DNA of 64,000 nt, taken from NCBI GenBank assembly GCA_018823125.1, contig JAHJIW010000009.1, positions 1 to 64,000 on the forward strand. The letters run 5' to 3'. Position numbers and translations under genes: made by a program. The stretch's first letter is position 1; every line of letters begins with the position of its first letter. Under the pieces are notes generated by a model. It saw only the letters and a program-made list of their open reading frames with translations, searched no databases and had not been told where the DNA came from. Shown in pieces: positions 1-64,000 of the stretch. This DNA is from Candidatus Margulisiibacteriota bacterium (lineage in GTDB: Bacteria; Margulisbacteria; WOR-1; JAHJIW01).

Positions 1-1185
1 GTTCCTAATGCCGGAGCGGTAGCCGCTGGTAGAGCATTAGGTACTTTTACTCTGGTACACTTTTTAGCTGGATTGGGTGGGTTAGGTTATGAACATCTGA
101 TGGATGATGTTTATGATAGAGCGGTAACCGCCCATGCCCAAGCGATGTATGAAGATTGGGAAGTAATTAGAAATCCTCAGACCTTTGTTGAATACATGGC
201 ACATTGGTCTAACCGAACCGCGGGATGGTTAGGTTCTCAAAATCTTACTAAATTTGCGTCTTCTGCACAATTTAGACCAGTGGTTGAACAAATGTACGAA
301 GAACAAGCTACCGCAATTGATTCTTTAATCCTGGCAACTTTTGGACCAGCGATGGCACAGGCTTATGCACAAGATCATAACTTAACTCATGCTGATAAGG
401 TTGCGGCTATTAAAGGTGTGGTTGAATCTATCCATAACGATCCAGCACAAAGAGAAATTTTTAAAGAATGGCAAGCTTTTGCCAAGATTTATAAAAAAGC
501 TGGCGTCCGCGATATGGAAATGCCGGATGAGTTAATTAACCTTAACCTTGATGATGCCGATGCAGTGGCGGCTTTTGATCCTTCTATGGACTTTGTAAAT
601 GCCGTTGGTTCTCGAGGAATTGTGGTAATGAATAATGGCGGGAAAATCGAAGATGTAAGAGTTTTTGAATTTAAGAAAACCCAAAGAATGGTCGAGGTCA
701 TTGTGGAAACCCGCATGGGAATTTATGAAGTTCAACCTGGAGACGTTTCCAAAGGTTTTGTAGACAGCGAAGGAAATGTCAGAAGAGAAAGTATCTATTA
801 TGGTAAAGCCCTGCAAATGCTTAATGGCAGTTTAGATGAAGAGCAATTTGGCGCGGTATTAAGATTAGATGATATTCGAGATTATAAGCTGGAAAGAGAT
901 TTCATGATTCTGTTTTCTGACTTAGATCAACATTCAATGGCTTTATACGATTTAGCGGTGCTCTTATTTGATAAAGGCTATTCAACGCTGGATGCAGAGT
1001 TGCAAATTTCTCCAGAGTTAGTTAGAGATGCAGTTCTTGAACTTTTAAGTGATGTTGAAAACGGCGTATTTGGCCAAAGCTTCTCAAGAGGACATATTCC
1101 GTTAGTTACAGTTGATGGTGGAGTGAATGCTGAATTAATCGAATTCATCCAATCTTTGCCAAATCGGGAAATTGCAGCCGAATAA
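1..1185 (+). CDS. Unknown protein, 5' end outside window
   Basis: The reading frame is open from base 1 (first codons read VPNAGAVAAGRALG), so the gene begins upstream and 394 residues are visible. A TTG at 73 could be an internal start but there is no reason to prefer it. The opening residues are small and hydrophobic. The rest alternates mostly helical, acidic stretches with a beta-like stretch around bases 600-800. I recognise no family or catalytic motif and see no repeat. A strong intrinsic terminator follows within 20 bases, so this is the last gene of its transcript. Function unknown. Confidence 0.8.
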   Translation, partial: VPNAGAVAAGRALGTFTLVHFLAGLGGLGYEHLMDDVYDRAVTAHAQAMYEDWEVIRNPQTFVEYMAHWSNRTAGWLGSQNLTKFASSAQFRPVVEQMYEEQATAIDSLILATFGPAMAQAYAQDHNLTHADKVAAIKGVVESIHNDPAQREIFKEWQAFAKIYKKAGVRDMEMPDELINLNLDDADAVAAFDPSMDFVNAVGSRGIVVMNNGGKIEDVRVFEFKKTQRMVEVIVETRMGIYEVQPGDVSKGFVDSEGNVRRESIYYGKALQMLNGSLDEEQFGAVLRLDDIRDYKLERDFMILFSDLDQHSMALYDLAVLLFDKGYSTLDAELQISPELVRDAVLELLSDVENGVFGQSFSRGHIPLVTVDGGVNAELIEFIQSLPNREIAAE

Positions 1186-1200
1186 AATTTAGTTATTAAT

Positions 1201-1245
1201 GGGGCGGTAACGTATTAACAGGCACGTTATTCGCCCCTTTTTTTT
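1201..1245 (+). terminator. Rho-independent terminator
   Basis: A stem of GGGGCGGTAACGT (1201-1213) pairs with ACGTTATTCGCCCC (1224-1237) with one unpaired base, closing a 10-nt loop, followed by eight T residues (1238-1245). It ends the transcript of the unknown gene and separates it from clpC. Confidence 0.92.
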
Positions 1246-1253
1246 GCCCACTA

Positions 1254-1282
1254 TTGAATACCCATCCTATATCTGTTAAGAT
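1254..1282 (+). promoter_or_regulatory. Probable sigma-70 type promoter of clpC
   Basis: TTGAAT (1254-1259) and TAAGAT (1277-1282) are separated by 17 nt and lie 40 nt before the clpC start. No CtsR-type direct repeat is visible nearby. Confidence 0.55.
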
Positions 1283-1321
1283 TTCTTAGTCATAAAATCC
1301 ACGAAACGAGGAGCTATTTAG

Positions 1322-3865
1322 ATGGCAATGTTTGAGCGATTTACGGAGAGAGCCGTACGGGTAATCATGGCTGCCCAGGAAGAGGCCAAGCGGCTGGGGT
1401 CGGGGTTTGTGGGAGCCGAACATCTGCTTTTAGGGATGCTCCGCGAAGGCGAAAAAATTGTTATCCGCACCCTGGATTCCTTCCAGGTTGACCCGGCAAC
1501 CGTAAAAGAAAAAATCGAAAAAGAAGTGGGCCGCCGCAGCCAGGCTAAGGGCGGCGAAATCCCCTTTAATCTTCAAGTTAAAAAAGTAATCGAATTTGCT
1601 TGGGACGAAGCCCGTCAGCTGGGCCACAGTTATGTCGGGGTAGAGCATCTCTTTTTAGGAATTTTGCGAGAAGGGTCCGGCGTGGTTGGTAAAGTATTAG
1701 GTGAATTAAAACTTGCTCCCACTGCAGCTAAAAATAAAGTAATTTCTATTTTAGGAGAACAAACTGTTTATCAGCGCCACGGTGTTCCTAAGTCAACCAA
1801 TACCCCCATTCTAGATTCTTTCAGCCGTGATCTTACCTGGTATGCCAGAGAAGGTAGTTTGGATCCGGTGATCGGACGAGCCAACGAAATTGAACGCGTC
1901 ATTCAAATCTTATCGCGCCGTAAAAAGAATAACCCGGTATTAATTGGTGAAGCCGGAGTAGGTAAAACGGCCATTGTTGAAGGCTTGGCGCAAAAAGTTG
2001 TGGCCGGCAACATTCCAGCTCCACTTTTAAGCAAGCGTATTGTCACCATGGACCTTGGTTTAATGATTGCGGGTACTAAATACCGCGGTGAGTTTGAAGA
2101 TCGTCTCAAAAAAGTAATCGAAGAAGTGATTAAAGTTAAAAATGTAATCCTTTTTATTGACGAATTACATACATTAATTGGAGCGGGGGCGGCCGAAGGA
2201 GCCATGGATGCGGCTAATATTTTAAAACCCGCATTGGCGCGAGGAGAAATTCAGGTTATTGGCGCTACTACCATTGATGAGTTTCGCAAAAGAATTGAAT
2301 CTGACCCGGCACTTGAGCGCAGATTTCAATCGGTGATGGTTTCGGAGCCTTCAGTTGAAGAAACTATCGATATTTTACGCGGTTTAAAAAGTAAATACGA
2401 AGAATATCATAAGGTTAAAATCGATGACTTAGCTTTAGTTTCGGCGGCCCGGCTTTCGGCGCGCTATATCTCGGATCGGCATTTGCCGGATAAGGCCATC
2501 GATTTAATTGATGAGGCGGCCTCCCGGGTTATGCTGCGTTCTTCGTCTGCTCCGCCGGAGTTAGTGGAAATTACTAAAGAGCTAGAGCAGCTACGATTCG
2601 AAAAAGAAAAAGCAGTCGGGGCCCAGCAGTTTGAAGAGGCGGCCAAACTACGCGATAAAGAAGAAAGCTTAAAGCTCCAATTCGAAGCCGCTTCCCGCAA
2701 GCTAAATAGTCCCGCTAAGGAAGGTTATGCTCGGGTAGATAGCGAAACCATTGCCGAAGTGGTTTCCAGCTGGACGCACGTTCCGGTAACTCAGCTTACC
2801 GAAGAAGAAACCCAGCGCCTGCTCCAGATGGAAGAAACGCTTAAAAAGAAAGTCATCGGACAGGATGAAGGGATCGCGGTTATTTCTAAGTCCATCCGCC
2901 GTGCTCGGGCGGGGTTAAAAAGTCCGCGCCGACCGATCGGTTCGTTTATTTTCATGGGACCTTCCGGCGTTGGTAAAACCGAGTTAGGCAAACGCCTGGC
3001 CGAATTTTTATTTGGTGATATGGAAGCGATTGTTCGGGTAGATATGTCCGAATATCTTGAATCGCACACTATTTCTAAGATGATCGGTTCTCCTCCGGGA
3101 TACGTAGGCTACGGTGAGGGAGGGCAATTAACCGAACAAATCCGCAGAAAACCCCATTCCGTGGTGCTCTTTGACGAAGTGGAAAAGGCCCATCCGGATG
3201 TAATTAACGTTCTTTTGCAAATTTTGGATGACGGAAAAATCACCGATGCCCAAGGCCGTGCCATCGATTTTAAAAACACGGTCGTGATTATGACTTCCAA
3301 TGTCGGGGCGGAGCAAATCAAAAAGGATACCGCGGTTGGGTTTGTAAATGTGGAAGACGTTGCCGGTAGTTACGAAAGAATGAAAAGTAAAGTTCTGGAT
3401 GAACTGAAAAAACGTTTCAGGCCCGAATTTTTGAACCGCGTCGATGAATCCATCGTATTTCGTCCGCTGGCTAAAGAACATCTGATCAAAATTGTTGATA
3501 TTCTTTTAGAAGAAACCAATGGCCGCTTAAAAGAAAAAGGCATTGAGCTGGATTTAACCAAACAAGCTAAAGCTTTTCTGGTAGATAAAAGCTACGATCC
3601 TAAATTGGGGGCCCGGCCGCTGCGCCGCGCCATCGAAGAACACATTGAAGATCCTCTTTCAGAGGAAATTTTGCGGGGTAAGTTTGGGTGGGGCTGTAAA
3701 ATTAAAGCTACGATCGCTAATGACGCCATGGTTTTTAAAGGAACCAAAGGCAAGGTAGCCAAACCTAAAAAAGATAATACCAAAAAGACTGCCAAGTCTA
3801 AGAAATCAGACAATCCTTCCGACGATCCCGCCGAAAAAAAAGAGGATGAAGCTAAGGTAGGGTAA
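1322..3865 (+). CDS. clpC: ATP-dependent Clp protease ATP-binding subunit ClpC
   Basis: AAA+ unfoldase that feeds proteins to ClpP in the cytoplasm. Two Clp-N repeats fill roughly residues 1-150. The first nucleotide-binding domain has Walker A GEAGVGKT at 209-216, and the second has GPSGVGKT at 546-553. A UVR-type coiled segment (about 415-455, with [10 protein letters not shown]) lies between them, which marks ClpC rather than ClpA or ClpB. Length is usual for ClpC, apart from a Lys/Asp/Glu-rich tail of about 40 residues beginning [10 protein letters not shown] that is probably disordered. The ATG at 1322 has a GAGGAG ribosome-binding site 8 bases upstream. radA follows after 11 bases and is probably co-transcribed, as in many bacteria. 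Confidence 0.97.
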
Positions 3866-3876
3866 GAAAATCGATT

Positions 3877-5238
3877 ATGCCAAAGACCGAAACCCGCTTT
3901 TTCTGTAAAGAATGTGGATACGACTCTCCAAAATGGCTCGGCAAGTGTCCTAACTGCGATGCGTGGGATTCATTGATAGAAGAAAACATCAGAGACGAAA
4001 AATCAAAGATTGTACGGCCCAGCATAGTGGTGTCTGAAAGACCGCAATCGATTGTTGAAGTGGAATTCAAAGAAGATCACCGGATTAAATCCGGCATCTC
4101 CGAGCTAGACCGGGTTTTAGGCGGGGGCATTGTTTCAGGATCAGTTATTCTGCTTTCGGGAGAGCCGGGAATTGGTAAATCTACGCTCATGCTTCAGGTA
4201 GCGCACAGTATTGCTAAAGTCGGTAAAGTTTTATACGTAACTGGTGAAGAATCTGCAGCGCAGATTAAAATGAGAGCCCAAAGATTAGGCGCACTTTCAA
4301 AAGAGTTATTGGTTTATCCAGAAACCAGTGTTTTTGCCGTGGAAAATGAAGTTAATAATTTAAAGCCCGCATTTTTGATTATTGATTCTGCCCAAACTAT
4401 GCACCGCGATGATATTGCGTCGGCCCCGGGATCGATTTCTCAAGTCCGGGAAAGTTCAAATTATATTATTAAAATTGCTAAATCTTTGGGGATGCCAACT
4501 TTTATCGTAGGACACGTTACCAAAGAGGGAAATATTGCCGGACCCCGGCTTTTAGAGCACATGGTGGATACGGTTTTATACTTCGAAGGCGACCGCCATA
4601 AATATTTCAGGCTGATCCGGGCTACGAAAAATAGATTTGGTTCAACCAATGAAGTTGGGGTCTTTGAAATGGGGGAGAAGGGACTGATTGAGGTTTCTAA
4701 CCCTTCAAAATTATTCTTAGAAGAGCGCCAGGAAGGAACTTCAGGTTCTTCGGTCATGGCTACGGTCGAAGGAACCCGCCCGCTCTTAGTTGAATTGCAG
4801 GCTTTGATCACGTCTACCTCATCTCCGGTTCCCCGCCGTGGGGTTACGGGGTTAGATTATAGTCGTACATCAATCATTTTAGCGGTAATCGAAAAACGAC
4901 TAGGTTTAAAACTAGGCGACAAGGATGTATACGTTAATGTTGCGGGTGGCGTTAAGGTTTCTGAACCAGCCAGCGATCTGCCGTTAGCCATGGCAGTAGT
5001 TTCTTGTTATAAAAATAAACCTTTGCCGCAGGATTTAATGGTGGTAGGGGAGGTTGGCTTGGGTGGAGAAATTCGAGCGGTTAATCATATTAGTCAGCGT
5101 CTCGGTGAAGCAGCTAAACTGGGCTTTAAAACCGCGCTCATTCCTAAAGGAAACGCTAAAGAAGCCGCAAAAGTTAAAGGGATTCAAGTGCAGGCGATTG
5201 GCAATTTGAAGGAAGCGGTTACTTTCGTCCTATCTTAA
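3877..5238 (+). CDS. radA: DNA repair protein RadA
   Basis: RecA-like branch-migration ATPase that acts on recombination intermediates. The N-terminal zinc finger has C10, C13, C24 and C27. Walker A GEPGIGKST lies at 95-103, and the RadA signature KNRFG starts at K251. The C-terminal third (about 290-453) is the Lon-protease-like domain without protease function. Full family length. It follows clpC closely, a common pairing. Its last 9 bases overlap the 3' end of the convergent ORF6N gene. Confidence 0.97.
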   Translation: MPKTETRFFCKECGYDSPKWLGKCPNCDAWDSLIEENIRDEKSKIVRPSIVVSERPQSIVEVEFKEDHRIKSGISELDRVLGGGIVSGSVILLSGEPGIGKSTLMLQVAHSIAKVGKVLYVTGEESAAQIKMRAQRLGALSKELLVYPETSVFAVENEVNNLKPAFLIIDSAQTMHRDDIASAPGSISQVRESSNYIIKIAKSLGMPTFIVGHVTKEGNIAGPRLLEHMVDTVLYFEGDRHKYFRLIRATKNRFGSTNEVGVFEMGEKGLIEVSNPSKLFLEERQEGTSGSSVMATVEGTRPLLVELQALITSTSSPVPRRGVTGLDYSRTSIILAVIEKRLGLKLGDKDVYVNVAGGVKVSEPASDLPLAMAVVSCYKNKPLPQDLMVVGEVGLGGEIRAVNHISQRLGEAAKLGFKTALIPKGNAKEAAKVKGIQVQAIGNLKEAVTFVLS

Positions 5239-5739
5239 AAATCCTATCTTTTTTGGTTTATCTTTTGGTGGAGAAAGCAACTTTTTTATTAATTTGAAAA
5301 CCGTTTGTATTTCACCATCATGTTTTTCGTATTTTTGTTCGAGTTGGTTTAGTTTTTCAGCAAGCTTATGGTGGGTGGATAATATATTTTTTAATCTTAT
5401 AAATACACGCATAATTGCAATGTTAACCCGAATGGCTTTTTTGCTTCTCAGGACGCTTGAGAGCATAGCTATCCCTGGCTCTGTAAAGGCAAAAGGTAGA
5501 GTTCTTCGTCCGCCCCAACTTGAAATCACAATTTGTGATTTCAAGATTTCAACTTCTTGCTTGGTTAACTGAAACATGAAATCCTTCGGAAACCTTTCGA
5601 TGTTTCTTTTTACGGCTTGGTTTAATACAAATGTTTTGACCCCATAGAGATTAGCCAAATCTGCATCGATCATTACTTTATGTCCTCTAATTAAGTATAT
5701 TTTATTTTCGATCCTTTCAATCGGTATTAAATTAATCAT
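5230..5739 (-). CDS. ORF6N domain-containing protein, copy 1
   Basis: 169-residue protein of the ORF6N family, a DNA-binding domain common in phage antirepressor-like proteins and in chromosomes of candidate phyla. Family marks are IENKIYLIRG, DLANLYGV, RFPKDFMFQL, SWGGRR and FTEPGIAMLSSVLRS. The C-terminal 60 residues form a charged helix ending in KPKKIGF, an ending shared with the second copy at 7674-8192. A perfect 27-nt palindrome lies inside the gene at codons 65-74, and a related one lies just before the ribosome-binding site. The start is fixed by AAGGAG overlapping the end of the upstream palindrome. The biological role is unknown; autoregulation is a reasonable guess. It converges on radA. 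Confidence 0.9.
   Translation of the reverse strand: MINLIPIERIENKIYLIRGHKVMIDADLANLYGVKTFVLNQAVKRNIERFPKDFMFQLTKQEVEILKSQIVISSWGGRRTLPFAFTEPGIAMLSSVLRSKKAIRVNIAIMRVFIRLKNILSTHHKLAEKLNQLEQKYEKHDGEIQTVFKLIKKLLSPPKDKPKKIGFLR
5519..5545 (-). repeat. Perfect 27-nt palindrome inside ORF6N copy 1
   Basis: Arms CTTGAAATCACAA and its reverse complement flank one central base. On the coding strand it runs from the last base of codon 65 to the second base of codon 74 and encodes LKSQIVIS. It differs from the upstream palindrome at two positions per arm, with matching changes on both sides. Confidence 0.9.
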
Positions 5740-5750
5740 TTAATTTTCTC

Positions 5751-5777
5751 CTTGAGGTCACAATTTGTGACCTCAAG
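5751..5777 (-). promoter_or_regulatory. 27-nt palindrome in the leader of ORF6N copy 1
   Basis: Arms CTTGAGGTCACAA and its reverse complement surround a central base. It ends 11 bases before the ATG, so the AAGGAG ribosome-binding site straddles its edge. It is near-identical to the palindrome ahead of the second ORF6N gene. It could be a DNA operator or an mRNA hairpin that hides the ribosome-binding site. Confidence 0.85.
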
Positions 5778-5872
5778 ATACATAAGCAACTTTTTTGCCA
5801 ACGTTGTTGAGCGTGGAAGTGACGGAAATATCATCAAGGTGTTGAAATTATGACAGCGCGGGGTAACTAGCG

Positions 5873-6598
5873 CTAAAAACTTTCTTTTAGCATACTCTCG
5901 ATCTTACTTCTTACTTTGTGAATGGTTTTTTCCATGTCTTTATCGTTAACCGGAATGGGCTCTCCTATGGTGAGCTTAACTTTACTGGGATGAATAATGA
6001 AGGTTCCTCTGGGCATGATATCAAAACTTCCCGAAATAGCAATCGGGAGCACCGGAACCCCCGACTGCTTAGCAATTACTAAACTGCCGCGCTTAAATTG
6101 ACCGAGGCTGCCGTCTCGAGTGCGGGTTCCTTCCGGGAAAATAAGGATAGTTTCTCCGCGCCGAATTTGTTTGGAAGTATCATATAGCGTTTTATGGGCT
6201 TTTAAGGTCTTGAAACGGTCGATCGGGATGTAGCCGGCCAGTCTTAAATAAGTTCCGAAAATAGGAACTTTAAAAAGCTCTCTTTTAATGACAAATTTAA
6301 AGAAAAGCGGGATGTTAGCCAAAAGGATTAGTATGTCGGCGGCGCTTTGATGGTTGGCCGCTAAGACCAGCGGTTGGTCTGCCGGAATATTTTCGATTCC
6401 CTCAACCTTAACTTTGGTTCGAGATACAGCGATAATAATTTTAGCCCAAATATTGGCAGCTTTTTGAAAAACGTGTTGTTTATTGGAAGCAAAAAGGGCT
6501 ACGATGGTGGTGATCATTGTTCCGACGATAAAAGTAATTACCACGAAAATATAAATGAATATGGTATGCAATAAATTAACTATAAAACTCATGTTCAC
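5873..6598 (-). CDS. plsC: 1-acyl-sn-glycerol-3-phosphate acyltransferase
   Basis: Transfers the second acyl chain to lysophosphatidic acid in phospholipid synthesis at the inner membrane. A hydrophobic N-terminus (about 6-37) forms a membrane anchor. The catalytic H(X4)D motif is H83-D88 in NHQSAAD. The substrate-binding FPEGTR motif is at about 154-159, and a third conserved block is IPIDR near 125. Length (241) is normal. The first start is GTG at 6598; an ATG lies two codons later at 6592. No good ribosome-binding site is visible. It stands alone between ORF6N copy 1 and the pilus-type ATPase. Confidence 0.93.
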   Translation of the reverse strand: MNMSFIVNLLHTIFIYIFVVITFIVGTMITTIVALFASNKQHVFQKAANIWAKIIIAVSRTKVKVEGIENIPADQPLVLAANHQSAADILILLANIPLFFKFVIKRELFKVPIFGTYLRLAGYIPIDRFKTLKAHKTLYDTSKQIRRGETILIFPEGTRTRDGSLGQFKRGSLVIAKQSGVPVLPIAISGSFDIMPRGTFIIHPSKVKLTIGEPIPVNDKDMEKTIHKVRSKIESMLKESF

Positions 6599-6633
6599 CG
6601 TAAATATAACATAACTTGGAGGAAACTCAAAAT

Positions 6634-7671
6634 TTATTCACTCATAACTCTTAGTATTTCTTCTTTAGTCGTAATTCCTGACGCAACTAATTGCAATCCA
6701 TTTTCTAGTAAAGTATGCATCCCTTTTAATTTTGCATGATTCAATAAAACATCTTTTGCTGCAGCAGAAGATATCAGCCGGCTCAATTCTTCATCAATGG
6801 TTAACACTTCAAATACCGCCTGGCGGCCTTTGTAGGTTTCTCCTGAAATCTTTCGGGTTAACCGCTGGGAGATTAGTCCAATTAGTGCTCCGGAAATTAA
6901 ATAAGGTTCGATTCCCATGTCGATCAGGCGTCCTACCGTTGATACGCAGTCATTAGTATGAATAGTAGATAGTACTAAATGCCCGGTCATGGCAGCCGTG
7001 ATCGCAATTTTGGCGGTTTCTTTATCTCTGATTTCTCCAACCATGATGATATCCGGATCCTGTCTTAAAACCGCGCGCAGCCCGCGCTCAAAAGTCATGC
7101 CGATTTTTTCGTTGACCTGAATTTGGTTGATCTGTTCAAAAGAATATTCCACCGGATCTTCTATGGTAATAATATTAACTTCAGCTTGATTGAGTTTTTG
7201 CAGGGCGGCGTAAAGGGTGGTGGTTTTCCCGGATCCGGTAGGGCCTGAAACCAGGATTATTCCGTGCTTCTTAGATAGCATTTTTTTAAATTCTGCCAGT
7301 TCTTTCGGAAACATATCTAATTTTTCCAGGGATTTTATGGAAGCCTCCTTATTGAGGATCCGAATTACCGCTTTTTCTCCAAATACGGTGGGAATAGTGG
7401 AAATCCTAAGGTCGACCCTTTTTTCTTCTACTTTCATGAAAATCCTGCCGTCTTGCGGCAGCCTTTTTTCGGCGAGGTTAAGATGTGCTAATACTTTAAT
7501 CCGGGAGATAAGCTGGATCAGTATTTCTTTTTTGGTTTTTAAGATTTCCTGCAGGAGGCCGTCCACCCGCATGCGTACCAGGGCATCCGATTTTTGCGGT
7601 TCAAAATGTAAATCGCTAGCTCCGTCCGCAATTGCTTTTTTGATTAGGTCGTTTAAGGTGGAGATGATCAT
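6634..7671 (-). CDS. Short GspE/PilB-type secretion ATPase
   Basis: Hexameric ATPase of the type II secretion/type IV pilus assembly family. Walker A GPTGSGKT is at 143-150, the Asp box (IEDPVEY) near 169-176, Walker B with DPDIIMVGE near 205-213 and the His box (TGHLVLSTIHTND) at 229-241. At 345 residues it lacks the entire GspE/PilB N-terminal (N1) region. The tetracysteine zinc motif that normally sits between the QRL and YKGR motifs is reduced to a five-residue Cys-free link at about 274-278. No inner-membrane, pilin or peptidase partner is nearby. The ATG is 3 bases after the stop of ORF6N copy 2, so co-transcription is possible. It could power pilus extension together with genes elsewhere. 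Confidence 0.9.
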   Translation of the reverse strand: MIISTLNDLIKKAIADGASDLHFEPQKSDALVRMRVDGLLQEILKTKKEILIQLISRIKVLAHLNLAEKRLPQDGRIFMKVEEKRVDLRISTIPTVFGEKAVIRILNKEASIKSLEKLDMFPKELAEFKKMLSKKHGIILVSGPTGSGKTTTLYAALQKLNQAEVNIITIEDPVEYSFEQINQIQVNEKIGMTFERGLRAVLRQDPDIIMVGEIRDKETAKIAITAAMTGHLVLSTIHTNDCVSTVGRLIDMGIEPYLISGALIGLISQRLTRKISGETYKGRQAVFEVLTIDEELSRLISSAAAKDVLLNHAKLKGMHTLLENGLQLVASGITTKEEILRVMSE

Positions 7672-7673
7672 AT

Positions 7674-8192
7674 TTAGATAAAACCGATCTTTTTAGGTTT
7701 ATGATTGGGAGGATTTAACAATTTTTCAATTGTTTCAAAGATTAGCCCAATTTCTTTGTCATGTTTGTGGTATCGTTTTTCAAATTTATTTTCTAGTTCT
7801 TTTAACTTTTGAGCAATTTTCTTATTTGAAGCAATGACTTGCCTAAGTCTTACAAAGGTGCGCATGATTATGATGTTTACATAAATTGACCGGTCACTAT
7901 TTAATACTGATGAAAGCATGGCGATGCCTTGTTCGGTAAAAACATAGGGTAAATAACGTCGACCGCCTCGTTTTGAGGTTCCAAAATGGAACCTCAAATT
8001 CCGTGCTTCTTTTCCATTTAATTGGAACATAAAATCTTTAGGGAAACGCTTGAAGTTTCTTTTAACTGCTTTATTAAGGCTTTTGGTTTTGACTCCATAT
8101 AGTTCTGCTAGATCAGCATCTAACATTACCTTCTGGCCTTGAATTAGATAAATCCTATTTTCAATTACTTCTACTGGCACTAAATTACTCAT
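7674..8192 (-). CDS. ORF6N domain-containing protein, copy 2
   Basis: 172-residue paralogue of the gene at 5230-5739, sharing IENRIYLIQG, DLAELYGVKT, RFPKDFMFQL, RGGRRYLPY, FTEQGIAMLSSVL and the KPKKIGF ending. Codons 65-74 hold a palindrome at exactly the same position as in copy 1, but with a different sequence encoding LRFHFGTS. An AGAGGA ribosome-binding site abuts the upstream palindrome and sets the ATG at 8192. About 50 bases of leader are similar between the two copies. Likely a sequence-specific DNA-binding protein; target unknown. Confidence 0.9.
   Translation of the reverse strand: MSNLVPVEVIENRIYLIQGQKVMLDADLAELYGVKTKSLNKAVKRNFKRFPKDFMFQLNGKEARNLRFHFGTSKRGGRRYLPYVFTEQGIAMLSSVLNSDRSIYVNIIIMRTFVRLRQVIASNKKIAQKLKELENKFEKRYHKHDKEIGLIFETIEKLLNPPNHKPKKIGFI
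7972..7998 (-). repeat. Palindrome inside ORF6N copy 2
   Basis: TTTGAGGTTCCA (7972-7983) pairs perfectly with TGGAACCTCAAA (7987-7998) around AAA. It occupies the same codon phase and position (65-74) as the internal palindrome of copy 1, though the bases and amino acids differ. Confidence 0.88.
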
Positions 8193-8205
8193 TGTCTATT
8201 CCTCT

Positions 8206-8230
8206 TTGAGGTCACAATTTGTGACCTCAA
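8206..8230 (-). promoter_or_regulatory. Palindrome in the leader of ORF6N copy 2
   Basis: Perfect 25-nt palindrome (arms TTGAGGTCACAA and complement), identical to the core of the one at 5751-5777. It lies 13 bases before the ATG and directly abuts the ribosome-binding site. Downstream on the + strand both copies also share a GCAA-TTT-TTGCCAA segment. Confidence 0.85.
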
Positions 8231-8289
8231 GATTAAACAAGCAATTTTATTGCCAATGGAAATCGTGCTTGAGGGTGTTGATTAAATCG

Positions 8290-9144
8290 TCAGTGGAGGG
8301 CCTTTTGTGCTGCTTTTTCCATCACTTCAACTGGAGCATTTATGCCGGTGAAAACAGTGAAGGCCAGAGCACCTTGATAAACCAGCATGGATAGGCCGGT
8401 TGTAGCTTTGGCGCCGGAAGCTTTAGCTTGTTTGGCAAGTTGAGTTTCAGCCGGGTTATAAACCAAGTCATATATATATGTATGGGGATTGATAATTGTA
8501 TTAGGGGGCAGGGGAGACATATTTTCTTTGGGATGCATGCCGATTGGAGTTGCATTGACCAATAAATCGCAATCGGCAATGTATTCGTTTAAATCGTTAT
8601 TCTTGGAAGGCAGACCGATTACCTTGGTTTCAAAGTTTGAGGTTATTTGTTCTGTCAGGTGGATGGTTTTGGTTTCATCAACATCATAGATGACAATTTG
8701 GGTTGCCTTGTTTTCAGCCAGGATCATGCCAACTGCTTTAGCCGCGCCGCCGGCGCCAAGCAAAACTACCTTCTTGCCTTCCGGCGTAATTCCCAGCTTA
8801 TTCTTAATCGCTTCCAAAAATCCGGGACCATCGGTGTTATAGCCGATTAATTTTCCGTCTTCATTTTTGACCGTATTTACCGCACCTACGATTTTGGCGT
8901 ATTGGGTGATTTCATCCAGGTGTTCCATAACGGTGACTTTATGCGGAATGGTAACGTTGATGCCTAAATAACCTTTTTCTCTGACTTCCTGGAGGAACTT
9001 TCCGAGGTTTTTGGGCTTCACGTGAAAGGCCTTATACTCCATTTCCTGATCCATATTGAGGGCTTTTAGCGCCGCATTGTGCATAGCGGGGGAAATACTA
9101 TGGGCAATGGGGTCTCCGATTACGCCTAAAATCTTCTTTTTCAT
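8290..9144 (-). CDS. aroE: Shikimate dehydrogenase (NADP+)
   Basis: Reduces 3-dehydroshikimate to shikimate in aromatic amino acid synthesis. The substrate pocket SISPAMHN is at about 16-23. The catalytic pair is K69 (in NVTIPHK) and D105 (in NTDGPG). The nucleotide-binding loop GAGGAAKA lies near 126-133. Length (284) is normal. No ribosome-binding site precedes the ATG; instead a perfect TATAAT ends 7 bases before it, pointing to a leaderless mRNA. The other shikimate genes are not in the window. Confidence 0.95.
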   Translation of the reverse strand: MKKKILGVIGDPIAHSISPAMHNAALKALNMDQEMEYKAFHVKPKNLGKFLQEVREKGYLGINVTIPHKVTVMEHLDEITQYAKIVGAVNTVKNEDGKLIGYNTDGPGFLEAIKNKLGITPEGKKVVLLGAGGAAKAVGMILAENKATQIVIYDVDETKTIHLTEQITSNFETKVIGLPSKNNDLNEYIADCDLLVNATPIGMHPKENMSPLPPNTIINPHTYIYDLVYNPAETQLAKQAKASGAKATTGLSMLVYQGALAFTVFTGINAPVEVMEKAAQKALH

Positions 9145-9151
9145 GAGTTAG

Positions 9152-9180
9152 ATTATAGCACTTTTTGGGCTAGCTGTAAT
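9152..9180 (-). promoter_or_regulatory. aroE promoter, probable leaderless transcript
   Basis: On the minus strand ATTACA (9175-9180), a 17-nt spacer and TATAAT (9152-9157) lie 7 bases from the aroE ATG. Transcription would begin at or next to the start codon. Confidence 0.6.
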
Positions 9181-9213
9181 TTCATGATTTGGCCAACAAT
9201 TACCGAATTCCAT

Positions 9214-9241
9214 GCAAGTTTTGGCCTTCTAACCACGATAT
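9214..9241 (+). promoter_or_regulatory. Sigma-28-like promoter, site 1
   Basis: GCAAGTTT (9214-9221), 12 nt, then CACGATAT (9234-9241). Same architecture and spacing as five other sites in this window. It precedes the secreted protein gene at 9337. Confidence 0.65.
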
Positions 9242-9254
9242 ATAAAGTGTAGAA

Positions 9255-9297
9255 GAGCGAATTTCGGTATCCCTAAGGAACCCTCCGAAATTCACTC
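9255..9297 (+). other. Stem-loop in leader of secreted protein gene
   Basis: GAGCGAATTTCGG (9255-9267) pairs with CCGAAATTCACTC (9285-9297) with a single mismatch, around a 17-nt loop. It lies between the sigma-28-like promoter and the start codon with no T tract, so it is more likely an mRNA leader structure than a terminator. Confidence 0.6.
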
Positions 9298-9336
9298 TTA
9301 AGAGGCTCAAAACCTAAATTGATGGGGAGAAGCCCG

Positions 9337-11853
9337 ATGGTAAATAGACTCAAAAACTTTATATTTCTACTCTTAATTTTTACATTTATTGTATCTTTTG
9401 CTGGATCTGCTTGTGCAATTAATATCACGCAAACACCGCCGAACCAAAATGACCTAGTTGAAGATTCTCTCATCAATTCCTATCATGAAAAGATCATAGT
9501 TGACGAACAAGCTGTTTTTACATTGGTCAAAGCGCCGGTTGGATTTACCTTAACTCCTGATGTGCTTGGAACCGGGGCTAATTTAGATTGGACCCCTACC
9601 AATAAATATGTTACCCACGGACACTGGGGAGGTGGACCAGATAATGAAATTGTTATCGAGGCAACCGGAGTAATTACCGGTACCACTGTTCAACATACGA
9701 TCCTTTTGGGTGTATATAACAATAATCCTGTTTTTTATTCTACTAATCCATATTTAGTTCAAGACTGGCCAACGGGAGTGCCTTTGACGATTAACAGTTT
9801 TGATAATGATGATGAAGGTGACCTGGCTGAAAGACAAACTGATCCGGCTAACAGCCCCTTTTATAAGGCAGACCCATTTATTGGATCACCATCCAGTGCC
9901 TGGTCTACCGTAATTGATAAAGAAATTGGAATAGTCAAACTTGGATGTGATGTGGTTGGGTCAGTAAAATATAATATCGTTGCTTTTGACGGTGTTGGAA
10001 GCGAAGCAACCTTTGATCCATGGACTACCTATACTGAATATACTTTAAAAGTTGAATTTGCGCAAAACCAACCGCCGGTGGCAGACAATCAAACGGTAAC
10101 TATTAATGAAGGCGATACCAACATTCAAATAACTTTAACCGGTTATGACGTTTGGCCTTTTGGTATTCCGATCACTTTCTATTCCCAGGTTTTAAATTTA
10201 CCTTCTGGAGCAACTTTAACTCCGGATGCTAACTTTAAAGATAACGGAATTATCTACTATGATCCTCCAAACACGGATTGGAACGGAACCGATACCTTTA
10301 ACTTTAAAGTTTTTGATGGCGGGCTTTTTTCTCAGCCGGGGATAGTAACGGTTCAGGTCCTTCCGATCAATGATGCTCCGGTAGCGGTGGATGATACATA
10401 TGCTGTAGATGAGGGTGCTACCATAACGGTTTTCCCGATAAATGGTGTTCTAAGTAATGATACCGATGTTGACAATAATATTATTCAACTAAATGCAGTT
10501 TTAGTGGACGATGTTGACCATGGCTTATTGAATTTTAACTCTAACAATGGATCTTTTGTTTACGAACACGATGGTTCCGAAACTTTGAGTGATACCTTTA
10601 CTTACAAAGCCAATGATGGCCAGGATGACTCAAACGTTGCAACGGTTACCATAACCATTAATCCTATTAACGATGCCCCGACTGCCGACGCCGGCCCGGA
10701 TCAAAATTCATATTCTGCTTCTTTGGTAACCCTGGATGGTTCCGGATCTTCCGACGTTGATGGAGATCCGTTAAGTTATATTTGGATCAATGCGCATGGG
10801 ATTACCTTAGATGATATATATGCGGTTAATCCAACCTTTACTGCTCCGGAAGTTACTGCTCCGACCACTTATACCTTTACTTTAACGGTCACCGATCCTT
10901 CAGGATTAATTGATAGTGATGAGGTAGATATCACCATCAGCGAAGCTCCGGATTCGATTGCTCCAATTATTAACGCTACGGTCAATGGTACTTTAGGTGA
11001 TAATAATTGGTACGTAAGCGAAATTACAATCGATATGGAAGCCGAAGATCCTGATTCAGGAATTGCTAAGATTGTGTACTGGGCAAATTCTGATGCTCCT
11101 ACCGAAGTTTATACCACTACTGCCTCTGACGTAATTGCAGTGGATGGATCACATACCTTTAGTTGTTATGCCGTGGATAACGTTGGCAATACCAGTGCCA
11201 CGGTTCTGATCGAAGATCTTCATATTGACACTGCTCCGCCTGAAATTACGGATGTAAAGTTAGAGGATACTTATTTAGCAGAAAGCGGTACCGTTGACTT
11301 TGGTGCCGTGATCCCCGGTGTGTATCCTCAGCTTTCCGCCAGTGTTTCTGACGTTATGTCTGGTGTAGCCGAAGACGAAATTTGTATTAGTTTCAACGGC
11401 AGCGATCTTTCACTGAGCGCGAGCGAAGTTACTGGTATCGTTGGCATGGGAACCGCCTATGAGCTTAGTTCTACTTCTTCAGGCTTAGGTGTTGGAACTA
11501 ATGAATTTGAAATTGTAGCGCGAGACTTAGCTGGAAATGAAACAACCTATAACGCCCGGGTTAATGCCGAAGCGCTGATTACTTACGGATACATTTATCC
11601 TAACCCATGGCATTTAGACATACCGTTGAGCATTACTTTTGGAATATCCGAAGCTAAGGACGTTACCGTACATATATATGATGAGGTTTCCAGATTACGT
11701 AAAGTATTGAACTACAGCGCAGTAGCTGGAAACAACACCTTTACCTGGAGCGACGATGTTGGGTTAGGCAATGGATTATATCCATTTAAGGTATTTACTA
11801 CCGCGGATAAGCAAATTTTGTTTACCGGTAAATTAGTTGTGGTGAGGAGATAA
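9337..11853 (+). CDS. Secreted multi-domain protein with cadherin-like, PKD-like and FlgD-like domains
   Basis: The protein starts with a signal peptide (positive MVNRLKN, a hydrophobic core, then SAC-A near residue 26). A cadherin/VCBS-type repeat begins near 345 (NDAPVAVDDTY, VLSNDTDVD). A PKD/REJ-type Ig domain begins near 445 (ADAGPDQ, LDGSGSSDVDGD). Further Ig-like blocks follow to about 740. The last 90 residues form a FlgD-like Ig domain (YPNPW, LGNGLYPFKVFT), a common C-terminus of exported proteins in diderm candidate phyla. The ATG at 9337 is preferred over TTG 9319 because GGGGAG sits 6 bases before it. The stop is 3 bases before the barrel-SLH gene, so the two are coupled. Probably an adhesin or matrix protein at the cell surface. 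Confidence 0.85.
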   Translation: MVNRLKNFIFLLLIFTFIVSFAGSACAINITQTPPNQNDLVEDSLINSYHEKIIVDEQAVFTLVKAPVGFTLTPDVLGTGANLDWTPTNKYVTHGHWGGGPDNEIVIEATGVITGTTVQHTILLGVYNNNPVFYSTNPYLVQDWPTGVPLTINSFDNDDEGDLAERQTDPANSPFYKADPFIGSPSSAWSTVIDKEIGIVKLGCDVVGSVKYNIVAFDGVGSEATFDPWTTYTEYTLKVEFAQNQPPVADNQTVTINEGDTNIQITLTGYDVWPFGIPITFYSQVLNLPSGATLTPDANFKDNGIIYYDPPNTDWNGTDTFNFKVFDGGLFSQPGIVTVQVLPINDAPVAVDDTYAVDEGATITVFPINGVLSNDTDVDNNIIQLNAVLVDDVDHGLLNFNSNNGSFVYEHDGSETLSDTFTYKANDGQDDSNVATVTITINPINDAPTADAGPDQNSYSASLVTLDGSGSSDVDGDPLSYIWINAHGITLDDIYAVNPTFTAPEVTAPTTYTFTLTVTDPSGLIDSDEVDITISEAPDSIAPIINATVNGTLGDNNWYVSEITIDMEAEDPDSGIAKIVYWANSDAPTEVYTTTASDVIAVDGSHTFSCYAVDNVGNTSATVLIEDLHIDTAPPEITDVKLEDTYLAESGTVDFGAVIPGVYPQLSASVSDVMSGVAEDEICISFNGSDLSLSASEVTGIVGMGTAYELSSTSSGLGVGTNEFEIVARDLAGNETTYNARVNAEALITYGYIYPNPWHLDIPLSITFGISEAKDVTVHIYDEVSRLRKVLNYSAVAGNNTFTWSDDVGLGNGLYPFKVFTTADKQILFTGKLVVVRR

Positions 11854-11856
11854 TAC

Positions 11857-14085
11857 GTGAAAACTAAGTTATTTAAAATTTTATTAACTACTTTAATCTT
11901 CGGAATCCTGTTTGCGGCTGCTTCTTTTGCCGTGATTGATCCGATGTACATTGGGGTAGGAGCCAGACCGTTAGGCATGGGTAAAGCTTATGTTGGTTAT
12001 GCCGAAGATGGTAACGCTATGTTCATGAACCCGGCTGGATTAGGCCGCATCGACCGCATTAAGTTTAACAGTATGTCGGCTACCATGATGGGTGACATTA
12101 ACTATCTGGTATTAGGCGGAGTTTACCCATTAGCCGAAGGACAATCGGTAGGCGTAGGTTATGTTGGACTGGGTTCTGGCGGAATTGACCTAAGAGATAA
12201 CAGCGGAAACTCAGTTGGAACTGGTGATTACAACAGTGCAGTTTTCTTTCTTTCTTATGGTCTTAAAGCTAATAATTTAATCTCAACTGCTCCCGAGAAT
12301 TTATACTTAGGCGCTAACTTAAAATACTTCAGCCGTGCTTTAGCTGGTTCTTCTGACATGGAAGAGGGCAGTGGATCCGGTTTTGATGTGGACGTCAGTT
12401 TACTTTATCAAGCTAAACCATGGTTAAGACTAGGTTATACTCAGCAAAATACGTTACCTTCAAGTTTAGGGGCAAAAATCAATTTTGCTAATGGATATTC
12501 CGAAGGAATTCCTTTAGTTTCTAAAGTTGGCGGTAGAGTTCAGGTTTTAGGTGAAAAGGAAACCGCGCTACGCGAAGCTAATTTTGATTTATCAATTGGT
12601 TTAGACGCTGATATTTACGTTACCGAAAAATTACCAACTGCTTTTCACTTAGGAACCGAAATTTGGCCAAATGAAATATTAGCGATCAGAATGGGGCTTG
12701 ACCAAGATCCGAGTGTTAATGGCCTAGTCACTAACATTTGTGCTGGAATGGGTGTTCGTTACCGCGGATTCGAATTTAATTATGCTTACCATCCTTACAC
12801 CGAGTTTTCACAGGATACTACTCACTATTTCTCTATTGCCTATGTTGGTGAATCAATTGTTCCTTTTGTACTAACTGTTGATGCTCCTTCAGATAAAGTG
12901 ATCACTAAAGACGAAAAAGTAAGAGTTTCGGGTAAAGTAGAAGGATTAAAGAGAGATAAACTACGCACCTTAAAAATCAATGGCACTTCCATTGCTTTAA
13001 ATGACGATAAAACCTTTGAAGCTGACGTTACTTTAGAAGTTGGTAAAAACTTAATCAAAGTTGAAGCCGAAAGAAACGACGGGGCTGCGGATCAAGCTAA
13101 AAAGCGCATCCTTAGAATTAAGGAATTTGCTGATATCAACGAAGATACCTTAGCTCACCAAGAAATCGAATACTTTGGCACCATCGGATTAATCGAAGGC
13201 TATCCGGGCGGAAAATTTGATCCGGAAAAAGTTTTATCCAGAGTTGAATTATCTACCATTTTAGTTAGAACTACTAACTTAGAAACGCCAAAAGTTTACG
13301 GACAGGTATTTGGCGATATTTCTTCCAGCCACTGGGCCAATCAATACCTCAAAGTAGCTAAAGACTATTATTTAGTTGAAGGATATCCGGACGGATCGTT
13401 TAAAGCAGATAAAGAAATTAATCGTATCGAAGGCGCGGTGGTGGTTACTCGTTTCGATAATGATATCGAATATCCGGAAGTAGTGGTTTCTAATCCTTAT
13501 GATGATATTACTACTTCTCACTGGGCGGCACCGCACGTAACCGAAGCTAAGGATGCAGGCATGCTGGATTATGTTATTACTGATTCGCTAAACGGACCAA
13601 TTGGCGTTGATCGTTCGCAGTTTGTATCCATGCTGGCTAAAACTGGTATTGGACAACTATTGATTGATCAACTATTAGACTTCGAAACTGGTTATGAAAC
13701 CCCGGATGAAAAGATCGTTTATATTCCTAATAAGATTATTGAACGTAGTGTCGCTGAAAAAGCTATCGAGAAATCTAAAAAATCCAGTTCAGTTAAATCT
13801 AAAAGTACAACTAAAGTTACTCAGCAAAAATCCACCAAATCATATGCAAAAAGCACCAAGAAATCTCAAAAAGTTGATATGGCTAAGCTGCGCAAATACC
13901 TGCAAACCTATGAGAAAACTGATATTGTTGGTACCGCCAACAGCAAAGGCACCGACGGCATGGTTTATATCTTAGGTAACGGTAAGTTCTTGCACGTGAT
14001 CGGATTAGGCGTAAGTATTTATGACGCTAAAGATGGTTCGTGGAAGAAAATTGACTACAATTTAGTGGCCTCAATCGTCAATTAA
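11857..14085 (+). CDS. PorV-type outer-membrane barrel with Ig-like and three SLH domains
   Basis: A signal peptide ends near residue 24 (AASFA). Residues about 25-335 match the PorV/PorQ (UPF0164-like) barrel family, opening with VGARPLGMG, EDGNAMFMNPAGLG and many alternating strands. An Ig-like domain follows (about 337-424). Three SLH repeats start near 424 (FADIN), 485 (FGDISSSHWA) and 548 (YDDITTSHWA), each with the E/GYPDG-F core or a variant. A Lys/Ser-rich linker (about 630-680) leads to a conserved-looking 55-residue end. SLH domains bind secondary cell-wall polymer or peptidoglycan, so the protein may tether the outer membrane to the wall. The GTG start has GAGGAG 7 bases upstream and is coupled to the preceding gene. 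Confidence 0.87.
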   Translation: MKTKLFKILLTTLIFGILFAAASFAVIDPMYIGVGARPLGMGKAYVGYAEDGNAMFMNPAGLGRIDRIKFNSMSATMMGDINYLVLGGVYPLAEGQSVGVGYVGLGSGGIDLRDNSGNSVGTGDYNSAVFFLSYGLKANNLISTAPENLYLGANLKYFSRALAGSSDMEEGSGSGFDVDVSLLYQAKPWLRLGYTQQNTLPSSLGAKINFANGYSEGIPLVSKVGGRVQVLGEKETALREANFDLSIGLDADIYVTEKLPTAFHLGTEIWPNEILAIRMGLDQDPSVNGLVTNICAGMGVRYRGFEFNYAYHPYTEFSQDTTHYFSIAYVGESIVPFVLTVDAPSDKVITKDEKVRVSGKVEGLKRDKLRTLKINGTSIALNDDKTFEADVTLEVGKNLIKVEAERNDGAADQAKKRILRIKEFADINEDTLAHQEIEYFGTIGLIEGYPGGKFDPEKVLSRVELSTILVRTTNLETPKVYGQVFGDISSSHWANQYLKVAKDYYLVEGYPDGSFKADKEINRIEGAVVVTRFDNDIEYPEVVVSNPYDDITTSHWAAPHVTEAKDAGMLDYVITDSLNGPIGVDRSQFVSMLAKTGIGQLLIDQLLDFETGYETPDEKIVYIPNKIIERSVAEKAIEKSKKSSSVKSKSTTKVTQQKSTKSYAKSTKKSQKVDMAKLRKYLQTYEKTDIVGTANSKGTDGMVYILGNGKFLHVIGLGVSIYDAKDGSWKKIDYNLVASIVN

Positions 14086-14715
14086 AGGTACAAAAACACA
14101 TCCGATGCTTTCCGTGGTTACAATTTCCCCTTTGATTTTTTCTATGATGGTTAAAGTTTGAAAATATGGATTTCCCACCGGAATAATTAGTTTCCCGCCC
14201 TCCTTAAGTTGATCAATTAAGCTTTGTGGAATTTTATCTGCTGCCGCAGTTACTAATATGCGATCGTAAGGGGCCTGCTTTTTGTATCCTTTAGCTCCGT
14301 TGCCAACTACAACCTCAAAATTTTGATAACCTAGTTCTTTGAGCTTATTGCTGGCACGATCTGCCAGGGTTTTAACTCTTTCAACGGAGATGACCTTTCT
14401 GGCTAATTCACAAAGGATGGCCGCTTGATACCCGGATCCGGCGCCGATTTCTAATATGGTTTCTTTGCCGGTTAGCTCTAATAGTTCAGTCATAATGGCC
14501 ACCATATAGGGCTGGGAAATGGTTTGGCCTTCGCCGATGGGAAGGGCGCAGTCATCATAAGCCGCATCTTGAATGTTAGCCGGAACACACAAATGTCGGG
14601 GGACCTTACGGAAAGCTTTTAGTACTTTGGGATCGCGGATACCGCGGGCGATCAGCTGGGTATCCACCATCTCATCTCTTAAAAATCCGGAGCGATCTTC
14701 CTGCATATTATTCAT
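14071..14715 (-). CDS. pcm: Protein-L-isoaspartate O-methyltransferase
   Basis: Methylates L-isoaspartyl residues with S-adenosylmethionine to start repair of aged proteins. The family block GQTISQPYMVA is at 63-73, the SAM-binding ILEIGAGSGYQ at 87-97, and PYDRILVTAA near 160. Full length (214). The ATG at 14715 has GAGAGGG about 11 bases upstream; a second ATG lies three codons in. Its last 15 bases overlap the 3' end of the convergent barrel-SLH gene. Confidence 0.94.
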   Translation of the reverse strand: MNNMQEDRSGFLRDEMVDTQLIARGIRDPKVLKAFRKVPRHLCVPANIQDAAYDDCALPIGEGQTISQPYMVAIMTELLELTGKETILEIGAGSGYQAAILCELARKVISVERVKTLADRASNKLKELGYQNFEVVVGNGAKGYKKQAPYDRILVTAAADKIPQSLIDQLKEGGKLIIPVGNPYFQTLTIIEKIKGEIVTTESIGCVFVPLIDD

Positions 14716-14754
14716 TATCGCTAAATCCCTCTCTAAAGTAAATAGAAAAATACC

Positions 14755-14782
14755 TTGACAATTGCTCAGACTTCTTTAAAAT
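14755..14782 (+). promoter_or_regulatory. Sigma-70 type promoter of speD
   Basis: TTGACA (14755-14760), 16 nt, TAAAAT (14777-14782), 40 bases before the speD start. Confidence 0.7.
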
Positions 14783-14821
14783 GAAAATGAAAGTCAGTTT
14801 TTTATTGAGGAGTGTGTATTT

Positions 14822-15289
14822 TTGCTGCAAGAGGGGAAGGTTGAATACGGTTTCGGTCCCCATTTAATGCTGGATTGTTATGGTTGTCCTACCGAAAAAC
14901 TAGGGGATGTTGACTTCATTTTTGAAACCCTCGATAAATTCCCGGATAAGATCGAAATGACCAAGCTTATGCCTCCCTACGTGTTTAAGTACAAAGGAAA
15001 AGTTAAAGACGATTGGGGAGTTTCGGGTGTAGTGCTAATTGCGGAGTCCCACATTACCATCCACACTTTCCCGGAAAAACAACATGCTTTTGTTGACATT
15101 TTTTCCTGCAAAGAATTTGATGCCGCCCAGGCCGCCGCTTATTTAATTAAATTGTTCGAAGCCAAAAAACATGATATCCAGCTTTTAAACCGGGGAATGG
15201 ATTTTCAAAGAGACGTAAGACAAAGTGTTGATATTGTGGGAGGCGACCGCCGAGCCTTTTTTGAAAGGCCCCGTTTAACTATTAATTAG
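14822..15289 (+). CDS. speD: S-adenosylmethionine decarboxylase proenzyme, prokaryotic type
   Basis: Makes decarboxylated SAM, the aminopropyl donor for spermidine. The self-cleavage site is E75-S76-H77, with S76 becoming the pyruvoyl cofactor. H81 and C96 sit 5 and 20 residues downstream, the same offsets as the catalytic His and Cys of the Thermotoga enzyme (S63, H68, C83). The TTG start is supported by GAGGAG 10 bases upstream; an in-frame GTG at 14813 is too close to that site. 155 residues, a little longer than the common 120-140. speB follows after 8 bases, marking a polyamine operon. Confidence 0.95.
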   Translation: MLQEGKVEYGFGPHLMLDCYGCPTEKLGDVDFIFETLDKFPDKIEMTKLMPPYVFKYKGKVKDDWGVSGVVLIAESHITIHTFPEKQHAFVDIFSCKEFDAAQAAAYLIKLFEAKKHDIQLLNRGMDFQRDVRQSVDIVGGDRRAFFERPRLTIN

Positions 15290-15297
15290 GACAAAAT

Positions 15298-16122
15298 ATG
15301 TCTTCATTTGCCGAAGCTAAGTTTGTAATTCTTCCGGTTCCCTACGAAGCAACCACCTCATATGGCCAGGGTACTAAAGCTGGACCAGCCGCAATTCTCA
15401 AAGCCCTTGATCAAGTTGAAGAATTTAATCACGAGTTTCAGTTTGATGCCTGGAGAAAAGACGGTATTTATATCCAAAAGGCGCTTTCGGTTGCAAATAC
15501 CAAGCGTCTTCCGGTAAATCAAATTAAAACGGGCATCCAAAAGATTTTGTCCAAAGGTAAAATCCCCATCATGTTGGGTGGAGAGCATTCAATTGCGATG
15601 CCTGCAGTAGAAATTGCTAAAAAGCATTATCCAAAGCTCACGGTATTACAAATTGATTCACATGCCGATTTAAGAAGTAAGTATATGGGGGATAAAGACA
15701 GCCATGCCACCGTCATGCGAAAAATATTAGATATTTGTCCGGCGGTGCAGGTTGGGATCCGCAATATTTCTGAAGAAGGTTATCAATTTGCCAAAGAATC
15801 CGGCCAGCTAAAAAAGATTCACTTTGCCGAAAAGAAATTGAATATCCGAAAAGTTTTGCGACAGCTTTCCAGGGATGTTTATATCACTTTCGATGTAGAT
15901 GCCTTGGATTCTGCGGAGATGCCATCCACGGGCACACCTGAACCTGGTGGATTTTATTATCGACAAGTGCTTGAGCTTATCAAAGCCGTGGCTAAAAAGA
16001 AAAATATTGTTGGGATGGACGTTGTAGAGCTAATGCCGATTAAAGGATTACATGCCCCTGATTTTCTGGTTGCCAAGCTTATTTATCAGGCTATCTGTTA
16101 TATTTCATATTTCTCCAAATAG
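15298..16122 (+). CDS. speB: Agmatinase/arginase-family ureohydrolase
   Basis: Binuclear manganese hydrolase that removes urea from agmatine or a related guanidino compound. Metal ligands are H97 (GGEHS), D120, H122 and D124 (DSHAD), and D199 and D201 (FDVDALD). The C-terminal PSTGTPEPGG loop is typical of agmatinases. Pairing with speD fits spermidine synthesis. The substrate could be agmatine or N1-aminopropylagmatine, and the sequence alone does not decide. No spermidine synthase gene is in the window. Full length, 274 residues. Confidence 0.93.
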   Translation: MSSFAEAKFVILPVPYEATTSYGQGTKAGPAAILKALDQVEEFNHEFQFDAWRKDGIYIQKALSVANTKRLPVNQIKTGIQKILSKGKIPIMLGGEHSIAMPAVEIAKKHYPKLTVLQIDSHADLRSKYMGDKDSHATVMRKILDICPAVQVGIRNISEEGYQFAKESGQLKKIHFAEKKLNIRKVLRQLSRDVYITFDVDALDSAEMPSTGTPEPGGFYYRQVLELIKAVAKKKNIVGMDVVELMPIKGLHAPDFLVAKLIYQAICYISYFSK

Positions 16123-16150
16123 TGAAATTTCCTCCCTAAATTTTCGATAA
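16123..16150 (+). promoter_or_regulatory. Sigma-28-like promoter, site 2
   Basis: TGAAATTT (16123-16130), 12 nt, TTCGATAA (16143-16150). It begins directly after the speB stop codon and 21 bases remain to the next ATG. Confidence 0.7.
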
Positions 16151-16170
16151 TTATATAAGAGGGAATAAGT

Positions 16171-16983
16171 ATGCCTACTGGAATATCAAAAATGAGAGTT
16201 TATGCAAAAGATGGCCAACGCCGTAGCGGCCGAATTGCGGTTGCCCGACAAATATCACCTCGTCCTGAAATGGACGTGGCACAAAAAGCCAGATTAGTTG
16301 AATTAAAAGAGCGTGCAACAACCATTGGCAACGATATTGTTGGTGGTAAGGCTTTATGGTCTTGGGCGATTTTTGATTTTGGGGGAGAATTGCCTAGGGA
16401 AGGGGAAGACGTCGCCTATTGGCGTGGCTATTTTCAGGTAGACCCCGATCAGGTGGCCAGAGCCGGAGAAATTATCCATCAAGTAGCAGAAGAGCGAACG
16501 GAGCAAGACTTATTAACCCATTTTAAAGTTTTAATTGCTTGTGTGCCGGTGCGATCTCTTGTTCATGAGCTGGCGGGGCCGCCAAGTATGAAAACGTGGC
16601 CGGATGATAAGTACGTAGGAGATTTCAGGGCACATGAGGCGGGTTTGCCGATAAGCGCAATTTATGGGATGAGGCAGGAAGATATGCTGGGGGTTTTAGC
16701 TTCTCTTTTTAGACAGGATGCGTGGAGAACAGAAATTGAGGCCGAAAGAATTGCCAGAGGACACTTTGATTTTCGGCAGGGAACTAACCGTTTTAGAGAT
16801 CCCAATTCCGGAGAACTTTCGATCTGCCTTTCTCACAATAAATTTCCCGGTCACACTAACGTGTTTTTAAAACGTTTGCATGCCGAAGGAAAAAACTGGA
16901 GAGAAGAAGTAGACGGGCCGACCACCAAAGAATTAGAGGCAGCGTGGAGAGCCGGAACGATAGCAGAACTAGTTAACCCATAA
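16171..16983 (+). CDS. Unknown protein under sigma-28-like promoter
   Basis: 270 residues, soluble, no signal peptide or membrane segment. The N-terminus is basic (MRVYAKDGQRRSGR), the remainder mixed helical with aromatic patches such as LWSWAIFDF and AYWRGYF. I recognise no domain. AAGAGGG lies 10 bases before the ATG. It has its own promoter immediately upstream and runs 11 bases into the 3' end of gltX on the other strand. Its only clear tie is to the five other genes with the same promoter type. Confidence 0.75.
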   Translation: MPTGISKMRVYAKDGQRRSGRIAVARQISPRPEMDVAQKARLVELKERATTIGNDIVGGKALWSWAIFDFGGELPREGEDVAYWRGYFQVDPDQVARAGEIIHQVAEERTEQDLLTHFKVLIACVPVRSLVHELAGPPSMKTWPDDKYVGDFRAHEAGLPISAIYGMRQEDMLGVLASLFRQDAWRTEIEAERIARGHFDFRQGTNRFRDPNSGELSICLSHNKFPGHTNVFLKRLHAEGKNWREEVDGPTTKELEAAWRAGTIAELVNP

Positions 16984-18460
16984 ATTTAATGGCCTTTTCC
17001 AACCGCTCAATTACTTTTTCTTTACCCAAAACCTCAATTACATCATACATTCCAGGAGTAACTGCTCTTCCGGTTAATGCTAACCTCGCCGGATGAATGA
17101 CCCCTCCTAATTTTACTTTTAATTTTTCAGCTAAGCCTTTAAAAACGTCTTCAATGCTTGGTTTATCAAAAGTTTTAAGTTCGGATAGAGATCGTTTTAA
17201 ATCTTCCAGGATTTTTGTAGTTTCTTCGCCTTTAAAATGTTTAGCGGCGGCTTTTTCGTCATAGGAGGTAATGTCTTTAAAGAAATATTCGGAGGCCGGA
17301 ACAATATCGGTAATTAATCTAAGTCGTTCTTGCAGTACGGTGATAACTTTTTTAAGATAAGCGATGCCGGCGGCATCTTTATCATCGAGTTTTAGCTTGG
17401 GATAGGCTTTTTCCAGGTAGGGTAGAGCCAGATCAAAGATTCTTTCGGGGAGTGATTCTTTAATGTAATGGCTGTTGAGCCAGGTTAACTTATCCGAATC
17501 GAAAACCGCGGGGCTATTAGTAACTTTATCCAGAGTAAATAGTTCAATCAATTCTTTCCTGGAGAAAATTTCCTGATCTTTGTGTCCCCATCCCAGACGC
17601 GCCAAAAAATTCACCATGGCTTCGGGTAAAAAACCTTCCTTTGCGTATTCGGTTACCGATTGAGCCCCGTGTCTTTTGGATAAACGGGCTTTATCTTTAC
17701 CTAAAATCATGGGGATGTGGCCAAAGTGCGGTGGATTCCAACCAAAAGCCTGATAGATCTGGATTTGGCGGGGTGTATTAGACAAATGATCATCGCCGCG
17801 GATCACGTGCGATATTTCCATGAGGTGATCATCCACGACCGCAGCGAAATTATAAGTTGGAAAGCCATCTGATTTCATGATAATGAAGTCGTCGAGGAGT
17901 TCATTTTCAAATTTTACTTCACCGCGGCATAAATCGTTAAATATGGTTTTTCCTTCTTCCGGCATTTTAAAACGCAGCACTTTATTGCGGCGGCTTACGT
18001 GTAGTTCCTTAGCATCTTCGGCGTTGAGGAAGCGGCATTTCTTATTATATTTTGGAGCGGCTTTATTTTTAGCCGCTTTTTCTCTTTCCTTTTTTAATTC
18101 ATCAGTAGTACAGTAACAATAATAGGCTTTGCCTTCTTTAATTAATTGCTCAGCATATTTTTTGTAGATATGCAGGCGCTGGGTTTGAAAATAGGGTTCA
18201 AAGGGGCCGCCGTCGCGAGGGCCTTCTTCCCAGTAAATACCCAACCAACTTAGACCTTTCAAAATAGTTTCAACTGCTTCCTGGGTGGAGCGTTCCTGGT
18301 CGGTATCTTCAATCCTTAAGACAAACGTGCCGTCAAAATGTTTAGCAAAAAGCCAGTTAAAAAGCGCGGTGCGGGCTCCGCCCAGGTGCAAGGCTCCGGT
18401 GGGACTGGGCGCAAACCTGACCCTTACTGCTCCGTTGACGATTGTTTCTCGACTAGACAT
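16973..18460 (-). CDS. gltX: Glutamyl-tRNA synthetase
   Basis: Class I synthetase charging tRNA-Glu. The HIGH element is HLGG in FAPSPTGALHLGGARTAL (about 16-33), and the KMSKS element is ARLSKRHG (about 258-265). VIRGDDHLSNTPRQ is also present. Length (495) is normal for the bacterial enzyme. Whether it also charges tRNA-Gln cannot be told here. AAGGA sits about 10 bases before the ATG. Confidence 0.97.
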   Translation of the reverse strand: MSSRETIVNGAVRVRFAPSPTGALHLGGARTALFNWLFAKHFDGTFVLRIEDTDQERSTQEAVETILKGLSWLGIYWEEGPRDGGPFEPYFQTQRLHIYKKYAEQLIKEGKAYYCYCTTDELKKEREKAAKNKAAPKYNKKCRFLNAEDAKELHVSRRNKVLRFKMPEEGKTIFNDLCRGEVKFENELLDDFIIMKSDGFPTYNFAAVVDDHLMEISHVIRGDDHLSNTPRQIQIYQAFGWNPPHFGHIPMILGKDKARLSKRHGAQSVTEYAKEGFLPEAMVNFLARLGWGHKDQEIFSRKELIELFTLDKVTNSPAVFDSDKLTWLNSHYIKESLPERIFDLALPYLEKAYPKLKLDDKDAAGIAYLKKVITVLQERLRLITDIVPASEYFFKDITSYDEKAAAKHFKGEETTKILEDLKRSLSELKTFDKPSIEDVFKGLAEKLKVKLGGVIHPARLALTGRAVTPGMYDVIEVLGKEKVIERLEKAIKFMG

Positions 18461-18472
18461 ATATATAATTCC

Positions 18473-18501
18473 TTGTTCCCGGTTTCACGATAAAGTATAA
18501 T
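18473..18501 (+). promoter_or_regulatory. Sigma-70 type promoter of the PorV-like/SppA operon
   Basis: TTGTTC (18473-18478), 17 nt, TATAAT (18496-18501), giving a leader of roughly 50 bases before the gene at 18560. Confidence 0.6.
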
Positions 18502-18559
18502 CAGTTTAGTCAGTATCAGTATACATTTTTAGGCTCTATCTCATCAAGTGAGGAGCAGC

Positions 18560-19375
18560 GTGTTGAAGAAGATTGTATTAAGTTTAGGTTTTCTCCTTTT
18601 GTTTTCCACGGTTTCTTTTGCGGCTAACGACGGATTAATCTCAATTTTAAAAGACGGGGTGGGTGTCCGCTCTCTGGCGATGGGCGGAGCTTTTACCGCG
18701 ATCGCCAATGATCCTTCCACCGTATTTTATAATCCGGCCGGATTAGCTTATCAAAGTTTAGGGTTGATTCAGGGCTACGATGATATTAATCATCAGCAAA
18801 GTTCCGATTATGATCATACGTTTATTCTTTTTCACTCGATTGCATTTGGACACTGGCTAAAGAAAGATCTTAACGGAAACCTAAATGAAATTTATGCCTA
18901 TAGTATTGGACGCCGTGCTTCGCCAGACATCAGTTACGGAATTACACTCAAAAATGCTCAGTCTAATCAAGCGGGCGGCCAGATATTAGGGTACAGTTAT
19001 GATATTGGAATTTTGGGGGTCATTTCACCGCAATTTAGATGGGGTATTTTGGTGCAGGATATAATTGAAACTTTAGACGTTCCGGCCAGTTTTAGGGCCG
19101 GAGTGGCTTACGCCGTTTTTCCCACCATTATGCTGGCTTCGGATATCGAATTTAGAAATTTAAGAGCAGCGGCGGGCCCTGATATTTATGGTCATTTTGG
19201 CGTAGAAAATAAAATAACCGATGGTTTTGTAATTCGCGGCGGCTACGACCGCAATCATTTTACCGGCGGAGCATCGGTTGGGTTAGGTCCGGTAACAATC
19301 GAATACGGTCTGATTACGGCGACCGAAGGCAATACGTCTTCGGTGCAGATGTTAGGAATGAAGTACGGTCAATAA
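18560..19375 (+). CDS. PorV/PorQ-type outer-membrane beta-barrel protein
   Basis: A signal peptide (MLKKIVLSLGFLLLFSTVSFA) is followed by the family's N-terminal signature VGVRSLAMGGAFTAIANDPS and FYNPAGL. Alternating beta strands continue to the end. 272 residues, shorter than PorV itself. I chose GTG 18560 because it aligns with the MLKK start of the next gene; TTG 18563 has better spacing from AGGAG (18551-18555), and GTG 18548 overlaps that site and is rejected. It sits 12 bases before a second barrel gene fused to a protease, so the two probably act together in the outer membrane. Confidence 0.85.
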   Translation: MLKKIVLSLGFLLLFSTVSFAANDGLISILKDGVGVRSLAMGGAFTAIANDPSTVFYNPAGLAYQSLGLIQGYDDINHQQSSDYDHTFILFHSIAFGHWLKKDLNGNLNEIYAYSIGRRASPDISYGITLKNAQSNQAGGQILGYSYDIGILGVISPQFRWGILVQDIIETLDVPASFRAGVAYAVFPTIMLASDIEFRNLRAAAGPDIYGHFGVENKITDGFVIRGGYDRNHFTGGASVGLGPVTIEYGLITATEGNTSSVQMLGMKYGQ

Positions 19376-19387
19376 ATGGAGGTTTAT

Positions 19388-21805
19388 ATGCTCAAAAAGT
19401 TTATTTATTTACTGATTTTAATTTTAATATTTTCCGGTGCCGCTTTTGCGGATCTTACTGATGATCTTTTTAGGCAGGGGATGGGGATCAGGGCGATGGG
19501 GATGGGGGGAGCAGCTACCGCGGTGGGCGGCGATGCCAGCTCCATTTTTTATAATCCGGCCGGCCTTTCCGATTTGATATTTGAGTATGCGGTAGGCGCC
19601 ACCGATTTAGATCAAGCCGATTATACCGCCAGTCGATACGACCTTTTAAGTATTGGCCCCTTTGCCTATGGAAATTTCGGTTTATCTACATCGCAAGAAT
19701 CGGCGTCAACCGTAATGTACGGTTTTGGCGCCAAGGGGATGGGAGGTTTTAACTGGGGAGTTGCCTACAAAACAGCCCGTTGGAATTTGCTGACCGGAAA
19801 CGGTGAAGGCTGGTCCGCAGATTTGGGAATCCTCTTAAAGATTACGCCGGCGCTTTCGCTTGGTGTGGTGGGACAGGAAATTGCTTTTCAGCGCGGGTTT
19901 CTTGCTCCATCTGCTACGCGAGTTGGCATGGCCCTGATGCCGCTGCTTGATCGTATGCTTTTTGCGGCAGACGTGGAGATTGACGAAGGCCGCCGCAGGG
20001 AAAATTTATCCCATTTCGGGATGGAACTTGAAATTACCAAAGGATTAATCGGTCGGGTAGGCAGTGACCGCGGGCTAATGACGGCGGGAGCCACCTTTCA
20101 ATTCCCGCTGATTGCATTTGAATACGGCATGAAAAATCGCGGCGGATCCCAGGGGTTAATCCAGCGTTTTGGCGGAACCATCCGTTTTGTAAAAAAGCGC
20201 GAAAGAAGCTTTTCTATCTTTGGACCGAAAGAATATGTAGAAATTGATCTGCGGGGAGCAGTTTCGGGTGGAACGGATAGTTACAGTATTTTAGGCGGCT
20301 ATTGTCGCGGATTAGATAGTATTCTTTCAACCCTGCGCCAGGCCAGTCGCGATCCTGGATTGCAGGGTATTTTTATTAAGATATCTGACTTTCAATCCGG
20401 GTTGGGTGGTCAGGCTGTGGTGCAGGAAATCCGGGGTGAACTTGAGGCGGCCAAAGAGTCGGGCAAGAAGATTGTAGTTTATATTGAAAGCTCCGCTTTG
20501 GGAGATGGATATTATTTAGCCAGCGTCGGCGACAAAATTATTGCACCCCAGGGAGCCTCGCTGGGTGGCCTAGCCAAAAAAGTTGAAATAACCCGCATCA
20601 AAGAACTTTACGAAAAATTAGGCATTGAATGGCAGCTTTTTGCTGAGGGTAAAAACAAAACTACCTTCTCCGGACTAACCGAGGGATTGACCCCGGGACA
20701 AAGAGAAATTTTAAAAGGCGTAGTGGATGACTTATACCGCCAAATGCTAACCGACATTTCTGAAGACCGTGAAATTGAACTGGCCCGGCTGAAAGAAATT
20801 GGCGACGGCCGGGTTTTGACCGCCAAGGAAGCCCAGGAACTTGGTTTAATTGATGAAATTGGTTACTTAGATACCGCAAAAAAGATTGCCGCCGAACTAA
20901 TTGATACTAAAGAAGAGATTCAGCTGGTTAAGCCCCAAAACTTAATGCCCGAAAAAGACATGCAGGATTATCTTTTCTCGTATTTTAATAAGGTAGCGGT
21001 GATCGAAGTTGATGGCGAAATTACCATCGGAGGCAGCGGTGATAATTTATTATTTGGAGGCCGTTATATCGGAGCCGACACCGTTTCCGAAAACATCCGC
21101 AAAGCCACCGAAGATACCCAGGTTAAAGCGATCATTTTAAGAGTAAACAGCCCAGGTGGTTCGGCCATTGCTTCGGGACAAATCTACGAAGAAATAAAAA
21201 GGGCCAGAGAAAAAGGAAAAATTGTGGTGACTTCCATGGGAGATGTCGGAGCTTCCGGAGGATATTATATTGCCTGCGCCTCCAATTATATTGTGGCTAA
21301 TCCGGGAACCATAACCGGAAGCATCGGCGTGATCGGAGCCTTGCCCATCATGTCCGGTTTTTACGAAAAGTTTGGTATTAAAAAAGAAGTGGTCAAAGAG
21401 GGAAAATATGCGGACATGTTTTCGGGTCTGCGTAAGTTAACTCCGGAGGAAATCGAATCGATCCGCGTTTTACAAAAAGATACTTATGACGAATTTTTAG
21501 CTAAAGTAATCGCAGGCAGAGAGCTGCCTACGGCAGAAGTAAAAGCCATTGCCGACGGCCGCATCTTAACCGGACATCAGGCTTATGAATTAGGCCTGGT
21601 GGATGAATTAGGTGGTTTTCAAACCGCAATTAACCTGGCTAAGCAGGAAGCCCATATCCGCGGAGAGCCGGTTTTAGTTTATTATGGCCGTCAACCGGGC
21701 TTATTTGTTCAGGTTGGCTCCACGATGCTGCAAATGATGGGACTGGAGAACGGAATTTTACCTGAGGTAAATAAGGGCGAACTGACCGAACTGAAGCTTT
21801 ATTGA
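19388..21805 (+). CDS. PorV-type barrel fused to SppA (S49) protease
   Basis: 805 residues. A signal peptide ends near 21 (SGAAFA). Residues about 22-270 are a PorV-like barrel domain (MGIRAMGMGGAATAVGGDAS, FYNPAGL). The remainder is a two-domain SppA of the 67-kDa type. The N-terminal S49 domain (about 285-520) holds the expected general base K383 in YYLASVGDK. The C-terminal domain (about 540-760) holds nucleophile S623 in GDVGASGGYY, plus VNSPGGSA. Both catalytic residues are present, so activity is likely. Normal SppA is anchored in the inner membrane; this architecture would place it at the outer membrane facing the periplasm. ATG 19388 is chosen over 19376 because GGAGG lies between them. 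Confidence 0.9.
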   Translation: MLKKFIYLLILILIFSGAAFADLTDDLFRQGMGIRAMGMGGAATAVGGDASSIFYNPAGLSDLIFEYAVGATDLDQADYTASRYDLLSIGPFAYGNFGLSTSQESASTVMYGFGAKGMGGFNWGVAYKTARWNLLTGNGEGWSADLGILLKITPALSLGVVGQEIAFQRGFLAPSATRVGMALMPLLDRMLFAADVEIDEGRRRENLSHFGMELEITKGLIGRVGSDRGLMTAGATFQFPLIAFEYGMKNRGGSQGLIQRFGGTIRFVKKRERSFSIFGPKEYVEIDLRGAVSGGTDSYSILGGYCRGLDSILSTLRQASRDPGLQGIFIKISDFQSGLGGQAVVQEIRGELEAAKESGKKIVVYIESSALGDGYYLASVGDKIIAPQGASLGGLAKKVEITRIKELYEKLGIEWQLFAEGKNKTTFSGLTEGLTPGQREILKGVVDDLYRQMLTDISEDREIELARLKEIGDGRVLTAKEAQELGLIDEIGYLDTAKKIAAELIDTKEEIQLVKPQNLMPEKDMQDYLFSYFNKVAVIEVDGEITIGGSGDNLLFGGRYIGADTVSENIRKATEDTQVKAIILRVNSPGGSAIASGQIYEEIKRAREKGKIVVTSMGDVGASGGYYIACASNYIVANPGTITGSIGVIGALPIMSGFYEKFGIKKEVVKEGKYADMFSGLRKLTPEEIESIRVLQKDTYDEFLAKVIAGRELPTAEVKAIADGRILTGHQAYELGLVDELGGFQTAINLAKQEAHIRGEPVLVYYGRQPGLFVQVGSTMLQMMGLENGILPEVNKGELTELKLY

Positions 21806-21808
21806 GGA

Positions 21809-22075
21809 TTATTTTTCGGCGCGCTTTAGGTAATTGATGTTATTGGGATAAACCATGTCTAGTTCTTCTCTGGCGATTGCGGCAACCCGTTCGAGCGAGC
21901 TTTTTTCCGAAACTTTGGCTGCCAGCGACAGGTTTTCGGCGTGCATTTTATCAAATTCGATTTTTATTTCTTCAATCTGATATTTAATTTCCATGCTTTT
22001 GGTAAAAATTCCCAGGTGGATGACTGCCAGGGTTACTAAAAATATTAAAATGATAATGGCTTGGCCGATTTTCAT
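21809..22075 (-). CDS. ftsL: FtsL/DivIC-like septum protein
   Basis: 88 residues with one N-terminal membrane segment (about 5-25) and a short coiled coil (about 30-65, YQIEEIKIEFDKMHAENLSL). This is the layout of FtsL and DivIC, small bitopic division proteins that bind FtsQ/DivIB. Sequence conservation in the family is low, so the name rests on size, topology and position directly after rsmH (4-base overlap), where ftsL lies in most division-and-cell-wall clusters. The penicillin-binding protein that usually follows is absent. Confidence 0.8.
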   Translation of the reverse strand: MKIGQAIIILIFLVTLAVIHLGIFTKSMEIKYQIEEIKIEFDKMHAENLSLAAKVSEKSSLERVAAIAREELDMVYPNNINYLKRAEK

Positions 22076-22992
22076 AATTTTTCTGCCGCGCGTAACTTCG
22101 CGCTCTTAGCTCTGGGATTTAATTTTACCTCTTCGTCAGAGGCCGTGCTGGGTTTTTTGGTTAATATTTTCAGGCTTTTTTTGTGTTTGCAAAGACAAGC
22201 TGGAATTTTTGGATCACAAATACAATCTTTAGCTTCGGTTTTGAAAAATTCTTTTACAATTTTATCTTCCAGTGAATGATAGGCAATTACTACCAGGCGC
22301 CCCTTAGGTTTTAGGGTGCTTAATGCTTTGGGGAGGGCGGCGGCTAAATTATCCAGCTCCATATTGACTGCAATACGCAGGGCCTGAAAAACCCGGGCTT
22401 GAGAGTGGCGTACGTGTGCGGGATTGTTATCAGGAATTGCGGCTTTAACGATGCGGGCCAGATCCTCGGTAGTGCCGATATAATTTTGTTTGCGGGCGAT
22501 GATGATTTTTTTGGCAATTTTTGCCGCAAACCGTTCTCCCCCGTAGTTTCTTATAATGTCGCTGAGATCTTCAAGCGCAATATTGTTGATGATTCCCTTT
22601 GCGGTAGCCGAAATGCCTTTATTCATCCGCATGTCTAAGGGACCCGCCTTGGAAAAGCTGAAACCACGCTCTCCCGTATCAATTTGATGCGAAGAAACGC
22701 CCAGATCCAGGAGGATTCCATTAACTTTACCGGCTATGCATTCATCGATCCGGGCAAAATTACCGTGCATCAGCTTAAGGTTTTTTCCGTCTAAGGCGGA
22801 TTTGAATTTTATTTTACAAAATTCAATCGCTTCCGGATCACGGTCTAAGCCAATAACTTTGGCGCCGGCTTTTAACAGCGCTGCGGTGTGGCCGCCGCCC
22901 CCCAGGGTACCATCGATAAAAATTTTTCCTTTTTTGGGCTTAAGGATGGCGAGTGTTTCTTTTAGTAGGGCAGGGATATGATAAGTAGTCAT
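22072..22992 (-). CDS. rsmH: 16S rRNA (cytosine-1402-N4)-methyltransferase RsmH
   Basis: SAM-dependent methyltransferase acting on C1402 of 16S rRNA. Visible blocks are HIPALLKET at the start, DGTLGGGGHT (SAM loop, about 28-37), ILLDLGVSSHQID, ERGFSF, PLDMRM and HSLEDKIVK. Full length (306). No ribosome-binding site lies before the ATG; TATAAT ends 8 bases upstream, so translation is probably leaderless. First gene of a two-gene unit with ftsL, divergent from trpC. Confidence 0.96.
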   Translation of the reverse strand: MTTYHIPALLKETLAILKPKKGKIFIDGTLGGGGHTAALLKAGAKVIGLDRDPEAIEFCKIKFKSALDGKNLKLMHGNFARIDECIAGKVNGILLDLGVSSHQIDTGERGFSFSKAGPLDMRMNKGISATAKGIINNIALEDLSDIIRNYGGERFAAKIAKKIIIARKQNYIGTTEDLARIVKAAIPDNNPAHVRHSQARVFQALRIAVNMELDNLAAALPKALSTLKPKGRLVVIAYHSLEDKIVKEFFKTEAKDCICDPKIPACLCKHKKSLKILTKKPSTASDEEVKLNPRAKSAKLRAAEKL

Positions 22993-23000
22993 GCCCTTAG

Positions 23001-23006
23001 ATTATA
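23001..23006 (-). promoter_or_regulatory. -10 box of rsmH, probable leaderless transcript
   Basis: TATAAT on the minus strand ends 8 bases before the rsmH ATG, in a region with no ribosome-binding site. Confidence 0.5.
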
Positions 23007-23043
23007 CCTTAAATATTTGCTATTTTTCTAGAGTTATCCAAGC

Positions 23044-23049
23044 TATAAT
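23044..23049 (+). promoter_or_regulatory. -10 box of trpC, probable leaderless transcript
   Basis: TATAAT followed by GCCTTT and then the trpC ATG. No ribosome-binding site. The arrangement is almost base-for-base that of fur (TATAAT-GCCTAC-ATG). No convincing -35 was found. Confidence 0.5.
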
Positions 23050-23055
23050 GCCTTT

Positions 23056-23814
23056 ATGATTTTAGATGATATCCTTAAGGTAAAAGAACAAGAAGTTAAG
23101 AACCTCCCGCTGGCTATGTTGAAAGCGGCGGTAAAAAATGTTTCACCCGCTAACGCTTTTCCCGCCAAAAAAGATGGCTTCATGATCATTGCCGAAATTA
23201 AAAAAGCTTCTCCATCCAAAGGGGTGCTTAAGGAAGATCTTGATCCGGTGGTATTGGCGAAGCAATATCTGGCGGGCGGAGCCAAAGCGGTTTCCGTTCT
23301 GACTGACCGGCAATTTTTTCAGGGGCACCTGGATTATATCCGCCGGATTAAAACCGAAGTTGATATTCCCATCCTCCGCAAAGATTTTATTATTTCCGAG
23401 GCCCAAATCTACGAATCACGCATTGCCGGCGCCGATGCCATTTTGCTGATTGCCAGAATATTAGACGAAGATCAATTATCTAAATTTGTTGATCTTTCAA
23501 AATCTTTGGGAATGAGCTGCGTAGTTGAGGTTCATGACGATGCGGATGTGGTTAAGGCGCTCAAGACTAACGCGGATATTATTGGCATCAACAACCGCGA
23601 CCTCAATAATTTCGAAGTAGATATCCGAACTACGCTGGGCATCTTAAAAAACTTTCCACAACTCAAAGAAAAAACCCTGATCGCAGAAAGCGGCATCAAA
23701 AGCAAACAAGAAATTGACGTTTTAAAAACTAACGGGGTAGCGGGGGCGCTGATCGGGGAATCTTTAATTAAAGCTGCGGATCCCGCGGCTAAATTGAAAG
23801 AGTTTTTAGCATAA
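23056..23814 (+). CDS. trpC: Indole-3-glycerol phosphate synthase
   Basis: Closes the indole ring in tryptophan synthesis. Barrel motifs are IAEIKKASPSKG (about 40-51), RKDFI, GINNRDL and IAESGI. 252 residues, normal for the monofunctional enzyme. trpF follows after 1 base. The remaining trp genes are not in the window. Confidence 0.96.
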   Translation: MILDDILKVKEQEVKNLPLAMLKAAVKNVSPANAFPAKKDGFMIIAEIKKASPSKGVLKEDLDPVVLAKQYLAGGAKAVSVLTDRQFFQGHLDYIRRIKTEVDIPILRKDFIISEAQIYESRIAGADAILLIARILDEDQLSKFVDLSKSLGMSCVVEVHDDADVVKALKTNADIIGINNRDLNNFEVDIRTTLGILKNFPQLKEKTLIAESGIKSKQEIDVLKTNGVAGALIGESLIKAADPAAKLKEFLA

Positions 23815-23815
23815 C

Positions 23816-24427
23816 ATGAAGATTAAAATCTGTGGAATAACTAGCCTGGCGGATGCCAAAGCCGCCGCCTCACTGCAAGCCGACTTTTTAGGTTTCATTT
23901 TTGCCAAAAGCCCGCGTAAGATATCAGTGGCGCGGGCCGAGCGCATCATTTATCGTTTGCCCATCGATGTAAAAGCAGTCGGGGTGTTTGTGAATGAAGA
24001 TGCGGATAAAGTAAATCAGGTGGTCTGCCGCCTGGCACTGCCTTACGTGCAGTTGCACGGTGATGAATCACCGGAGTATTGTGCAAAAATTAAGACCCGG
24101 GTGATCAAAGTTATCCGTCCCCGCTCTCGAAAAGATCTTGAAGAAATAAAAAAGTATAAAGATGTTTTTGCGGTTTTGCTGGATACCTACTCTAAAACCA
24201 AACGCGGCGGTACCGGGAAAACTTTAGACTGGAAATTGGCCAAAGAAGCTAAAAAATATCATCCACACATCATGCTTTCGGGTGGTTTGACCCCGGAAAA
24301 TGTGGCCGAGGCAGTTAAAAAAGTTAAACCTTTTGCGGTCGATGTCTCTTCCGGAGTAGAAAAGAGCCCCGGCAAAAAAAATATTCAAGGTTTGCGCAAA
24401 TTTATCCATAATGCTAGAATCGGTTAG
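23816..24427 (+). CDS. trpF: Phosphoribosylanthranilate isomerase
   Basis: Performs the Amadori rearrangement before TrpC in tryptophan synthesis. Motifs are KICGIT with the catalytic Cys (residue 6), QLHGDE, LLDTYSK-RGGTGK (catalytic Asp), SGGLTPENV and VDVSSGVE. Full length (203). Lies between trpC and a small unknown gene with almost no spacing, so all three are probably one transcript. Confidence 0.96.
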   Translation: MKIKICGITSLADAKAAASLQADFLGFIFAKSPRKISVARAERIIYRLPIDVKAVGVFVNEDADKVNQVVCRLALPYVQLHGDESPEYCAKIKTRVIKVIRPRSRKDLEEIKKYKDVFAVLLDTYSKTKRGGTGKTLDWKLAKEAKKYHPHIMLSGGLTPENVAEAVKKVKPFAVDVSSGVEKSPGKKNIQGLRKFIHNARIG

Positions 24428-24429
24428 TC

Positions 24430-24894
24430 ATGGAAGAAAAAGATAAAAATAAATTACAAATAATCATCAACGACGGCATTGTTTATAAGAAGAAAGACAT
24501 GCTGATCCTTTTGCGCGACCTGGGAAAAGTTTCTTATTATGAAATCACCGGGGATGGAGTAAAAGCTTTAGGTAAAGGCTACATTATGCGGCTGTGCAGC
24601 AATAGTGAAGAACCCTCGCTTTTCTTACACGGTAGAATTTACATTAATGTTTCTGCTTTTGATTTTCTCAAATTAAAAAGTGATAAAAGCAAAAAAAACA
24701 CGATCTTCGAATTACATAGTGCTAGCCGCATCATGCGCTTAGTTCCCGAAGAAATCCTCAAACCTTTTCCTTCACTCGAAAAAGATTTCTTTGGCGAAAA
24801 AACTGTCGGTGGTTTTGTCGACGATCTTTTCCCCCCGGATGACTTAAGCGGCCCCCCTGATTTTATGGGCGGCGGCGGTTTTATCGGCAACTAA
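24430..24894 (+). CDS. Unknown protein in the trpC-trpF transcript
   Basis: 154 residues, soluble. The first 115 residues are mixed alpha/beta (DGIVYKKKDMLILLRDLG, YINVSAFDFLKL). The last 40 are Pro/Gly/Asp-rich and probably disordered (FPPDDLSGPPDFMGGGGF). No family recognised. It starts 2 bases after trpF. Physical linkage to tryptophan genes is the only functional hint, and it may be accidental. Confidence 0.72.
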   Translation: MEEKDKNKLQIIINDGIVYKKKDMLILLRDLGKVSYYEITGDGVKALGKGYIMRLCSNSEEPSLFLHGRIYINVSAFDFLKLKSDKSKKNTIFELHSASRIMRLVPEEILKPFPSLEKDFFGEKTVGGFVDDLFPPDDLSGPPDFMGGGGFIGN

Positions 24895-24915
24895 CGAAAT
24901 ATTTTCCCCAAAAAG

Positions 24916-24943
24916 TGAAATTTTCATAACGACATCGCGATAA
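24916..24943 (+). promoter_or_regulatory. Sigma-28-like promoter, site 3
   Basis: TGAAATTT (24916-24923), 12 nt, CGCGATAA (24936-24943), 31 bases before the ATG of the next unknown gene. Confidence 0.7.
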
Positions 24944-24974
24944 ATAATTAACATTCATATTAAAGGAGTTAATT

Positions 24975-25760
24975 ATGCCATCCAGAAAAGTAGTTGTTCA
25001 CGATAGAAGTGCCTCCATGCAAAAGTGGGGAAATTGGTTTCAACAGATGGATCAGGTTAAAAGACACACGATACCGCAAGAAAGAGCTCGTGGTAAAGGT
25101 GCTATTGGTGATATGTTGGCCTGCCAGGCGGACGGCCAAGTAGTTTTTGGGGCTGCAGCTTACGGCGAGAATGAATTAAGCGGAGGGCCTAAGCTTAGCG
25201 CTCGCGGGCTTTCTATTAAGGATGCCAGAAAACAAAGAGCAGAATTTGAAACGGCTTTTGACGCATTGGCCGGATATATTGAATTAGAAGATCGAAGAGG
25301 AGGAAGGGAAGCCGTTGATTACTTTGGCGTTAGGAAAAGTGGGGATCTTCTCGAAGTGTGGAGGGGAAGACAAAATGGCGGTGGTACCGTACCTACCTTT
25401 ACCTTTACTGCATATGGCGAAAATCAGTTTAATGTTTGGATGCGTAATTTTGTCGGCGAGTTACCTGAAGATGTATTACATACTAACTTAGAATGGGTTA
25501 CTCAAGGCCGTGTTATGTGCCGGATGTTAGGGGCTTTGCCTTGTGCGATTATTAGAGATGGAACAGAGACGACCGACAGGAGAAACACAACTGTATTTTG
25601 GAGTACTATGCATACCAGGGCGGGCGAGCTTAGCTCATTTCTACAAACCTGGGAGCCGCGAAAAGGCTTTGGCGCCGCAGCTTCATTTTGGTCTAGAGTT
25701 GGTGATTATTTTGATCACTGGGGATCCAAACCGATTGAAATATTTACCTTTAATGAATAA
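24975..25760 (+). CDS. Unknown protein under sigma-28-like promoter
   Basis: 261 residues, soluble, no signal peptide. The N-terminus is basic (MPSRKVVVHDRSA). Tryptophan and aromatic residues are frequent (WGNWFQQM, FWSRVGDYFDHWG). A central stretch is basic and charged (IELEDRRGGREAVDYFG). I recognise no domain and see no clear similarity to the other sigma-28-like genes. AAGGAG lies 8 bases before the ATG. Its own promoter and a second identical-type promoter immediately downstream suggest it is monocistronic. Confidence 0.75.
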   Translation: MPSRKVVVHDRSASMQKWGNWFQQMDQVKRHTIPQERARGKGAIGDMLACQADGQVVFGAAAYGENELSGGPKLSARGLSIKDARKQRAEFETAFDALAGYIELEDRRGGREAVDYFGVRKSGDLLEVWRGRQNGGGTVPTFTFTAYGENQFNVWMRNFVGELPEDVLHTNLEWVTQGRVMCRMLGALPCAIIRDGTETTDRRNTTVFWSTMHTRAGELSSFLQTWEPRKGFGAAASFWSRVGDYFDHWGSKPIEIFTFNE

Positions 25761-25779
25761 AAATTACTAGCTATAATCT

Positions 25780-25807
25780 GAAATTTCCCTCCATTTTTGA
25801 CGATATA
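25780..25807 (+). promoter_or_regulatory. Sigma-28-like promoter, site 4
   Basis: TGAAATTT (25780-25787), 12 nt, GACGATAT (25800-25807). The next bases, ATATACAGAGAGAG, resemble the start of the transcript after site 6 (ATATAGTAGAGAGAG). Confidence 0.7.
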
Positions 25808-25854
25808 TATACAGAGAGAGTTGAGCTTAAAAATTCCTAAGAGGAGTGAGAGCC

Positions 25855-26142
25855 ATGGAAACTATAAATATACAATTAGACCGAGAGTTTTTCAAACAAG
25901 CCATTGATCAGTTAACCCATCAGAACAAAGCCGAAAACTTTTTTGATTTTGAAGACCGCTTAATTAACGAAATTGTAGAAATCTGCAAAAAGTATCCTGC
26001 ACACGTTGCCCGCAAGTTTGTAATTAAAATCCGCGATGTTGTTAACGAAGAAATTGAAGCGGCCATCCATGTTGAACCTTATCTGAAAAGTTTGAGGAAC
26101 AGCATCAACGGAGCGGTTTCTTCAGTTTTGAGATTTATCTAA
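25855..26142 (+). CDS. Small unknown protein under sigma-28-like promoter
   Basis: 95 residues, mostly helical and charged (LDREFFKQAIDQLTHQ, FEDRLINEIVEICKKYP), no membrane segment. ATG 25855 is chosen over GTG 25846 because GAGGAG (25841-25846) is well placed for it. Family not recognised. Its final 21 bases overlap the 3' end of rnfG on the other strand, and it occupies the place where rnfE would normally follow rnfG. Confidence 0.75.
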   Translation: METINIQLDREFFKQAIDQLTHQNKAENFFDFEDRLINEIVEICKKYPAHVARKFVIKIRDVVNEEIEAAIHVEPYLKSLRNSINGAVSSVLRFI

Positions 26143-26637
26143 AGCTTCCTTAACCCCGTCACAAACCGCTTGAGTGGTAATCGTTGCCCCGGTTAATGCA
26201 TCGATATCTTCTTTAGCCTGTAGTTTGTCTTCTTTTATTTTTCCGATGAATTGTTTTAAAAAGGTGGGATTAGTGGCGCTTAACCCTAAGCCGGGGGTTT
26301 CAGTTAATGCAATTATTTTCACTCCGGTTACCACTAATTGTTTACTGACGCCAACTAATATACTAATCGGTCCACTGTAACCTACTGGTGCTACCATGTA
26401 AACTTTACCAACCAACTCTTTCCCTTTTTCGCCCAGGTAAAGTTCGTCGGTTATCTTTACAAAATGAGTAGCTTTGGGTAAAACTTGTTCTAATGCCTGG
26501 GTTATTTCCAGTTGCTTTTGCGCTTCAATGCGCGGTTTGGTAAAAACATAAATGGAAGCCAGGGCGGCAGCCGCAATCGCGGCTACCAGCATTAAAAATA
26601 TTCCTAATTTAATGAATTCTTGCGTTTTCTTTATCAT
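26122..26637 (-). CDS. rnfG: Electron transport complex subunit RnfG (FMN-binding)
   Basis: Membrane-anchored flavoprotein of the Rnf ferredoxin:NAD+ oxidoreductase. One N-terminal membrane segment (about 11-32), then the FMN-binding domain with ETPGLG and the flavinylation motif DALTGATITT, where Thr would carry FMN. 171 residues, at the short end of the family. It overlaps rnfD by 4 bases. The E, A and B subunits expected next are not here. Confidence 0.92.
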   Translation of the reverse strand: MIKKTQEFIKLGIFLMLVAAIAAAALASIYVFTKPRIEAQKQLEITQALEQVLPKATHFVKITDELYLGEKGKELVGKVYMVAPVGYSGPISILVGVSKQLVVTGVKIIALTETPGLGLSATNPTFLKQFIGKIKEDKLQAKEDIDALTGATITTQAVCDGVKEALDKSQN

Positions 26638-27539
26638 TTGTAACCAAAAATCCTTCCGCGAGCGTAACGATCAAGCAATGGAGTAGTGGCATTCATTAAA
26701 AGTATTGAGTAACAAACTCCTTCCGGATAGCCGGCGCCCATTCTTAATACCATAGTTATGATACCGCACCCGATTCCAAATATGAGACGGCCCGGTTTAG
26801 TAACCGGAGTGGTAACCGGATCGGTAGCCATAAAGAAGGCGCCGATCATTAATCCGCCGGATAATAATTGAAAAACCGGGTCTACGCGAAAAATTAAGGA
26901 AATTACTACCACGGTTCCCAGGTAAGCGAAAGGAAGTCTCCATTCGATTGCCTGGCGATAAAACAGATAAGCGGCGCCGATGAGTAATGCCAGGGCTGAT
27001 GTTTCTCCCATGGATCCGCCTACATTTCCTAAAAAGAGCTGCAGATAAGTGGCCGGAGCCGGGTTTACAGTTGCCAGCGGGGTAGCGGTGGCTATGGCAT
27101 CAAAAGGTTTAAGCCAGGCAGTCATAAGTATTGGCCAGGAAGCAACCATAAAAGCTCTGCCGATCAGGGCCGGATTAAAGATGTTGTGTCCTAAACCGCC
27201 AAAAGCATGTTTAGCGATAAAAATGGCAATGAAAGTTCCTACCACGACCATCCACCATGGAACCGAAGGTGCAATAATCAGGGCCAGTAATAATCCGGTG
27301 ATAGAAGCGCTGCGCAGGTCTGCCCTGGTAACCGGAGCTTTTTTGAGTTTTAGTGCAATTAATTCAAAAATCCAGGCAGAAATCAATCCGGTCAAAATAA
27401 TGATCACGGCATTGAAACCAAAAAAGAATAAGGCAGCTACGGTGGCCGGAAGCAAGGCAATCAAAACATCCAGCATGACACGTGCGTTAGTATCTTTGCT
27501 TTTCATGTGCGGTGCCGGGGTTACTAATAATGGTTTCAT
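26634..27539 (-). CDS. rnfD: Electron transport complex subunit RnfD
   Basis: Multi-spanning membrane subunit of Rnf with about eight to ten hydrophobic segments. Family blocks include KHAFGGLGHNIFNPALIGRAF and MATDPVTTPVT. The covalent-FMN region reads ATATPLAT where SGATPL or TSATPL is usual, so the flavin threonine is probably kept but the preceding residues differ. 301 residues. Overlaps both neighbours by 4 bases, so C-D-G are one operon. Confidence 0.92.
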   Translation of the reverse strand: MKPLLVTPAPHMKSKDTNARVMLDVLIALLPATVAALFFFGFNAVIIILTGLISAWIFELIALKLKKAPVTRADLRSASITGLLLALIIAPSVPWWMVVVGTFIAIFIAKHAFGGLGHNIFNPALIGRAFMVASWPILMTAWLKPFDAIATATPLATVNPAPATYLQLFLGNVGGSMGETSALALLIGAAYLFYRQAIEWRLPFAYLGTVVVISLIFRVDPVFQLLSGGLMIGAFFMATDPVTTPVTKPGRLIFGIGCGIITMVLRMGAGYPEGVCYSILLMNATTPLLDRYARGRIFGYK

Positions 27540-28855
27540 TTTTTCCTCAATAATTCATTTTTCGATAACTTAATTAATTGTACTAGGTTTCGTTTAGCCG
27601 GACAAACGTAGGAGCAGACTCCGCATTCGATGCAGTCCAGCGCACCGTAAGATTTTGAAAGATCAAAGCGATCATTTTCTGAAGCATCGCCCAAAAGATT
27701 AGGTAAAAGATATTGCGGGCAAGAGTCTACGCATTTAGCACAACGGATACAGGGTTCGGGCTCAAGATCATCTAATTCTTTTTTCGAAGGAACTAAAATT
27801 CCACTGGTGGCTTTGATTACCGGGACATCGATTGAAGGAACGGAGATCCCCATCAAAGGTCCGCCCATAATAATTTTGGTGGGCTCCTCTAAGAACCCAC
27901 CACACTGTTCAACTAATTCACTAAAAGGAGTTCCGATGCGTACTAAAAGATTGGAAGGTTCACTGATGCTACCGCCGGTAACGGTTACTATTCTTTCGAT
28001 CAGCGGCATGCCGGTGGTTAGTGCCTTAGCGATTGCGACTGCAGTTCCCACGTTATTTACTATACAGTGTACGTCGGCAGGTAATCCCCCCGACGGCACT
28101 TCTCTTTTAGTGATGGCCTTAATCAATTGTTTTTCGGCGCCTTGCGGATACTTGGTTTTTAATACTGCTACTCTAAGATTATGGTGGCTAACTTCTTCGT
28201 CGATTGCCTTTTGAATGGCGGTTATTGCCTCTGGTTTGTTATCTTCAATGGCAATAATTCCTTCTAAGGCATCGGTAGGTTTCATAATTGCTTTCAGTCC
28301 AAGAATTACTTTTTTAGGCTGTTCTATTAGAAGTCGGTAATCACAGGTAAGATAAGGCTCGCATTCGGCGCCGTTAATGATAATGGTTTTGATGACTTTA
28401 TCGGGTGGGGGCTGTAGTTTTACCCGGGTAGGAAAAGCGGCGCCGCCTAAGCCTACAATTCCGGCCCCGCGAATTATTTTTCGGATATCGGTTTTAGATA
28501 AGTCTTTAAAATTTGGATAGGGACGAACGGAAGGATGTACATCTTGATCGCCGTTATTTTCGATTACCACGGATAAAACCTTGGCTCCAAAGGGAGTCAA
28601 GCGGGGTTCAATCGCGATTATTTTGCCGCCGATAGATGCATGGACGGCAGCAGAAACGTATCTTTCGCTGTCTCCCAGGGGTTGTCCGATTTTTACGATG
28701 TCTCCAACGTTAACTAAAGGCTCGGCCGGAGTGCCGATGTGCTGACAGAGAGGGATAACTGCAATTTTAGGGTCAGCGGCTTTTCTGATTTGCTCTTTTT
28801 TGCTGCGTTTTTTGTGTTCGCTTGGATGAATTCCACCAGGGAAAGTCTTTGACAT
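27536..28855 (-). CDS. rnfC: Electron transport complex subunit RnfC
   Basis: Peripheral subunit that binds NADH, FMN and two [4Fe-4S] clusters. FPGGIHP opens the protein. A Gly-rich IVGLGGAAFPT block (about 150-160) and NGAECEPYLTCD follow. Two ferredoxin motifs lie near the end (CIRCAKCVDSCP and CIECGVCSYVCP). I start it at ATG 28855 (439 residues) because the usual MSKTFPGGI beginning is there. No ribosome-binding site precedes it; TATACT ends 10 bases upstream, so the leader would be only a few bases. Confidence 0.94.
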   Translation of the reverse strand: MSKTFPGGIHPSEHKKRSKKEQIRKAADPKIAVIPLCQHIGTPAEPLVNVGDIVKIGQPLGDSERYVSAAVHASIGGKIIAIEPRLTPFGAKVLSVVIENNGDQDVHPSVRPYPNFKDLSKTDIRKIIRGAGIVGLGGAAFPTRVKLQPPPDKVIKTIIINGAECEPYLTCDYRLLIEQPKKVILGLKAIMKPTDALEGIIAIEDNKPEAITAIQKAIDEEVSHHNLRVAVLKTKYPQGAEKQLIKAITKREVPSGGLPADVHCIVNNVGTAVAIAKALTTGMPLIERIVTVTGGSISEPSNLLVRIGTPFSELVEQCGGFLEEPTKIIMGGPLMGISVPSIDVPVIKATSGILVPSKKELDDLEPEPCIRCAKCVDSCPQYLLPNLLGDASENDRFDLSKSYGALDCIECGVCSYVCPAKRNLVQLIKLSKNELLRKK

Positions 28856-28865
28856 AACGCGGGAA

Positions 28866-28871
28866 AGTATA
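28866..28871 (-). promoter_or_regulatory. -10 box of rnfC
   Basis: TATACT on the minus strand, 10 bases before the rnfC ATG, with no ribosome-binding site in between. Confidence 0.4.
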
Positions 28872-28899
28872 ACATTTTGGGGTAGTGAGTTCAATGAGG

Positions 28900-28905
28900 T
28901 ATAAT
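28900..28905 (+). promoter_or_regulatory. -10 box of ruvC, probable leaderless transcript
   Basis: TATAAT, then ACCCCT, then the ruvC ATG at 28912. A weak TTGGGG lies 17 bases upstream of the -10. No ribosome-binding site. Confidence 0.5.
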
Positions 28906-28911
28906 ACCCCT

Positions 28912-29385
28912 ATGATCATCTTGGGAATCGACCCCGGAACCGCCACCACCGGCTTTGGGGTAATCAGAAAACTGAAGAATTCTATCGAATATATCGCATG
29001 CGGATGTATTCGTACTTCATCTAAACTTTCTGACGAAAAACGCCTCAGTATTATTAATCAAGAATTCAGAAAGCTGATTAAACAGTACAAACCTAATCAA
29101 GTAGCGGTTGAGAAGTTGTTTTTTGGCGATAATGCCAAAACTGCGATGGTGGTGGGGCAGGCGCGGGGTGTAATTTTATTGGGTGCGGCGGATTCAAATC
29201 TTCCGTTAGCCGAATACACTCCACTGCAGGTAAAAATTGCCATTACTGGCTACGGACGTGCAGTAAAAAGCCAAATCCAGCAAATGGTAAAGGTTTTACT
29301 AAAACTGGATAAAATTCCCAAGCCCGATGATGCGGCGGATGCCCTGGCAATTGCAATTTGTCATGCGCATACCCTGCGAGTATAA
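28912..29385 (+). CDS. ruvC: Holliday junction endonuclease RuvC
   Basis: Resolves four-way recombination junctions. The acidic catalytic residues are visible in GIDPGTATTGFG (D6), VAVEKLFFG (Glu) and PDDAADALAIAICHA (two Asp). 157 residues, normal. I start at ATG 28912 (MIILGIDPG) rather than upstream in-frame codons because the active-site Asp normally lies about six residues from the start. ruvA follows 8 bases later; ruvB is not adjacent. Confidence 0.96.
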   Translation: MIILGIDPGTATTGFGVIRKLKNSIEYIACGCIRTSSKLSDEKRLSIINQEFRKLIKQYKPNQVAVEKLFFGDNAKTAMVVGQARGVILLGAADSNLPLAEYTPLQVKIAITGYGRAVKSQIQQMVKVLLKLDKIPKPDDAADALAIAICHAHTLRV

Positions 29386-29386
29386 T
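29381..29386 (+). promoter_or_regulatory. Possible -10 box for ruvA overlapping the ruvC stop
   Basis: TATAAT contains the ruvC stop codon and lies 7 bases before the ruvA ATG, again without a ribosome-binding site. Because a TAA is required here anyway, chance is a real alternative. Confidence 0.35.
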
Positions 29387-29393
29387 AATCAGT

Positions 29394-30002
29394 ATGATAT
29401 CTCACCTTAGCGGAAAACTTGAACATAAAGAAGCCGATCACGTCGTAGTTGACGTTGGCAATATTGGTTATCACGTCACGGTTCCGGCCTCCACCATTCC
29501 ACGCCTGCCCGAAATTGATCAGGAAATAAAACTTTTTACCCTGCAGATAGTACGCGAAGATGATATTTCGCTGTATGGGTTTTTAACCAAAGAAGAAAGA
29601 AACTTATTCAAAATTTTATTGAAAGTTAACGGAGTAGGACCCAAAGCCGCCACTGCGATTATTGGTGCCTTTAATTTAGATAAGCTGGTTACGGCCATCA
29701 CCAAAGGAAATGTTGATTTAATTACCTCTGTCCCGGGGATTGGCAAGAAAACTGCCCAAAAGATTGTCATTGAGTTAAAAGAAAAGGTTAGCAAGGCCTT
29801 TGGTGGAATGGAAGCTTCGGGTGGAGGCAGCGTTGATCTATTTAAAGGTGAAAGCCAGGAGGTTTTGGATGCCGTTTCAGCCCTGGTGGCGCTGGGTTAT
29901 TCTGCTAAAGAAGCCAAAGAGATGATTTTAAAGCTGGAGCCAAAAGTTTTGGGAGCCGGCACCGAAATTATCATCAAGAACGCACTGCAAAAGGTTAGTT
30001 AA
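29394..30002 (+). CDS. ruvA: Holliday junction branch migration protein RuvA
   Basis: Tetrameric DNA-binding partner of the RuvB helicase. Family start MISHLSGKL, helix-hairpin-helix blocks KVNGVGPKAA (near 75) and SVPGIGKKTAQ (near 110), and the C-terminal RuvB-binding domain with ALVALGYSAKEA. 202 residues. The start at 29394 is set by homology; upstream in-frame codons lie inside ruvC. Confidence 0.96.
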   Translation: MISHLSGKLEHKEADHVVVDVGNIGYHVTVPASTIPRLPEIDQEIKLFTLQIVREDDISLYGFLTKEERNLFKILLKVNGVGPKAATAIIGAFNLDKLVTAITKGNVDLITSVPGIGKKTAQKIVIELKEKVSKAFGGMEASGGGSVDLFKGESQEVLDAVSALVALGYSAKEAKEMILKLEPKVLGAGTEIIIKNALQKVS

Positions 30003-30004
30003 GC

Positions 30005-30553
30005 TTACTTCAGGTTCAGGAAAAACTTTTCCGCTCTCCGCATAATTTGTCTTAGCAGATTCGTTTCTCCCGTGATCGGCATAACCATAATGGTATGAAT
30101 CCCAAAGAGATTCCCGCCCAAAATGTCGGTAAAAAGCTGATCGCCGATGATGGCGGTTTCTTTCTTTTTAGATCCTAAAAGTTCCAGGGCTTTTTTAAAG
30201 GGCTGGGGGAGGGGTTTAAAAGCCAAAGACATGTAGGGTAGTTCTAATTCCCGGGAGATAAACGCTACGCGTTTGGGAAAGCGGTTATTGGAAGAAATGC
30301 AGACTTTAAATCCGGCCATTTTTAAGCCTTCAATAAATTCAAAAAGCTTGGGAGTAATATCCGAGGAAGTTTTTGGAAGCAGGGTATCATCGAGGTCCAG
30401 AATTAATGCTTTGATTCCTTTGTCCTTTAATTGGATTAAATTTATATTATAAATGGTCTTTTCTCTTTGCTTAGGCTGCACGGAAACTTTAATCTTTTCC
30501 TTAAGATTAGTTAAAAATTTATTGGATTCTTGTTTTACTTCACTAAAGTCCAT
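30005..30553 (-). CDS. yqeG: YqeG family HAD IIIA-type phosphatase
   Basis: HAD-superfamily hydrolase. The nucleophile motif is LDLDDTLLP (near 50), followed by ISSNNRFPKR and IIGDQLFTDILGGN, the YqeG pattern. Substrate unknown in most species; some relatives hydrolyse phosphatidylglycerol phosphate. 182 residues. Last gene of the ten-gene minus-strand operon, overlapping the DUF4911 gene by 19 bases. Confidence 0.88.
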   Translation of the reverse strand: MDFSEVKQESNKFLTNLKEKIKVSVQPKQREKTIYNINLIQLKDKGIKALILDLDDTLLPKTSSDITPKLFEFIEGLKMAGFKVCISSNNRFPKRVAFISRELELPYMSLAFKPLPQPFKKALELLGSKKKETAIIGDQLFTDILGGNLFGIHTIMVMPITGETNLLRQIMRRAEKFFLNLK

Positions 30554-30759
30554 GGTGATCGCGCCTGGAGCCTTTCCATTAAATATTCAAACTCTTTTCG
30601 GTAATCTTCGGAAACCATGATCTGTAAATTGGCAAATTCCCCGGGTTCCGGAGACGGGGTGCGGATCGCCGCCATTCCTTCGAAGTATTCGAAAAAGGTG
30701 CAAATATCCCGCACGTGTTCTTTTTTAATTCGAATCAGTAAATCAAATGTTTTGTTCAT
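30535..30759 (-). CDS. DUF4911 domain protein
   Basis: 74-residue alpha/beta protein. Pattern IRIKKEHVRDICTFFEYFEG, AAIRTP and the tail EFEYLMERL match what I recall of the DUF4911 family, whose function is unknown. It overlaps the solute-binding-protein gene by 4 bases and yqeG by 19, so translation of the three is coupled. Confidence 0.75.
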   Translation of the reverse strand: MNKTFDLLIRIKKEHVRDICTFFEYFEGMAAIRTPSPEPGEFANLQIMVSEDYRKEFEYLMERLQARSPWTLVK

Positions 30760-31757
30760 AATTTAGTGATATAAAAAAGCGGAATTGACGGCAACTCTTT
30801 GCAGAGAAGGGTATTAATTTCTTTAAATTTTTCTCCGCGTTCATGTACCAGTGAAGTATCCATAATCGAAATCTGGTCTAAAAGATTATCGACGCGGATG
30901 TTTCTGAAAAAAGTAAAATTTGCGGATCCTCCGGTATGGAAGAGCGGCTCAACCAACTCATAGGTATTGGTGGGTGGTTCAGGCTGCGGATTGCATTTTT
31001 TGCAGGGAGCAAATCCTTGCTTGATCGCTTCTTCATAACTAGAGAGAAACACCTGGTTTTTGGGGTCCGGCATATCTTCGCAGTCTACCTTATGGAAAAG
31101 TTTGGTTTTTTTGTCGCCGATAAAAAGGGTGCCAAAGTCAGCTGCTTTGTAGCCCATCAAAAACATGTGGAATTTTCCGCTTTCCAGCGCTTCCTGCCAC
31201 TTACCTTCTTCCCTAAAACTTACTTGGACCAGGTCCACTTTGACGCCGATCGCGGATAGATTTTGTTTGATCAGTTTGGCAATTTTGATGGTTTTATCGC
31301 CGTCAGTATGCAAAAGTGCTAAACCTTTTATACGTTGGTCATTCATCGGGAAGCCGGCTTCTATCATTAAGGCTTTAGCTTGTTTAGCATCATAGGGTAA
31401 ATCCAAAGAATCAGCCTGATAACCATTCATGGTTTTAGGGATCACACTATCCGGAACCATAGTTCCGCCGATAATTTTGTTAGCAATTTCATCGCGATTG
31501 ATGGACAGCCCAATTGCTTTTTTTACTTTTAATCCGTTTTCGCCGTCAAAAATATCTTTGTGAAGATTGAAGCCTAAAAACCAGAGACCGTCGTACAGTC
31601 TTTCGGTTTCTGTGGTTTCCTCAATGATGGTGACTTCTTCAACCGCGACCTTGGCTTCTTCAGTGGTAGGTTGACTCTGTCCCATGGCTGCCGCCACACT
31701 TAAACTGGCAAAAAGAATTACAAAGACTACTGCAAGAACGGATATAGTTTTTTTCAT
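30756..31757 (-). CDS. Truncated family 5 solute-binding protein with an Ada-like Cys insertion
   Basis: 333 residues with a signal peptide (about 1-24). From residue 55 on it matches the C-terminal half of peptide/nickel-binding proteins of ABC importers (GLWFLGFNLHK, VKKAIGLSINRDEIA, AKALMIEAGFP). The first lobe of about 250 residues is missing. Residues 211-259 form a compact module with H222, C226, C252 and C255 (LFHKVDC and GFAPCKKC) resembling the Ada-type metal-binding motif found in some surface proteins. No permease or ATPase is nearby. The protein may bind a metal or a small ligand in the periplasm, but the usual clamshell cannot form. Confidence 0.8.
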   Translation of the reverse strand: MKKTISVLAVVFVILFASLSVAAAMGQSQPTTEEAKVAVEEVTIIEETTETERLYDGLWFLGFNLHKDIFDGENGLKVKKAIGLSINRDEIANKIIGGTMVPDSVIPKTMNGYQADSLDLPYDAKQAKALMIEAGFPMNDQRIKGLALLHTDGDKTIKIAKLIKQNLSAIGVKVDLVQVSFREEGKWQEALESGKFHMFLMGYKAADFGTLFIGDKKTKLFHKVDCEDMPDPKNQVFLSSYEEAIKQGFAPCKKCNPQPEPPTNTYELVEPLFHTGGSANFTFFRNIRVDNLLDQISIMDTSLVHERGEKFKEINTLLCKELPSIPLFYITKL

Positions 31758-32287
31758 TTTTTCACCTCAAAAATATAGTGACCTTTAGTATCAATCGCGA
31801 CTACGGCGGGGAAATTAGAAATCTCAAGTTCCCGGATGGCTTCGGTGCCCAGCTCACCGTAAGCCACTATTTTAGCAGATTTAATATGTTTCGAAAGGAG
31901 GGCGCCTGCTCCTCCGGTGGCAACTAAGTAAATCGATTGATTGGCTTTGCAGCTTTTGATTACGGTTTGATCGCGATAGCCTTTGCCAATGGTGATTTTT
32001 ACTCCTGCTTTGTATAAAGCGGGGGCGAAACCATCCATGCGTGAAGCGGTCGTTGGTCCAGCCGCACCGATAACTTTTCCGGGACGCGCCGGCGATGGTC
32101 CTACGTAATAAATGACCTGGCCTTTTAGATTGACGGGTAACTTTTTACCTTTTTTGATGGTTTCAACTAACTTTTTATGCGCCTGATCCCGCGCGGTAAT
32201 GATAGTTCCGGTTAAAAGAACTTTATCTCCAACTTTAAGCTGGGCGAGTTCTTTTACATCGTTGATTGGTACTTGGATTGTTTTCAT
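31754..32287 (-). CDS. Fumarate hydratase, beta subunit (Fe-S type)
   Basis: C-terminal part of the two-subunit class I fumarase. Blocks are GTIITARDQAHKK, YYVGPSPARPGKVIGAAGPTTASRMD and IGKGYRD. 177 residues. Start ATG 32287 (MKTIQVP) overlaps the alpha-subunit stop by 4 bases; upstream in-frame codons lie inside the alpha gene and are rejected. With mdh upstream this gives malate-fumarate interconversion, useful in a reductive or partial citric acid cycle. Confidence 0.93.
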   Translation of the reverse strand: MKTIQVPINDVKELAQLKVGDKVLLTGTIITARDQAHKKLVETIKKGKKLPVNLKGQVIYYVGPSPARPGKVIGAAGPTTASRMDGFAPALYKAGVKITIGKGYRDQTVIKSCKANQSIYLVATGGAGALLSKHIKSAKIVAYGELGTEAIRELEISNFPAVVAIDTKGHYIFEVKK

Positions 32288-33126
32288 ATAATAGCTTCTT
32301 TTACCCGGTGGGCATGACATTCAATATTTACTGCTACCGGCAGGCTGGCAATGTGACAAGGAAAGGGTTCAATAAATACGGCAAGGGCAGTAGTGTTGCC
32401 GCCGAGTCCAGCTGGTCCGATTCCGGTCTTATTAATCTCGGCCAAAAGTTCTTTTTCGAGGCGTGCAGAGATTTTATCCCTATTTTTTGATCCGATTTTC
32501 CTGAAAAGAGATTTTTTTGCCAGAAAAACAGCTTTATCAAACGTTCCGCCTTTGCCGATGCCAATTATCAGTGGAGGGCAGGCGGATGCGCCGGCTTGCT
32601 TAACTACGTCAACTATAAATGCTTTGATTTCTTTTTCGGAAGCGGTAGGTTTAAATAATTTAATTTGGCTGCAATTTTCGGCTCCGCCGCCTTTAGCCAT
32701 AAATTTAATTTTTATTTTATTCCCTGGTACATGATCGATATGAATATGAGCAGGGATGTTAGTTTTAGTATTTTTGCGATCGAGCGGGTGAGCGACGATA
32801 GATTTCCTTAGGTATCCTTTTTTATATCCCAGTTTTACGCCGTCGTTAATGGCTTTTTCGAGTGTCCCGCCCGCAATTTTTACATCTTGACCGAGTTCAA
32901 CCAGAACTACCGCAAAACCAGTATCCTGACAAATTGGAATTCTTTCGCGACGCGCAATGCTCGCATTTTCGATTAATTGTTTTAGAATATCCTTGGCAGT
33001 GGAATTAGTTTCTTTGCGAAGTGCCGATTTAAGGGCGCAAAGTACATCGCTGCTTAGTTCATAATTTGCTCGAATGCATAAATCGGCGATGGTTTTGGTA
33101 ATTTGGGCTGTTTTTACTGTCCGCAT
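32284..33126 (-). CDS. Fumarate hydratase, alpha subunit (Fe-S type)
   Basis: Oxygen-sensitive [4Fe-4S] subunit. Expected cluster cysteines lie in ICQDTG (near 61), ENCSQIKLF and GASACPPLIIGIG. 280 residues, normal. It begins 5 bases after mdh ends. Use of the Fe-S fumarase rather than the class II enzyme fits an anaerobe. Confidence 0.94.
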   Translation of the reverse strand: MRTVKTAQITKTIADLCIRANYELSSDVLCALKSALRKETNSTAKDILKQLIENASIARRERIPICQDTGFAVVLVELGQDVKIAGGTLEKAINDGVKLGYKKGYLRKSIVAHPLDRKNTKTNIPAHIHIDHVPGNKIKIKFMAKGGGAENCSQIKLFKPTASEKEIKAFIVDVVKQAGASACPPLIIGIGKGGTFDKAVFLAKKSLFRKIGSKNRDKISARLEKELLAEINKTGIGPAGLGGNTTALAVFIEPFPCHIASLPVAVNIECHAHRVKEAII

Positions 33127-33131
33127 GGAGG

Positions 33132-34055
33132 CTATTTTATCAGTTTTTCGATGTTTTTCCTAATTGATGCGGCCGATTTTTGGAGTGCCGCTTTTTCCTC
33201 AGCGGTTAACTCCAGTTCAACAATTTCTTCTACGCCACCCTTACCCAAAACGGCCGGAACGCCGATGTAAATATCATTTAATCCGTATTTTCCTTCGACA
33301 TAAGCGCAGGTTAAGATGCTTTCTTTTTTATCTTTGATAATGGCTTCGGCCATGTAAGCCGAACAGGCGCCCGGAGCGTAATAGGCACTGCCGGTTTTTA
33401 AGTGTTTTACGATTTCGGCTCCGCCTTGAGCGGTACGTTTAACGATGGCCTCGATTTTTTCTTTGGATAATAATTCGGTGATGGGTTTTCCCGCCGCAGT
33501 GGTGAGCCGGGGTATCGGAACCATTAAATCTCCGTGAGTGCCGAGAACCATGGCTTTCACTTCGCGTCTTGAAATATTAAGTTCCATTGCCAGAAAAGTT
33601 GCCATCCGCGATGCGTCTAATAGTGGTGCCATTCCTAATACCCGTTTGGAGGGAAAACCGCTGGTTTTAAGTGCTAAATAGACCATGGCATCCAGCGGAT
33701 TAGTTACTAATAGTAAAATACAATTGGGAGATTCTTTTACGGCGCCTTTAACGCAGGATTTTATGATTTCTGCATTTTTTGCGAGCAGATCATCGCGGCT
33801 CATGCCGGGCTTGCGAGCCAGTCCTGCGGTAATAATTACTAAATCCGAATTTTTGGTGTCTTTATAATCATTGGTGCCGACAATATTTGAATCAAATCCA
33901 CAAACCGGACCGGATTGCATCATGTCTAAAGCTTTACCCTGGGGAATTCCTTCTACGATGTCTAATAAAACGATTTCTCCTAAGTTTTTTGAAGCCAGTT
34001 GTCTTGCACATTCAGCGCCTACATTGCCGGCGCCGATAACTGTGATTTTAGCCAT
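33132..34055 (-). CDS. mdh: Malate dehydrogenase
   Basis: NAD-dependent, of the LDH-like type. The dinucleotide loop is GAGNVG (8-13). The specificity Arg lies in [11 protein letters not shown], which favours malate over lactate. The active-site His is in GTHGD. The usual GMAGVLDSAR stretch reads [10 protein letters not shown] here, changed but with Asp and Arg kept. 307 residues. Neighbour of the fumarase genes. Confidence 0.94.
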
Positions 34056-34066
34056 GATGATTCCTC

Positions 34067-34891
34067 CTATTTTTGAACCCCGTGATTATAACATGCGGCG
34101 GCGATTCCGATAAATTCTTCCAGGCTTAACGTTTCGGGGCGGCGCATCGGGTCCACCGGCCAGTTTTGGATGTTAAATTCCTTCAGCGAATTAGAAAGTG
34201 TTTTTCTTCTTTGCTGAAAAGCGGCGTGCATGACATCAAAGAATTTTTCTTTTGCCGCTCCGGTTAAGAAGGGCTTGGTATGGGGAGTAATTTTTACGAT
34301 GGCCGAGCTGACCTCCGGCTGCGGAAAGAAAGCAAACTTTTGGATTAAAGAAATTAATTTCACTTCACCGTAAAACTGGCAGAAAACCGAAAACGAACCA
34401 TAAATTTTGGAGCCCGGTTTAGACGCCATTCTTTCTACCACTTCTTTTTGTACGGTTAAAACGGCTAGTGCGGGCGGATTATCCACATCTAATATTTTTT
34501 CCATGATGGGGGCAGTGATGTAATAGGGGAGATTAGCCACGATTTTATAATTTTTGAGCCCTTGAATAACTTTTTGATAATCAATCTTTAAAATGTCGCC
34601 TAAAATATAATCAATATTATTGTATTTAGCCAAAATTTCTTTTGAAAGCTTTAATAATTCCTGATCAATCTCAATGGTAATTACTTTTTTGGCGCGATCG
34701 GCCAATTCTTTGGTTAAAATCGCGAGTCCGGTCCCAATTTCGATAATGGTGTCCTCTGGCTTGATATCTGCGGTATCTACGATGCGCCTTAATATTGTAG
34801 GATCAATTAAAAAGTTTTGCCCCAGGCGTTTTTGCGGGCGCCGGTTGATGGAAGCTAAAAGTTCCTGGGTTATTTGTTTAAGTGATGGCAT
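34067..34891 (-). CDS. rsmA: 16S rRNA (adenine-1518/1519-N6)-dimethyltransferase
   Basis: KsgA; dimethylates two adenines near the 3' end of 16S rRNA during late 30S assembly. Motifs [10 protein letters not shown] (about 20-29), [11 protein letters not shown] (SAM loop, near 45-55), VANLPYYIT (catalytic NLPY) and [12 protein letters not shown]. 274 residues. Follows pdxA after 6 bases, an arrangement also common in Proteobacteria. Confidence 0.96.
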
Positions 34892-34897
34892 AAATAA

Positions 34898-35884
34898 TTA
34901 TTTACAGAAAAGCGCCGCTGCCTTGATGGCTTCAATCAAACTTGAAGGATTAGCATATCCCCGCCAGGCAATATCAAAACCGGTGCCGTGGTCAACTGAA
35001 GTTCTGACAAAGGGAAGGCCGGCCGTCACATTAACTGACTTATTAAATGCGGCGAGCTTCAATGGAATTAATCCTTGATCGTGATACATGGCAATTACAA
35101 TATCAAATAAGTTAGCTTTGGCTAAATTAAAGATGGCGTCTGGAGAAATTGGCCCCTCAACTTTGATCCCTTGTTTTTTTGCTTTTTCGATGGCAGGTTT
35201 AATGATTTTTATTTCTTCTTTGCCAAAAATTCCGGATTCGCCGGCGTGCGGGTTTAATCCGGCTACGCCAATTTTAGGTTTTTGTTTTTTTACTTTCTGC
35301 AGGAAGTCATGCGCCAGTTTTATTTTTTCAAAAATCTTATCTTTACTCAGTGCTTTGCTAACCGAATGTAAGGGCAGATGGGTAGTAACCAGCATGACCC
35401 AAAAAGCCGGCGAAACAAACAGCATCCCGTAGTTTTTAGTTTTCGTTTCCCTGGCTAAAATCTCGGTGTGACCCTGATATTTGAAACCAGCTTTGTGCAT
35501 GGCTTCTTTATTAATGGGAGCGGTGGTAATGGCGTCAATTTTTTTATTTTTAGCCAGCTCAATCGCTTTAAAAACATATTCAACCGCGGCTTTCCCGGCG
35601 GCTTTGCTGACTTGTCCTTTTTTGAGGCTAGCGGGCACATTATTTAAATCCAGTACGTTAATGATCCAGTTTTTGTAAACCGCATCTTCAATTTTTGAGA
35701 TGGTGTTGATTTTAGATTTATTTTTTAAAATGCGGCAGGCTTCTTCAATAGTTTTGGCGTCGCCGATAATTACCGGGTTAGCAATTTTATTGACCTCAGA
35801 AGATGAGAGTGCTTTAACGCAGACTTCGGGGCCGATGCCGGCGGGATCCCCCATGGTGATGCCGATAGTGGGTTTCTTACTCAT
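34898..35884 (-). CDS. pdxA: 4-hydroxythreonine-4-phosphate dehydrogenase
   Basis: Acts in the DXP-dependent pathway to vitamin B6. Family blocks ITMGDPAGIGPEV (start), TAPINKEAMHKAGF, GHTEILA, GLNPHAGESG and AMYHDQGLIPLK with metal-binding His residues. 328 residues, normal. PdxJ is not in the window. Also related to PdxA2, so a degradative role cannot be fully excluded. Confidence 0.94.
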   Translation of the reverse strand: MSKKPTIGITMGDPAGIGPEVCVKALSSSEVNKIANPVIIGDAKTIEEACRILKNKSKINTISKIEDAVYKNWIINVLDLNNVPASLKKGQVSKAAGKAAVEYVFKAIELAKNKKIDAITTAPINKEAMHKAGFKYQGHTEILARETKTKNYGMLFVSPAFWVMLVTTHLPLHSVSKALSKDKIFEKIKLAHDFLQKVKKQKPKIGVAGLNPHAGESGIFGKEEIKIIKPAIEKAKKQGIKVEGPISPDAIFNLAKANLFDIVIAMYHDQGLIPLKLAAFNKSVNVTAGLPFVRTSVDHGTGFDIAWRGYANPSSLIEAIKAAALFCK

Positions 35885-35889
35885 GAAAT

Positions 35890-37059
35890 TTACGCAAACC
35901 TTATGTTAGCTTTTTTGAGGCGTTCCACGGCTTCGATGATGCGCTCTTTGGTATCCACCAAAGCTATCCGGACATAACCTTCTCCCTCGTCGCCAAAAGC
36001 CGTGCCAGGAGCTACTACTACTCCGGTTTTTTCCAGAAGCAGAGTTGAGAACTCAGCGCAGTTGTATCCCTTAGGGACCGGAGCCCATACATACATAGTT
36101 CCTTTTGGCTTTTCAATCTTCCAGCCAAGGGAATTTAACCCGTCCACTAATATATCGCGGCGTTCTTTGTAGGTTTTGCGCATTTTTTCCATATATTCGT
36201 CTTCGTGCGCTAAAGCTTTAGCGGCCGCTTTCTGTGCACCCATAAATAATCCATAATCAAGATTGGTTTTTATCTGCCTTAAGGCTCCGATCAATTCACG
36301 ATTGCCAACCGCAAAACCAACTCTCCAACCCGCCATGCCGAATGTTTTAGAGCAGGTATGAAACTCAATGCAAACATCTTTAGCCTCAGGAATTTCAAGC
36401 ATGCTGATTGGTTTATTGCCTTCAAAGTATAATTCAGCATAAGCAAAATCATGCAGCAGAATTAATTTATACTTTTTAGCGAAAGCTACGGCTTTTTTAA
36501 AATATTCTTTAGTTGCAAAAGCGGTCGTCGGATTAGTTGGATAAGAAAGAATTAACATTTTTGCTTTTTTAGCGACATCGGGATTAATATCATCCAAATC
36601 CGGCATGTAGCCATTGGATTCGGTTGCCGGTAGTGATATAGGTGTTCCTCCGGCTAAAATAGTTCCGTTAAAATGAGCAGGGTAAGCGGGCATTGGGACT
36701 AATGTGGTGTCTCCCGGATTGATAAAAGCAAAGGCAAAGTGGATTAATCCTTCTTTGGACCCAATTAAAACGATGGTTTCCAGGTCGGGATCAACTTTAA
36801 AGCCGTATTCTCTTTTGCACCAGTTAGCAATGGCGACCCTTAAATCATGGGTTCCGGGAAAGCTGGGGTAGCGGTGGGTTTCGGGATCCTTTAAAGCCTC
36901 GATGACTTCGTCAATTACATCCTGAGGAGGGAAAATATTAGGATTTCCCATTCCTAAGTCGATGAGGTCCACACCTTTTCTACGTTCGCGGGCTTTGAGT
37001 TCGTCTAGTTTAGCAAAAACGTAGGTTGGTAGTTTTTTTAGTCTTTCTGCTTTTTCCAT
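35890..37059 (-). CDS. Class I/II aminotransferase (LL-diaminopimelate/alanine type)
   Basis: PLP-dependent aminotransferase of the subgroup opening with IDLGMGNPN, shared by DapL-like and alanine-forming enzymes. Visible elements are YPTNPTTA, LHDFAYAEL (PLP Asp) and HTCSKTFGMAGWRVGF, where Lys forms the aldimine. 389 residues from ATG 37059, whose first base overlaps the lipA stop (TAATG), a coupled start; an upstream ATG at 37080 without a ribosome-binding site would add seven residues. Lysine or alanine synthesis is likely, but substrate cannot be set from sequence. Confidence 0.9.
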   Translation of the reverse strand: MEKAERLKKLPTYVFAKLDELKARERRKGVDLIDLGMGNPNIFPPQDVIDEVIEALKDPETHRYPSFPGTHDLRVAIANWCKREYGFKVDPDLETIVLIGSKEGLIHFAFAFINPGDTTLVPMPAYPAHFNGTILAGGTPISLPATESNGYMPDLDDINPDVAKKAKMLILSYPTNPTTAFATKEYFKKAVAFAKKYKLILLHDFAYAELYFEGNKPISMLEIPEAKDVCIEFHTCSKTFGMAGWRVGFAVGNRELIGALRQIKTNLDYGLFMGAQKAAAKALAHEDEYMEKMRKTYKERRDILVDGLNSLGWKIEKPKGTMYVWAPVPKGYNCAEFSTLLLEKTGVVVAPGTAFGDEGEGYVRIALVDTKERIIEAVERLKKANIRFA

Positions 37060-37916
37060 TATGATCTCGCTTTTTGCCATGTAAAGTGAGCCTGATATGA
37101 ACTCCGGACAAAGGGTCCGGCTTCGACCTGCAAAAATCCCATCTTTTCGGCCTTAGCTTTGTACTGACTAAAGATTTCCGGATTTACGTACTCTCTAACC
37201 GGAAGATGGGATTTGGATGGAGGAAGATACTGTCCTAACGTTACGATATCTACTTCCGCCCACCGCAGGTAACTTAAAAGCTCAATTACCTCGCATTCTT
37301 CTTCGCCTAATCCTACCATAAAGCCAGATTTTGTGTAAATGTCCTTTTTGAGTTCCTTGGCAGCTTTTAAAAGTTTAAGTGATCTTTTGAAATCGGCCTG
37401 GGGGCGGACCGCGCGATATAAGCGCGAGATAGTTTCAACGTTGTGATTTAGCACATCCGGCTTGGCGTCCAGTATGGTTTTTAAATCTTTAGTATTTCCT
37501 TGTAAATCAGGAATTAAAACTTCTACTTTTGCCTCAGGTAGTTGTTTCCGAATTTCAGCAATACAGGCCGAAAAGTGCCCGGCGCCGCCGTCCGGCAGAT
37601 CATCTCTGGTTACAGAAGTAATGACCACATATTTAAGCCCTAGTTTTTTTGCGGCTTTGGCTATGTTTTGCGGTTCTTTCCGATCCAGGGTTAGGGGCCT
37701 GCCGCTTGAAACCGCGCAGAATGTACAATTTCTGGAGCAAACGTTTCCCAGTATCATAAAAGTCAGCGTGTTTTTTGAAAAACATTCTCCGATATTGGGA
37801 CACAGCGCGGATTGGCAGACGGTACAAAGTAAAGTATCGCCCAGTAATTCTTGAATCTTATTGATGTTTCTTTGTTTGGGCGTTTTCTTGATGAGCCATT
37901 TGGGTAAATTTGACAT
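37059..37916 (-). CDS. lipA: Lipoyl synthase
   Basis: Radical-SAM enzyme inserting two sulfurs into octanoyl chains on lipoyl domains. The auxiliary cluster cysteines are C34, C39 and C45 (C-x4-C-x5-C); the SAM cluster is C60, C64 and C67 (CSRNCTFC). The tail has RSSYQA. 285 residues. It heads the ten-gene operon. TACAAT ends 6 bases before the ATG and no ribosome-binding site is seen, so the mRNA is probably leaderless. lipB and 2-oxoacid dehydrogenase genes are not in the window. Confidence 0.96.
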   Translation of the reverse strand: MSNLPKWLIKKTPKQRNINKIQELLGDTLLCTVCQSALCPNIGECFSKNTLTFMILGNVCSRNCTFCAVSSGRPLTLDRKEPQNIAKAAKKLGLKYVVITSVTRDDLPDGGAGHFSACIAEIRKQLPEAKVEVLIPDLQGNTKDLKTILDAKPDVLNHNVETISRLYRAVRPQADFKRSLKLLKAAKELKKDIYTKSGFMVGLGEEECEVIELLSYLRWAEVDIVTLGQYLPPSKSHLPVREYVNPEIFSQYKAKAEKMGFLQVEAGPFVRSSYQAHFTWQKARS

Positions 37917-37922
37917 TAGCTA

Positions 37923-37928
37923 ATTGTA
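37923..37928 (-). promoter_or_regulatory. -10 box of lipA operon, probable leaderless transcript
   Basis: TACAAT on the minus strand, 6 bases before the lipA ATG, no ribosome-binding site. Confidence 0.45.
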
Positions 37929-37951
37929 CCTAAAAAAAATCAGATTGAAAG

Positions 37952-37979
37952 TGAAATTTTTGGGGGGAGATTACGATAA
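37952..37979 (+). promoter_or_regulatory. Sigma-28-like promoter, site 5
   Basis: TGAAATTT (37952-37959), 12 nt including a G6 run, TACGATAA (37972-37979), 31 bases before the next ATG. Confidence 0.7.
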
Positions 37980-38010
37980 TAAATTAGTGAATTATCTTTA
38001 GGTGAATTAT

Positions 38011-38916
38011 ATGGGCAAAATGTCGGTAAGTAGATATTTAAAAACACCTGCGCATCCTTTAAGGATGAGCAGAAGCTTTGGGGACCGGCTGAGGCATGCG
38101 CTCTTTTTATATCCGCAAAAGGCAGAAATGGTTTTTTCTTCAGGCAGAGAAGATCAAGGGCGGGCCAGATTTGCAGCGCAATGCTTTACTGCCGCGATGC
38201 AGGCACAGGATGTGAAGCTAGCTAAGACCTTAGGAGATTTGTTTGCAGAAGATTTGTCGCTTTTAGATCGATTAATTTTAGTTGGCAATGGTAAGGCTGG
38301 GGGAGATTTAATTATAAGGCCCAGTCAAACAATTTCGCTTGAAGATGCAGATAAGCTTTTTGCCGCTTCCTGGAGGTATTTGAGTTTTAGGACTGAGGTG
38401 GAAGGTCAGTATCTGCCGGATCATGATCCAAATGCCTTATATCAAGTTTTATTTTCACGCGTATTTACGCCAGACGCCACGGCACAACTTTTAAGAAGTA
38501 AAGACGGCCCCTATGATTTTAGCGAAGGGTTCATGTTTAGATTTAAAGTTGCCTATAATTTGCTGGGTCCGTCAGCCTCGATTGGAACCGCTTTCGGTTT
38601 TGCGCTGGATCCGAGTAATGAATGGTTAATAGGAAAAATATCAGCGGCATTTACTGCAAATCGTGAGTTGTGTTCTGCTCTGGAAAGCTATTCGGGCCGG
38701 TCAGCGGTTGATACGATTCAAGCCAGAGGGATGCTTTCTCATGAGATTTCTAAGCTTATGCAGGTTACCTATCCGCTGCTCAGTGAAATGCGGGTCCGTG
38801 GAGATCGCATAATTTCAGGTAGATTTTTAGGCTTTGACGAAATCTTCGCCCGCAGACTAATTGACCCCCGCGAGTTTAAATCCGAAGCAGAAATTGTTGG
38901 GCTAACGGAGGAATAA
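38011..38916 (+). CDS. Unknown protein under sigma-28-like promoter, related to next gene
   Basis: 301 residues, soluble, mainly helical, no signal peptide. ATG 38011 is chosen because AGGTGA lies 5 bases before it; GTG 38002 is inside that site. The segment from about 190 to 240 (IGTAFGFALDPSNEWL to DTIQA) resembles a segment that occurs twice in the following gene, so the two are members of one family built on a roughly 50-residue unit. Family not recognised. Next gene starts 2 bases after the stop. Confidence 0.78.
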   Translation: MGKMSVSRYLKTPAHPLRMSRSFGDRLRHALFLYPQKAEMVFSSGREDQGRARFAAQCFTAAMQAQDVKLAKTLGDLFAEDLSLLDRLILVGNGKAGGDLIIRPSQTISLEDADKLFAASWRYLSFRTEVEGQYLPDHDPNALYQVLFSRVFTPDATAQLLRSKDGPYDFSEGFMFRFKVAYNLLGPSASIGTAFGFALDPSNEWLIGKISAAFTANRELCSALESYSGRSAVDTIQARGMLSHEISKLMQVTYPLLSEMRVRGDRIISGRFLGFDEIFARRLIDPREFKSEAEIVGLTEE

Positions 38917-38918
38917 AT

Positions 38919-39774
38919 ATGAGTAAGCTACTTATTGAATCGTACATAGCCAACCCTAACCAAAGAATGTTTCGTTTAAATCCAAATTTACGCAGAACTA
39001 CAGCAAAATGGATGCGTAAAGCTTGGGGGGGGGGCGGCGCAGCAAAGTCCGGCCATGGTCGGGGTAGGAGCGGCCTATGCTTTGCAGCCGGGAAGTATGG
39101 ATTTGGCGCTTAAATTAATGCATAGATTTGTAGAAAAACCGCAATTTTGTCAAAGTTTTGCTACCTCGATCGCAGGGACGGCAGACGGTGCGCTAGGATT
39201 TATTGGGATTGACGCTATCCAAGCACTCTTGAAAGTTTCTGCTCCGGAAATAGTTTTAAGAGATGAGTCTAGATATGGCATTAACGGCCAAACCGAATCG
39301 GAAATAAGTGAACAAGTCATGTTGGCGCGCATGTTTGACTGTCAATATGGTTACCATTTTAATGAGCGCTCTGCCTTGAGCGAGGCCTTTATCAGGCGAT
39401 TTGGACAAGCACTGGTGGTAGCGGGTAATCCTCCGAATGTTATGGAAGGTAATATTGAGATGATAGGGTGGGCGGTGGCCTTTGCGGTAGACCCAGGTCA
39501 CGAAGGTTTAAAAGACCAGGTGAGGGCCGTTTTCCGCGAAAAACCGTTATTGATGGGTGAATTTGCAGCGCTGCAGCCTATGATTATGATGGATACGATT
39601 CAGGCGATGCCTTTTCAATCTCAAGGTAATGATTTTAAAGGATTGTTATACCATTTAAAACGTCGAAATGTAATTTTACAAAGTCGGCAAAACCCATCTG
39701 GAAAAATGACCCGAACCGAAGTTTTTCTGAGAAGACTTTTACATCAAGATGAACTTAATCAAATAATCTCTTGA
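38919..39774 (+). pseudogene. Unknown protein interrupted at a G10 tract (phase-variable or frameshifted)
   Basis: GGAGGA precedes ATG 38919. The frame reads MSKLLIESYI to WMRKAW and then meets ten G residues (39025-39034). As written, translation continues out of frame and stops at 39113. With one G fewer (G9) it joins the long frame that runs to 39774, giving about 284 residues with AWGGAAQQSPAMVGVGAAYAL across the join. The downstream part has two internal repeats (VGVGAAYALQPG to DAIQALL; IGWAVAFAVDPG to DTIQAMP) and resembles the previous gene. The tract may switch the gene on and off, or it may be an assembly error. Function unknown. Confidence 0.75.
39025..39034 (+). repeat. Homopolymer of ten G
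   Basis: A G10 run inside a coding region, about 107 bases after the ATG. Removal of one G restores a single open frame. Runs of this length are typical of slipped-strand phase-variation tracts and also of sequencing error. Confidence 0.8.
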
Positions 39775-39798
39775 CAGCCCTCCTTGAATAGGTATAAT
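39771..39798 (+). promoter_or_regulatory. Sigma-70 promoter of the Rrf2 regulator
   Basis: Perfect TTGACA (39771-39776) and perfect TATAAT (39793-39798) with a 16-nt spacer. Confidence 0.85.
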
Positions 39799-39818
39799 CG
39801 GTATAGCTAATACCTATT
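39787..39818 (+). promoter_or_regulatory. Probable Rrf2 operator
   Basis: Inverted repeat AATAGGTAT (39787-39795) and ATACCTATT (39810-39818) covers the -10 box and the expected transcription start. Placement fits repression by the Rrf2 protein encoded immediately downstream. Confidence 0.65.
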
Positions 39819-39830
39819 ATGGAGGATGAC

Positions 39831-40229
39831 ATGAAAATTACACGAGCTTCAGATTACACCATCCGACTTTTGATTCACTTGGCATCACAGGGTGGGGTCG
39901 GTACCAGCGAAGCGTTAGCCAAAGAACTGGACATTCCTTTTAATCACCTCGCTAAACTAGTTCAAACTTTATCCCGCCGCGGTTATTTAATTACCCGTAA
40001 AGGCAAAGGCGGAGGCCTTCGGCTAGCCTTGGATCCACGCAAAATAAATTTGGCTTCCATTATTGAAATGATGGATGGTCCCATGATTTTAAACGAATGT
40101 ATCCTGCACCGCGAAAACTGCCGCTTTAGCGGTAAGTGTAAATTTAGAAGATATTTATCGCAAGTTCGCAATCAAATGCTAACCATGTTTGAAAACAAAT
40201 CAATTTATGATTTAGTTCCCGCAAAATAA
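39831..40229 (+). CDS. Rrf2 family transcriptional regulator (IscR/NsrR-like)
   Basis: 132 residues. N-terminal winged helix with MKITRASDYTIRLLIHLA and LVQTLSRRGYLITRKGKGGG. Three cysteines follow in ECILHRENCRFSGKC (spacing x6 and x5), close to the x5/x5 arrangement that holds an Fe-S cluster in IscR and NsrR. It may sense iron-sulfur status, oxygen or nitric oxide. ATG 39831 is chosen over 39819 because GGAGG lies between. An inverted repeat covers its own promoter. It stands at the head of the iron/oxygen-defence island. Confidence 0.9.
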   Translation: MKITRASDYTIRLLIHLASQGGVGTSEALAKELDIPFNHLAKLVQTLSRRGYLITRKGKGGGLRLALDPRKINLASIIEMMDGPMILNECILHRENCRFSGKCKFRRYLSQVRNQMLTMFENKSIYDLVPAK

Positions 40230-40249
40230 ATAATGAAAGGGGGTGAAAT

Positions 40250-40543
40250 ATGACACTCGATGAATTAAATGGTTATCTAGTGAACAATAGTCAAGTTGAA
40301 TGGGCACAGGACGATGATGGAAATTTGTATCTACGTCATGCTATTTTTGACGGAGAACACGAAAAGCTAAAGATAGAACCGCGTGCGCTAAAGGATCTGA
40401 CGGTAGAAAAGTTGGAAAAACTTCTGGTAGGTGGTCGCAACATTGACCACATTACCCGGGTAACTGGTTATTTTTCCAGAGTTTCGGGTTGGAATAAAGG
40501 TAAGCGGGCAGAGTTGGTTGATCGACAGAGAGTGCAAATTTAA
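40250..40543 (+). CDS. Small protein resembling the C-terminal tail of anaerobic ribonucleotide reductase
   Basis: 97 residues. The last 35 (ITRVTGYFSRVSGWNKGKRAELVDR) resemble the end of NrdD, where RVVGY-RPV-WN-GK-EFKDR surrounds the glycyl-radical region. The zinc-binding cysteines of NrdD are absent, and the N-terminal 60 residues are unrelated. GGGGGTGA precedes the ATG. It lies 20 bases after the Rrf2 gene, so it is probably co-transcribed and under the same operator. A spare radical-domain-like subunit or a regulator is possible; this is inference. Confidence 0.72.
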   Translation: MTLDELNGYLVNNSQVEWAQDDDGNLYLRHAIFDGEHEKLKIEPRALKDLTVEKLEKLLVGGRNIDHITRVTGYFSRVSGWNKGKRAELVDRQRVQI

Positions 40544-40569
40544 TCTATGATTTTAATGTTCGTTTTACG

Positions 40570-40604
40570 GGGTGCTCTTTAGATTGATCGCCTAAGGAGT
40601 GCCC
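40570..40604 (+). other. Stem-loop between the NrdD-tail gene and fur
   Basis: GGGTGCTCTTTAG (40570-40582) pairs with CTAAGGAGTGCCC (40592-40604) using three G-U pairs, with a 9-nt loop. No T tract follows, so it is either an mRNA 3'-end structure or a weak terminator before the fur promoter. Confidence 0.5.
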
Positions 40605-40628
40605 TTAAGCGGACGTCCCGCCCAAATT

Positions 40629-40661
40629 GATATTGATTTTCATTCTCAATTACATTATAAT
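40629..40661 (+). promoter_or_regulatory. fur promoter with Fur box, probable leaderless transcript
   Basis: The 19-mer at 40629-40647 matches the classical Fur box at 15 of 19 positions. It overlaps the -35 TTGATT (40633-40638); a 17-nt spacer leads to TATAAT (40656-40661), 6 bases before the ATG at 40668. This fits iron-dependent autoregulation of fur and the feo genes. Confidence 0.75.
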
Positions 40662-40667
40662 GCCTAC

Positions 40668-41105
40668 ATGCCCAGTCCTCAGCAGATATTCAATGATTTC
40701 ATCAAACAACAGGGATTAAAAACCACTGCGCAGCGACAAATTGTTCTGGATACCTTTTTAACTACCGAAAAACACCTCAGCGCTGAAGATCTATATAAAC
40801 TGGCCTGCAAAAAAGATCCCTGCATCGGTTTAGCAACCGTGCACCGCACTTTAAAATTAATGAAAGAGGCGGGAGTAGCCCGCGAAGTTAATTTTGGTGA
40901 TGGTATCCGGCGCTTTGAGCATTTATTGGGTCATCCGCACCATGATCATTTTATCTGTGAAGTATGCGGAAAAGTTATTGAATTTGTCGATCCCGAAATT
41001 GAAAAGAAACAGGAAAAACTTTGTAATAAACATAAATTTGAAGGCAAAAGCCACTTGATGCAAATTTTTGGTGTCTGTAAAGCTTGTCGGAAACGAGGGA
41101 AATAA
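40668..41105 (+). CDS. fur: Ferric uptake regulator family repressor
   Basis: Metal-sensing winged-helix repressor. DNA-binding region LKTTAQRQIVLDTFL and TVHRTLKLMKEAG; metal site HHDHFICEVCGKVIEF and the C-terminal CKACRK pair, giving two CxxC motifs. 145 residues from ATG 40668. The longer frame upstream is rejected because a Fur box and promoter occupy it. No ribosome-binding site; probably leaderless. feoA follows 1 base after the stop. It could be PerR-like, but adjacency to feoAB and a Fur box favour Fur. Confidence 0.92.
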   Translation: MPSPQQIFNDFIKQQGLKTTAQRQIVLDTFLTTEKHLSAEDLYKLACKKDPCIGLATVHRTLKLMKEAGVAREVNFGDGIRRFEHLLGHPHHDHFICEVCGKVIEFVDPEIEKKQEKLCNKHKFEGKSHLMQIFGVCKACRKRGK

Positions 41106-41106
41106 T

Positions 41107-41349
41107 ATGAATCCAAAAGAAGTTTCGGTTACCAGCATGCGGTCGGGTCAGAGTGGGGTGGTGACCGGGATTGCCGGTGGACACGAAGTGTCCCGCCGCC
41201 TGCAAGCAATGGGAGTCAAAACCGGAAAACCAATAACTAAGGTAAGCGGCATGTTCTTTTGGGGACCGGTAACGGTTAGAGTTGGACATACTCAGCTTAG
41301 TATCGGTCATGGGATGGCTTCTAAGATAATGGTTGAGGTAGCAGAATGA
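41107..41349 (+). CDS. feoA: Ferrous iron transport protein A
   Basis: 80-residue SH3-like cytoplasmic protein that assists FeoB. Typical features are MRSGQSGVVTGIAGG near the start, RRLQAMGVKTG and a final MVEVAE strand. GAGGG lies 9 bases before the ATG. It overlaps feoB by 4 bases. Confidence 0.92.
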   Translation: MNPKEVSVTSMRSGQSGVVTGIAGGHEVSRRLQAMGVKTGKPITKVSGMFFWGPVTVRVGHTQLSIGHGMASKIMVEVAE

Positions 41350-43079
41350 AAAAAGTTTTGTTAATGGGCAATCCCAACGTCGGGAAAAGTGCTTTCTTTT
41401 CTCGATTAACCGGCGTGCATGTAATTACTTCAAATTATCCGGGAACTACGGTCGAATTTACCAAAGGCTACATGTTATTTGCCGGAGAAAAAGCAGAAGT
41501 AATCGATGTGCCGGGAACCTATACGTTAGAGCCAACCTGCAAAGCCGAAGAAGTTGCCTGTGAAATGTTAAAGTTGGCCACTAAAGAAGTGGTCCAAGAA
41601 GGCGACGTAATTATCAATGTAGTGGATGCCACAAACCTTGAAAGAAATTTATATCTCACCCTGGAATTGATGGAACAGAAGATTCCAATTATTGTGGCGC
41701 TAAATATGTGGGATGATACCAAACACAAGGGTATCCACATCGATGTTGAAAAATTAGCGGAATGGTTAGGGGTGCCAGTCGTTCCAACTGTTGCCGTAAC
41801 CGGAGAAGGTTTTGCCAAGTTAATTGGCGAAATTTATAAAGCCCGCGCTCCCTGGGTAAGAAAACACACTCTTGAAGAACGCTGGAAAGATGTTGGTAAA
41901 GTAGTTACTAGAGTGCAACGTTTAGAGCATCGGCATCATACATTATTAGAAAGATTTCAGGATTTAACCATCAAACCGTTAACCGGTTTGCCGATCGCGG
42001 CGGCCATTGCTTATTTGGCTTTTAAAGTTATCCGTTTTATCGGTGAAGGATTGATCGGTTATGTTTTTGAGCCGCTCTTTAATAATTTTTATACCCCTTT
42101 GATTATGAAATTAAGTGCCTTACTTGGTTCAACCGGCTTCTGGCATGATATTTTGGTAGGAAAACTAATCAATGGTCAAATCGATTATCTGCAGTCGATG
42201 GGAGTTTTAACTACGGGATTTTTTATCCCGATCGGGGCGGTCCTGCCTTACGTCCTTTCATTTTATTTTGTGCTGGGTTTACTGGAAGATTCAGGATATT
42301 TACCCAGGCTGGCGGTTCTGATGGATAATTTGATGCACCGTATTGGCCTGCACGGTTTTGCGATTGTACCTACACTTTTAAGTTTTGGTTGTAATGTTCC
42401 CGGAATTTTGGCCACCCGAATTTTAGAGAGTAAGCGTGAAAGATTTATTGCTTCAACTTTAATTTCGGTAGGCGTTCCTTGTGCGGCTTTGCAGGCCATG
42501 ATTATTGGTGTGTTAGGATACTACGGCGCCCGTCCGGTAGCGATAGTTTATGGAACATTATTTTTAGTTTGGTTAACTTTAGGATACGTTTTAAATAAGT
42601 TGCTGCCCGGTTTTTCTCCGGAGCTTTTGCTCGAGATTCCACCGTATCGTTTTCCGCCGCTAACCATTATTTATAAAAAACTTTGGTGGAGGATGAAGGC
42701 CTTTCTAAAAGAAGCGGTTCCGATTGTGTTAATCGGTGTTTTTGTGGTTAATATTCTTTATGTTTTGGGCGTGTTTAATTTTATTGCTGATATTTCGGCT
42801 CCAATTGTAACTGGACTATTGGGGTTACCTAAAGAGGCGGTAACCGCCATTGTAATTGGTTTCTTGAGAAAAGATGTTGCGGTAGGAATGTTAGTTCCGC
42901 TGGGACTTTCGGTTTCACAATTGATTGTAGCTTGCGTGGTGCTGTCCATGTTTTTCCCCTGCGTGGCTACTTTTGTAGTGCTAATCCAGGAATTAGGATG
43001 GAAAGACATGCTTAAGGCAACTGCCATTATGATTGTTGCCGCACTTTTGGCGGGGAGTCTGTTGAATTTTATTTTATAA
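41346..43079 (+). CDS. feoB: Ferrous iron transporter FeoB
   Basis: Inner-membrane Fe2+ transporter with an N-terminal G domain. G1 GNPNVGKS (8-15), G3 DVPGTY and G4 NMWD are visible. After about residue 210 come the membrane core with Gate motifs (LPYVLSFYFVLGLLEDSGYLPR, SFGCNVPGILATR). 577 residues, shorter than the roughly 770 of the Escherichia coli protein but within the range of compact FeoBs. No feoC follows; the next gene is a thioredoxin-like protein 13 bases on. Confidence 0.95.
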   Translation: MKKVLLMGNPNVGKSAFFSRLTGVHVITSNYPGTTVEFTKGYMLFAGEKAEVIDVPGTYTLEPTCKAEEVACEMLKLATKEVVQEGDVIINVVDATNLERNLYLTLELMEQKIPIIVALNMWDDTKHKGIHIDVEKLAEWLGVPVVPTVAVTGEGFAKLIGEIYKARAPWVRKHTLEERWKDVGKVVTRVQRLEHRHHTLLERFQDLTIKPLTGLPIAAAIAYLAFKVIRFIGEGLIGYVFEPLFNNFYTPLIMKLSALLGSTGFWHDILVGKLINGQIDYLQSMGVLTTGFFIPIGAVLPYVLSFYFVLGLLEDSGYLPRLAVLMDNLMHRIGLHGFAIVPTLLSFGCNVPGILATRILESKRERFIASTLISVGVPCAALQAMIIGVLGYYGARPVAIVYGTLFLVWLTLGYVLNKLLPGFSPELLLEIPPYRFPPLTIIYKKLWWRMKAFLKEAVPIVLIGVFVVNILYVLGVFNFIADISAPIVTGLLGLPKEAVTAIVIGFLRKDVAVGMLVPLGLSVSQLIVACVVLSMFFPCVATFVVLIQELGWKDMLKATAIMIVAALLAGSLLNFIL

Positions 43080-43092
43080 AGGAAGAAATTTT

Positions 43093-43635
43093 GTGAATAA
43101 GAAACTAGCTTTACTAAGCGTAATATTATTGTTGCCTTTGATGGTTTTGGTGATGGGGATGGGGGAGACGGTTAAAGTTGGTGGAGGTGCGCTGCGCAAT
43201 TCAATTGACGTTGGGGACCGGGCGATTGATTTTACTTTAAACGATTTATTTGGTAATCCGGTAACCTTATCTGACTATAAAGGGAAAGTGGTGTTTTTAA
43301 ATTTTTGGGCAACCTGGTGCCCGCCGTGCCGCGATGAAATGCCCGGCATGGAATCATTATATACCGCGCTTAAGGGAGAAGATTTTGAAATGTTAGCGGT
43401 TAGTACCGATCGTGCTTCAAAATCAACGGTTAGCCAGTTTATATCTAACCGGGGGTTTACTTTTCCGGTTTTGTTAGATCCCAGCGGTAAAGCCTCAATC
43501 CCTTATGGTATATCCGGCATTCCTACTACTTTCATCATTGATAAAAGAGGAATAATTACGCAAAAAATTATTGGGGCGCGTAATTGGGGTGACGTTTCGG
43601 TAATGAATCAGCTTAGGGAGCTAATTAGAAAATAA
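43093..43635 (+). CDS. TlpA/ResA-like thioredoxin-fold protein
   Basis: Exported or membrane-anchored thiol reductase. Hydrophobic N-terminus (about 5-24), active-site C76-P-P-C79 in FWATWCPPC, cis-Pro loop GIPTTFII. 180 residues, GTG start with AAGGAAG upstream. It abuts a CcdA-type protein that would supply electrons from the cytoplasm, so the pair keeps periplasmic cysteines reduced. Confidence 0.92.
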   Translation: MNKKLALLSVILLLPLMVLVMGMGETVKVGGGALRNSIDVGDRAIDFTLNDLFGNPVTLSDYKGKVVFLNFWATWCPPCRDEMPGMESLYTALKGEDFEMLAVSTDRASKSTVSQFISNRGFTFPVLLDPSGKASIPYGISGIPTTFIIDKRGIITQKIIGARNWGDVSVMNQLRELIRK

Positions 43636-44352
43636 ATGACTAATCTGTCCGTAACCATAGCTTTTGTCGCAGGGATTCTTTCCTTTTTTTCGCCCTGCGT
43701 TTTTCCGTTGATTCCTTCTTATATTTTATTGATTTCGGGGCTTTCGTTTAAGGAAATTACCGACGCGGCGCAAACCGAACGCACCCGTTGGGTAATCATT
43801 ATTAACTCGCTCTTCTTTATTTTGGGGTTCTCTTTAGTTTTTATTATTTTGGGAGCTACTGCCAGTTTACTCGGACAAATATTTTTCATATATAAAGATG
43901 TCATCAGGATTGTGGGCGGAATCATTGTTGTGATGCTGGGCCTTTATGTGATGGGATTATTTCAAATTGGTTTTCTGAATGTTGAAAAAAGAATTAATCT
44001 GCCGGTGAAAACAACCGGATATCTAGGATCATTATTAGCGGGCATTACCTTTGGCGCGGCCTGGACGCCTTGTATTGGTCCAATTTTAGGGGCAATTTTA
44101 CTGCTCGCCAGCTCTTCGAAAACCGTAACCACTGGAATTTTATATCTGGTAGTGTTTTCCTTAGGCTTAGCCATTCCATTTTTAATTACGGCGGCACTTT
44201 TACAAACCGTGATCAAATATATTACCAAGATTAATCGCTATATGGGTATTATCAAGGTGATAAGCGGCCTGCTTTTGGTTATAATTGGGCTGCTGCTACT
44301 TACTAATTGGTTTCAGTTGTTGGTCAACTTTATGCCACCCATAGGCATATAA
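43636..44352 (+). CDS. ccdA: CcdA-type thiol-disulfide transmembrane protein
   Basis: Six-helix inner-membrane electron carrier of the CcdA/DsbD-beta family. The two redox cysteines lie in FSPCVFPLIPSY (C21) and WTPCIGPILG (C146). 238 residues. It begins immediately at the stop of the TlpA-like gene. Likely passes electrons from thioredoxin (trxB lies 2 kb downstream) to TlpA. Confidence 0.94.
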   Translation: MTNLSVTIAFVAGILSFFSPCVFPLIPSYILLISGLSFKEITDAAQTERTRWVIIINSLFFILGFSLVFIILGATASLLGQIFFIYKDVIRIVGGIIVVMLGLYVMGLFQIGFLNVEKRINLPVKTTGYLGSLLAGITFGAAWTPCIGPILGAILLLASSSKTVTTGILYLVVFSLGLAIPFLITAALLQTVIKYITKINRYMGIIKVISGLLLVIIGLLLLTNWFQLLVNFMPPIGI

Positions 44353-44368
44353 ATAAAGGAGGGTTACC

Positions 44369-44605
44369 ATGGCAAAAAAAGTTACTATCTATTCAACTCC
44401 GCCGTGCCCTTACTGCAAAATGGCCAAAAGTTTCTTAAAAGAAAACAATATTGAATTCACCGATATTGATATTTCGGCGGAGCAAGCTGCGGCCGAAAAA
44501 ATGGTCGAAAAATCGGGACAAATGGCGGTGCCCGTACTAGATATTGACGGCCAAATTATCGTAGGTTTTGCCAAAGACGAAATTAAAAAAGCTTTAGGGA
44601 TATAA
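44369..44605 (+). CDS. Glutaredoxin-like protein
   Basis: 78 residues, thioredoxin fold, active site C13-P-Y-C16 in STPPCPYCKMAK, and a typical VPVLDIDGQIIVGF cis-Pro segment. Resembles the glutaredoxin/NrdH family that is reduced by thioredoxin reductase in species without glutathione. GGAGGG precedes the ATG. Confidence 0.93.
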   Translation: MAKKVTIYSTPPCPYCKMAKSFLKENNIEFTDIDISAEQAAAEKMVEKSGQMAVPVLDIDGQIIVGFAKDEIKKALGI

Positions 44606-44618
44606 AGGGGGCGAAATA

Positions 44619-45161
44619 ATGGATAAAAAGATATTAGGGGATTTATGCCAGGCGCTCAAGGCCGCGCATGACATGGAGAAAAGTGGGTACGATATATATA
44701 TGAAAGCAGCCGAAAAAACTTCCAATAAACTGGGAAAAAGCACGCTGGAAGCCATTGCCAAAAAAGAGCTGGATCATATCAAGGCGATTGATGAATTTAC
44801 TAAAAAGGCTACCCAGGGAGATTTAAATTTAGCGATGGCCATCTCCAGTATCAACGTCTTGGATAAAAAGGATTATGTTCGTCCGATTATGGATAAACTG
44901 GCGAAAGAACTGGACGAAAAGGTAAAATCTGATTCTGATCTGGAAAAAGCGTATGAGGTTGCTATGCAGCTTGAGAGAGAGTCATATGATTTTTATAAAG
45001 ATCTGGCTGATCAATCTGCCGATCCGCAAGTTAAAAAGTTTTTTGAATTTTTAATGAGTGAAGAAAACACGCATTACGAACTACTGCAGGAATCTTTAGA
45101 ATATCTTAATCATCCCGGTGACTGGTTTAAAGAACAAGAACGCTGGATTATGGAAGGATAA
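44619..45161 (+). CDS. Rubrerythrin-like ferritin-fold protein 1
   Basis: 180 residues, four-helix bundle with repeated E-x(6)-Y and E-x2-H motifs (MEKSGYDIYMKAAEK, KKELDHIKAI, LERESYDFYKDL, SEENTHYELL) that would bind a diiron centre. No rubredoxin tail. Probable peroxide or oxygen scavenger, first of three consecutive paralogues. GGGGGCG precedes the ATG. Confidence 0.88.
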   Translation: MDKKILGDLCQALKAAHDMEKSGYDIYMKAAEKTSNKLGKSTLEAIAKKELDHIKAIDEFTKKATQGDLNLAMAISSINVLDKKDYVRPIMDKLAKELDEKVKSDSDLEKAYEVAMQLERESYDFYKDLADQSADPQVKKFFEFLMSEENTHYELLQESLEYLNHPGDWFKEQERWIMEG

Positions 45162-45165
45162 AATA

Positions 45166-45696
45166 ATGAAAATCTTTAATGAAGGCGAAAATATTGTTAT
45201 CGGCGATTTTGACGAAATTGAAGCTTTAAGAGTTGCGGTAAAGCTTGAAAATGACGGCATGAAATTTTATTTAAAATCCAGTGAATTGGCTCCGGATGAA
45301 GAAACCAAACAGATGTTTAAAAATCTGGTTAAAGAAGAAGCAAAGCACATTCAGCGCTTTGAAAAACGAGCCGAGGAGATCGGTAAAGCCAAAAATATCG
45401 AAGTTGATCTTTCCCGCGGAGGAGAAGAGGAATTTTTTGATTTTATTGATCCGGGGGTCTTTGGAGATACGTTAAATATCGAAAAAGTAATTGCCGGAGT
45501 TAATAATTGTTTGGATGCACTTACCATCGGAGAGCAATCGGAGGTAAATGCCATTAATTTTTATAAAGCGATTTTGAAGCACAATGATTCGGAAGCCGGC
45601 AAAGCGGTGATTAAAGATATTATTAAAGAAGAGCAAAAGCACCTAAAAACCCTGATTAAATATAAAGAATTATTAGAAAAAAAAGGAGGAAAATAA
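45166..45696 (+). CDS. Rubrerythrin-like ferritin-fold protein 2
   Basis: 176 residues. Motifs VKLENDGMKFYLKSSE, KEEAKHIQRFEKR, SEVNAINFYKAIL and KEEQKHLKTL supply the diiron ligands. No rubredoxin domain. ATG 45166 is chosen because in-frame codons upstream overlap the previous gene. Its stop overlaps the next start (TAATG), so translation is coupled. Confidence 0.88.
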   Translation: MKIFNEGENIVIGDFDEIEALRVAVKLENDGMKFYLKSSELAPDEETKQMFKNLVKEEAKHIQRFEKRAEEIGKAKNIEVDLSRGGEEEFFDFIDPGVFGDTLNIEKVIAGVNNCLDALTIGEQSEVNAINFYKAILKHNDSEAGKAVIKDIIKEEQKHLKTLIKYKELLEKKGGK

Positions 45697-46127
45697 TGCC
45701 TAGTATTGAAGATGTAAAACCACTCTTGATTGCATTGAAAGGTGAACAGGAAGCATTGGAGTTGTATACCCGCATGAAGCAGCGCAGTACTAATCCTACC
45801 GGGAAAGAAATGTTTGAAAATCTGATTGCAGAAGAGAAAAAACATGCCCGGATTATTGAGGAAAGGCTGTCTACCATAAAAGCTCCGGTGGATACCTCGC
45901 AAATCAGCGAAAAAGTTTCATCATTATCTGAGGTTGATTTTGAGGATCCGGCCCTGAGCGATCTTGAAATCATTAAATTGGCTATCGAAGACGAGAATGC
46001 GGCCTTTGCCTTTTATATGAAAGCTTCCGAAGAATCTACCGATCCGGAAGAAATTGCCATCTTTACGCTTTTGGCTAGAGACGAAAAAGGGCATATCGAG
46101 CTTTTGAAAAAAAGGCTGCAAGGGTAA
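45696..46127 (+). CDS. Rubrerythrin-like ferritin-fold protein 3
   Basis: 143 residues with two half-bundles (LKGEQEALELYTRMKQ, AEEKKHARII, IEDENAAFAFYMKASE, RDEKGHIELL) giving Glu/His iron ligands. AAGGAGG precedes the ATG. Shortest of the three paralogues, again without a rubredoxin tail. Confidence 0.88.
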   Translation: MPSIEDVKPLLIALKGEQEALELYTRMKQRSTNPTGKEMFENLIAEEKKHARIIEERLSTIKAPVDTSQISEKVSSLSEVDFEDPALSDLEIIKLAIEDENAAFAFYMKASEESTDPEEIAIFTLLARDEKGHIELLKKRLQG

Positions 46128-46131
46128 TTCC

Positions 46132-47043
46132 ATGGCTGAAGTAAAAGATCTAATTATCATTGGAGCCGGTCCGGCCGGCATCACCGCTGCGGTTTACGCC
46201 GCCCGCAAAAAAATGGACTTCACGGTAATTTCTCGAGATATTGGCGGCCAGGCCGCCTGGTCGGGGGATATCGAAAATTATACCGGCTATCAGTTTATTT
46301 CCGGGCCCGATTTGGCCATCAAATTTAAGGAGCATATGGAAAAGTATGAATTTGATCTTAAGGAAGGGGGAGAGGTGTTAAAGGTTGAACAGGAAGGAAA
46401 AAACTTTAAGGTTAAAACTTCCAAAGATGAGGAGTTAGTAGCTAAAACATTGGTGATTGCTTCGGGAAAACGGTCACGCCTGCTTAACATTCCGGGAGAA
46501 GTAAAATTTAAAAATCGGGGAGTCACTTATTGTGCAACTTGCGATGGTCCAATTTTTCAAGGTAAGACCGTGGCCGTAATTGGAGGCGGCAATTCAGCCT
46601 TGGATGCAGTCCTGCAAATGATTAAAATCGCCGAAAAGGTGTATCTCATCAACATTAACGAGGCGTTGGGTGGCGATGCGGTCATGATCGAAAAAGTAAT
46701 GTCATCGGATAAGGCTGAGGTGCTAAATAAAACAAAAATGCTTGAAATCATGGGGGACAAGTTTGTTAAAGGTATCCGGGTTGATCAAGCCGGCAAAATC
46801 CGAGAAATTCCTTTGCAGGGAATTTTTGTGGAAATTGGGCTGCTGCCGAACAGTAACATTATTGATTTTGTAAAGAAAAATAAAAATGATGAAATTATGA
46901 TCAATTGTTCGGCCGAAACCTCGGTGCCCGGGGTTTTTGCGGCGGGGGATGTCACCGATGTTCCGGAAAAGCAGATTATTGTGGCGGCGGGGGATGGGGC
47001 TAAGGCAACACTGGCGGCATTTAAGTATTTAGTAAAATTATAA
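46132..47043 (+). CDS. trxB: Thioredoxin reductase
   Basis: FAD/NAD(P)H disulfide reductase. FAD loop GAGPAGITAAVYAARK (near 10-25), redox pair C134-A-T-C137 in TYCATCDGP, second nucleotide loop VIGGGNSALDA, and the C-terminal FAD contact GVFAAGDVTD. 303 residues. Within the oxygen-defence operon it can reduce the glutaredoxin-like protein, thioredoxin and, through CcdA, the TlpA-like protein. Confidence 0.94.
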   Translation: MAEVKDLIIIGAGPAGITAAVYAARKKMDFTVISRDIGGQAAWSGDIENYTGYQFISGPDLAIKFKEHMEKYEFDLKEGGEVLKVEQEGKNFKVKTSKDEELVAKTLVIASGKRSRLLNIPGEVKFKNRGVTYCATCDGPIFQGKTVAVIGGGNSALDAVLQMIKIAEKVYLININEALGGDAVMIEKVMSSDKAEVLNKTKMLEIMGDKFVKGIRVDQAGKIREIPLQGIFVEIGLLPNSNIIDFVKKNKNDEIMINCSAETSVPGVFAAGDVTDVPEKQIIVAAGDGAKATLAAFKYLVKL

Positions 47044-47056
47044 AGGAGGGTAAAAA

Positions 47057-47437
47057 ATGACAAAATTATTAGAAGTTTATAAATGTGAGATTTGTGGAAA
47101 TATTGTTGAGCTTTTACATGCGGGGGCGGGAGAGTTAGTTTGTTGTGGTCAGCCGATGAAGTTAATGGCTGCTAAAACAGAAGATCAAGGAAAAGAAAAA
47201 CACGTTCCGGTTATCGAAAAGACGGCCAAGGGAATATTAGTAAAAGTTGGAGCAGTCCCACACCCCATGGAAGATAAACACTACATAGAATGGGTTGCTG
47301 TGGAAAAGGATGGTAAAGTTTTACGTGCATTCTTGAAACCGGGCGATAAACCGGAAGCTGAATTTCCAGTTTCTGCGGATGGAGGCATAGCTAGAGAATA
47401 TTGCAGCGTCCATGGCCTATGGTCAGCGGGCAATTAA
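47057..47437 (+). CDS. dfx: Superoxide reductase (desulfoferrodoxin)
   Basis: Reduces superoxide to hydrogen peroxide without making oxygen. The N-terminal desulforedoxin-type site has C10, C13, C29 and C30. The catalytic Fe(His4-Cys) centre is formed by [20 protein letters not shown] and CSVHGLW. 126 residues. Rubrerythrin follows and can remove the peroxide. Confidence 0.96.
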
Positions 47438-47453
47438 ATAAAGGAGGAAAATA

Positions 47454-48029
47454 ATGAAAAGTTTAAAAGGGACCAAGACTGAAAATAATTTATTGAAGGC
47501 GTTTGCGGGTGAATCTCAGGCTCGAAATCGTTATACCTATTTTGCTTCCAAAGCCAAAAAAGAAGGGTATGAGCAGATTTCGGCGATTTTTACCGAAACC
47601 GCGGAAAACGAAAAAGAACATGCCAAAAGATTCTTTAATTTTTTGGAAGGTGGCCTGGTTGAAATTCAGGCTTCTTTTCCGGCCGGGGTAGTTGGCAGCA
47701 CGGCAGAAAATCTTAAGGCTGGGGCGGGGGGAGAAAACGAAGAATATTCAATCTTATATCCTACTTTTGCCAAGGAAGCGGATGCGGAAGGCTTCAAGGA
47801 AATTGCGGATGTTTTTAGGGCAGTTTCCATTGCCGAAAAACAGCACGAAAAAAGGTATTTAGATCTTATGGCCAATATTGAAAAAGGCCGTGTATTTAAA
47901 CGCGAAAAAAATACTAAATGGCGCTGCCGAAATTGCGGCTATATCCATACTGGGGCGGAGGCTTTGGATAAGTGCCCAGCTTGTAATCATCCCCAGGCTT
48001 ATTTTGAGCTTTTAGGGGAAAATTGGTAG
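47454..48029 (+). CDS. rbr: Rubrerythrin
   Basis: NADH- or rubredoxin-linked peroxidase. N-terminal diiron four-helix bundle (LLKAFAGESQARNRYTYFA, ENEKEHAKRF, SIAEKQHEKRY) and a C-terminal rubredoxin-like domain with CRNC and CPAC. 191 residues, normal. Last gene of the iron/oxygen-defence island. Confidence 0.96.
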   Translation: MKSLKGTKTENNLLKAFAGESQARNRYTYFASKAKKEGYEQISAIFTETAENEKEHAKRFFNFLEGGLVEIQASFPAGVVGSTAENLKAGAGGENEEYSILYPTFAKEADAEGFKEIADVFRAVSIAEKQHEKRYLDLMANIEKGRVFKREKNTKWRCRNCGYIHTGAEALDKCPACNHPQAYFELLGENW

Positions 48030-48038
48030 GCAAAACGC

Positions 48039-48066
48039 GCAAGTTTTAGGTCTAAAGAACCGATAT
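48039..48066 (+). promoter_or_regulatory. Sigma-28-like promoter, site 6
   Basis: GCAAGTTT (48039-48046), 12 nt, ACCGATAT (48059-48066). Closest of the six to the classical GCCGATA -10. Confidence 0.7.
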
Positions 48067-48105
48067 ATATAGTAGAGAGAGCACTAAGCTCGAGGAGTGA
48101 TTTAA

Positions 48106-48168
48106 GTGCCATATATTGGTTTTATAGCATTAGGTTATTTATTCATACTTTACACCATGGTAAAGTAG
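48106..48168 (+). CDS. Putative 20-residue membrane peptide
   Basis: GTG start preceded by GAGGAGTGA at an 8-base distance. The frame encodes a hydrophobic peptide (MPYIGFIALGYLFILYTMVK) that could form one membrane span. It is the first frame after the sigma-28-like promoter and 99 bases before the 714-residue gene. It may be a true small protein or a leader peptide that controls the next gene. No family known to me. Confidence 0.45.
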   Translation: MPYIGFIALGYLFILYTMVK

Positions 48169-48267
48169 TTTTTCTGATGCGTTTACCTTCTTGGTTGACC
48201 TCTAATATCTGATAAAAATTCTTGTTAATTTCCTGCAATATTTCTGCATTATTGTCGATAGGTAAAT

Positions 48268-50412
48268 ATGACAGTCTTATCTGGCGTTGATATTTACAAT
48301 AAAGTTAACCGGTTCTTCGGGTGGCCTCCGGTTACCGCTGCCGAAACTTTATACTGTAATGATGCTAGTTCGCAGAGCGAAGCGCATCTTCAGAAAGTAT
48401 GTGATCTCGCTGATTTCCCCTTTTGTAATTGTGATTCTTTTGGCACCTATGATTTTATAGCTGACCCCGCTAAAGCCATCGAGCTATCAGAACTTTTATC
48501 TGAAAACGGTGAAGATGAATTTGCCGCTGAATTGTTAACTGATTCAATTTTCGGATTATATTCGATGTTAGAAGATGATCCGACTAATGCAGAAGCTGCG
48601 TATTCTCTGGCAAAACTGATGCACTATTTAGGGAACCCCGCACTGGCCAGAGATATCTACTTTGATTTTATGATTGAATTATGTCTAATCGAAGAACCAA
48701 CTAGTGATGATATTGATAATCTGCAATTTGCGGTGCAGCTTATCGATGAGTGTGACTTGATTGAAGAAGATGAAGCGCAAGTAATTCTTAGTCGGTTGGG
48801 GGAGGAAGATATTAAGGATGCGGCGGTGGCAATGAGGATAAAGTTATATCAGGCAATTTTAGCGGGCGAGCCGGACCAGTATAGTAATACCTATCTTGAT
48901 GCACAGTTCGGGTTATTTAATGAATATTATCTGGGACGACAGTTTGATCTGGCGCGAATTGAATATGACGCGTTGCTGCGGATACTTGAAGGGGTGGTTC
49001 CTTATCTGGCAGCTGAATATCGCTTTCGTATGTGTTATTTGGTTAGTGATTATGCCGGGGCGTTTGCTGCGATTCAGGACTTACCTGCCTTTTCACAGAA
49101 CGGGGAACTAACTAAAGAGGAGGCTAAGCAAAAAGTAAGCGATGGTGGGGGGTTCCAAAGTTTTCGCCTTCCTCTTTCTGAGATCAAAGCCAAGAAATCT
49201 GAACGGTTAATTGAGATTGATCGCACCGGACAGGATTTTGAAGACCTGGTTGAAGGCGTTGCTTTGAGTATAGATTTGGGGGATGAGGTGGCAGCCTGGC
49301 AAATGCTGGAAGCCGCGCAAGAAATTAATCCATATTCTTCATTTTTAAAAGGACTAGAGCTCGATTTATTAATCTGGCTAGGAGATTATGATTTAGCAAT
49401 GAGCTTGATAGAAACTTATCGAGGTAATTTTAGAATGGATTCTTATTACCACCGCGTATTTTTAAATACCAGCGCGGCTCAAAACGGTGCCCGTGCCAAA
49501 AGACTAGCCGAAGGACGTTATGATCGTTTTATAAGACGAAAACTTAACGAGACGAAAGAAAAGGTTAAGTATTTCCCCCAAAGTTATTACGGATGGCTGT
49601 ACATTTCGCAGGCATCTTTTATGCGGTTAGATCAGCTGGAAACGGCTCGAGCCGCTTTTGAAGAGGCCGAGGTGATTTTAGCTGATGCGATTGCTGCCGG
49701 AGCCGGTGAGATTGATGGAGCTAATAATGCCTATGATTTCCTGCAGGGTATGCTCAATCGGATCCGATTATTTGGAAGAGAAAGAGCTCAGCTTGATGGA
49801 AAACCGGTCAGGTTGGTAGATTACCGTCCGGGCAGTGCCGGTTCTATGGATTCGACCGCCGAGCTTCCCGCGGGAGAAGAAATGCAACAACTTTTAGCAT
49901 CAAATATGATTTGGTATTACGTGGAAAATGGTGCTCGCATGCGGGAAGCAATCGTAAGCTTTATCAATGCAACACGGGAGACCAATCCACGCTGGGGTTT
50001 TAGTGAAACCTCAGTTGAAAACTTAGCAATTTTAAGTTTAGATGAAGTAATTATGCTGGCTGCTCGGGTTACTGAATGTATGCTTGATTATGATTCTCTG
50101 AATCCCCGCGATGTTGTTAATAATCTTGATCCGATTGATCTTAAAGTTAGTTTAAATTTATATAGTTCTGGAGTTTGCGAAAACTATTTAGCATTATTTG
50201 CCGCCATTTTTGAAAGTATAAAAGAAATAAATCCAAACCTGGTTAACGCCTATGCTGATTTTAGTTTTGCCTCCAGTCGTGGCTGGAATACCGTTTTTGT
50301 AGTAAGAGAAAATGATATTATTGGATTTGTTTTAGATGTAACTCAGGATGACAATGATCACGTATTTGGAAATGATATGGGCGGTTTACGCAACTATCGT
50401 GTTTTTAGATAA
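48268..50412 (+). CDS. Large unknown protein with TPR-like helices
   Basis: 714 residues, acidic, mostly helical, no signal peptide. Stretches such as AEAAYSLAKLMHYLGNPALARDIYF (near 110) and YYGWLYISQASFMRLDQLETARAAFEEAE (near 440) look like tetratricopeptide-type repeats, but no exact consensus is present. The final 100 residues are less repetitive. AGGTAA lies close to the ATG. It depends on the sigma-28-like promoter 200 bases upstream. Function unknown; protein-protein contacts are likely if the TPR reading is right. Confidence 0.8.
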   Translation: MTVLSGVDIYNKVNRFFGWPPVTAAETLYCNDASSQSEAHLQKVCDLADFPFCNCDSFGTYDFIADPAKAIELSELLSENGEDEFAAELLTDSIFGLYSMLEDDPTNAEAAYSLAKLMHYLGNPALARDIYFDFMIELCLIEEPTSDDIDNLQFAVQLIDECDLIEEDEAQVILSRLGEEDIKDAAVAMRIKLYQAILAGEPDQYSNTYLDAQFGLFNEYYLGRQFDLARIEYDALLRILEGVVPYLAAEYRFRMCYLVSDYAGAFAAIQDLPAFSQNGELTKEEAKQKVSDGGGFQSFRLPLSEIKAKKSERLIEIDRTGQDFEDLVEGVALSIDLGDEVAAWQMLEAAQEINPYSSFLKGLELDLLIWLGDYDLAMSLIETYRGNFRMDSYYHRVFLNTSAAQNGARAKRLAEGRYDRFIRRKLNETKEKVKYFPQSYYGWLYISQASFMRLDQLETARAAFEEAEVILADAIAAGAGEIDGANNAYDFLQGMLNRIRLFGRERAQLDGKPVRLVDYRPGSAGSMDSTAELPAGEEMQQLLASNMIWYYVENGARMREAIVSFINATRETNPRWGFSETSVENLAILSLDEVIMLAARVTECMLDYDSLNPRDVVNNLDPIDLKVSLNLYSSGVCENYLALFAAIFESIKEINPNLVNAYADFSFASSRGWNTVFVVRENDIIGFVLDVTQDDNDHVFGNDMGGLRNYRVFR

Positions 50413-50427
50413 TTAATTTTTCCTTCC

Positions 50428-50456
50428 TTGACACTGCATTCCCCTTCCGTTAACAT
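50428..50456 (+). promoter_or_regulatory. Sigma-70 promoter of the thi operon
   Basis: Perfect TTGACA (50428-50433), 17 nt, TAACAT (50451-50456), just before the riboswitch. Confidence 0.7.
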
Positions 50457-50465
50457 TACCTTTGT

Positions 50466-50556
50466 CTCACGGGGAGCTCTAAGTATGCCAGGGCTGAGAA
50501 CTTCAAGGATTTGAAGGACCCAGAAATACCTGATCAGGGTAATGCCTGCGGAGGAA
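50466..50556 (+). ncRNA. TPP riboswitch (THI element)
   Basis: Conserved blocks in order are CGGGGAGC (50470-50477), GGGCTGAGA (50491-50499), GGACCC (50516-50521), ACCTGATCAGGGTAATGCC (50528-50546) and GCGGAGGA. The 3' end contains the thiF ribosome-binding site, so control is probably at translation start: bound thiamine pyrophosphate would hide it. Confidence 0.93.
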
Positions 50557-50558
50557 AA

Positions 50559-51206
50559 ATGAACCCCAAAATTAATTCCCCCCTCGACAACTTCGAAGAA
50601 ATCTTTTCAAGAAATGTTTCCGGCATTCGGGCTGCTTTACGCGGTAAGAAAATTGGCATTGCCGGATGCGGTGGATTAGGGTCTAACCTCGCGGTTAATC
50701 TGGTGCGTATGGGTGCAGATAACTTGGTATTAGTCGATTCAGACAAGATCGAGCCCAGCAATTTAAACCGTCAATACTATTTTTGGGATCAGATCGGCAG
50801 CTTAAAAGCAAAAGCGCTTGAAGAAAACTTAAAACGAATCCACCCCCTGATTACGTGTGAATGTCATTCTGTAAGAATAAATTCTTCAAATCTTCAATCT
50901 ATCTTTTCAGGGTGCGAAGTGGTGGCCGAATGTTTTGACGGGGCGGGGGATAAGGCGCGGCTGGTGGAAGATTTGGTTAATAAAGGGATTCCTGTGGTGG
51001 CGGTTTCTGGTGTGGCGGGAAAGAATTCAGCGGAAGCGATTAAAATTAAAAGACCTATCAAAAACCTAATTTTAATTGGTGATGATGCCTCTCCCGATTG
51101 TAGTGAGGGATTGATCTCGCCCCGGGTATCGATTGCGGCAGCACACCAAGCTTGGGCTATTATGAATTTTTTGTCAGAAGGAGAGAAAAATGAAAGTGAT
51201 CGTTAA
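50559..51206 (+). CDS. thiF: ThiS adenylyltransferase ThiF, short type
   Basis: Activates the C-terminal Gly of ThiS with ATP. E1-like fold with GIAGCGGLGSNLA (ATP loop), LVDSDKIEPSNLNRQ (Asp and Arg) and a Cys in DASPDCSEG. 215 residues; it lacks the Zn-binding cysteine pairs of the larger ThiF/MoeB form. GGAGGA of the riboswitch serves ATG 50559, so the longer upstream frame is rejected. The end overlaps thiS by 17 bases. Confidence 0.93.
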   Translation: MNPKINSPLDNFEEIFSRNVSGIRAALRGKKIGIAGCGGLGSNLAVNLVRMGADNLVLVDSDKIEPSNLNRQYYFWDQIGSLKAKALEENLKRIHPLITCECHSVRINSSNLQSIFSGCEVVAECFDGAGDKARLVEDLVNKGIPVVAVSGVAGKNSAEAIKIKRPIKNLILIGDDASPDCSEGLISPRVSIAAAHQAWAIMNFLSEGEKNESDR

Positions 51207-51381
51207 CGAAAAGGAACATCAGCTGACAGAGAAAGATCTGCACTCACTTTTTAAAGATTTAAAAATCAATCCTGAAGTTGTGGTGGTAGAGAAAAATGGT
51301 GAAATTATTCCTCGCAAGAATAATTGTGAATTAAAAGATGGTGACCGTTTAGAAATTATTAAGTTTGTTGGAGGGGGCTGA
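51190..51381 (+). CDS. thiS: Sulfur carrier protein ThiS
   Basis: 63-residue ubiquitin-like carrier ending in Gly-Gly-Gly (IKFVGGG). The C-terminal Gly becomes a thiocarboxylate that gives sulfur to the thiazole ring. Located between thiF and thiG as usual. GAAGGAG lies before the ATG within thiF. Confidence 0.95.
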   Translation: MKVIVNEKEHQLTEKDLHSLFKDLKINPEVVVVEKNGEIIPRKNNCELKDGDRLEIIKFVGGG

Positions 51382-51383
51382 AA

Positions 51384-52154
51384 ATGAAAGATACTTTAAA
51401 AATTGCTGATAGAGAGTTTAATTCCAGGCTTTTTATCGGAACGGGTAAGTTTTCTTCGCCGGCGGTTATGCAGGCAGCGGTTGAGGCGGCTGAGTCCGAA
51501 ATAGTTACGGTCGCTTTACGGCGGGTTGATTTAGATAATCCGAACGATCAAATTTTAGAACATCTTGACCCAAATAAAGTTTTAATTTTACCCAATACTT
51601 CCGGAGCGCGGGATCATACGGAAGCGGTAAGATTAGCAAAATTAGCGGCGGCGTCCGGTTTGCCTAAATGGATAAAACTTGAGGTTACTCCTGAACCCCG
51701 GTTTTTACTGCCGGATCCGGTAGAGACGCTCAAGGCGGCAGAAATTTTAGTTAAAGATGGATTTAATGTGATGCCTTATATTAATGCCGATCCGATTCTG
51801 GCGAAACGATTAGAGGAAGTCGGCTGTGTTACGGTTATGCCGCTTGGTTCTCCAATCGGGAGTAATCAGGGCATAAAAACTTTGGAAAACATAAAAATTA
51901 TTTTAGATTTGGTTAATATTCCGGTAGTGGTGGATGCGGGATTAGGAAAACCTTCCGATGCGGCGCTGGCGATGGAGCTGGGGGCATCTGCGGTATTGGT
52001 AAATACTGCCATTGCAACTGCGGGCAATCCAACTGAAATGGCTAAAGCCTTTAAATTAGCAGTAATTGCTGGAAGATGTGCCTATTTAAGTAAAATTCCC
52101 GAAACTAAAGATTTTGCGGAGGCTTCGAGTCCTCTTTCTGGGTTGTTAAGATGA
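51384..52154 (+). CDS. thiG: Thiazole synthase
   Basis: TIM-barrel enzyme that condenses deoxyxylulose phosphate, dehydroglycine and the ThiS thiocarboxylate. Blocks [35 protein letters not shown] (catalytic Lys), [12 protein letters not shown] and [19 protein letters not shown]. 256 residues. Overlaps thiH by 4 bases. Confidence 0.97.
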
Positions 52155-53275
52155 GTTTCAAGAAAGTATTAGAAAAATTTGATCCTTCTTTGACCAAACA
52201 TAAGATTGACCAGGTTAGTGATGAGGAAATTGAGGTCCTGCTTTTTAAAGAAAAGTTTTCTCTGGATGATTTGATTCCTCTGCTTTCTCCAGCTGCGGAA
52301 AAGAACTTATCAAAACTTTCAATTAAGGCGAAAAATAAAACCCTGCAGCATTTTGGCCGGACGATTAAGCTGTATGCGCCATTATATTTGTCGAGTTATT
52401 GCCGCAATAGTTGTGTGTATTGTAATTTTAATAAAAAAAATAAGACCGCCCGCCGGCGGCTTAGTTTAAAAGAAGCACAAAAAGAAGCGCAAATACTTTT
52501 TGATTATGGTTTCAGGCATATTTTATTAGTTGCGGGAGAAGACCCTGATTTTATTAACCGGGAGTATCTGGCTGAATTAATTAAAAATTTAAAAACAAAA
52601 TTCTCCGGCGTTTCGGTTGAAATTGCTCCGCTGGAGGCGCAAGAGTATCTACAATTGGAAAATCTTGGTTTGGATGGTTTAACCATTTATCAAGAAACTT
52701 ATGATCATAAAGTTTATCGGGAAGTGCATGCGGGCGGGAGCAAAAGTGATTTTTGGTGGAGATTAGCCACTCCGGAGAGGGGAGGGCAGGCAAAGTTAAG
52801 GGAGCTGGGAATTGGATTTCTTTTGGGATTGGCAGATTGGCGGGTGGAAGGTTTTTATTTAGGAATGCATGCGGCTTATTTAATGAAAAATTTCTGGCAA
52901 AGCCAAATCTCAATATCATTTCCTCGTATCCGGAATATCGAAGCGAGCTTTCGGCCTCCCCAGCGGGTGAGCGATAAAAATTTGCTCCAATTAATTACGG
53001 CGCTTAGATTAGTTTTTCCGCATGTGGATATGACTCTTTCAACCCGGGAGTGTCCGGCGCTGCGCGATGATCTAATTGGAGTTGGAATCACCCGCATGAG
53101 TGCGGGATCCAAAACTTCGCCGGGTGGATATGCTAACGCCGGCCAAAACGAAAGTAAGCAGTTTTCACTTGAGGATCACCGCTCACCATTGGAAGTTTCT
53201 CAGTCGATTTCAAGTGCCGGATTTGACCCCGTTTTTAAGGACTGGGAAAGACTCTTTGATCGTGAAAAACTTTAA
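52151..53275 (+). CDS. thiH: 2-iminoacetate synthase ThiH (tyrosine lyase)
   Basis: Radical-SAM enzyme that cleaves tyrosine to dehydroglycine and p-cresol. The SAM cluster motif is CRNSCVYC (near 82-89). RKxH-like YQETYD and HAGGSKSDFWWRL, and the final GQNESKQFSLEDHR block are typical. 374 residues. Use of ThiH instead of the oxygen-dependent glycine oxidase ThiO fits an anaerobe. Confidence 0.96.
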   Translation: MSFKKVLEKFDPSLTKHKIDQVSDEEIEVLLFKEKFSLDDLIPLLSPAAEKNLSKLSIKAKNKTLQHFGRTIKLYAPLYLSSYCRNSCVYCNFNKKNKTARRRLSLKEAQKEAQILFDYGFRHILLVAGEDPDFINREYLAELIKNLKTKFSGVSVEIAPLEAQEYLQLENLGLDGLTIYQETYDHKVYREVHAGGSKSDFWWRLATPERGGQAKLRELGIGFLLGLADWRVEGFYLGMHAAYLMKNFWQSQISISFPRIRNIEASFRPPQRVSDKNLLQLITALRLVFPHVDMTLSTRECPALRDDLIGVGITRMSAGSKTSPGGYANAGQNESKQFSLEDHRSPLEVSQSISSAGFDPVFKDWERLFDREKL

Positions 53276-53283
53276 AACTAGCG

Positions 53284-53311
53284 TTGGAAAAGAATTGGCG
53301 TATGCTAGAAT
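53284..53311 (+). promoter_or_regulatory. Probable promoter of the iscU operon
   Basis: TTGGAA (53284-53289), 16 nt, TAGAAT (53306-53311), with AAGGAGG before the iscU ATG. Confidence 0.5.
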
Positions 53312-53333
53312 AACTTCTAAGGAGGAGACTTAA

Positions 53334-53762
53334 ATGGTAGAACAATACAATCCAACTGTAATGGATCATTTTATGCACCCGCGTAACATGGGTGATATGG
53401 AAAATCCGGATGGGGTGGGGCATATCGGCAATCCCCAGTGTGGGGACATTATGGAAATGTACATTAAAGTAAAAGATAATGTCATTATCGATGTTAAATT
53501 TAAAACTTTTGGTTGTGGAGCCGCAATTGCTTCAAGTTCAATTGTAACTGAGTTGGTAAAAGGAAAAACCATTGAAGAAGCGCTGAAAATAACCAATCAA
53601 CAAGTGGTGGATGCTTTAGGCGGTCTTCCTCCGATCAAGCGCCATTGTTCGGTACTCGGTGAAGATGCGCTGAAAAGCGCCATTGATGATTATTTAAAAA
53701 AGACTACCGGCAAAGGGATCGAGGGCTGGCAGCCGCATGAGGAAGAAGAACATGCCCACTGA
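53334..53762 (+). CDS. iscU: Iron-sulfur cluster scaffold IscU/NifU N-terminal type
   Basis: Scaffold on which [2Fe-2S] clusters are built. The three ligand cysteines are C36 (NPQCGD, with D38), C61 (FGCGAA) and C105 (RHCSVLG, with H104). 142 residues, ending in an acidic/His tail. It overlaps the IscS-like gene by 11 bases, so the two are made together. Confidence 0.95.
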   Translation: MVEQYNPTVMDHFMHPRNMGDMENPDGVGHIGNPQCGDIMEMYIKVKDNVIIDVKFKTFGCGAAIASSSIVTELVKGKTIEEALKITNQQVVDALGGLPPIKRHCSVLGEDALKSAIDDYLKKTTGKGIEGWQPHEEEEHAH

Positions 53763-54942
53763 GGCCAAACGCAAAGTTTACTTTGATAATATGGCCAATA
53801 CCCCACCCGACCACCGCGTAATCGAAACCATGCTCCTGCAAACTAAAGAAGCCTTTGGAAATCCCCTTAATATTCATGATTTTGGAGAAAAAACCGCCGA
53901 AGTTATAGAATCTTCACGGAAAAATGTAGCTGAATTAATTGGAGCTACCCCGGCAGAGATAATATTTACTTCCTGTGGATCTGAATCAAATAATTTTGCG
54001 ATTCGAGGGATAGCCAAAGCTTACGAAAAGAAAGGCAAGCATATAATTTCTTCCGCGATTGAACATTTTTCGGTGCTGCAGGTATTAAAGGCATTAGAAA
54101 AAGAAGGATTTAAAGTAACTTATCTGCCAGTTGATAAAAATGGGGTTATCAATTCCCAAGCTGTGGCGAAAGCCATAACCCCTGAGACAATTTTAGTTAC
54201 TTTAACTCATGCCAGTAATGAAATTGGAACCATTGAGCCCATTGCTGAAATTGGAAAGATTGTAAAAGACAAAGGGATCATCTTTCACGTAGATGCGGTG
54301 CAAACCGCAGGAACTATTCCATTAAATGTTGCCGAATTCCAGGTAGATGCTTTAACTCTTTCGGCTAATCTGTTTTACGGGCCCACTGGAATTGCCGCTC
54401 TTTATCTGAAAAAGGGCACACGCATTGTTCCGTTTTTGGTTGGCGGAACCCAAGAAGAAGGAAAACGTGCCGGAACCCAAAATATCCCCGGAATTTCCGG
54501 GATGGGGAAGGCAGCTGAGTTAGCAAAACAAGAAATGAATGCACGCAGTGAAAAATTAATCCCACTGAGAGATAGGCTACTTAAAGGTCTTACCGAAAAA
54601 ATTGATGACTTTTTTATTACCGGACATCCAACCAACCGATTGCCTGGACACGCGAGCGGGGTAGTTAAATATATTGAAGGCGAATCGATGTCGATGCTGC
54701 TTAATATGGAAGGAATTGCGGTATCCACCGGATCAGCCTGTGTTTCAAAAGCGCTCAAAGCTTCACACGTTGTATTAGCACTCGGAGTTTCTCCCGAAGA
54801 CGCACACGGTTCCCTTGTTTTTTCGATGGGAAAAGATGCTTCTGTAGAAGATGTAGACTATGTATTAGCAAAACTTCCGCCCATTGTTAAAAGACTTAGA
54901 GAAATGTCGCCGCTTTATCCTAAAAAGAAGGGGGCTAAGTAA
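53752..54942 (+). CDS. IscS/NifS homologue lacking the PLP lysine
   Basis: 396 residues, class V aminotransferase fold. PLP-site elements IEHFSVL (His), THASNEIGT and HVDAVQTAG (Asp, Gln) are present, as is the mobile-loop cysteine C330 in GSACVS. The segment that should read S-x-HK-x-YGPKG is SANLFYGPTG, so L207 takes the place of the Schiff-base lysine (K206 in Escherichia coli IscS) and Asn the preceding His. Cysteine desulfurase activity is therefore doubtful. An Archaeoglobus IscS without this lysine has been reported as inactive but able to lend its Cys to the cluster on IscU. ATG 53752 lies within iscU. The stop overlaps the next gene. Confidence 0.9.
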   Translation: MPTEAKRKVYFDNMANTPPDHRVIETMLLQTKEAFGNPLNIHDFGEKTAEVIESSRKNVAELIGATPAEIIFTSCGSESNNFAIRGIAKAYEKKGKHIISSAIEHFSVLQVLKALEKEGFKVTYLPVDKNGVINSQAVAKAITPETILVTLTHASNEIGTIEPIAEIGKIVKDKGIIFHVDAVQTAGTIPLNVAEFQVDALTLSANLFYGPTGIAALYLKKGTRIVPFLVGGTQEEGKRAGTQNIPGISGMGKAAELAKQEMNARSEKLIPLRDRLLKGLTEKIDDFFITGHPTNRLPGHASGVVKYIEGESMSMLLNMEGIAVSTGSACVSKALKASHVVLALGVSPEDAHGSLVFSMGKDASVEDVDYVLAKLPPIVKRLREMSPLYPKKKGAK

Positions 54943-55418
54943 TGGAAAAGGAAAAGTTTAATATTGTAGTTTTCTCGGGTGATATGGATAAAGTTTTAGC
55001 CGCTTTCATTTTAGCGACTACGGCAGCTTCCATGGGAATGGAAACTAGTATGTTCTTTACCTTTTGGGGCCTAAATGTTTTGCGTAAAAAGAAACTTACC
55101 AGTGGGAAAAACATCTTGCAGAAAATGATGAATTTTATGAACCAGGGTGGGGCTAGTCGGCTTTCGCTTTCGAAGTTTAATATGCTGGGGATGGGACCGG
55201 CCATGATGAAGGTGCTGATGAAGCAAGCCAAAGTTCCCAGTATCGAAGAATTTATAAAAACGGCAAAAGGTTTGGGCGTGAAATTAATTGCCTGTACCAC
55301 CACGTTTAGCTTTATGGGATTTGAAAAAGATGATTTTATCGACGGCATTGATTCTTATGCCGGTGCCGCTACGTTTATGGGAATGGCTTGCGAAGGAAAA
55401 GTTAGTTACTTTATATAA
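54942..55418 (+). CDS. DsrE/DsrF-like (DsrE2) sulfur-trafficking protein
   Basis: 158 residues with a DsrE fold (FNIVVFSGDMDKVLAAFILATTAASMGMETSMFFTFWG opening). A Cys in IACTTTFSFMG sits at the position that binds persulfide in relatives. Met-rich. Position between the IscS-like gene and tusA suggests it passes sulfane sulfur within this cluster. ATG overlaps the previous stop. Confidence 0.87.
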   Translation: MEKEKFNIVVFSGDMDKVLAAFILATTAASMGMETSMFFTFWGLNVLRKKKLTSGKNILQKMMNFMNQGGASRLSLSKFNMLGMGPAMMKVLMKQAKVPSIEEFIKTAKGLGVKLIACTTTFSFMGFEKDDFIDGIDSYAGAATFMGMACEGKVSYFI

Positions 55419-55430
55419 GGAGGCATCTTC

Positions 55431-55664
55431 ATGAGAGCCGATGTGTCTCTCGATTGTTTTGGTCTTTTATGTCCCATGCCCATTATTAAAACTGCAGAAA
55501 AGATTAAACTCCTTAAAACCGGAGAGGTATTAGAAGTTCTTTCGAATGACGAAGGAATAAAAACCGACATGCCGGCCTGGTGTAAGGCTACCGGGCAGGA
55601 GTTTATAGGGGTGGAGGAGAGAGGCGGGGAATATCGCGCCTATGTGAAAAAAAGGGGTGAGTAG
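55431..55664 (+). CDS. TusA/SirA family sulfurtransferase
   Basis: 77 residues with the family motif LDCFGLLCPMPIIKT, whose CPxP cysteine carries persulfide, and a DMPAWCKATGQE block. AAGGAGG precedes the ATG. It probably exchanges sulfur with the DsrE2 protein 13 bases upstream. Confidence 0.92.
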   Translation: MRADVSLDCFGLLCPMPIIKTAEKIKLLKTGEVLEVLSNDEGIKTDMPAWCKATGQEFIGVEERGGEYRAYVKKRGE

Positions 55665-55667
55665 CCC

Positions 55668-58142
55668 ATGGTAAAAGACCCGGCGCATGCGCATCAACCT
55701 TCTAGTAAAACCGAAAAAATATTCATTTCCATTTCCGGCATGCATTGTGCTTCCTGTGTTACCTCAATTGAAAATGCCTTAAAAAGTTTTAAAGGGGTCA
55801 TAGACGCAAAAGTTAATTTCGCTTCAGAAAAAGCCACAGTAGAATATGATCCCGCAGTTGCTGACGTTGAAAAAATTGAAAAAGTTATTGAAGCCACCGG
55901 CTATAAAGTTATCCGACCGAAAAAAGCAGCAGGTAATGTCTTGAGGCTTAAAGTTGTTGGTATGGATAATCCTCATTGTGTGGGCACCGTTGGGGGAGCG
56001 GTCAAAAGTCTTCCGGGAATAATATCCCAGGATCTGCGGGTAAATGAGAAAGCCGTGATTCAATATGATCCGGCTCAAGTCGATCCACAAAAAATCAAAG
56101 AGGTTATCAAAGCAGCCGGCTATACCCCGTTTGAAGAAGCAGAAGTAACGGTTGATGTTGAAAAAGAAGCGCGCGAGAAAGAAATCCAAAACTTTAAGAA
56201 TAGATTTATGGGCGCTCTCGTTTTAAGTTTACCTTTACTCTACTACATGCTGGCGATGCTTTTTAACGTACCGATCCCTAAATTTATGGTTCAGCATGCC
56301 GCGACCATCCAATTTATACTTACCACGCCAATCATGTTTATCGGCAGTATCTTTTTTACCAGAGGAATCGTTTCCCTGGTCAAAACCAGAACTGCCAATA
56401 TGGACACCCTGGTTTCTCTCGGGGTGGGGGCGGCCTATCTCTACAGTTTATTTGTAACCGTAAATATTTGGATGGGCAATCCCGCTTACGGGATGGGAAA
56501 CCTCTATTACGAAGTGGCGGGCTTCTTATTAACCTTTATCCTGCTTGGAAAATATTTTGAAGCGATGGCCAAAGGAAAAACATCTGAAGCAATCAAAAAA
56601 TTGATGGGCCTGCAGCCCAAGACGGCGGTGGTAGAAAGAGATGGTAAGGAAATAGAGGTTGCAATTAACCAGGTAGAGGTTGGAGATATTATAATCGTAA
56701 AACCGGGTGGAAAAATCCCGGTGGACGGAACCGTCATTGAAGGCCATTCCAGTGTGGATGAGTCTATGGTAACTGGAGAGAGTATTCCGGTTGAGAAAAA
56801 GGCGGGCGATAAAGTAGTGGGTGCCACTATCAATAAAACCGGTTCATTTAAGTTTAAAGCCGAAAAAATTGGAAAAGATACGTTTCTAGCTCAGGTGATA
56901 AGACTGGTTGAAGAAGCTCAGGGAAGCAAAGCTCCAGTGGAAGAATTGGCGGATAAAATCTCAGCAGTTTTTGTGCCGGCGGTGGTTTTGATTGGATTAG
57001 TAGCATTTGTTATCTGGTTGGTGGCTGGACAGAGTTTTATTTTTGCGCTTACCGTTTTTATTACAGTCATAATCATAGCGTGTCCCTGTGCTTTGGGATT
57101 AGCTACTCCCACCGCAGTGATGGTGGGGACTGGATTAGGAGCTGAACATGGAATTCTCATTAAAAGTGCAACCGCCCTGCAGCGTGCCGCTCAACTTAAA
57201 GTTATTGTTTTTGATAAAACTGGAACCTTAACTAAAGGTGAGCCGGAAGTCACAGATTTAATTCCCAAAGACGTATTATTATATGCAGCGGTTGCGGAAA
57301 AGCGGTCTGAACATCCGTTGGCAGAAGCAATTCTTAAGAAGGCGAAACTCGAAAAAATTGACGTCCCGGATCCAGAAAATTTTAATGCTATTTCTGGTAA
57401 AGGCGTTGAGGCCAGTCTGAAGGGTGAATATATTTTGCTTGGCAACCGAAAGTTGATGCAAGAAAAAAACATTCCAATTACAGAACAAGAAAATAAAATA
57501 CAAGAGCTAGAGTCACAAGGAAAAACAGTCATGCTGGTTGCTAAAAATAATATTTTGATTGGATTGGTGGCGGTTGCGGATACTTTAAAAAAATATTCAA
57601 AGGAAGCCGTAGCTGAATTGCATCACATGGGAAGAGAAGTAGTCATGATTACCGGTGATAACCAAAGAACCGGAGAAGCCATTGCTTCCCAGGTTGGTAT
57701 TGATCGGGTTCTAGCTGAAGTGCTTCCACAAGATAAGGCGGATAATATCAAAAAACTTCAGGCCGGAGGAAAGCAAGTAGCGATGGTAGGGGATGGAATC
57801 AACGACGCCCCGGCACTGGCCCAAGCTGACATTGGTATCGCAATTGGGACCGGAACTGATGTTGCCATTGAAACTGGAGAAATTGTTTTAGTAAAAGATG
57901 ATTTGCGGGATGTGGTAACCGCGATCGATTTAAGTGCTTATTCAATGCGCAAGATCAAACAAAATCTTTTCTGGGCTTTTATTTATAATTCTTTAGGAAT
58001 TCCAATTGCTGCTGGAATTTTATATCCCTTTACCGGGTTTTTATTAAATCCGATTATCGCTGGTGCAGCGATGGCTTTCAGCTCGGTTTCGGTAGTGTCA
58101 AATTCGCTTTTAATGAAAAGATTCAAACCCAGAATAAAATAA
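55668..58142 (+). CDS. copA: Copper-translocating P-type ATPase
   Basis: P1B-type pump for Cu(I) export across the inner membrane. The first metal-binding domain has C27-A-S-C30. The second (from about 92) has N101-P-H-C104 instead of CxxC, so it probably does not bind copper normally. Membrane segments follow from about 180. The transport motif is C472-P-C474, the phosphorylated Asp is D516 in DKTGT, and MITGD and GDGINDAP complete the pump. 824 residues. It starts 3 bases after tusA, so copper export and sulfur trafficking are co-transcribed. Confidence 0.95.
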
Positions 58143-58159
58143 CAGGGAGGTGAAACATT

Positions 58160-58513
58160 ATGATGGGAGGATTAACTGGATTTCTTTGGGGATCATTAAT
58201 TATTGTACTTTTACTTTTAGGTTTTGCGTACATAATTTGGGCGATTGCGAGTAAGGAAAAAGGAGCCGTAAAAAATATTGGTCAGGCAATTGCAATCGTG
58301 ATTGCAGTTTTGGCGATCTTTATCTTTTTATATGGCAGCGTATACGGGGGAATGTTTGGAGGATGTGGTGGTAAAGGTTATATGATGGGTAAAGGGATGA
58401 TGCGCTACAAGGAGGGAGCAGACGAAAGCAAAATGTATGAATATATGGAAAAAGTCATGAAAAAACCCGGTATGCATGAGTGGATGGAAAAATATATGGA
58501 GAAAAACAAGTAA
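58160..58513 (+). CDS. Small Met/Gly-rich membrane protein
   Basis: 117 residues with two membrane segments (about 8-30 and 40-62), then GGMFGGCGGKGYMMGKGMMRYK and a charged tail rich in Met and His (MYEYMEKVMKKPGMHEWMEKYM). Met, Cys and His clusters are common in copper-handling proteins. It begins 17 bases after copA with GGGAGG before the ATG, so a role in copper delivery or storage is a reasonable inference. Family not recognised. Confidence 0.75.
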   Translation: MMGGLTGFLWGSLIIVLLLLGFAYIIWAIASKEKGAVKNIGQAIAIVIAVLAIFIFLYGSVYGGMFGGCGGKGYMMGKGMMRYKEGADESKMYEYMEKVMKKPGMHEWMEKYMEKNK

Positions 58514-58519
58514 AGAGTT

Positions 58520-59407
58520 TTAATGTAGCGGTTTTATTTCGAATTTTTCTTCAAGTTTTTTGGGATGCCAGGACAGTTTAGCTTTACGCAGTCCTGGTAT
58601 CCCTAAGTCCTGCTCCAGATTTATGTATTTAAATGAATTAAATGTTTTTTCACAAGCTTCTTTGATTAACATCTGGAAAACACCTGCGGTTTGAGGCTTT
58701 CCGTACGAAAAATGGACCGAAATCATATTTGGATTCGCCGTGCCTAGGATAAAGCCTTTGACTGAATCCTCAGCAAAAAGCATGCCGCCTTTGCAGTTAA
58801 GCTTATCAAATTGTCCAAAAGCTTCTTCAATGGCCTTCTTTTGTGAGTTGTAGGAAAATTTGGTGAAAAAGCGGGTTTCTTTTTTATGGCCGGCCCATTC
58901 CTCAAATAATTTTAAGGCTTGTACTGCATGCTCCGCTTTTAACGGAACAAACTGATAATCTGGAAAATGCTTCAAGAATCGTTTTAAGTGATTGCGTTTG
59001 CCATCGAACTTCTTGCCTTCAAGATTTGCTAAGTCTTCGCGAAGATAAATATAATCAGATTGATTGCGTAAATATTTGCAGCGATACTCATCCTTAGATA
59101 GTGATTCGCAAAATCTTTTAGAAAGCCTCGAAAGTTTTCCAGTGAGATTTAAACAGGTCTCGATGGTGCTGGAAAGCTTATGCTGACTGAGTGGTTCAAG
59201 GAAGTAGGGGGCTTCGTGCATGGGGCTGATTAATAAACAAAGATTTTCATTGATCATAGTTAATTGGGCACGGTCGAAGTTACGGTAAATAAATAAATTA
59301 GCCAAGTTTAATTCACAAATGGATCGTGGCGACGCATTTAAATATTTGGTAACTATTTCAAAGTCGGCTATTTCCAGGTTTTTAAACTTTGGATATTCAG
59401 GAATCAT
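58520..59407 (-). CDS. DUF2156 (GNAT-fold) protein
   Basis: 295 residues. The layout of two GNAT-like halves, YIYLREDLANLEGKKFDGKRNHLKRFLK, and the C-terminal INLEQDLGIPGLRKAKLSWHPKKLEEKF match DUF2156, the family that includes aminoacyl-phosphatidylglycerol synthase C-termini. Substrate unknown. It overlaps the 3' end of the neighbouring acetyltransferase gene by 11 bases. Confidence 0.85.
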   Translation of the reverse strand: MIPEYPKFKNLEIADFEIVTKYLNASPRSICELNLANLFIYRNFDRAQLTMINENLCLLISPMHEAPYFLEPLSQHKLSSTIETCLNLTGKLSRLSKRFCESLSKDEYRCKYLRNQSDYIYLREDLANLEGKKFDGKRNHLKRFLKHFPDYQFVPLKAEHAVQALKLFEEWAGHKKETRFFTKFSYNSQKKAIEEAFGQFDKLNCKGGMLFAEDSVKGFILGTANPNMISVHFSYGKPQTAGVFQMLIKEACEKTFNSFKYINLEQDLGIPGLRKAKLSWHPKKLEEKFEIKPLH

Positions 59408-59813
59408 GTTTTGATTTTACCATGCAGGTGCATTTTTCTGGAATGCATTCCTGGCACTCGACGGGATCTTTGGGTGGGAGGAAGGCAGGAGGGGAGACCG
59501 GCTTAAATCCTAATTTTTTAAAGAAATCGGGAATAATAGTGTATAAATAAATATCTTTAGCGGCTTTTGTAAATAATTCCTTAATTAGTTGGGATGCAAT
59601 GCCGTGTTTTTGATAGCCGGGACGCACTCCAACCGAACTGAGAAAGAAAAAATTATCATATTCCTTTAATCGGGCGGTGCCCACTACTTTTCCGTCTTTT
59701 TTAGCTACCCAAAAACCACCAAAAGCTTGATGAGTTGCAAGTAAATCCAGCTCTTCGAGGATTTTTACAATTTGTGCCTTGTCTTTTTCTTGTGCGCGTT
59801 CAATCATTAGCAT
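59397..59813 (-). CDS. GNAT N-acetyltransferase with Cys-rich tail
   Basis: 138 residues. The acetyl-CoA loop is VRPGYQKHGIASQL (near 72-85), followed by FFKKLGFKPV. The tail holds ECQECIPEKCTC, similar to the Cys-bearing tails of short amino-acid N-acetyltransferases (ArgA-like), so N-acetylglutamate synthesis is possible. Two nearby ATGs (59813, 59807) have no ribosome-binding site; the start is uncertain. Confidence 0.8.
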   Translation of the reverse strand: MLMIERAQEKDKAQIVKILEELDLLATHQAFGGFWVAKKDGKVVGTARLKEYDNFFFLSSVGVRPGYQKHGIASQLIKELFTKAAKDIYLYTIIPDFFKKLGFKPVSPPAFLPPKDPVECQECIPEKCTCMVKSKHDS

Positions 59814-59896
59814 AACTTTTATTATTTTACTATAAATACCAAAAATTCAGCAGTCTTCTTTTTTTTAGCGTTGGCTTATGTTACGATTACCTTGAT

Positions 59897-60346
59897 ATGA
59901 CACTTCAAATTCAACCTCAATCCAAACGAGTTTTTATCGGTCGTTTTGAATGCGGCTATGATCTTTTAGCCGCACTAACCGGCTTTTGCAAGAAAAATGA
60001 TATTAAGCTGGGAACTTTTAATGTCATTGGCGCAGTGAAAAAAGCCAAGCTCGGGTATTATAACCAGGAAGAAAAAAAGTATACTTACTGTATTGATTTA
60101 GAGAAAAAAATGGAAATTGCCGCCTGTATGGGAAATATTTCTCAAAAAGACGGAGAAATCATGGTGCATGCCCATATCGTTTTATCAGATCTTGGAGGGA
60201 AAACCGTAGGGGGGCACCTCCTGCCCGATACCGAAATCTTTGCGGCTGAATTTCATATTCAAGAGTACACGGGAGCCGAGCTAAATCGAATAAAAGATAG
60301 CGTGACCGGATTACCACTTTGGGGAAATAATAAATACAAGGAGTGA
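59897..60346 (+). CDS. PPC/DUF296 domain protein
   Basis: 149 residues of the plant-and-prokaryote-conserved (PPC) fold. Typical features are LLAALTGFCKKNDIKLGTFNVIGAVKKA and the metal-binding HAHIVLSDLGGKTVGGHLLP. Bacterial members are trimers of uncertain role; plant members attach to DNA-binding AT hooks, absent here. The thioredoxin gene follows after 5 bases. Confidence 0.9.
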   Translation: MTLQIQPQSKRVFIGRFECGYDLLAALTGFCKKNDIKLGTFNVIGAVKKAKLGYYNQEEKKYTYCIDLEKKMEIAACMGNISQKDGEIMVHAHIVLSDLGGKTVGGHLLPDTEIFAAEFHIQEYTGAELNRIKDSVTGLPLWGNNKYKE

Positions 60347-60351
60347 TTCAA

Positions 60352-60666
60352 ATGTCAAAAGCAATCAATGATGCCGAGTTTTCAAAAGAAGTTGAACAAA
60401 ATCAGGGAGTAGTATTTGTAGATTTTTGGGCGCCGTGGTGTGGTCCGTGCGTAATGATGGCGCCGCTTTACGATAAAATGTCAAAAAAATATCCTTCAAT
60501 TAAGTTTTGTAAAGTAGATACTACCCAAAGTTCCGAAAAAGCGATGCAATATGCCGTAACCGGTATTCCCTGCATCATTATTTTTAAGAATGGAAAAGAA
60601 GTGGAACGTATTATAGGGCTGCAGCCTGAGCCAAAGTTTGAGCAAACTATAAATAAGTACGCTTAG
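60352..60666 (+). CDS. trxA: Thioredoxin
   Basis: 104 residues from ATG 60352, which has AAGGAG 10 bases upstream. Active site WCGPC in [10 protein letters not shown], cis-Pro loop [10 protein letters not shown] with an extra Cys beside the Pro. Cytoplasmic disulfide reductase, presumably the partner of TrxB encoded 14 kb away. gpmA follows 1 base later. Confidence 0.93.
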
Positions 60667-60667
60667 C

Positions 60668-61360
60668 ATGATCAAGTTAGTTTTACTGCGCCACGGCGAA
60701 AGTATCTGGAACAAAGAAAATATCTTTACCGGCTGGACTGACGTGGATTTATCAGCCAAAGGGGTGGAGGAGGCGCGTGCCGCCGGAAAAATATTAAAAA
60801 AAGACGATTATACTTTTGATATTGCTTACTGTTCAGTCCTAATCCGAGCGATTCACACGCTGAAAATTGTTCTTAAAGAAATGGGATTAGAATCTTTGCC
60901 GGTAGAATACTCATGGCGGCTGAACGAACGCCATTACGGAGCGCTGCAGGGATTAAATAAAGCTGAAACTGCAAAAAAGTATGGTGAAGAACAAGTTTTT
61001 AAATGGAGAAGGAGCTTTGCCATCCGGCCGCCTGCGCTAACCGAAACGGATGAACGTTATCCGGGCCATGATCCAAAGTATAAGGATTTAACCAAAGATG
61101 AACTTCCGTTAACCGAATCTTTAAAGGATTCGATTGCCCGCTTTATGCCTTATTGGCACGCGGTTATTGTTCCAGCCATCCAATCCGGTAAAAAAGTTTT
61201 CATTTCAGCCCACGGCAACAGTTTAAGAGCTTTGATCAAACAGCTTGATAATATTTCGGATGAGGAAATTCCAAATCTCAACCTACCGACCGGGATTCCT
61301 TTGATTTATGAATTAGACGAATCCTTAAAGCCCATACGGCATTATTACTTAGGAGACTAA
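60668..61360 (+). CDS. gpmA: 2,3-bisphosphoglycerate-dependent phosphoglycerate mutase
   Basis: Interconverts 3- and 2-phosphoglycerate in glycolysis. Phospho-His motif LRHGESIWN (H8), [10 protein letters not shown], the catalytic Glu/His region [12 protein letters not shown], and [10 protein letters not shown] with the second His. 230 residues, slightly shorter than the usual 245-250. Confidence 0.95.
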
Positions 61361-61374
61361 GTGGCGCGACAGGG

Positions 61375-62049
61375 TTATTTTGCCGGCTTCACATACTTTG
61401 GCAGCGTCAACATTATATATACAATAAATAACGATAATATTGCCGAGAAAAAGCACCATACCGAATCAAAAGCCGCTTTGTTAATAAACTCAGCCAAAAG
61501 GATCGAACCGATTAGTAAAAATCCAAAAATCTTCAATTTAACGTCGGATCCAATTAGGAACGGAGGTACTACCGCCAATAAATAAAAGACAATATAGATT
61601 TCTTTTAAAATATTGGGTCGGGTGGTGGCATAGGCAATGGAGTGGCCGATAACTTTGGTGTCCAGTGTGATCGCTCCGATCAGTAGCGGGGCGTAAGCCG
61701 CAACTCCAACTCCAAATCCGATGACCGTTAATACAAACAACAGTCTTTTAACCGGGCGATTAACTTCTTCTTTTTCAGCCATAAACACGGCTAGCGGTGA
61801 ATAAAATGGCCAGAAGAAAAAGGCAAAGAACAGGAAAAGAAAGGAAAATATTTTAACCATGACCGGGAATCCAAACCCCAGATTCAGCCACACAAACCCT
61901 TCCGTGATTTGTTGAAGTCCAAAAAACAGGGGTACCGCAGCAAACAGCAAGTAATCACGATCTTTTTGAGCTGCCTTGGTTATAGTAAGCGCGCTGGCAG
62001 CTACTAAAACGGAGCCGACACCGAAACTGGCGGGAGCAGAAAAACACAT
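61375..62049 (-). CDS. DUF6629-like multi-spanning membrane protein
   Basis: 224 residues with about seven hydrophobic segments. The opening MCFSAPASFGVGSVLVAASALT and QQITEGFVWLNL resemble what I recall of the DUF6629 family. Function unknown. AAGGAGG lies before the ATG. Upstream is the AI-2E-type gene on the same strand, 13 bases away, so they may be co-transcribed. Confidence 0.8.
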   Translation of the reverse strand: MCFSAPASFGVGSVLVAASALTITKAAQKDRDYLLFAAVPLFFGLQQITEGFVWLNLGFGFPVMVKIFSFLFLFFAFFFWPFYSPLAVFMAEKEEVNRPVKRLLFVLTVIGFGVGVAAYAPLLIGAITLDTKVIGHSIAYATTRPNILKEIYIVFYLLAVVPPFLIGSDVKLKIFGFLLIGSILLAEFINKAAFDSVWCFFSAILSLFIVYIMLTLPKYVKPAK

Positions 62050-62062
62050 AATAATTACCTCC

Positions 62063-63088
62063 TTAAGGCTTTCTCAATTCAGTGTACAGTATTTTTATTA
62101 TCCCCGCGATGGGTGCGGCAAAAAATAATCCCCAAACTCCGATAAGATGGCTAAGTATTAACATGGCTAAAATTACCGTAATCGGGTGAAGATTTAACCT
62201 TTCCCCCATAATGCGCGGTACCAAAATTGTATTTTCAACACTTTGAACCACGATATAGAGCACGATAACCTTAGCGGCCAGGAGCGGCGAAGAAATAAAA
62301 GCAATGATTACCGCCGGAACTGCTCCGATGAAAGGTCCCATCACCGGAATAAATTCGGTAATGGCGGCAATTAACCCCAGTATCAGGAAGTACTTTACCC
62401 CTAAAAGATAAAGACCGAAACCACAGAGCGTCCCGATTAAAATACATAGTAAGAATACTCCCCTAAAGTATCGGTGGAGTAGTGAATTAATATCTAAAAT
62501 AATGGTTTGGGTTTTTTTCTGGTGATCTTTGGGCAGCAGTGCAATGATCCCTTTGAGAATTGACTCTTTATCTTTTAATAAATAGAACGTAATGATGGGA
62601 ATAACAATTAAGTAAATGAATTGCGAAAGAAATCCCGCCAGCGTAGCCGCGCTTTGATTAACAAAATTAACCATCACGTTTAAAATATTTTGCATGCTGT
62701 TAACAATCACGGCGTTAACTTGGTCCGGCAGGTGCGCACCCCGATACCATTTAGTAATTGAGTCTAACGTGCTTTGGGTCGAAGCGATAAACTGGGGCAG
62801 ATTTTCGGCCAGCCGGTTAAATTCGCTGGCAAAGGGCGGGGCAATGAAGCTAATTAAGGTCACCAGTATAATAATTAAAATAAGCGCTGATAATATTATC
62901 GAAAGCGTCCGGTTAAGCCCCAGCCCCTTTGGTCTTTGGTCAGAAAGCAATTTAACCGCGGGGTTTAAAACATAAAATAGTATCAGTGCAATGATAATTG
63001 GAAAAAGCGCGTCCTGAATGAGGTAAAGGAAAGCAAGAAAAATAATTAAACCAATTACTCTGGTAATCTGTTTGTAATCAACCTTCAT
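62063..63088 (-). CDS. AI-2E family (PerM-type) membrane transporter
   Basis: 341 residues. Paired N-terminal spans, a loop of about 70 residues (LPQFIASTQSTLDSITKWY), then a C-terminal membrane block with ITEFIPVMGPFIGAVPAVI and LVPRIMGERLNLHPI. This is the AI-2E/UPF0118 family; members export diverse small molecules or ions, so the name does not imply quorum sensing here. Confidence 0.9.
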   Translation of the reverse strand: MKVDYKQITRVIGLIIFLAFLYLIQDALFPIIIALILFYVLNPAVKLLSDQRPKGLGLNRTLSIILSALILIIILVTLISFIAPPFASEFNRLAENLPQFIASTQSTLDSITKWYRGAHLPDQVNAVIVNSMQNILNVMVNFVNQSAATLAGFLSQFIYLIVIPIITFYLLKDKESILKGIIALLPKDHQKKTQTIILDINSLLHRYFRGVFLLCILIGTLCGFGLYLLGVKYFLILGLIAAITEFIPVMGPFIGAVPAVIIAFISSPLLAAKVIVLYIVVQSVENTILVPRIMGERLNLHPITVILAMLILSHLIGVWGLFFAAPIAGIIKILYTELRKP

Positions 63089-63144
63089 GTTTATATTTTC
63101 GCACCAGTGTAGTCAAAAGTCAAAATAAAAAGACCCGATTTGAG

Positions 63145-63173
63145 TTGATCATTTGATGTTGCGTTGTTAGAAT
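63145..63173 (+). promoter_or_regulatory. Promoter of the acylase-type gene
   Basis: TTGATC (63145-63150), 17 nt, TAGAAT (63168-63173), 30 bases before the ATG at 63204. Confidence 0.55.
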
Positions 63174-63203
63174 TCAGACAACTTATTACAAAGGAGACTA
63201 ACT

Positions 63204-64000
63204 ATGAATTTTAGGAAAATGTTTTTAGCTTTATTGATCGTATGTGTTGTTACGACCGGAACGGCTTATGCTTGCACGGTATTCAAGGTTACGGCTAAAG
63301 ACGGGACCATGGTCAGTCCGCGAACCATGGAGTTTGGCTATGACTTAAAATCATCGGTAGACGTAGTGCCCCGTGGTATGGATTTTGCCAGTCCCGCACC
63401 AGATAATAAAGCCGGCCTTAAATGGGAAAATAAATACGGCTATGTTGGCATTAACGCTTTTGGCGAGTTTGGTATGGCTTTAGATGGTTTAAACGAGTCC
63501 GGGCTGGCTTACAGCGCGCTCTGGTACGAAACGGATACAAAATGGCAGACGGTTGGTCCAGGAGAAAACGATGTTGCGTTGGCGCATATTTTGCTGGGTC
63601 CCTGGATTTTGGGAAATTTTGCTAATGTTCAAGAAGTTAGAGAAGGGTTAAAAAAGATTAAAGTTTTTGGAGAGATGATTCCGGAAATGGGGATGGCGCC
63701 TCCTCTGCATTCGGCAGTTTACGATGCTAAAGGCGGCTGCATTGTGATTGAGTATGATGACGGGGAGCTCAATGTTTATGATAATCCAATTGGAGTGATG
63801 ACTAATGCGCCGCGCTTTCCCTGGCACGTGACCAACCTGCGGAATTATGTCGGCATGTCGTCGGGGCAGGCTACTCCGGTGGATTATAGTGGCATCAATC
63901 TTAAGCAAATGGGGCACGGCAGCGGTATGTTTGGCTTGCCGGGCGATATCACGCCGCCCAACCGTTTCGTAAAGATGGCAGTGCTGACTCATTTTGCTGA
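63204..64000 (+). CDS. Secreted Ntn hydrolase of the penicillin V acylase/choloylglycine hydrolase family, 3' end outside window
   Basis: AAGGAG (63191-63196) precedes the ATG; the frame stays open to the window edge (265 codons seen). A signal peptide ends in TAYA, so cleavage would expose C24, the N-terminal nucleophile. SPRTMEFGYDL (Arg and the Asp/Glu position), LNESGLAYS, and VMTNAPRFPWHVTNLRNY match the family. These enzymes cleave linear amides such as penicillin V, bile-acid conjugates or acyl-homoserine lactones. Which substrate applies here cannot be told; a free-living diderm host argues against bile salts. Confidence 0.88.
   Translation, partial: MNFRKMFLALLIVCVVTTGTAYACTVFKVTAKDGTMVSPRTMEFGYDLKSSVDVVPRGMDFASPAPDNKAGLKWENKYGYVGINAFGEFGMALDGLNESGLAYSALWYETDTKWQTVGPGENDVALAHILLGPWILGNFANVQEVREGLKKIKVFGEMIPEMGMAPPLHSAVYDAKGGCIVIEYDDGELNVYDNPIGVMTNAPRFPWHVTNLRNYVGMSSGQATPVDYSGINLKQMGHGSGMFGLPGDITPPNRFVKMAVLTHFA

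What the first reader, a model, noticed from the sequence alone, without database searches (positions are those of the whole stretch)
11857..14085. PorV-type barrel with C-terminal SLH domains: a possible outer-membrane-to-wall tether
Seen: signal peptide, barrel, Ig-like domain, three SLH repeats and a Lys/Ser linker. Known: SLH domains bind wall polymers; in Cyanobacteria and Negativicutes an SLH domain precedes a porin barrel. Here the order is reversed and the barrel belongs to another family. Inference: an independent solution to tethering the outer membrane.
Basis: partly seen in the sequence, partly recalled or inferred. Interest (0 to 1): 0.6.

Follow-up and report, generated by a model that had tools for sequence, protein, structure and literature searches.

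The report
Wall-anchored PorV barrel paired with cargo
In a little-known bacterial phylum related to Cyanobacteria, an outer-membrane barrel of the kind that carries proteins secreted by the type IX system is fused to domains that grip the cell wall, and its gene sits directly behind the gene of a secreted protein with a type IX-like tail, which suggests a wall-anchored surface-display unit rather than just a membrane tether.

Summary
The genome belongs to the Margulisbacteria/Saganbacteria (WOR-1). Barrel-then-SLH occurs in all 31 genomes of its class and about 15 others of the phylum, in several copies each. The "tether" reading is only half the story. The gene lies 3 nt behind a secreted protein ending in a type IX secretion (T9SS) type A-like C-terminal domain (CTD). 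Of 53 PorV-SLH genes examined, 34 (38 with corrected starts) directly follow such a CTD gene, against 4 of 466 other ORFs. Of 16 CTD genes genome-wide, 10 are directly followed by a PorV-family barrel. Other barrels in the genome carry LysM, SLH plus LysM, or TPR instead. I read it as a cargo-specific PorV-type carrier whose fused wall-binding domain pins the displayed protein to the wall, doing in one chain what PorP and PorE do in Bacteroidota. csaB is present. Separate OmpM-like proteins exist, so it is not the sole tether. Known SprA and GldM are not found; the export machine is unidentified.

The parts
9319..11853 (+). secreted, Ig/cadherin/PKD-repeat protein (844 aa): presumed cargo of the pair
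   Evidence: Big_9 E 4e-27, Cadherin_4, PKD; hydrophobic N-terminal signal by eye
11593..11850 (+). C-terminal T9SS type A-like sorting domain (CTD) of the cargo
   Evidence: genome search, E 7.8e-23; TIGR04183 in 17 of 18 family members (this member 18.8 bits, below the cut-off of 23); family profile matches the PorU C-terminus 6za2 E 9.5e-8 and PorZ 5m11
11844..11849 (+). Shine-Dalgarno-like GAGGAG inside the end of the cargo gene; the two genes are 3 nt apart
11857..14085 (+). PorV-Ig-SLH protein (742 aa)
11938..12843 (+). PorV/PorQ-family outer-membrane barrel, residues 28-329
   Evidence: NF033709 116 bits over cut-off 90; family profile hits only PorV 6h3i_F in the PDB, E 9e-11
12871..13110 (+). 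Ig-like (Glucodextran_B) domain, residues 339-418
   Evidence: E 2.6e-11
13126..13248 (+). SLH repeat 1 (LSRVE motif; conserved Trp absent)
13309..13431 (+). SLH repeat 2 (HWA, INRIE)
13498..13632 (+). SLH repeat 3 (HWA, VDRSQ; degenerate)
   Evidence: (partial match, residues 550-573)
13750..13880 (+). Lys/Ser-rich linker
13881..14082 (+). small C-terminal domain shared with only one paralogue (L038)
   Evidence: (E 3e-4)

Best explanation
The gene pair 9319-14085 is a cargo-plus-anchor unit. The first gene encodes a repeat-rich surface protein whose T9SS type A-like CTD marks it for export across the outer membrane. The second encodes a dedicated PorV-type carrier: a 14-strand FadL/PorV-family barrel whose outside loops hold the CTD, and whose C-terminus, on the periplasmic side, carries an Ig-like spacer and three SLH repeats that bind a (probably pyruvylated) wall polymer. 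The displayed protein is thus pinned through the outer membrane to the wall. In Bacteroidota the equivalent job is shared by a PorP-type carrier and the separate peptidoglycan-binding PorE. Shown by sequence: domain content, conservation, gene pairing, csaB. Inferred: periplasmic location of the SLH part, CTD-barrel binding, export, wall binding. Unknown: the translocon and its energy source.
For: Barrel is PorV family. CTD is type A-like (the subtilase CTDs in L054 and L140 pass the TIGR04183 cut-off). PorV-SLH genes directly follow a CTD gene in 34 of 53 cases, 38 with corrected starts, with 3 more in tandem behind such a pair; control 4 of 466 ORFs; Fisher p about 3e-35. Most gaps are under 30 nt. 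Of 16 CTD proteins found genome-wide without using position, 10 are directly followed by a PorV-family barrel. The C-terminal wall-binding module is exchangeable in paralogues: SLH, LysM, SLH plus three LysM. csaB is present. Trp and TRAE-like motifs are kept in most SLH repeats of the family. Literature: PorV loops hold the type A CTD in cryo-EM structures (PMC10994853); cognate carriers lie directly downstream of their cargo (PMC12618676); the PorE-PorP-cargo complex is proposed to anchor cargo to the wall (PMC9143113).
Against: No SprA over its cut-off in 74 genomes, and no GldM, so a canonical T9SS is not there and export is unproven. Some PorV-SLH genes have no CTD gene upstream (L034, L036 type). 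Within this genome the distances between barrels and between their CTDs do not correlate once duplicates are removed (r 0.07, 9 pairs), so no sign of one-to-one specificity from that test. The CTD fold also resembles the FlgD Ig domain. No confident structure model. The window protein's own SLH repeats are somewhat degenerate.
Confidence: 0.6

Rival explanations
1. General outer-membrane-to-wall tether: the barrel is only a membrane plug and the SLH domain holds the membrane to the wall, an alternative to OmpM.
For: SLH domains, csaB, many copies per genome, LysM in place of SLH in a paralogue. Such a role would follow automatically even under the best explanation.
Against: Strong pairing with CTD cargo. 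The barrel belongs to the carrier family rather than to porins. OmpM-like SLH-first proteins are present in the same genome.
Confidence: 0.2
2. The CTD-like domain is an ordinary FlgD/Ig-type end domain, and the cargo acts in the periplasm or is bound to the barrel from inside. The pair is then a periplasmic complex with no export.
For: CTD profile also matches FlgD Ig domains. No canonical T9SS translocon or motor found.
Against: The best PDB match is the C-terminus of PorU, ahead of FlgD; TIGR04183 matches 17 of 18 members. The domain is at the very C-terminus and precedes PorV-type barrels. The cargo is built of adhesin-like repeats typical of surface proteins.
Confidence: 0.12
3. A divergent, complete type IX-like secretion system exists here: the two class-conserved outer-membrane proteins with the SprA ~100-residue module (about 1370 and 1030 aa) are the translocons, the CTD-bearing subtilase next to the larger one is the CTD-processing protease, and PorV-SLH proteins are end-stage anchors. 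This extends the best explanation rather than excluding it.
For: The SprA module scores E 1.7e-10 to 3e-6 in both families. The larger one is tail-to-tail with a CTD-bearing protein in all nine loci read; the two of these scanned (L054, L140) are S8 subtilases. The smaller is in an operon CTD-PorV-OMP in L149 and PorV-OMP in L151.
Against: The similarity covers only about 100-170 residues; the rest matches nothing. A similar weak hit occurs in Thermus. No motor found.
Confidence: 0.25

Closest known systems
PorV, type A substrate carrier of the T9SS (Flavobacterium johnsoniae, PDB 6h3i/8gl*)
   Same: Same barrel family by profile; encoded next to proteins with type A-like CTDs
   Different: One PorV serves many cargos in Bacteroidota; here about 16 PorV-family barrels per genome, mostly paired one cargo to one barrel, with C-terminal SLH/LysM/TPR additions. 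Canonical PorV equivalog cut-off (250 bits) not reached (48 bits)
PorP/SprF carriers plus PorE (type B cargo anchors)
   Same: Carrier gene directly downstream of its cargo gene; cargo proposed to be fixed to the wall through the carrier (PMC12618676, PMC9143113)
   Different: There the CTD is type B, the carrier is PorP-type, and wall binding is by the separate OmpA-domain protein PorE; here CTD is type A-like, carrier PorV-type, and wall binding is fused as SLH or LysM
OmpM / SlpA / cyanobacterial SLH-porins
   Same: SLH domain plus outer-membrane barrel in one chain; likely the same wall ligand (csaB present)
   Different: OmpM has one N-terminal SLH and coiled coil before a trimeric porin; here three SLH repeats in one chain after an unrelated PorV-type barrel

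Membership tests
PorV/PorQ family barrel | NF033709 score over curated cut-off | tested here: met
   116.4 bits against 90
PorV/PorQ family barrel | Profile similarity to solved PorV | tested here: met
   22-member profile hits only 6h3i_F PorV, E 9.1e-11
T9SS PorV proper (equivalog NF033710) | Score over equivalog cut-off 250 | tested here: not met
   48.4 bits
Type IX secretion system | SprA/Sov translocon (TIGR04189 over 200 bits) | tested here: not met
   none of 74 genomes; only a ~100-residue module in two OMP families. No positive-control genome was available
Type IX secretion system | GldM/PorM motor | tested here: not met
   no genome over cut-off; no positive-control genome
Type IX secretion system | Substrates with type A CTD (TIGR04183) | tested here: met
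   17 of 18 members match at E<1, best 6.9e-10; L054 subtilase 32.5 and L140 23.5 bits over cut-off 23; the window cargo itself 18.8 bits, below
Type IX secretion system | GldL/PorL, PorK/PorN ring, PorU sortase, PorZ | not tested
   only GldM and SprA were searched
OmpM-type tether | N-terminal SLH followed by coiled coil and porin barrel | tested here: not met
   SLH is C-terminal and the barrel is PorV family
OmpM-type tether | SLH binds wall polymer in the periplasm | not testable with these tools
   csaB present and motifs partly kept, but binding needs experiment
SLH domain | PF00395 over gathering score | tested here: met
   51.6 bits against 20.8
PorP/PorE cargo-anchor | Carrier gene directly downstream of cargo gene | tested here: met
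   3 nt in the window; 34 of 53 in relatives
PorP/PorE cargo-anchor | Type B CTD and PorP-family barrel | tested here: not met
   CTD type A-like, barrel PorV family

The most novel reading that the evidence does not exclude
Margulisbacteria, outside the Bacteroidota, run a type IX-like export and display system of their own: SprA-module outer-membrane proteins as translocons, a subtilase with a CTD as processor, and a family of dedicated PorV carriers fused to SLH or LysM domains that fix each exported protein to the cell wall.
Probability: 0.3. Interest if true: 0.82.

Novelty: new variant of a known kind. Interest (0 to 1): 0.62.

Why it matters
The papers read here describe T9SS as found only in Bacteroidota or the Fibrobacteres-Bacteroidetes-Chlorobi group, and OmpM as the tether of the branch that includes Cyanobacteria. 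A class-wide set of CTD cargo and PorV carriers in a phylum related to Cyanobacteria, with the carrier fused to wall-binding domains, would link two fields: how proteins are displayed on the outer membrane, and how that membrane is held to the wall. It would also bear on whether PorV/CTD display is older than the Bacteroidota machine. The fusion gives support by analogy to the proposal that non-moving type IX cargo is fixed to the wall through its carrier.

Tried and rejected
SprA: the first family (PF14349) gave nothing and no control rang; TIGR04189 gave only the short module. Profile searches of both SprA-module families against the PDB found nothing. The barrel-CTD co-divergence test within one genome was negative after removing duplicates. 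The across-genome correlation of 0.70 is confounded by shared descent and is not used as evidence of specificity. ~300-residue proteins upstream of the 1030-residue SprA-module protein were tested as hidden PorV barrels: three are NHL-repeat proteins, two are unknown, one is PorV. Literature search for PorV with S-layer homology: no paper in the held library.

Full report
The thing itself. ORF 11857-14085 (+, 742 aa) has a signal peptide, a PorV-family barrel, a Glucodextran_B Ig-like domain, three SLH repeats, a Lys/Ser linker and a short C-terminal domain. The barrel passes the curated PorV/PorQ family cut-off (116 against 90 bits) but not the PorV equivalog (48 against 250). A profile of 22 related barrels hits a single PDB sequence, PorV of the T9SS (6h3i_F, E 9e-11). 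The SLH part aligns to the solved Sap SLH domain.

Where it comes from. The nearest records are Candidatus Margulisiibacteriota and Candidatus Saganbacteria. The genome is 1.73 Mb, 94% complete. It encodes some 16 PorV-family barrels and about 14 SLH proteins.

A family, not an oddity. Barrel followed by SLH in one frame occurs in all 31 genomes of the class searched, mostly several times each, and in at least 15 further genomes of the phylum (G014, G028-G039, G041, G042). Two of those outside the class were read in full and keep the same order (L113, L123). In paralogues within this genome the C-terminal module varies: SLH; LysM (L042); SLH plus three LysM (L037); TPR (L033); or nothing recognisable (L041, L043, L044).

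The neighbour. The gene 3 nt upstream (9319-11853) is a secreted protein of Ig, cadherin and PKD repeats. Its last 85 residues belong to a family (YPNPF...G.Y.....GK..V) that recurs at the end of the genes upstream of the other PorV barrels. The family profile matches the C-terminus of the T9SS sortase PorU best in the PDB (6za2, E 9.5e-8), then FlgD and PorZ. TIGR04183, the type A sorting domain, matches 17 of 18 members, and two CTD-bearing subtilases pass its cut-off.

Is the pairing more than chance? A profile search of the whole own genome, blind to position, found 16 CTD proteins. Ten have a PorV-family barrel as the next gene: on C15 (two), C19 (two), C16, C12, C4, C18, C9 and C8, the last being the window. 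A further fragment on C13 abuts a PorV barrel at a contig end. One CTD gene on C15 is followed by another CTD gene. Of 53 PorV-SLH genes read with their surroundings, 34 directly follow a CTD gene, 38 when over-extended starts are allowed for, and 3 more follow such a pair in tandem. Among 466 non-PorV ORFs in the same loci, 4 do (Fisher p 3e-35). Caution: the CTD model was trained partly on these neighbourhoods, but the genome-wide count does not depend on position.

How it may work. In F. johnsoniae the outer loops of PorV hold the type A CTD inside the SprA pore and carry it out (PMC10994853). Type B cargos have cognate carriers encoded directly downstream (PMC12618676). In P. [quoted passage not shown] The present protein joins carrier and wall-binder in one chain. 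Both ends of such a barrel face the periplasm (established knowledge of the FadL family, not modelled here), which puts the SLH part where the wall is. CsaB, which makes the pyruvylated ligand of many SLH domains, is encoded at C4:218184 with 257 bits over a cut-off of 213. Trp and TRAE-like motifs are kept in most SLH repeats of the family; in the window protein Arg is kept in all three but the first repeat lacks Trp.

Tether or not? OmpM-like proteins with a single N-terminal SLH domain are encoded separately (L046 twice, L040; L047 has six SLH repeats). The literature credits OmpM with tethering in this part of the tree (PMC10628300). PorV-SLH would add wall links, but its company suggests that fixing exported proteins is the point.

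The missing machine. No genome has SprA over cut-off or GldM; the tool had no genome that should be positive, so absence is not proven. Two outer-membrane protein families, about one copy each per genome, carry a SprA-like module of 100-170 residues. The larger, about 1370 aa, lies tail-to-tail with a CTD-bearing protein in all nine loci read; the two of these scanned for domains are S8 subtilases. The smaller, about 1030 aa, forms the operon CTD-PorV-OMP in L149 and PorV-OMP in L151. They are the best candidates for translocons, on modest evidence.

Limits. No confident structure. No test of specificity between barrels and CTDs within one genome succeeded. Phyla other than this one were not surveyed except by one close-match scan. 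Only papers in the open library were searched; none links PorV to S-layer homology.

Verdict. Observation confirmed. Interpretation partly supported: a wall-bound barrel, yes; chiefly a tether, probably not. Best filed as a new variant of a known kind: a PorV-type cargo carrier with a built-in wall anchor.

Noticed in passing
L054:3001-9141 (G000 contig 2) and L137-L144: Conserved tail-to-tail pair in nine genomes: a ~1370-aa outer-membrane protein with a SprA-like module and a CTD-bearing protein (S8 subtilase in L054 and L140). Candidate translocon and processing protease.
   Followed up: partly
L149:5527-14000, L151:729-4719, L049: A ~1030-aa SprA-module outer-membrane protein in an operon with a PorV-family barrel, and in L149 also with a CTD cargo; in L145, L150 and L152 it follows an NHL-repeat protein instead.
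   Followed up: partly
window 19376-21805: A PorV-like N-terminal barrel region appears fused to a complete SppA-type S49 peptidase in one 809-aa ORF, preceded by another short PorV-like ORF (18548-19375).
   Followed up: partly
window 14822-16122: Two genes that look like S-adenosylmethionine decarboxylase and agmatinase (polyamine synthesis; by eye, not scanned) lie just past the finding; polyamines decorate the SLH ligand in Negativicutes. Possibly coincidence.
   Followed up: no
L037:8060-10675: A paralogue carries three SLH repeats and three LysM domains on the same PorV barrel, i.e. two kinds of wall binder.
   Followed up: partly
L121:4459-7338: A PorV-SLH relative of 959 aa carries six SLH repeats in two sets of three.
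   Followed up: no
L036 type (L036, L104, L105, L108, L118, L120): A second PorV-SLH subgroup often lacks a recognisable CTD gene upstream; in L108, L118 and L120 the upstream secreted protein ends in a possibly degenerate CTD-like tail (by eye).
   Followed up: partly
G001-G026 other classes of the phylum: Instead of PorV-SLH many of these genomes have ~750-820-aa proteins that match only the Ig-like plus SLH part of the query; what precedes or follows that part was not looked at.
   Followed up: no
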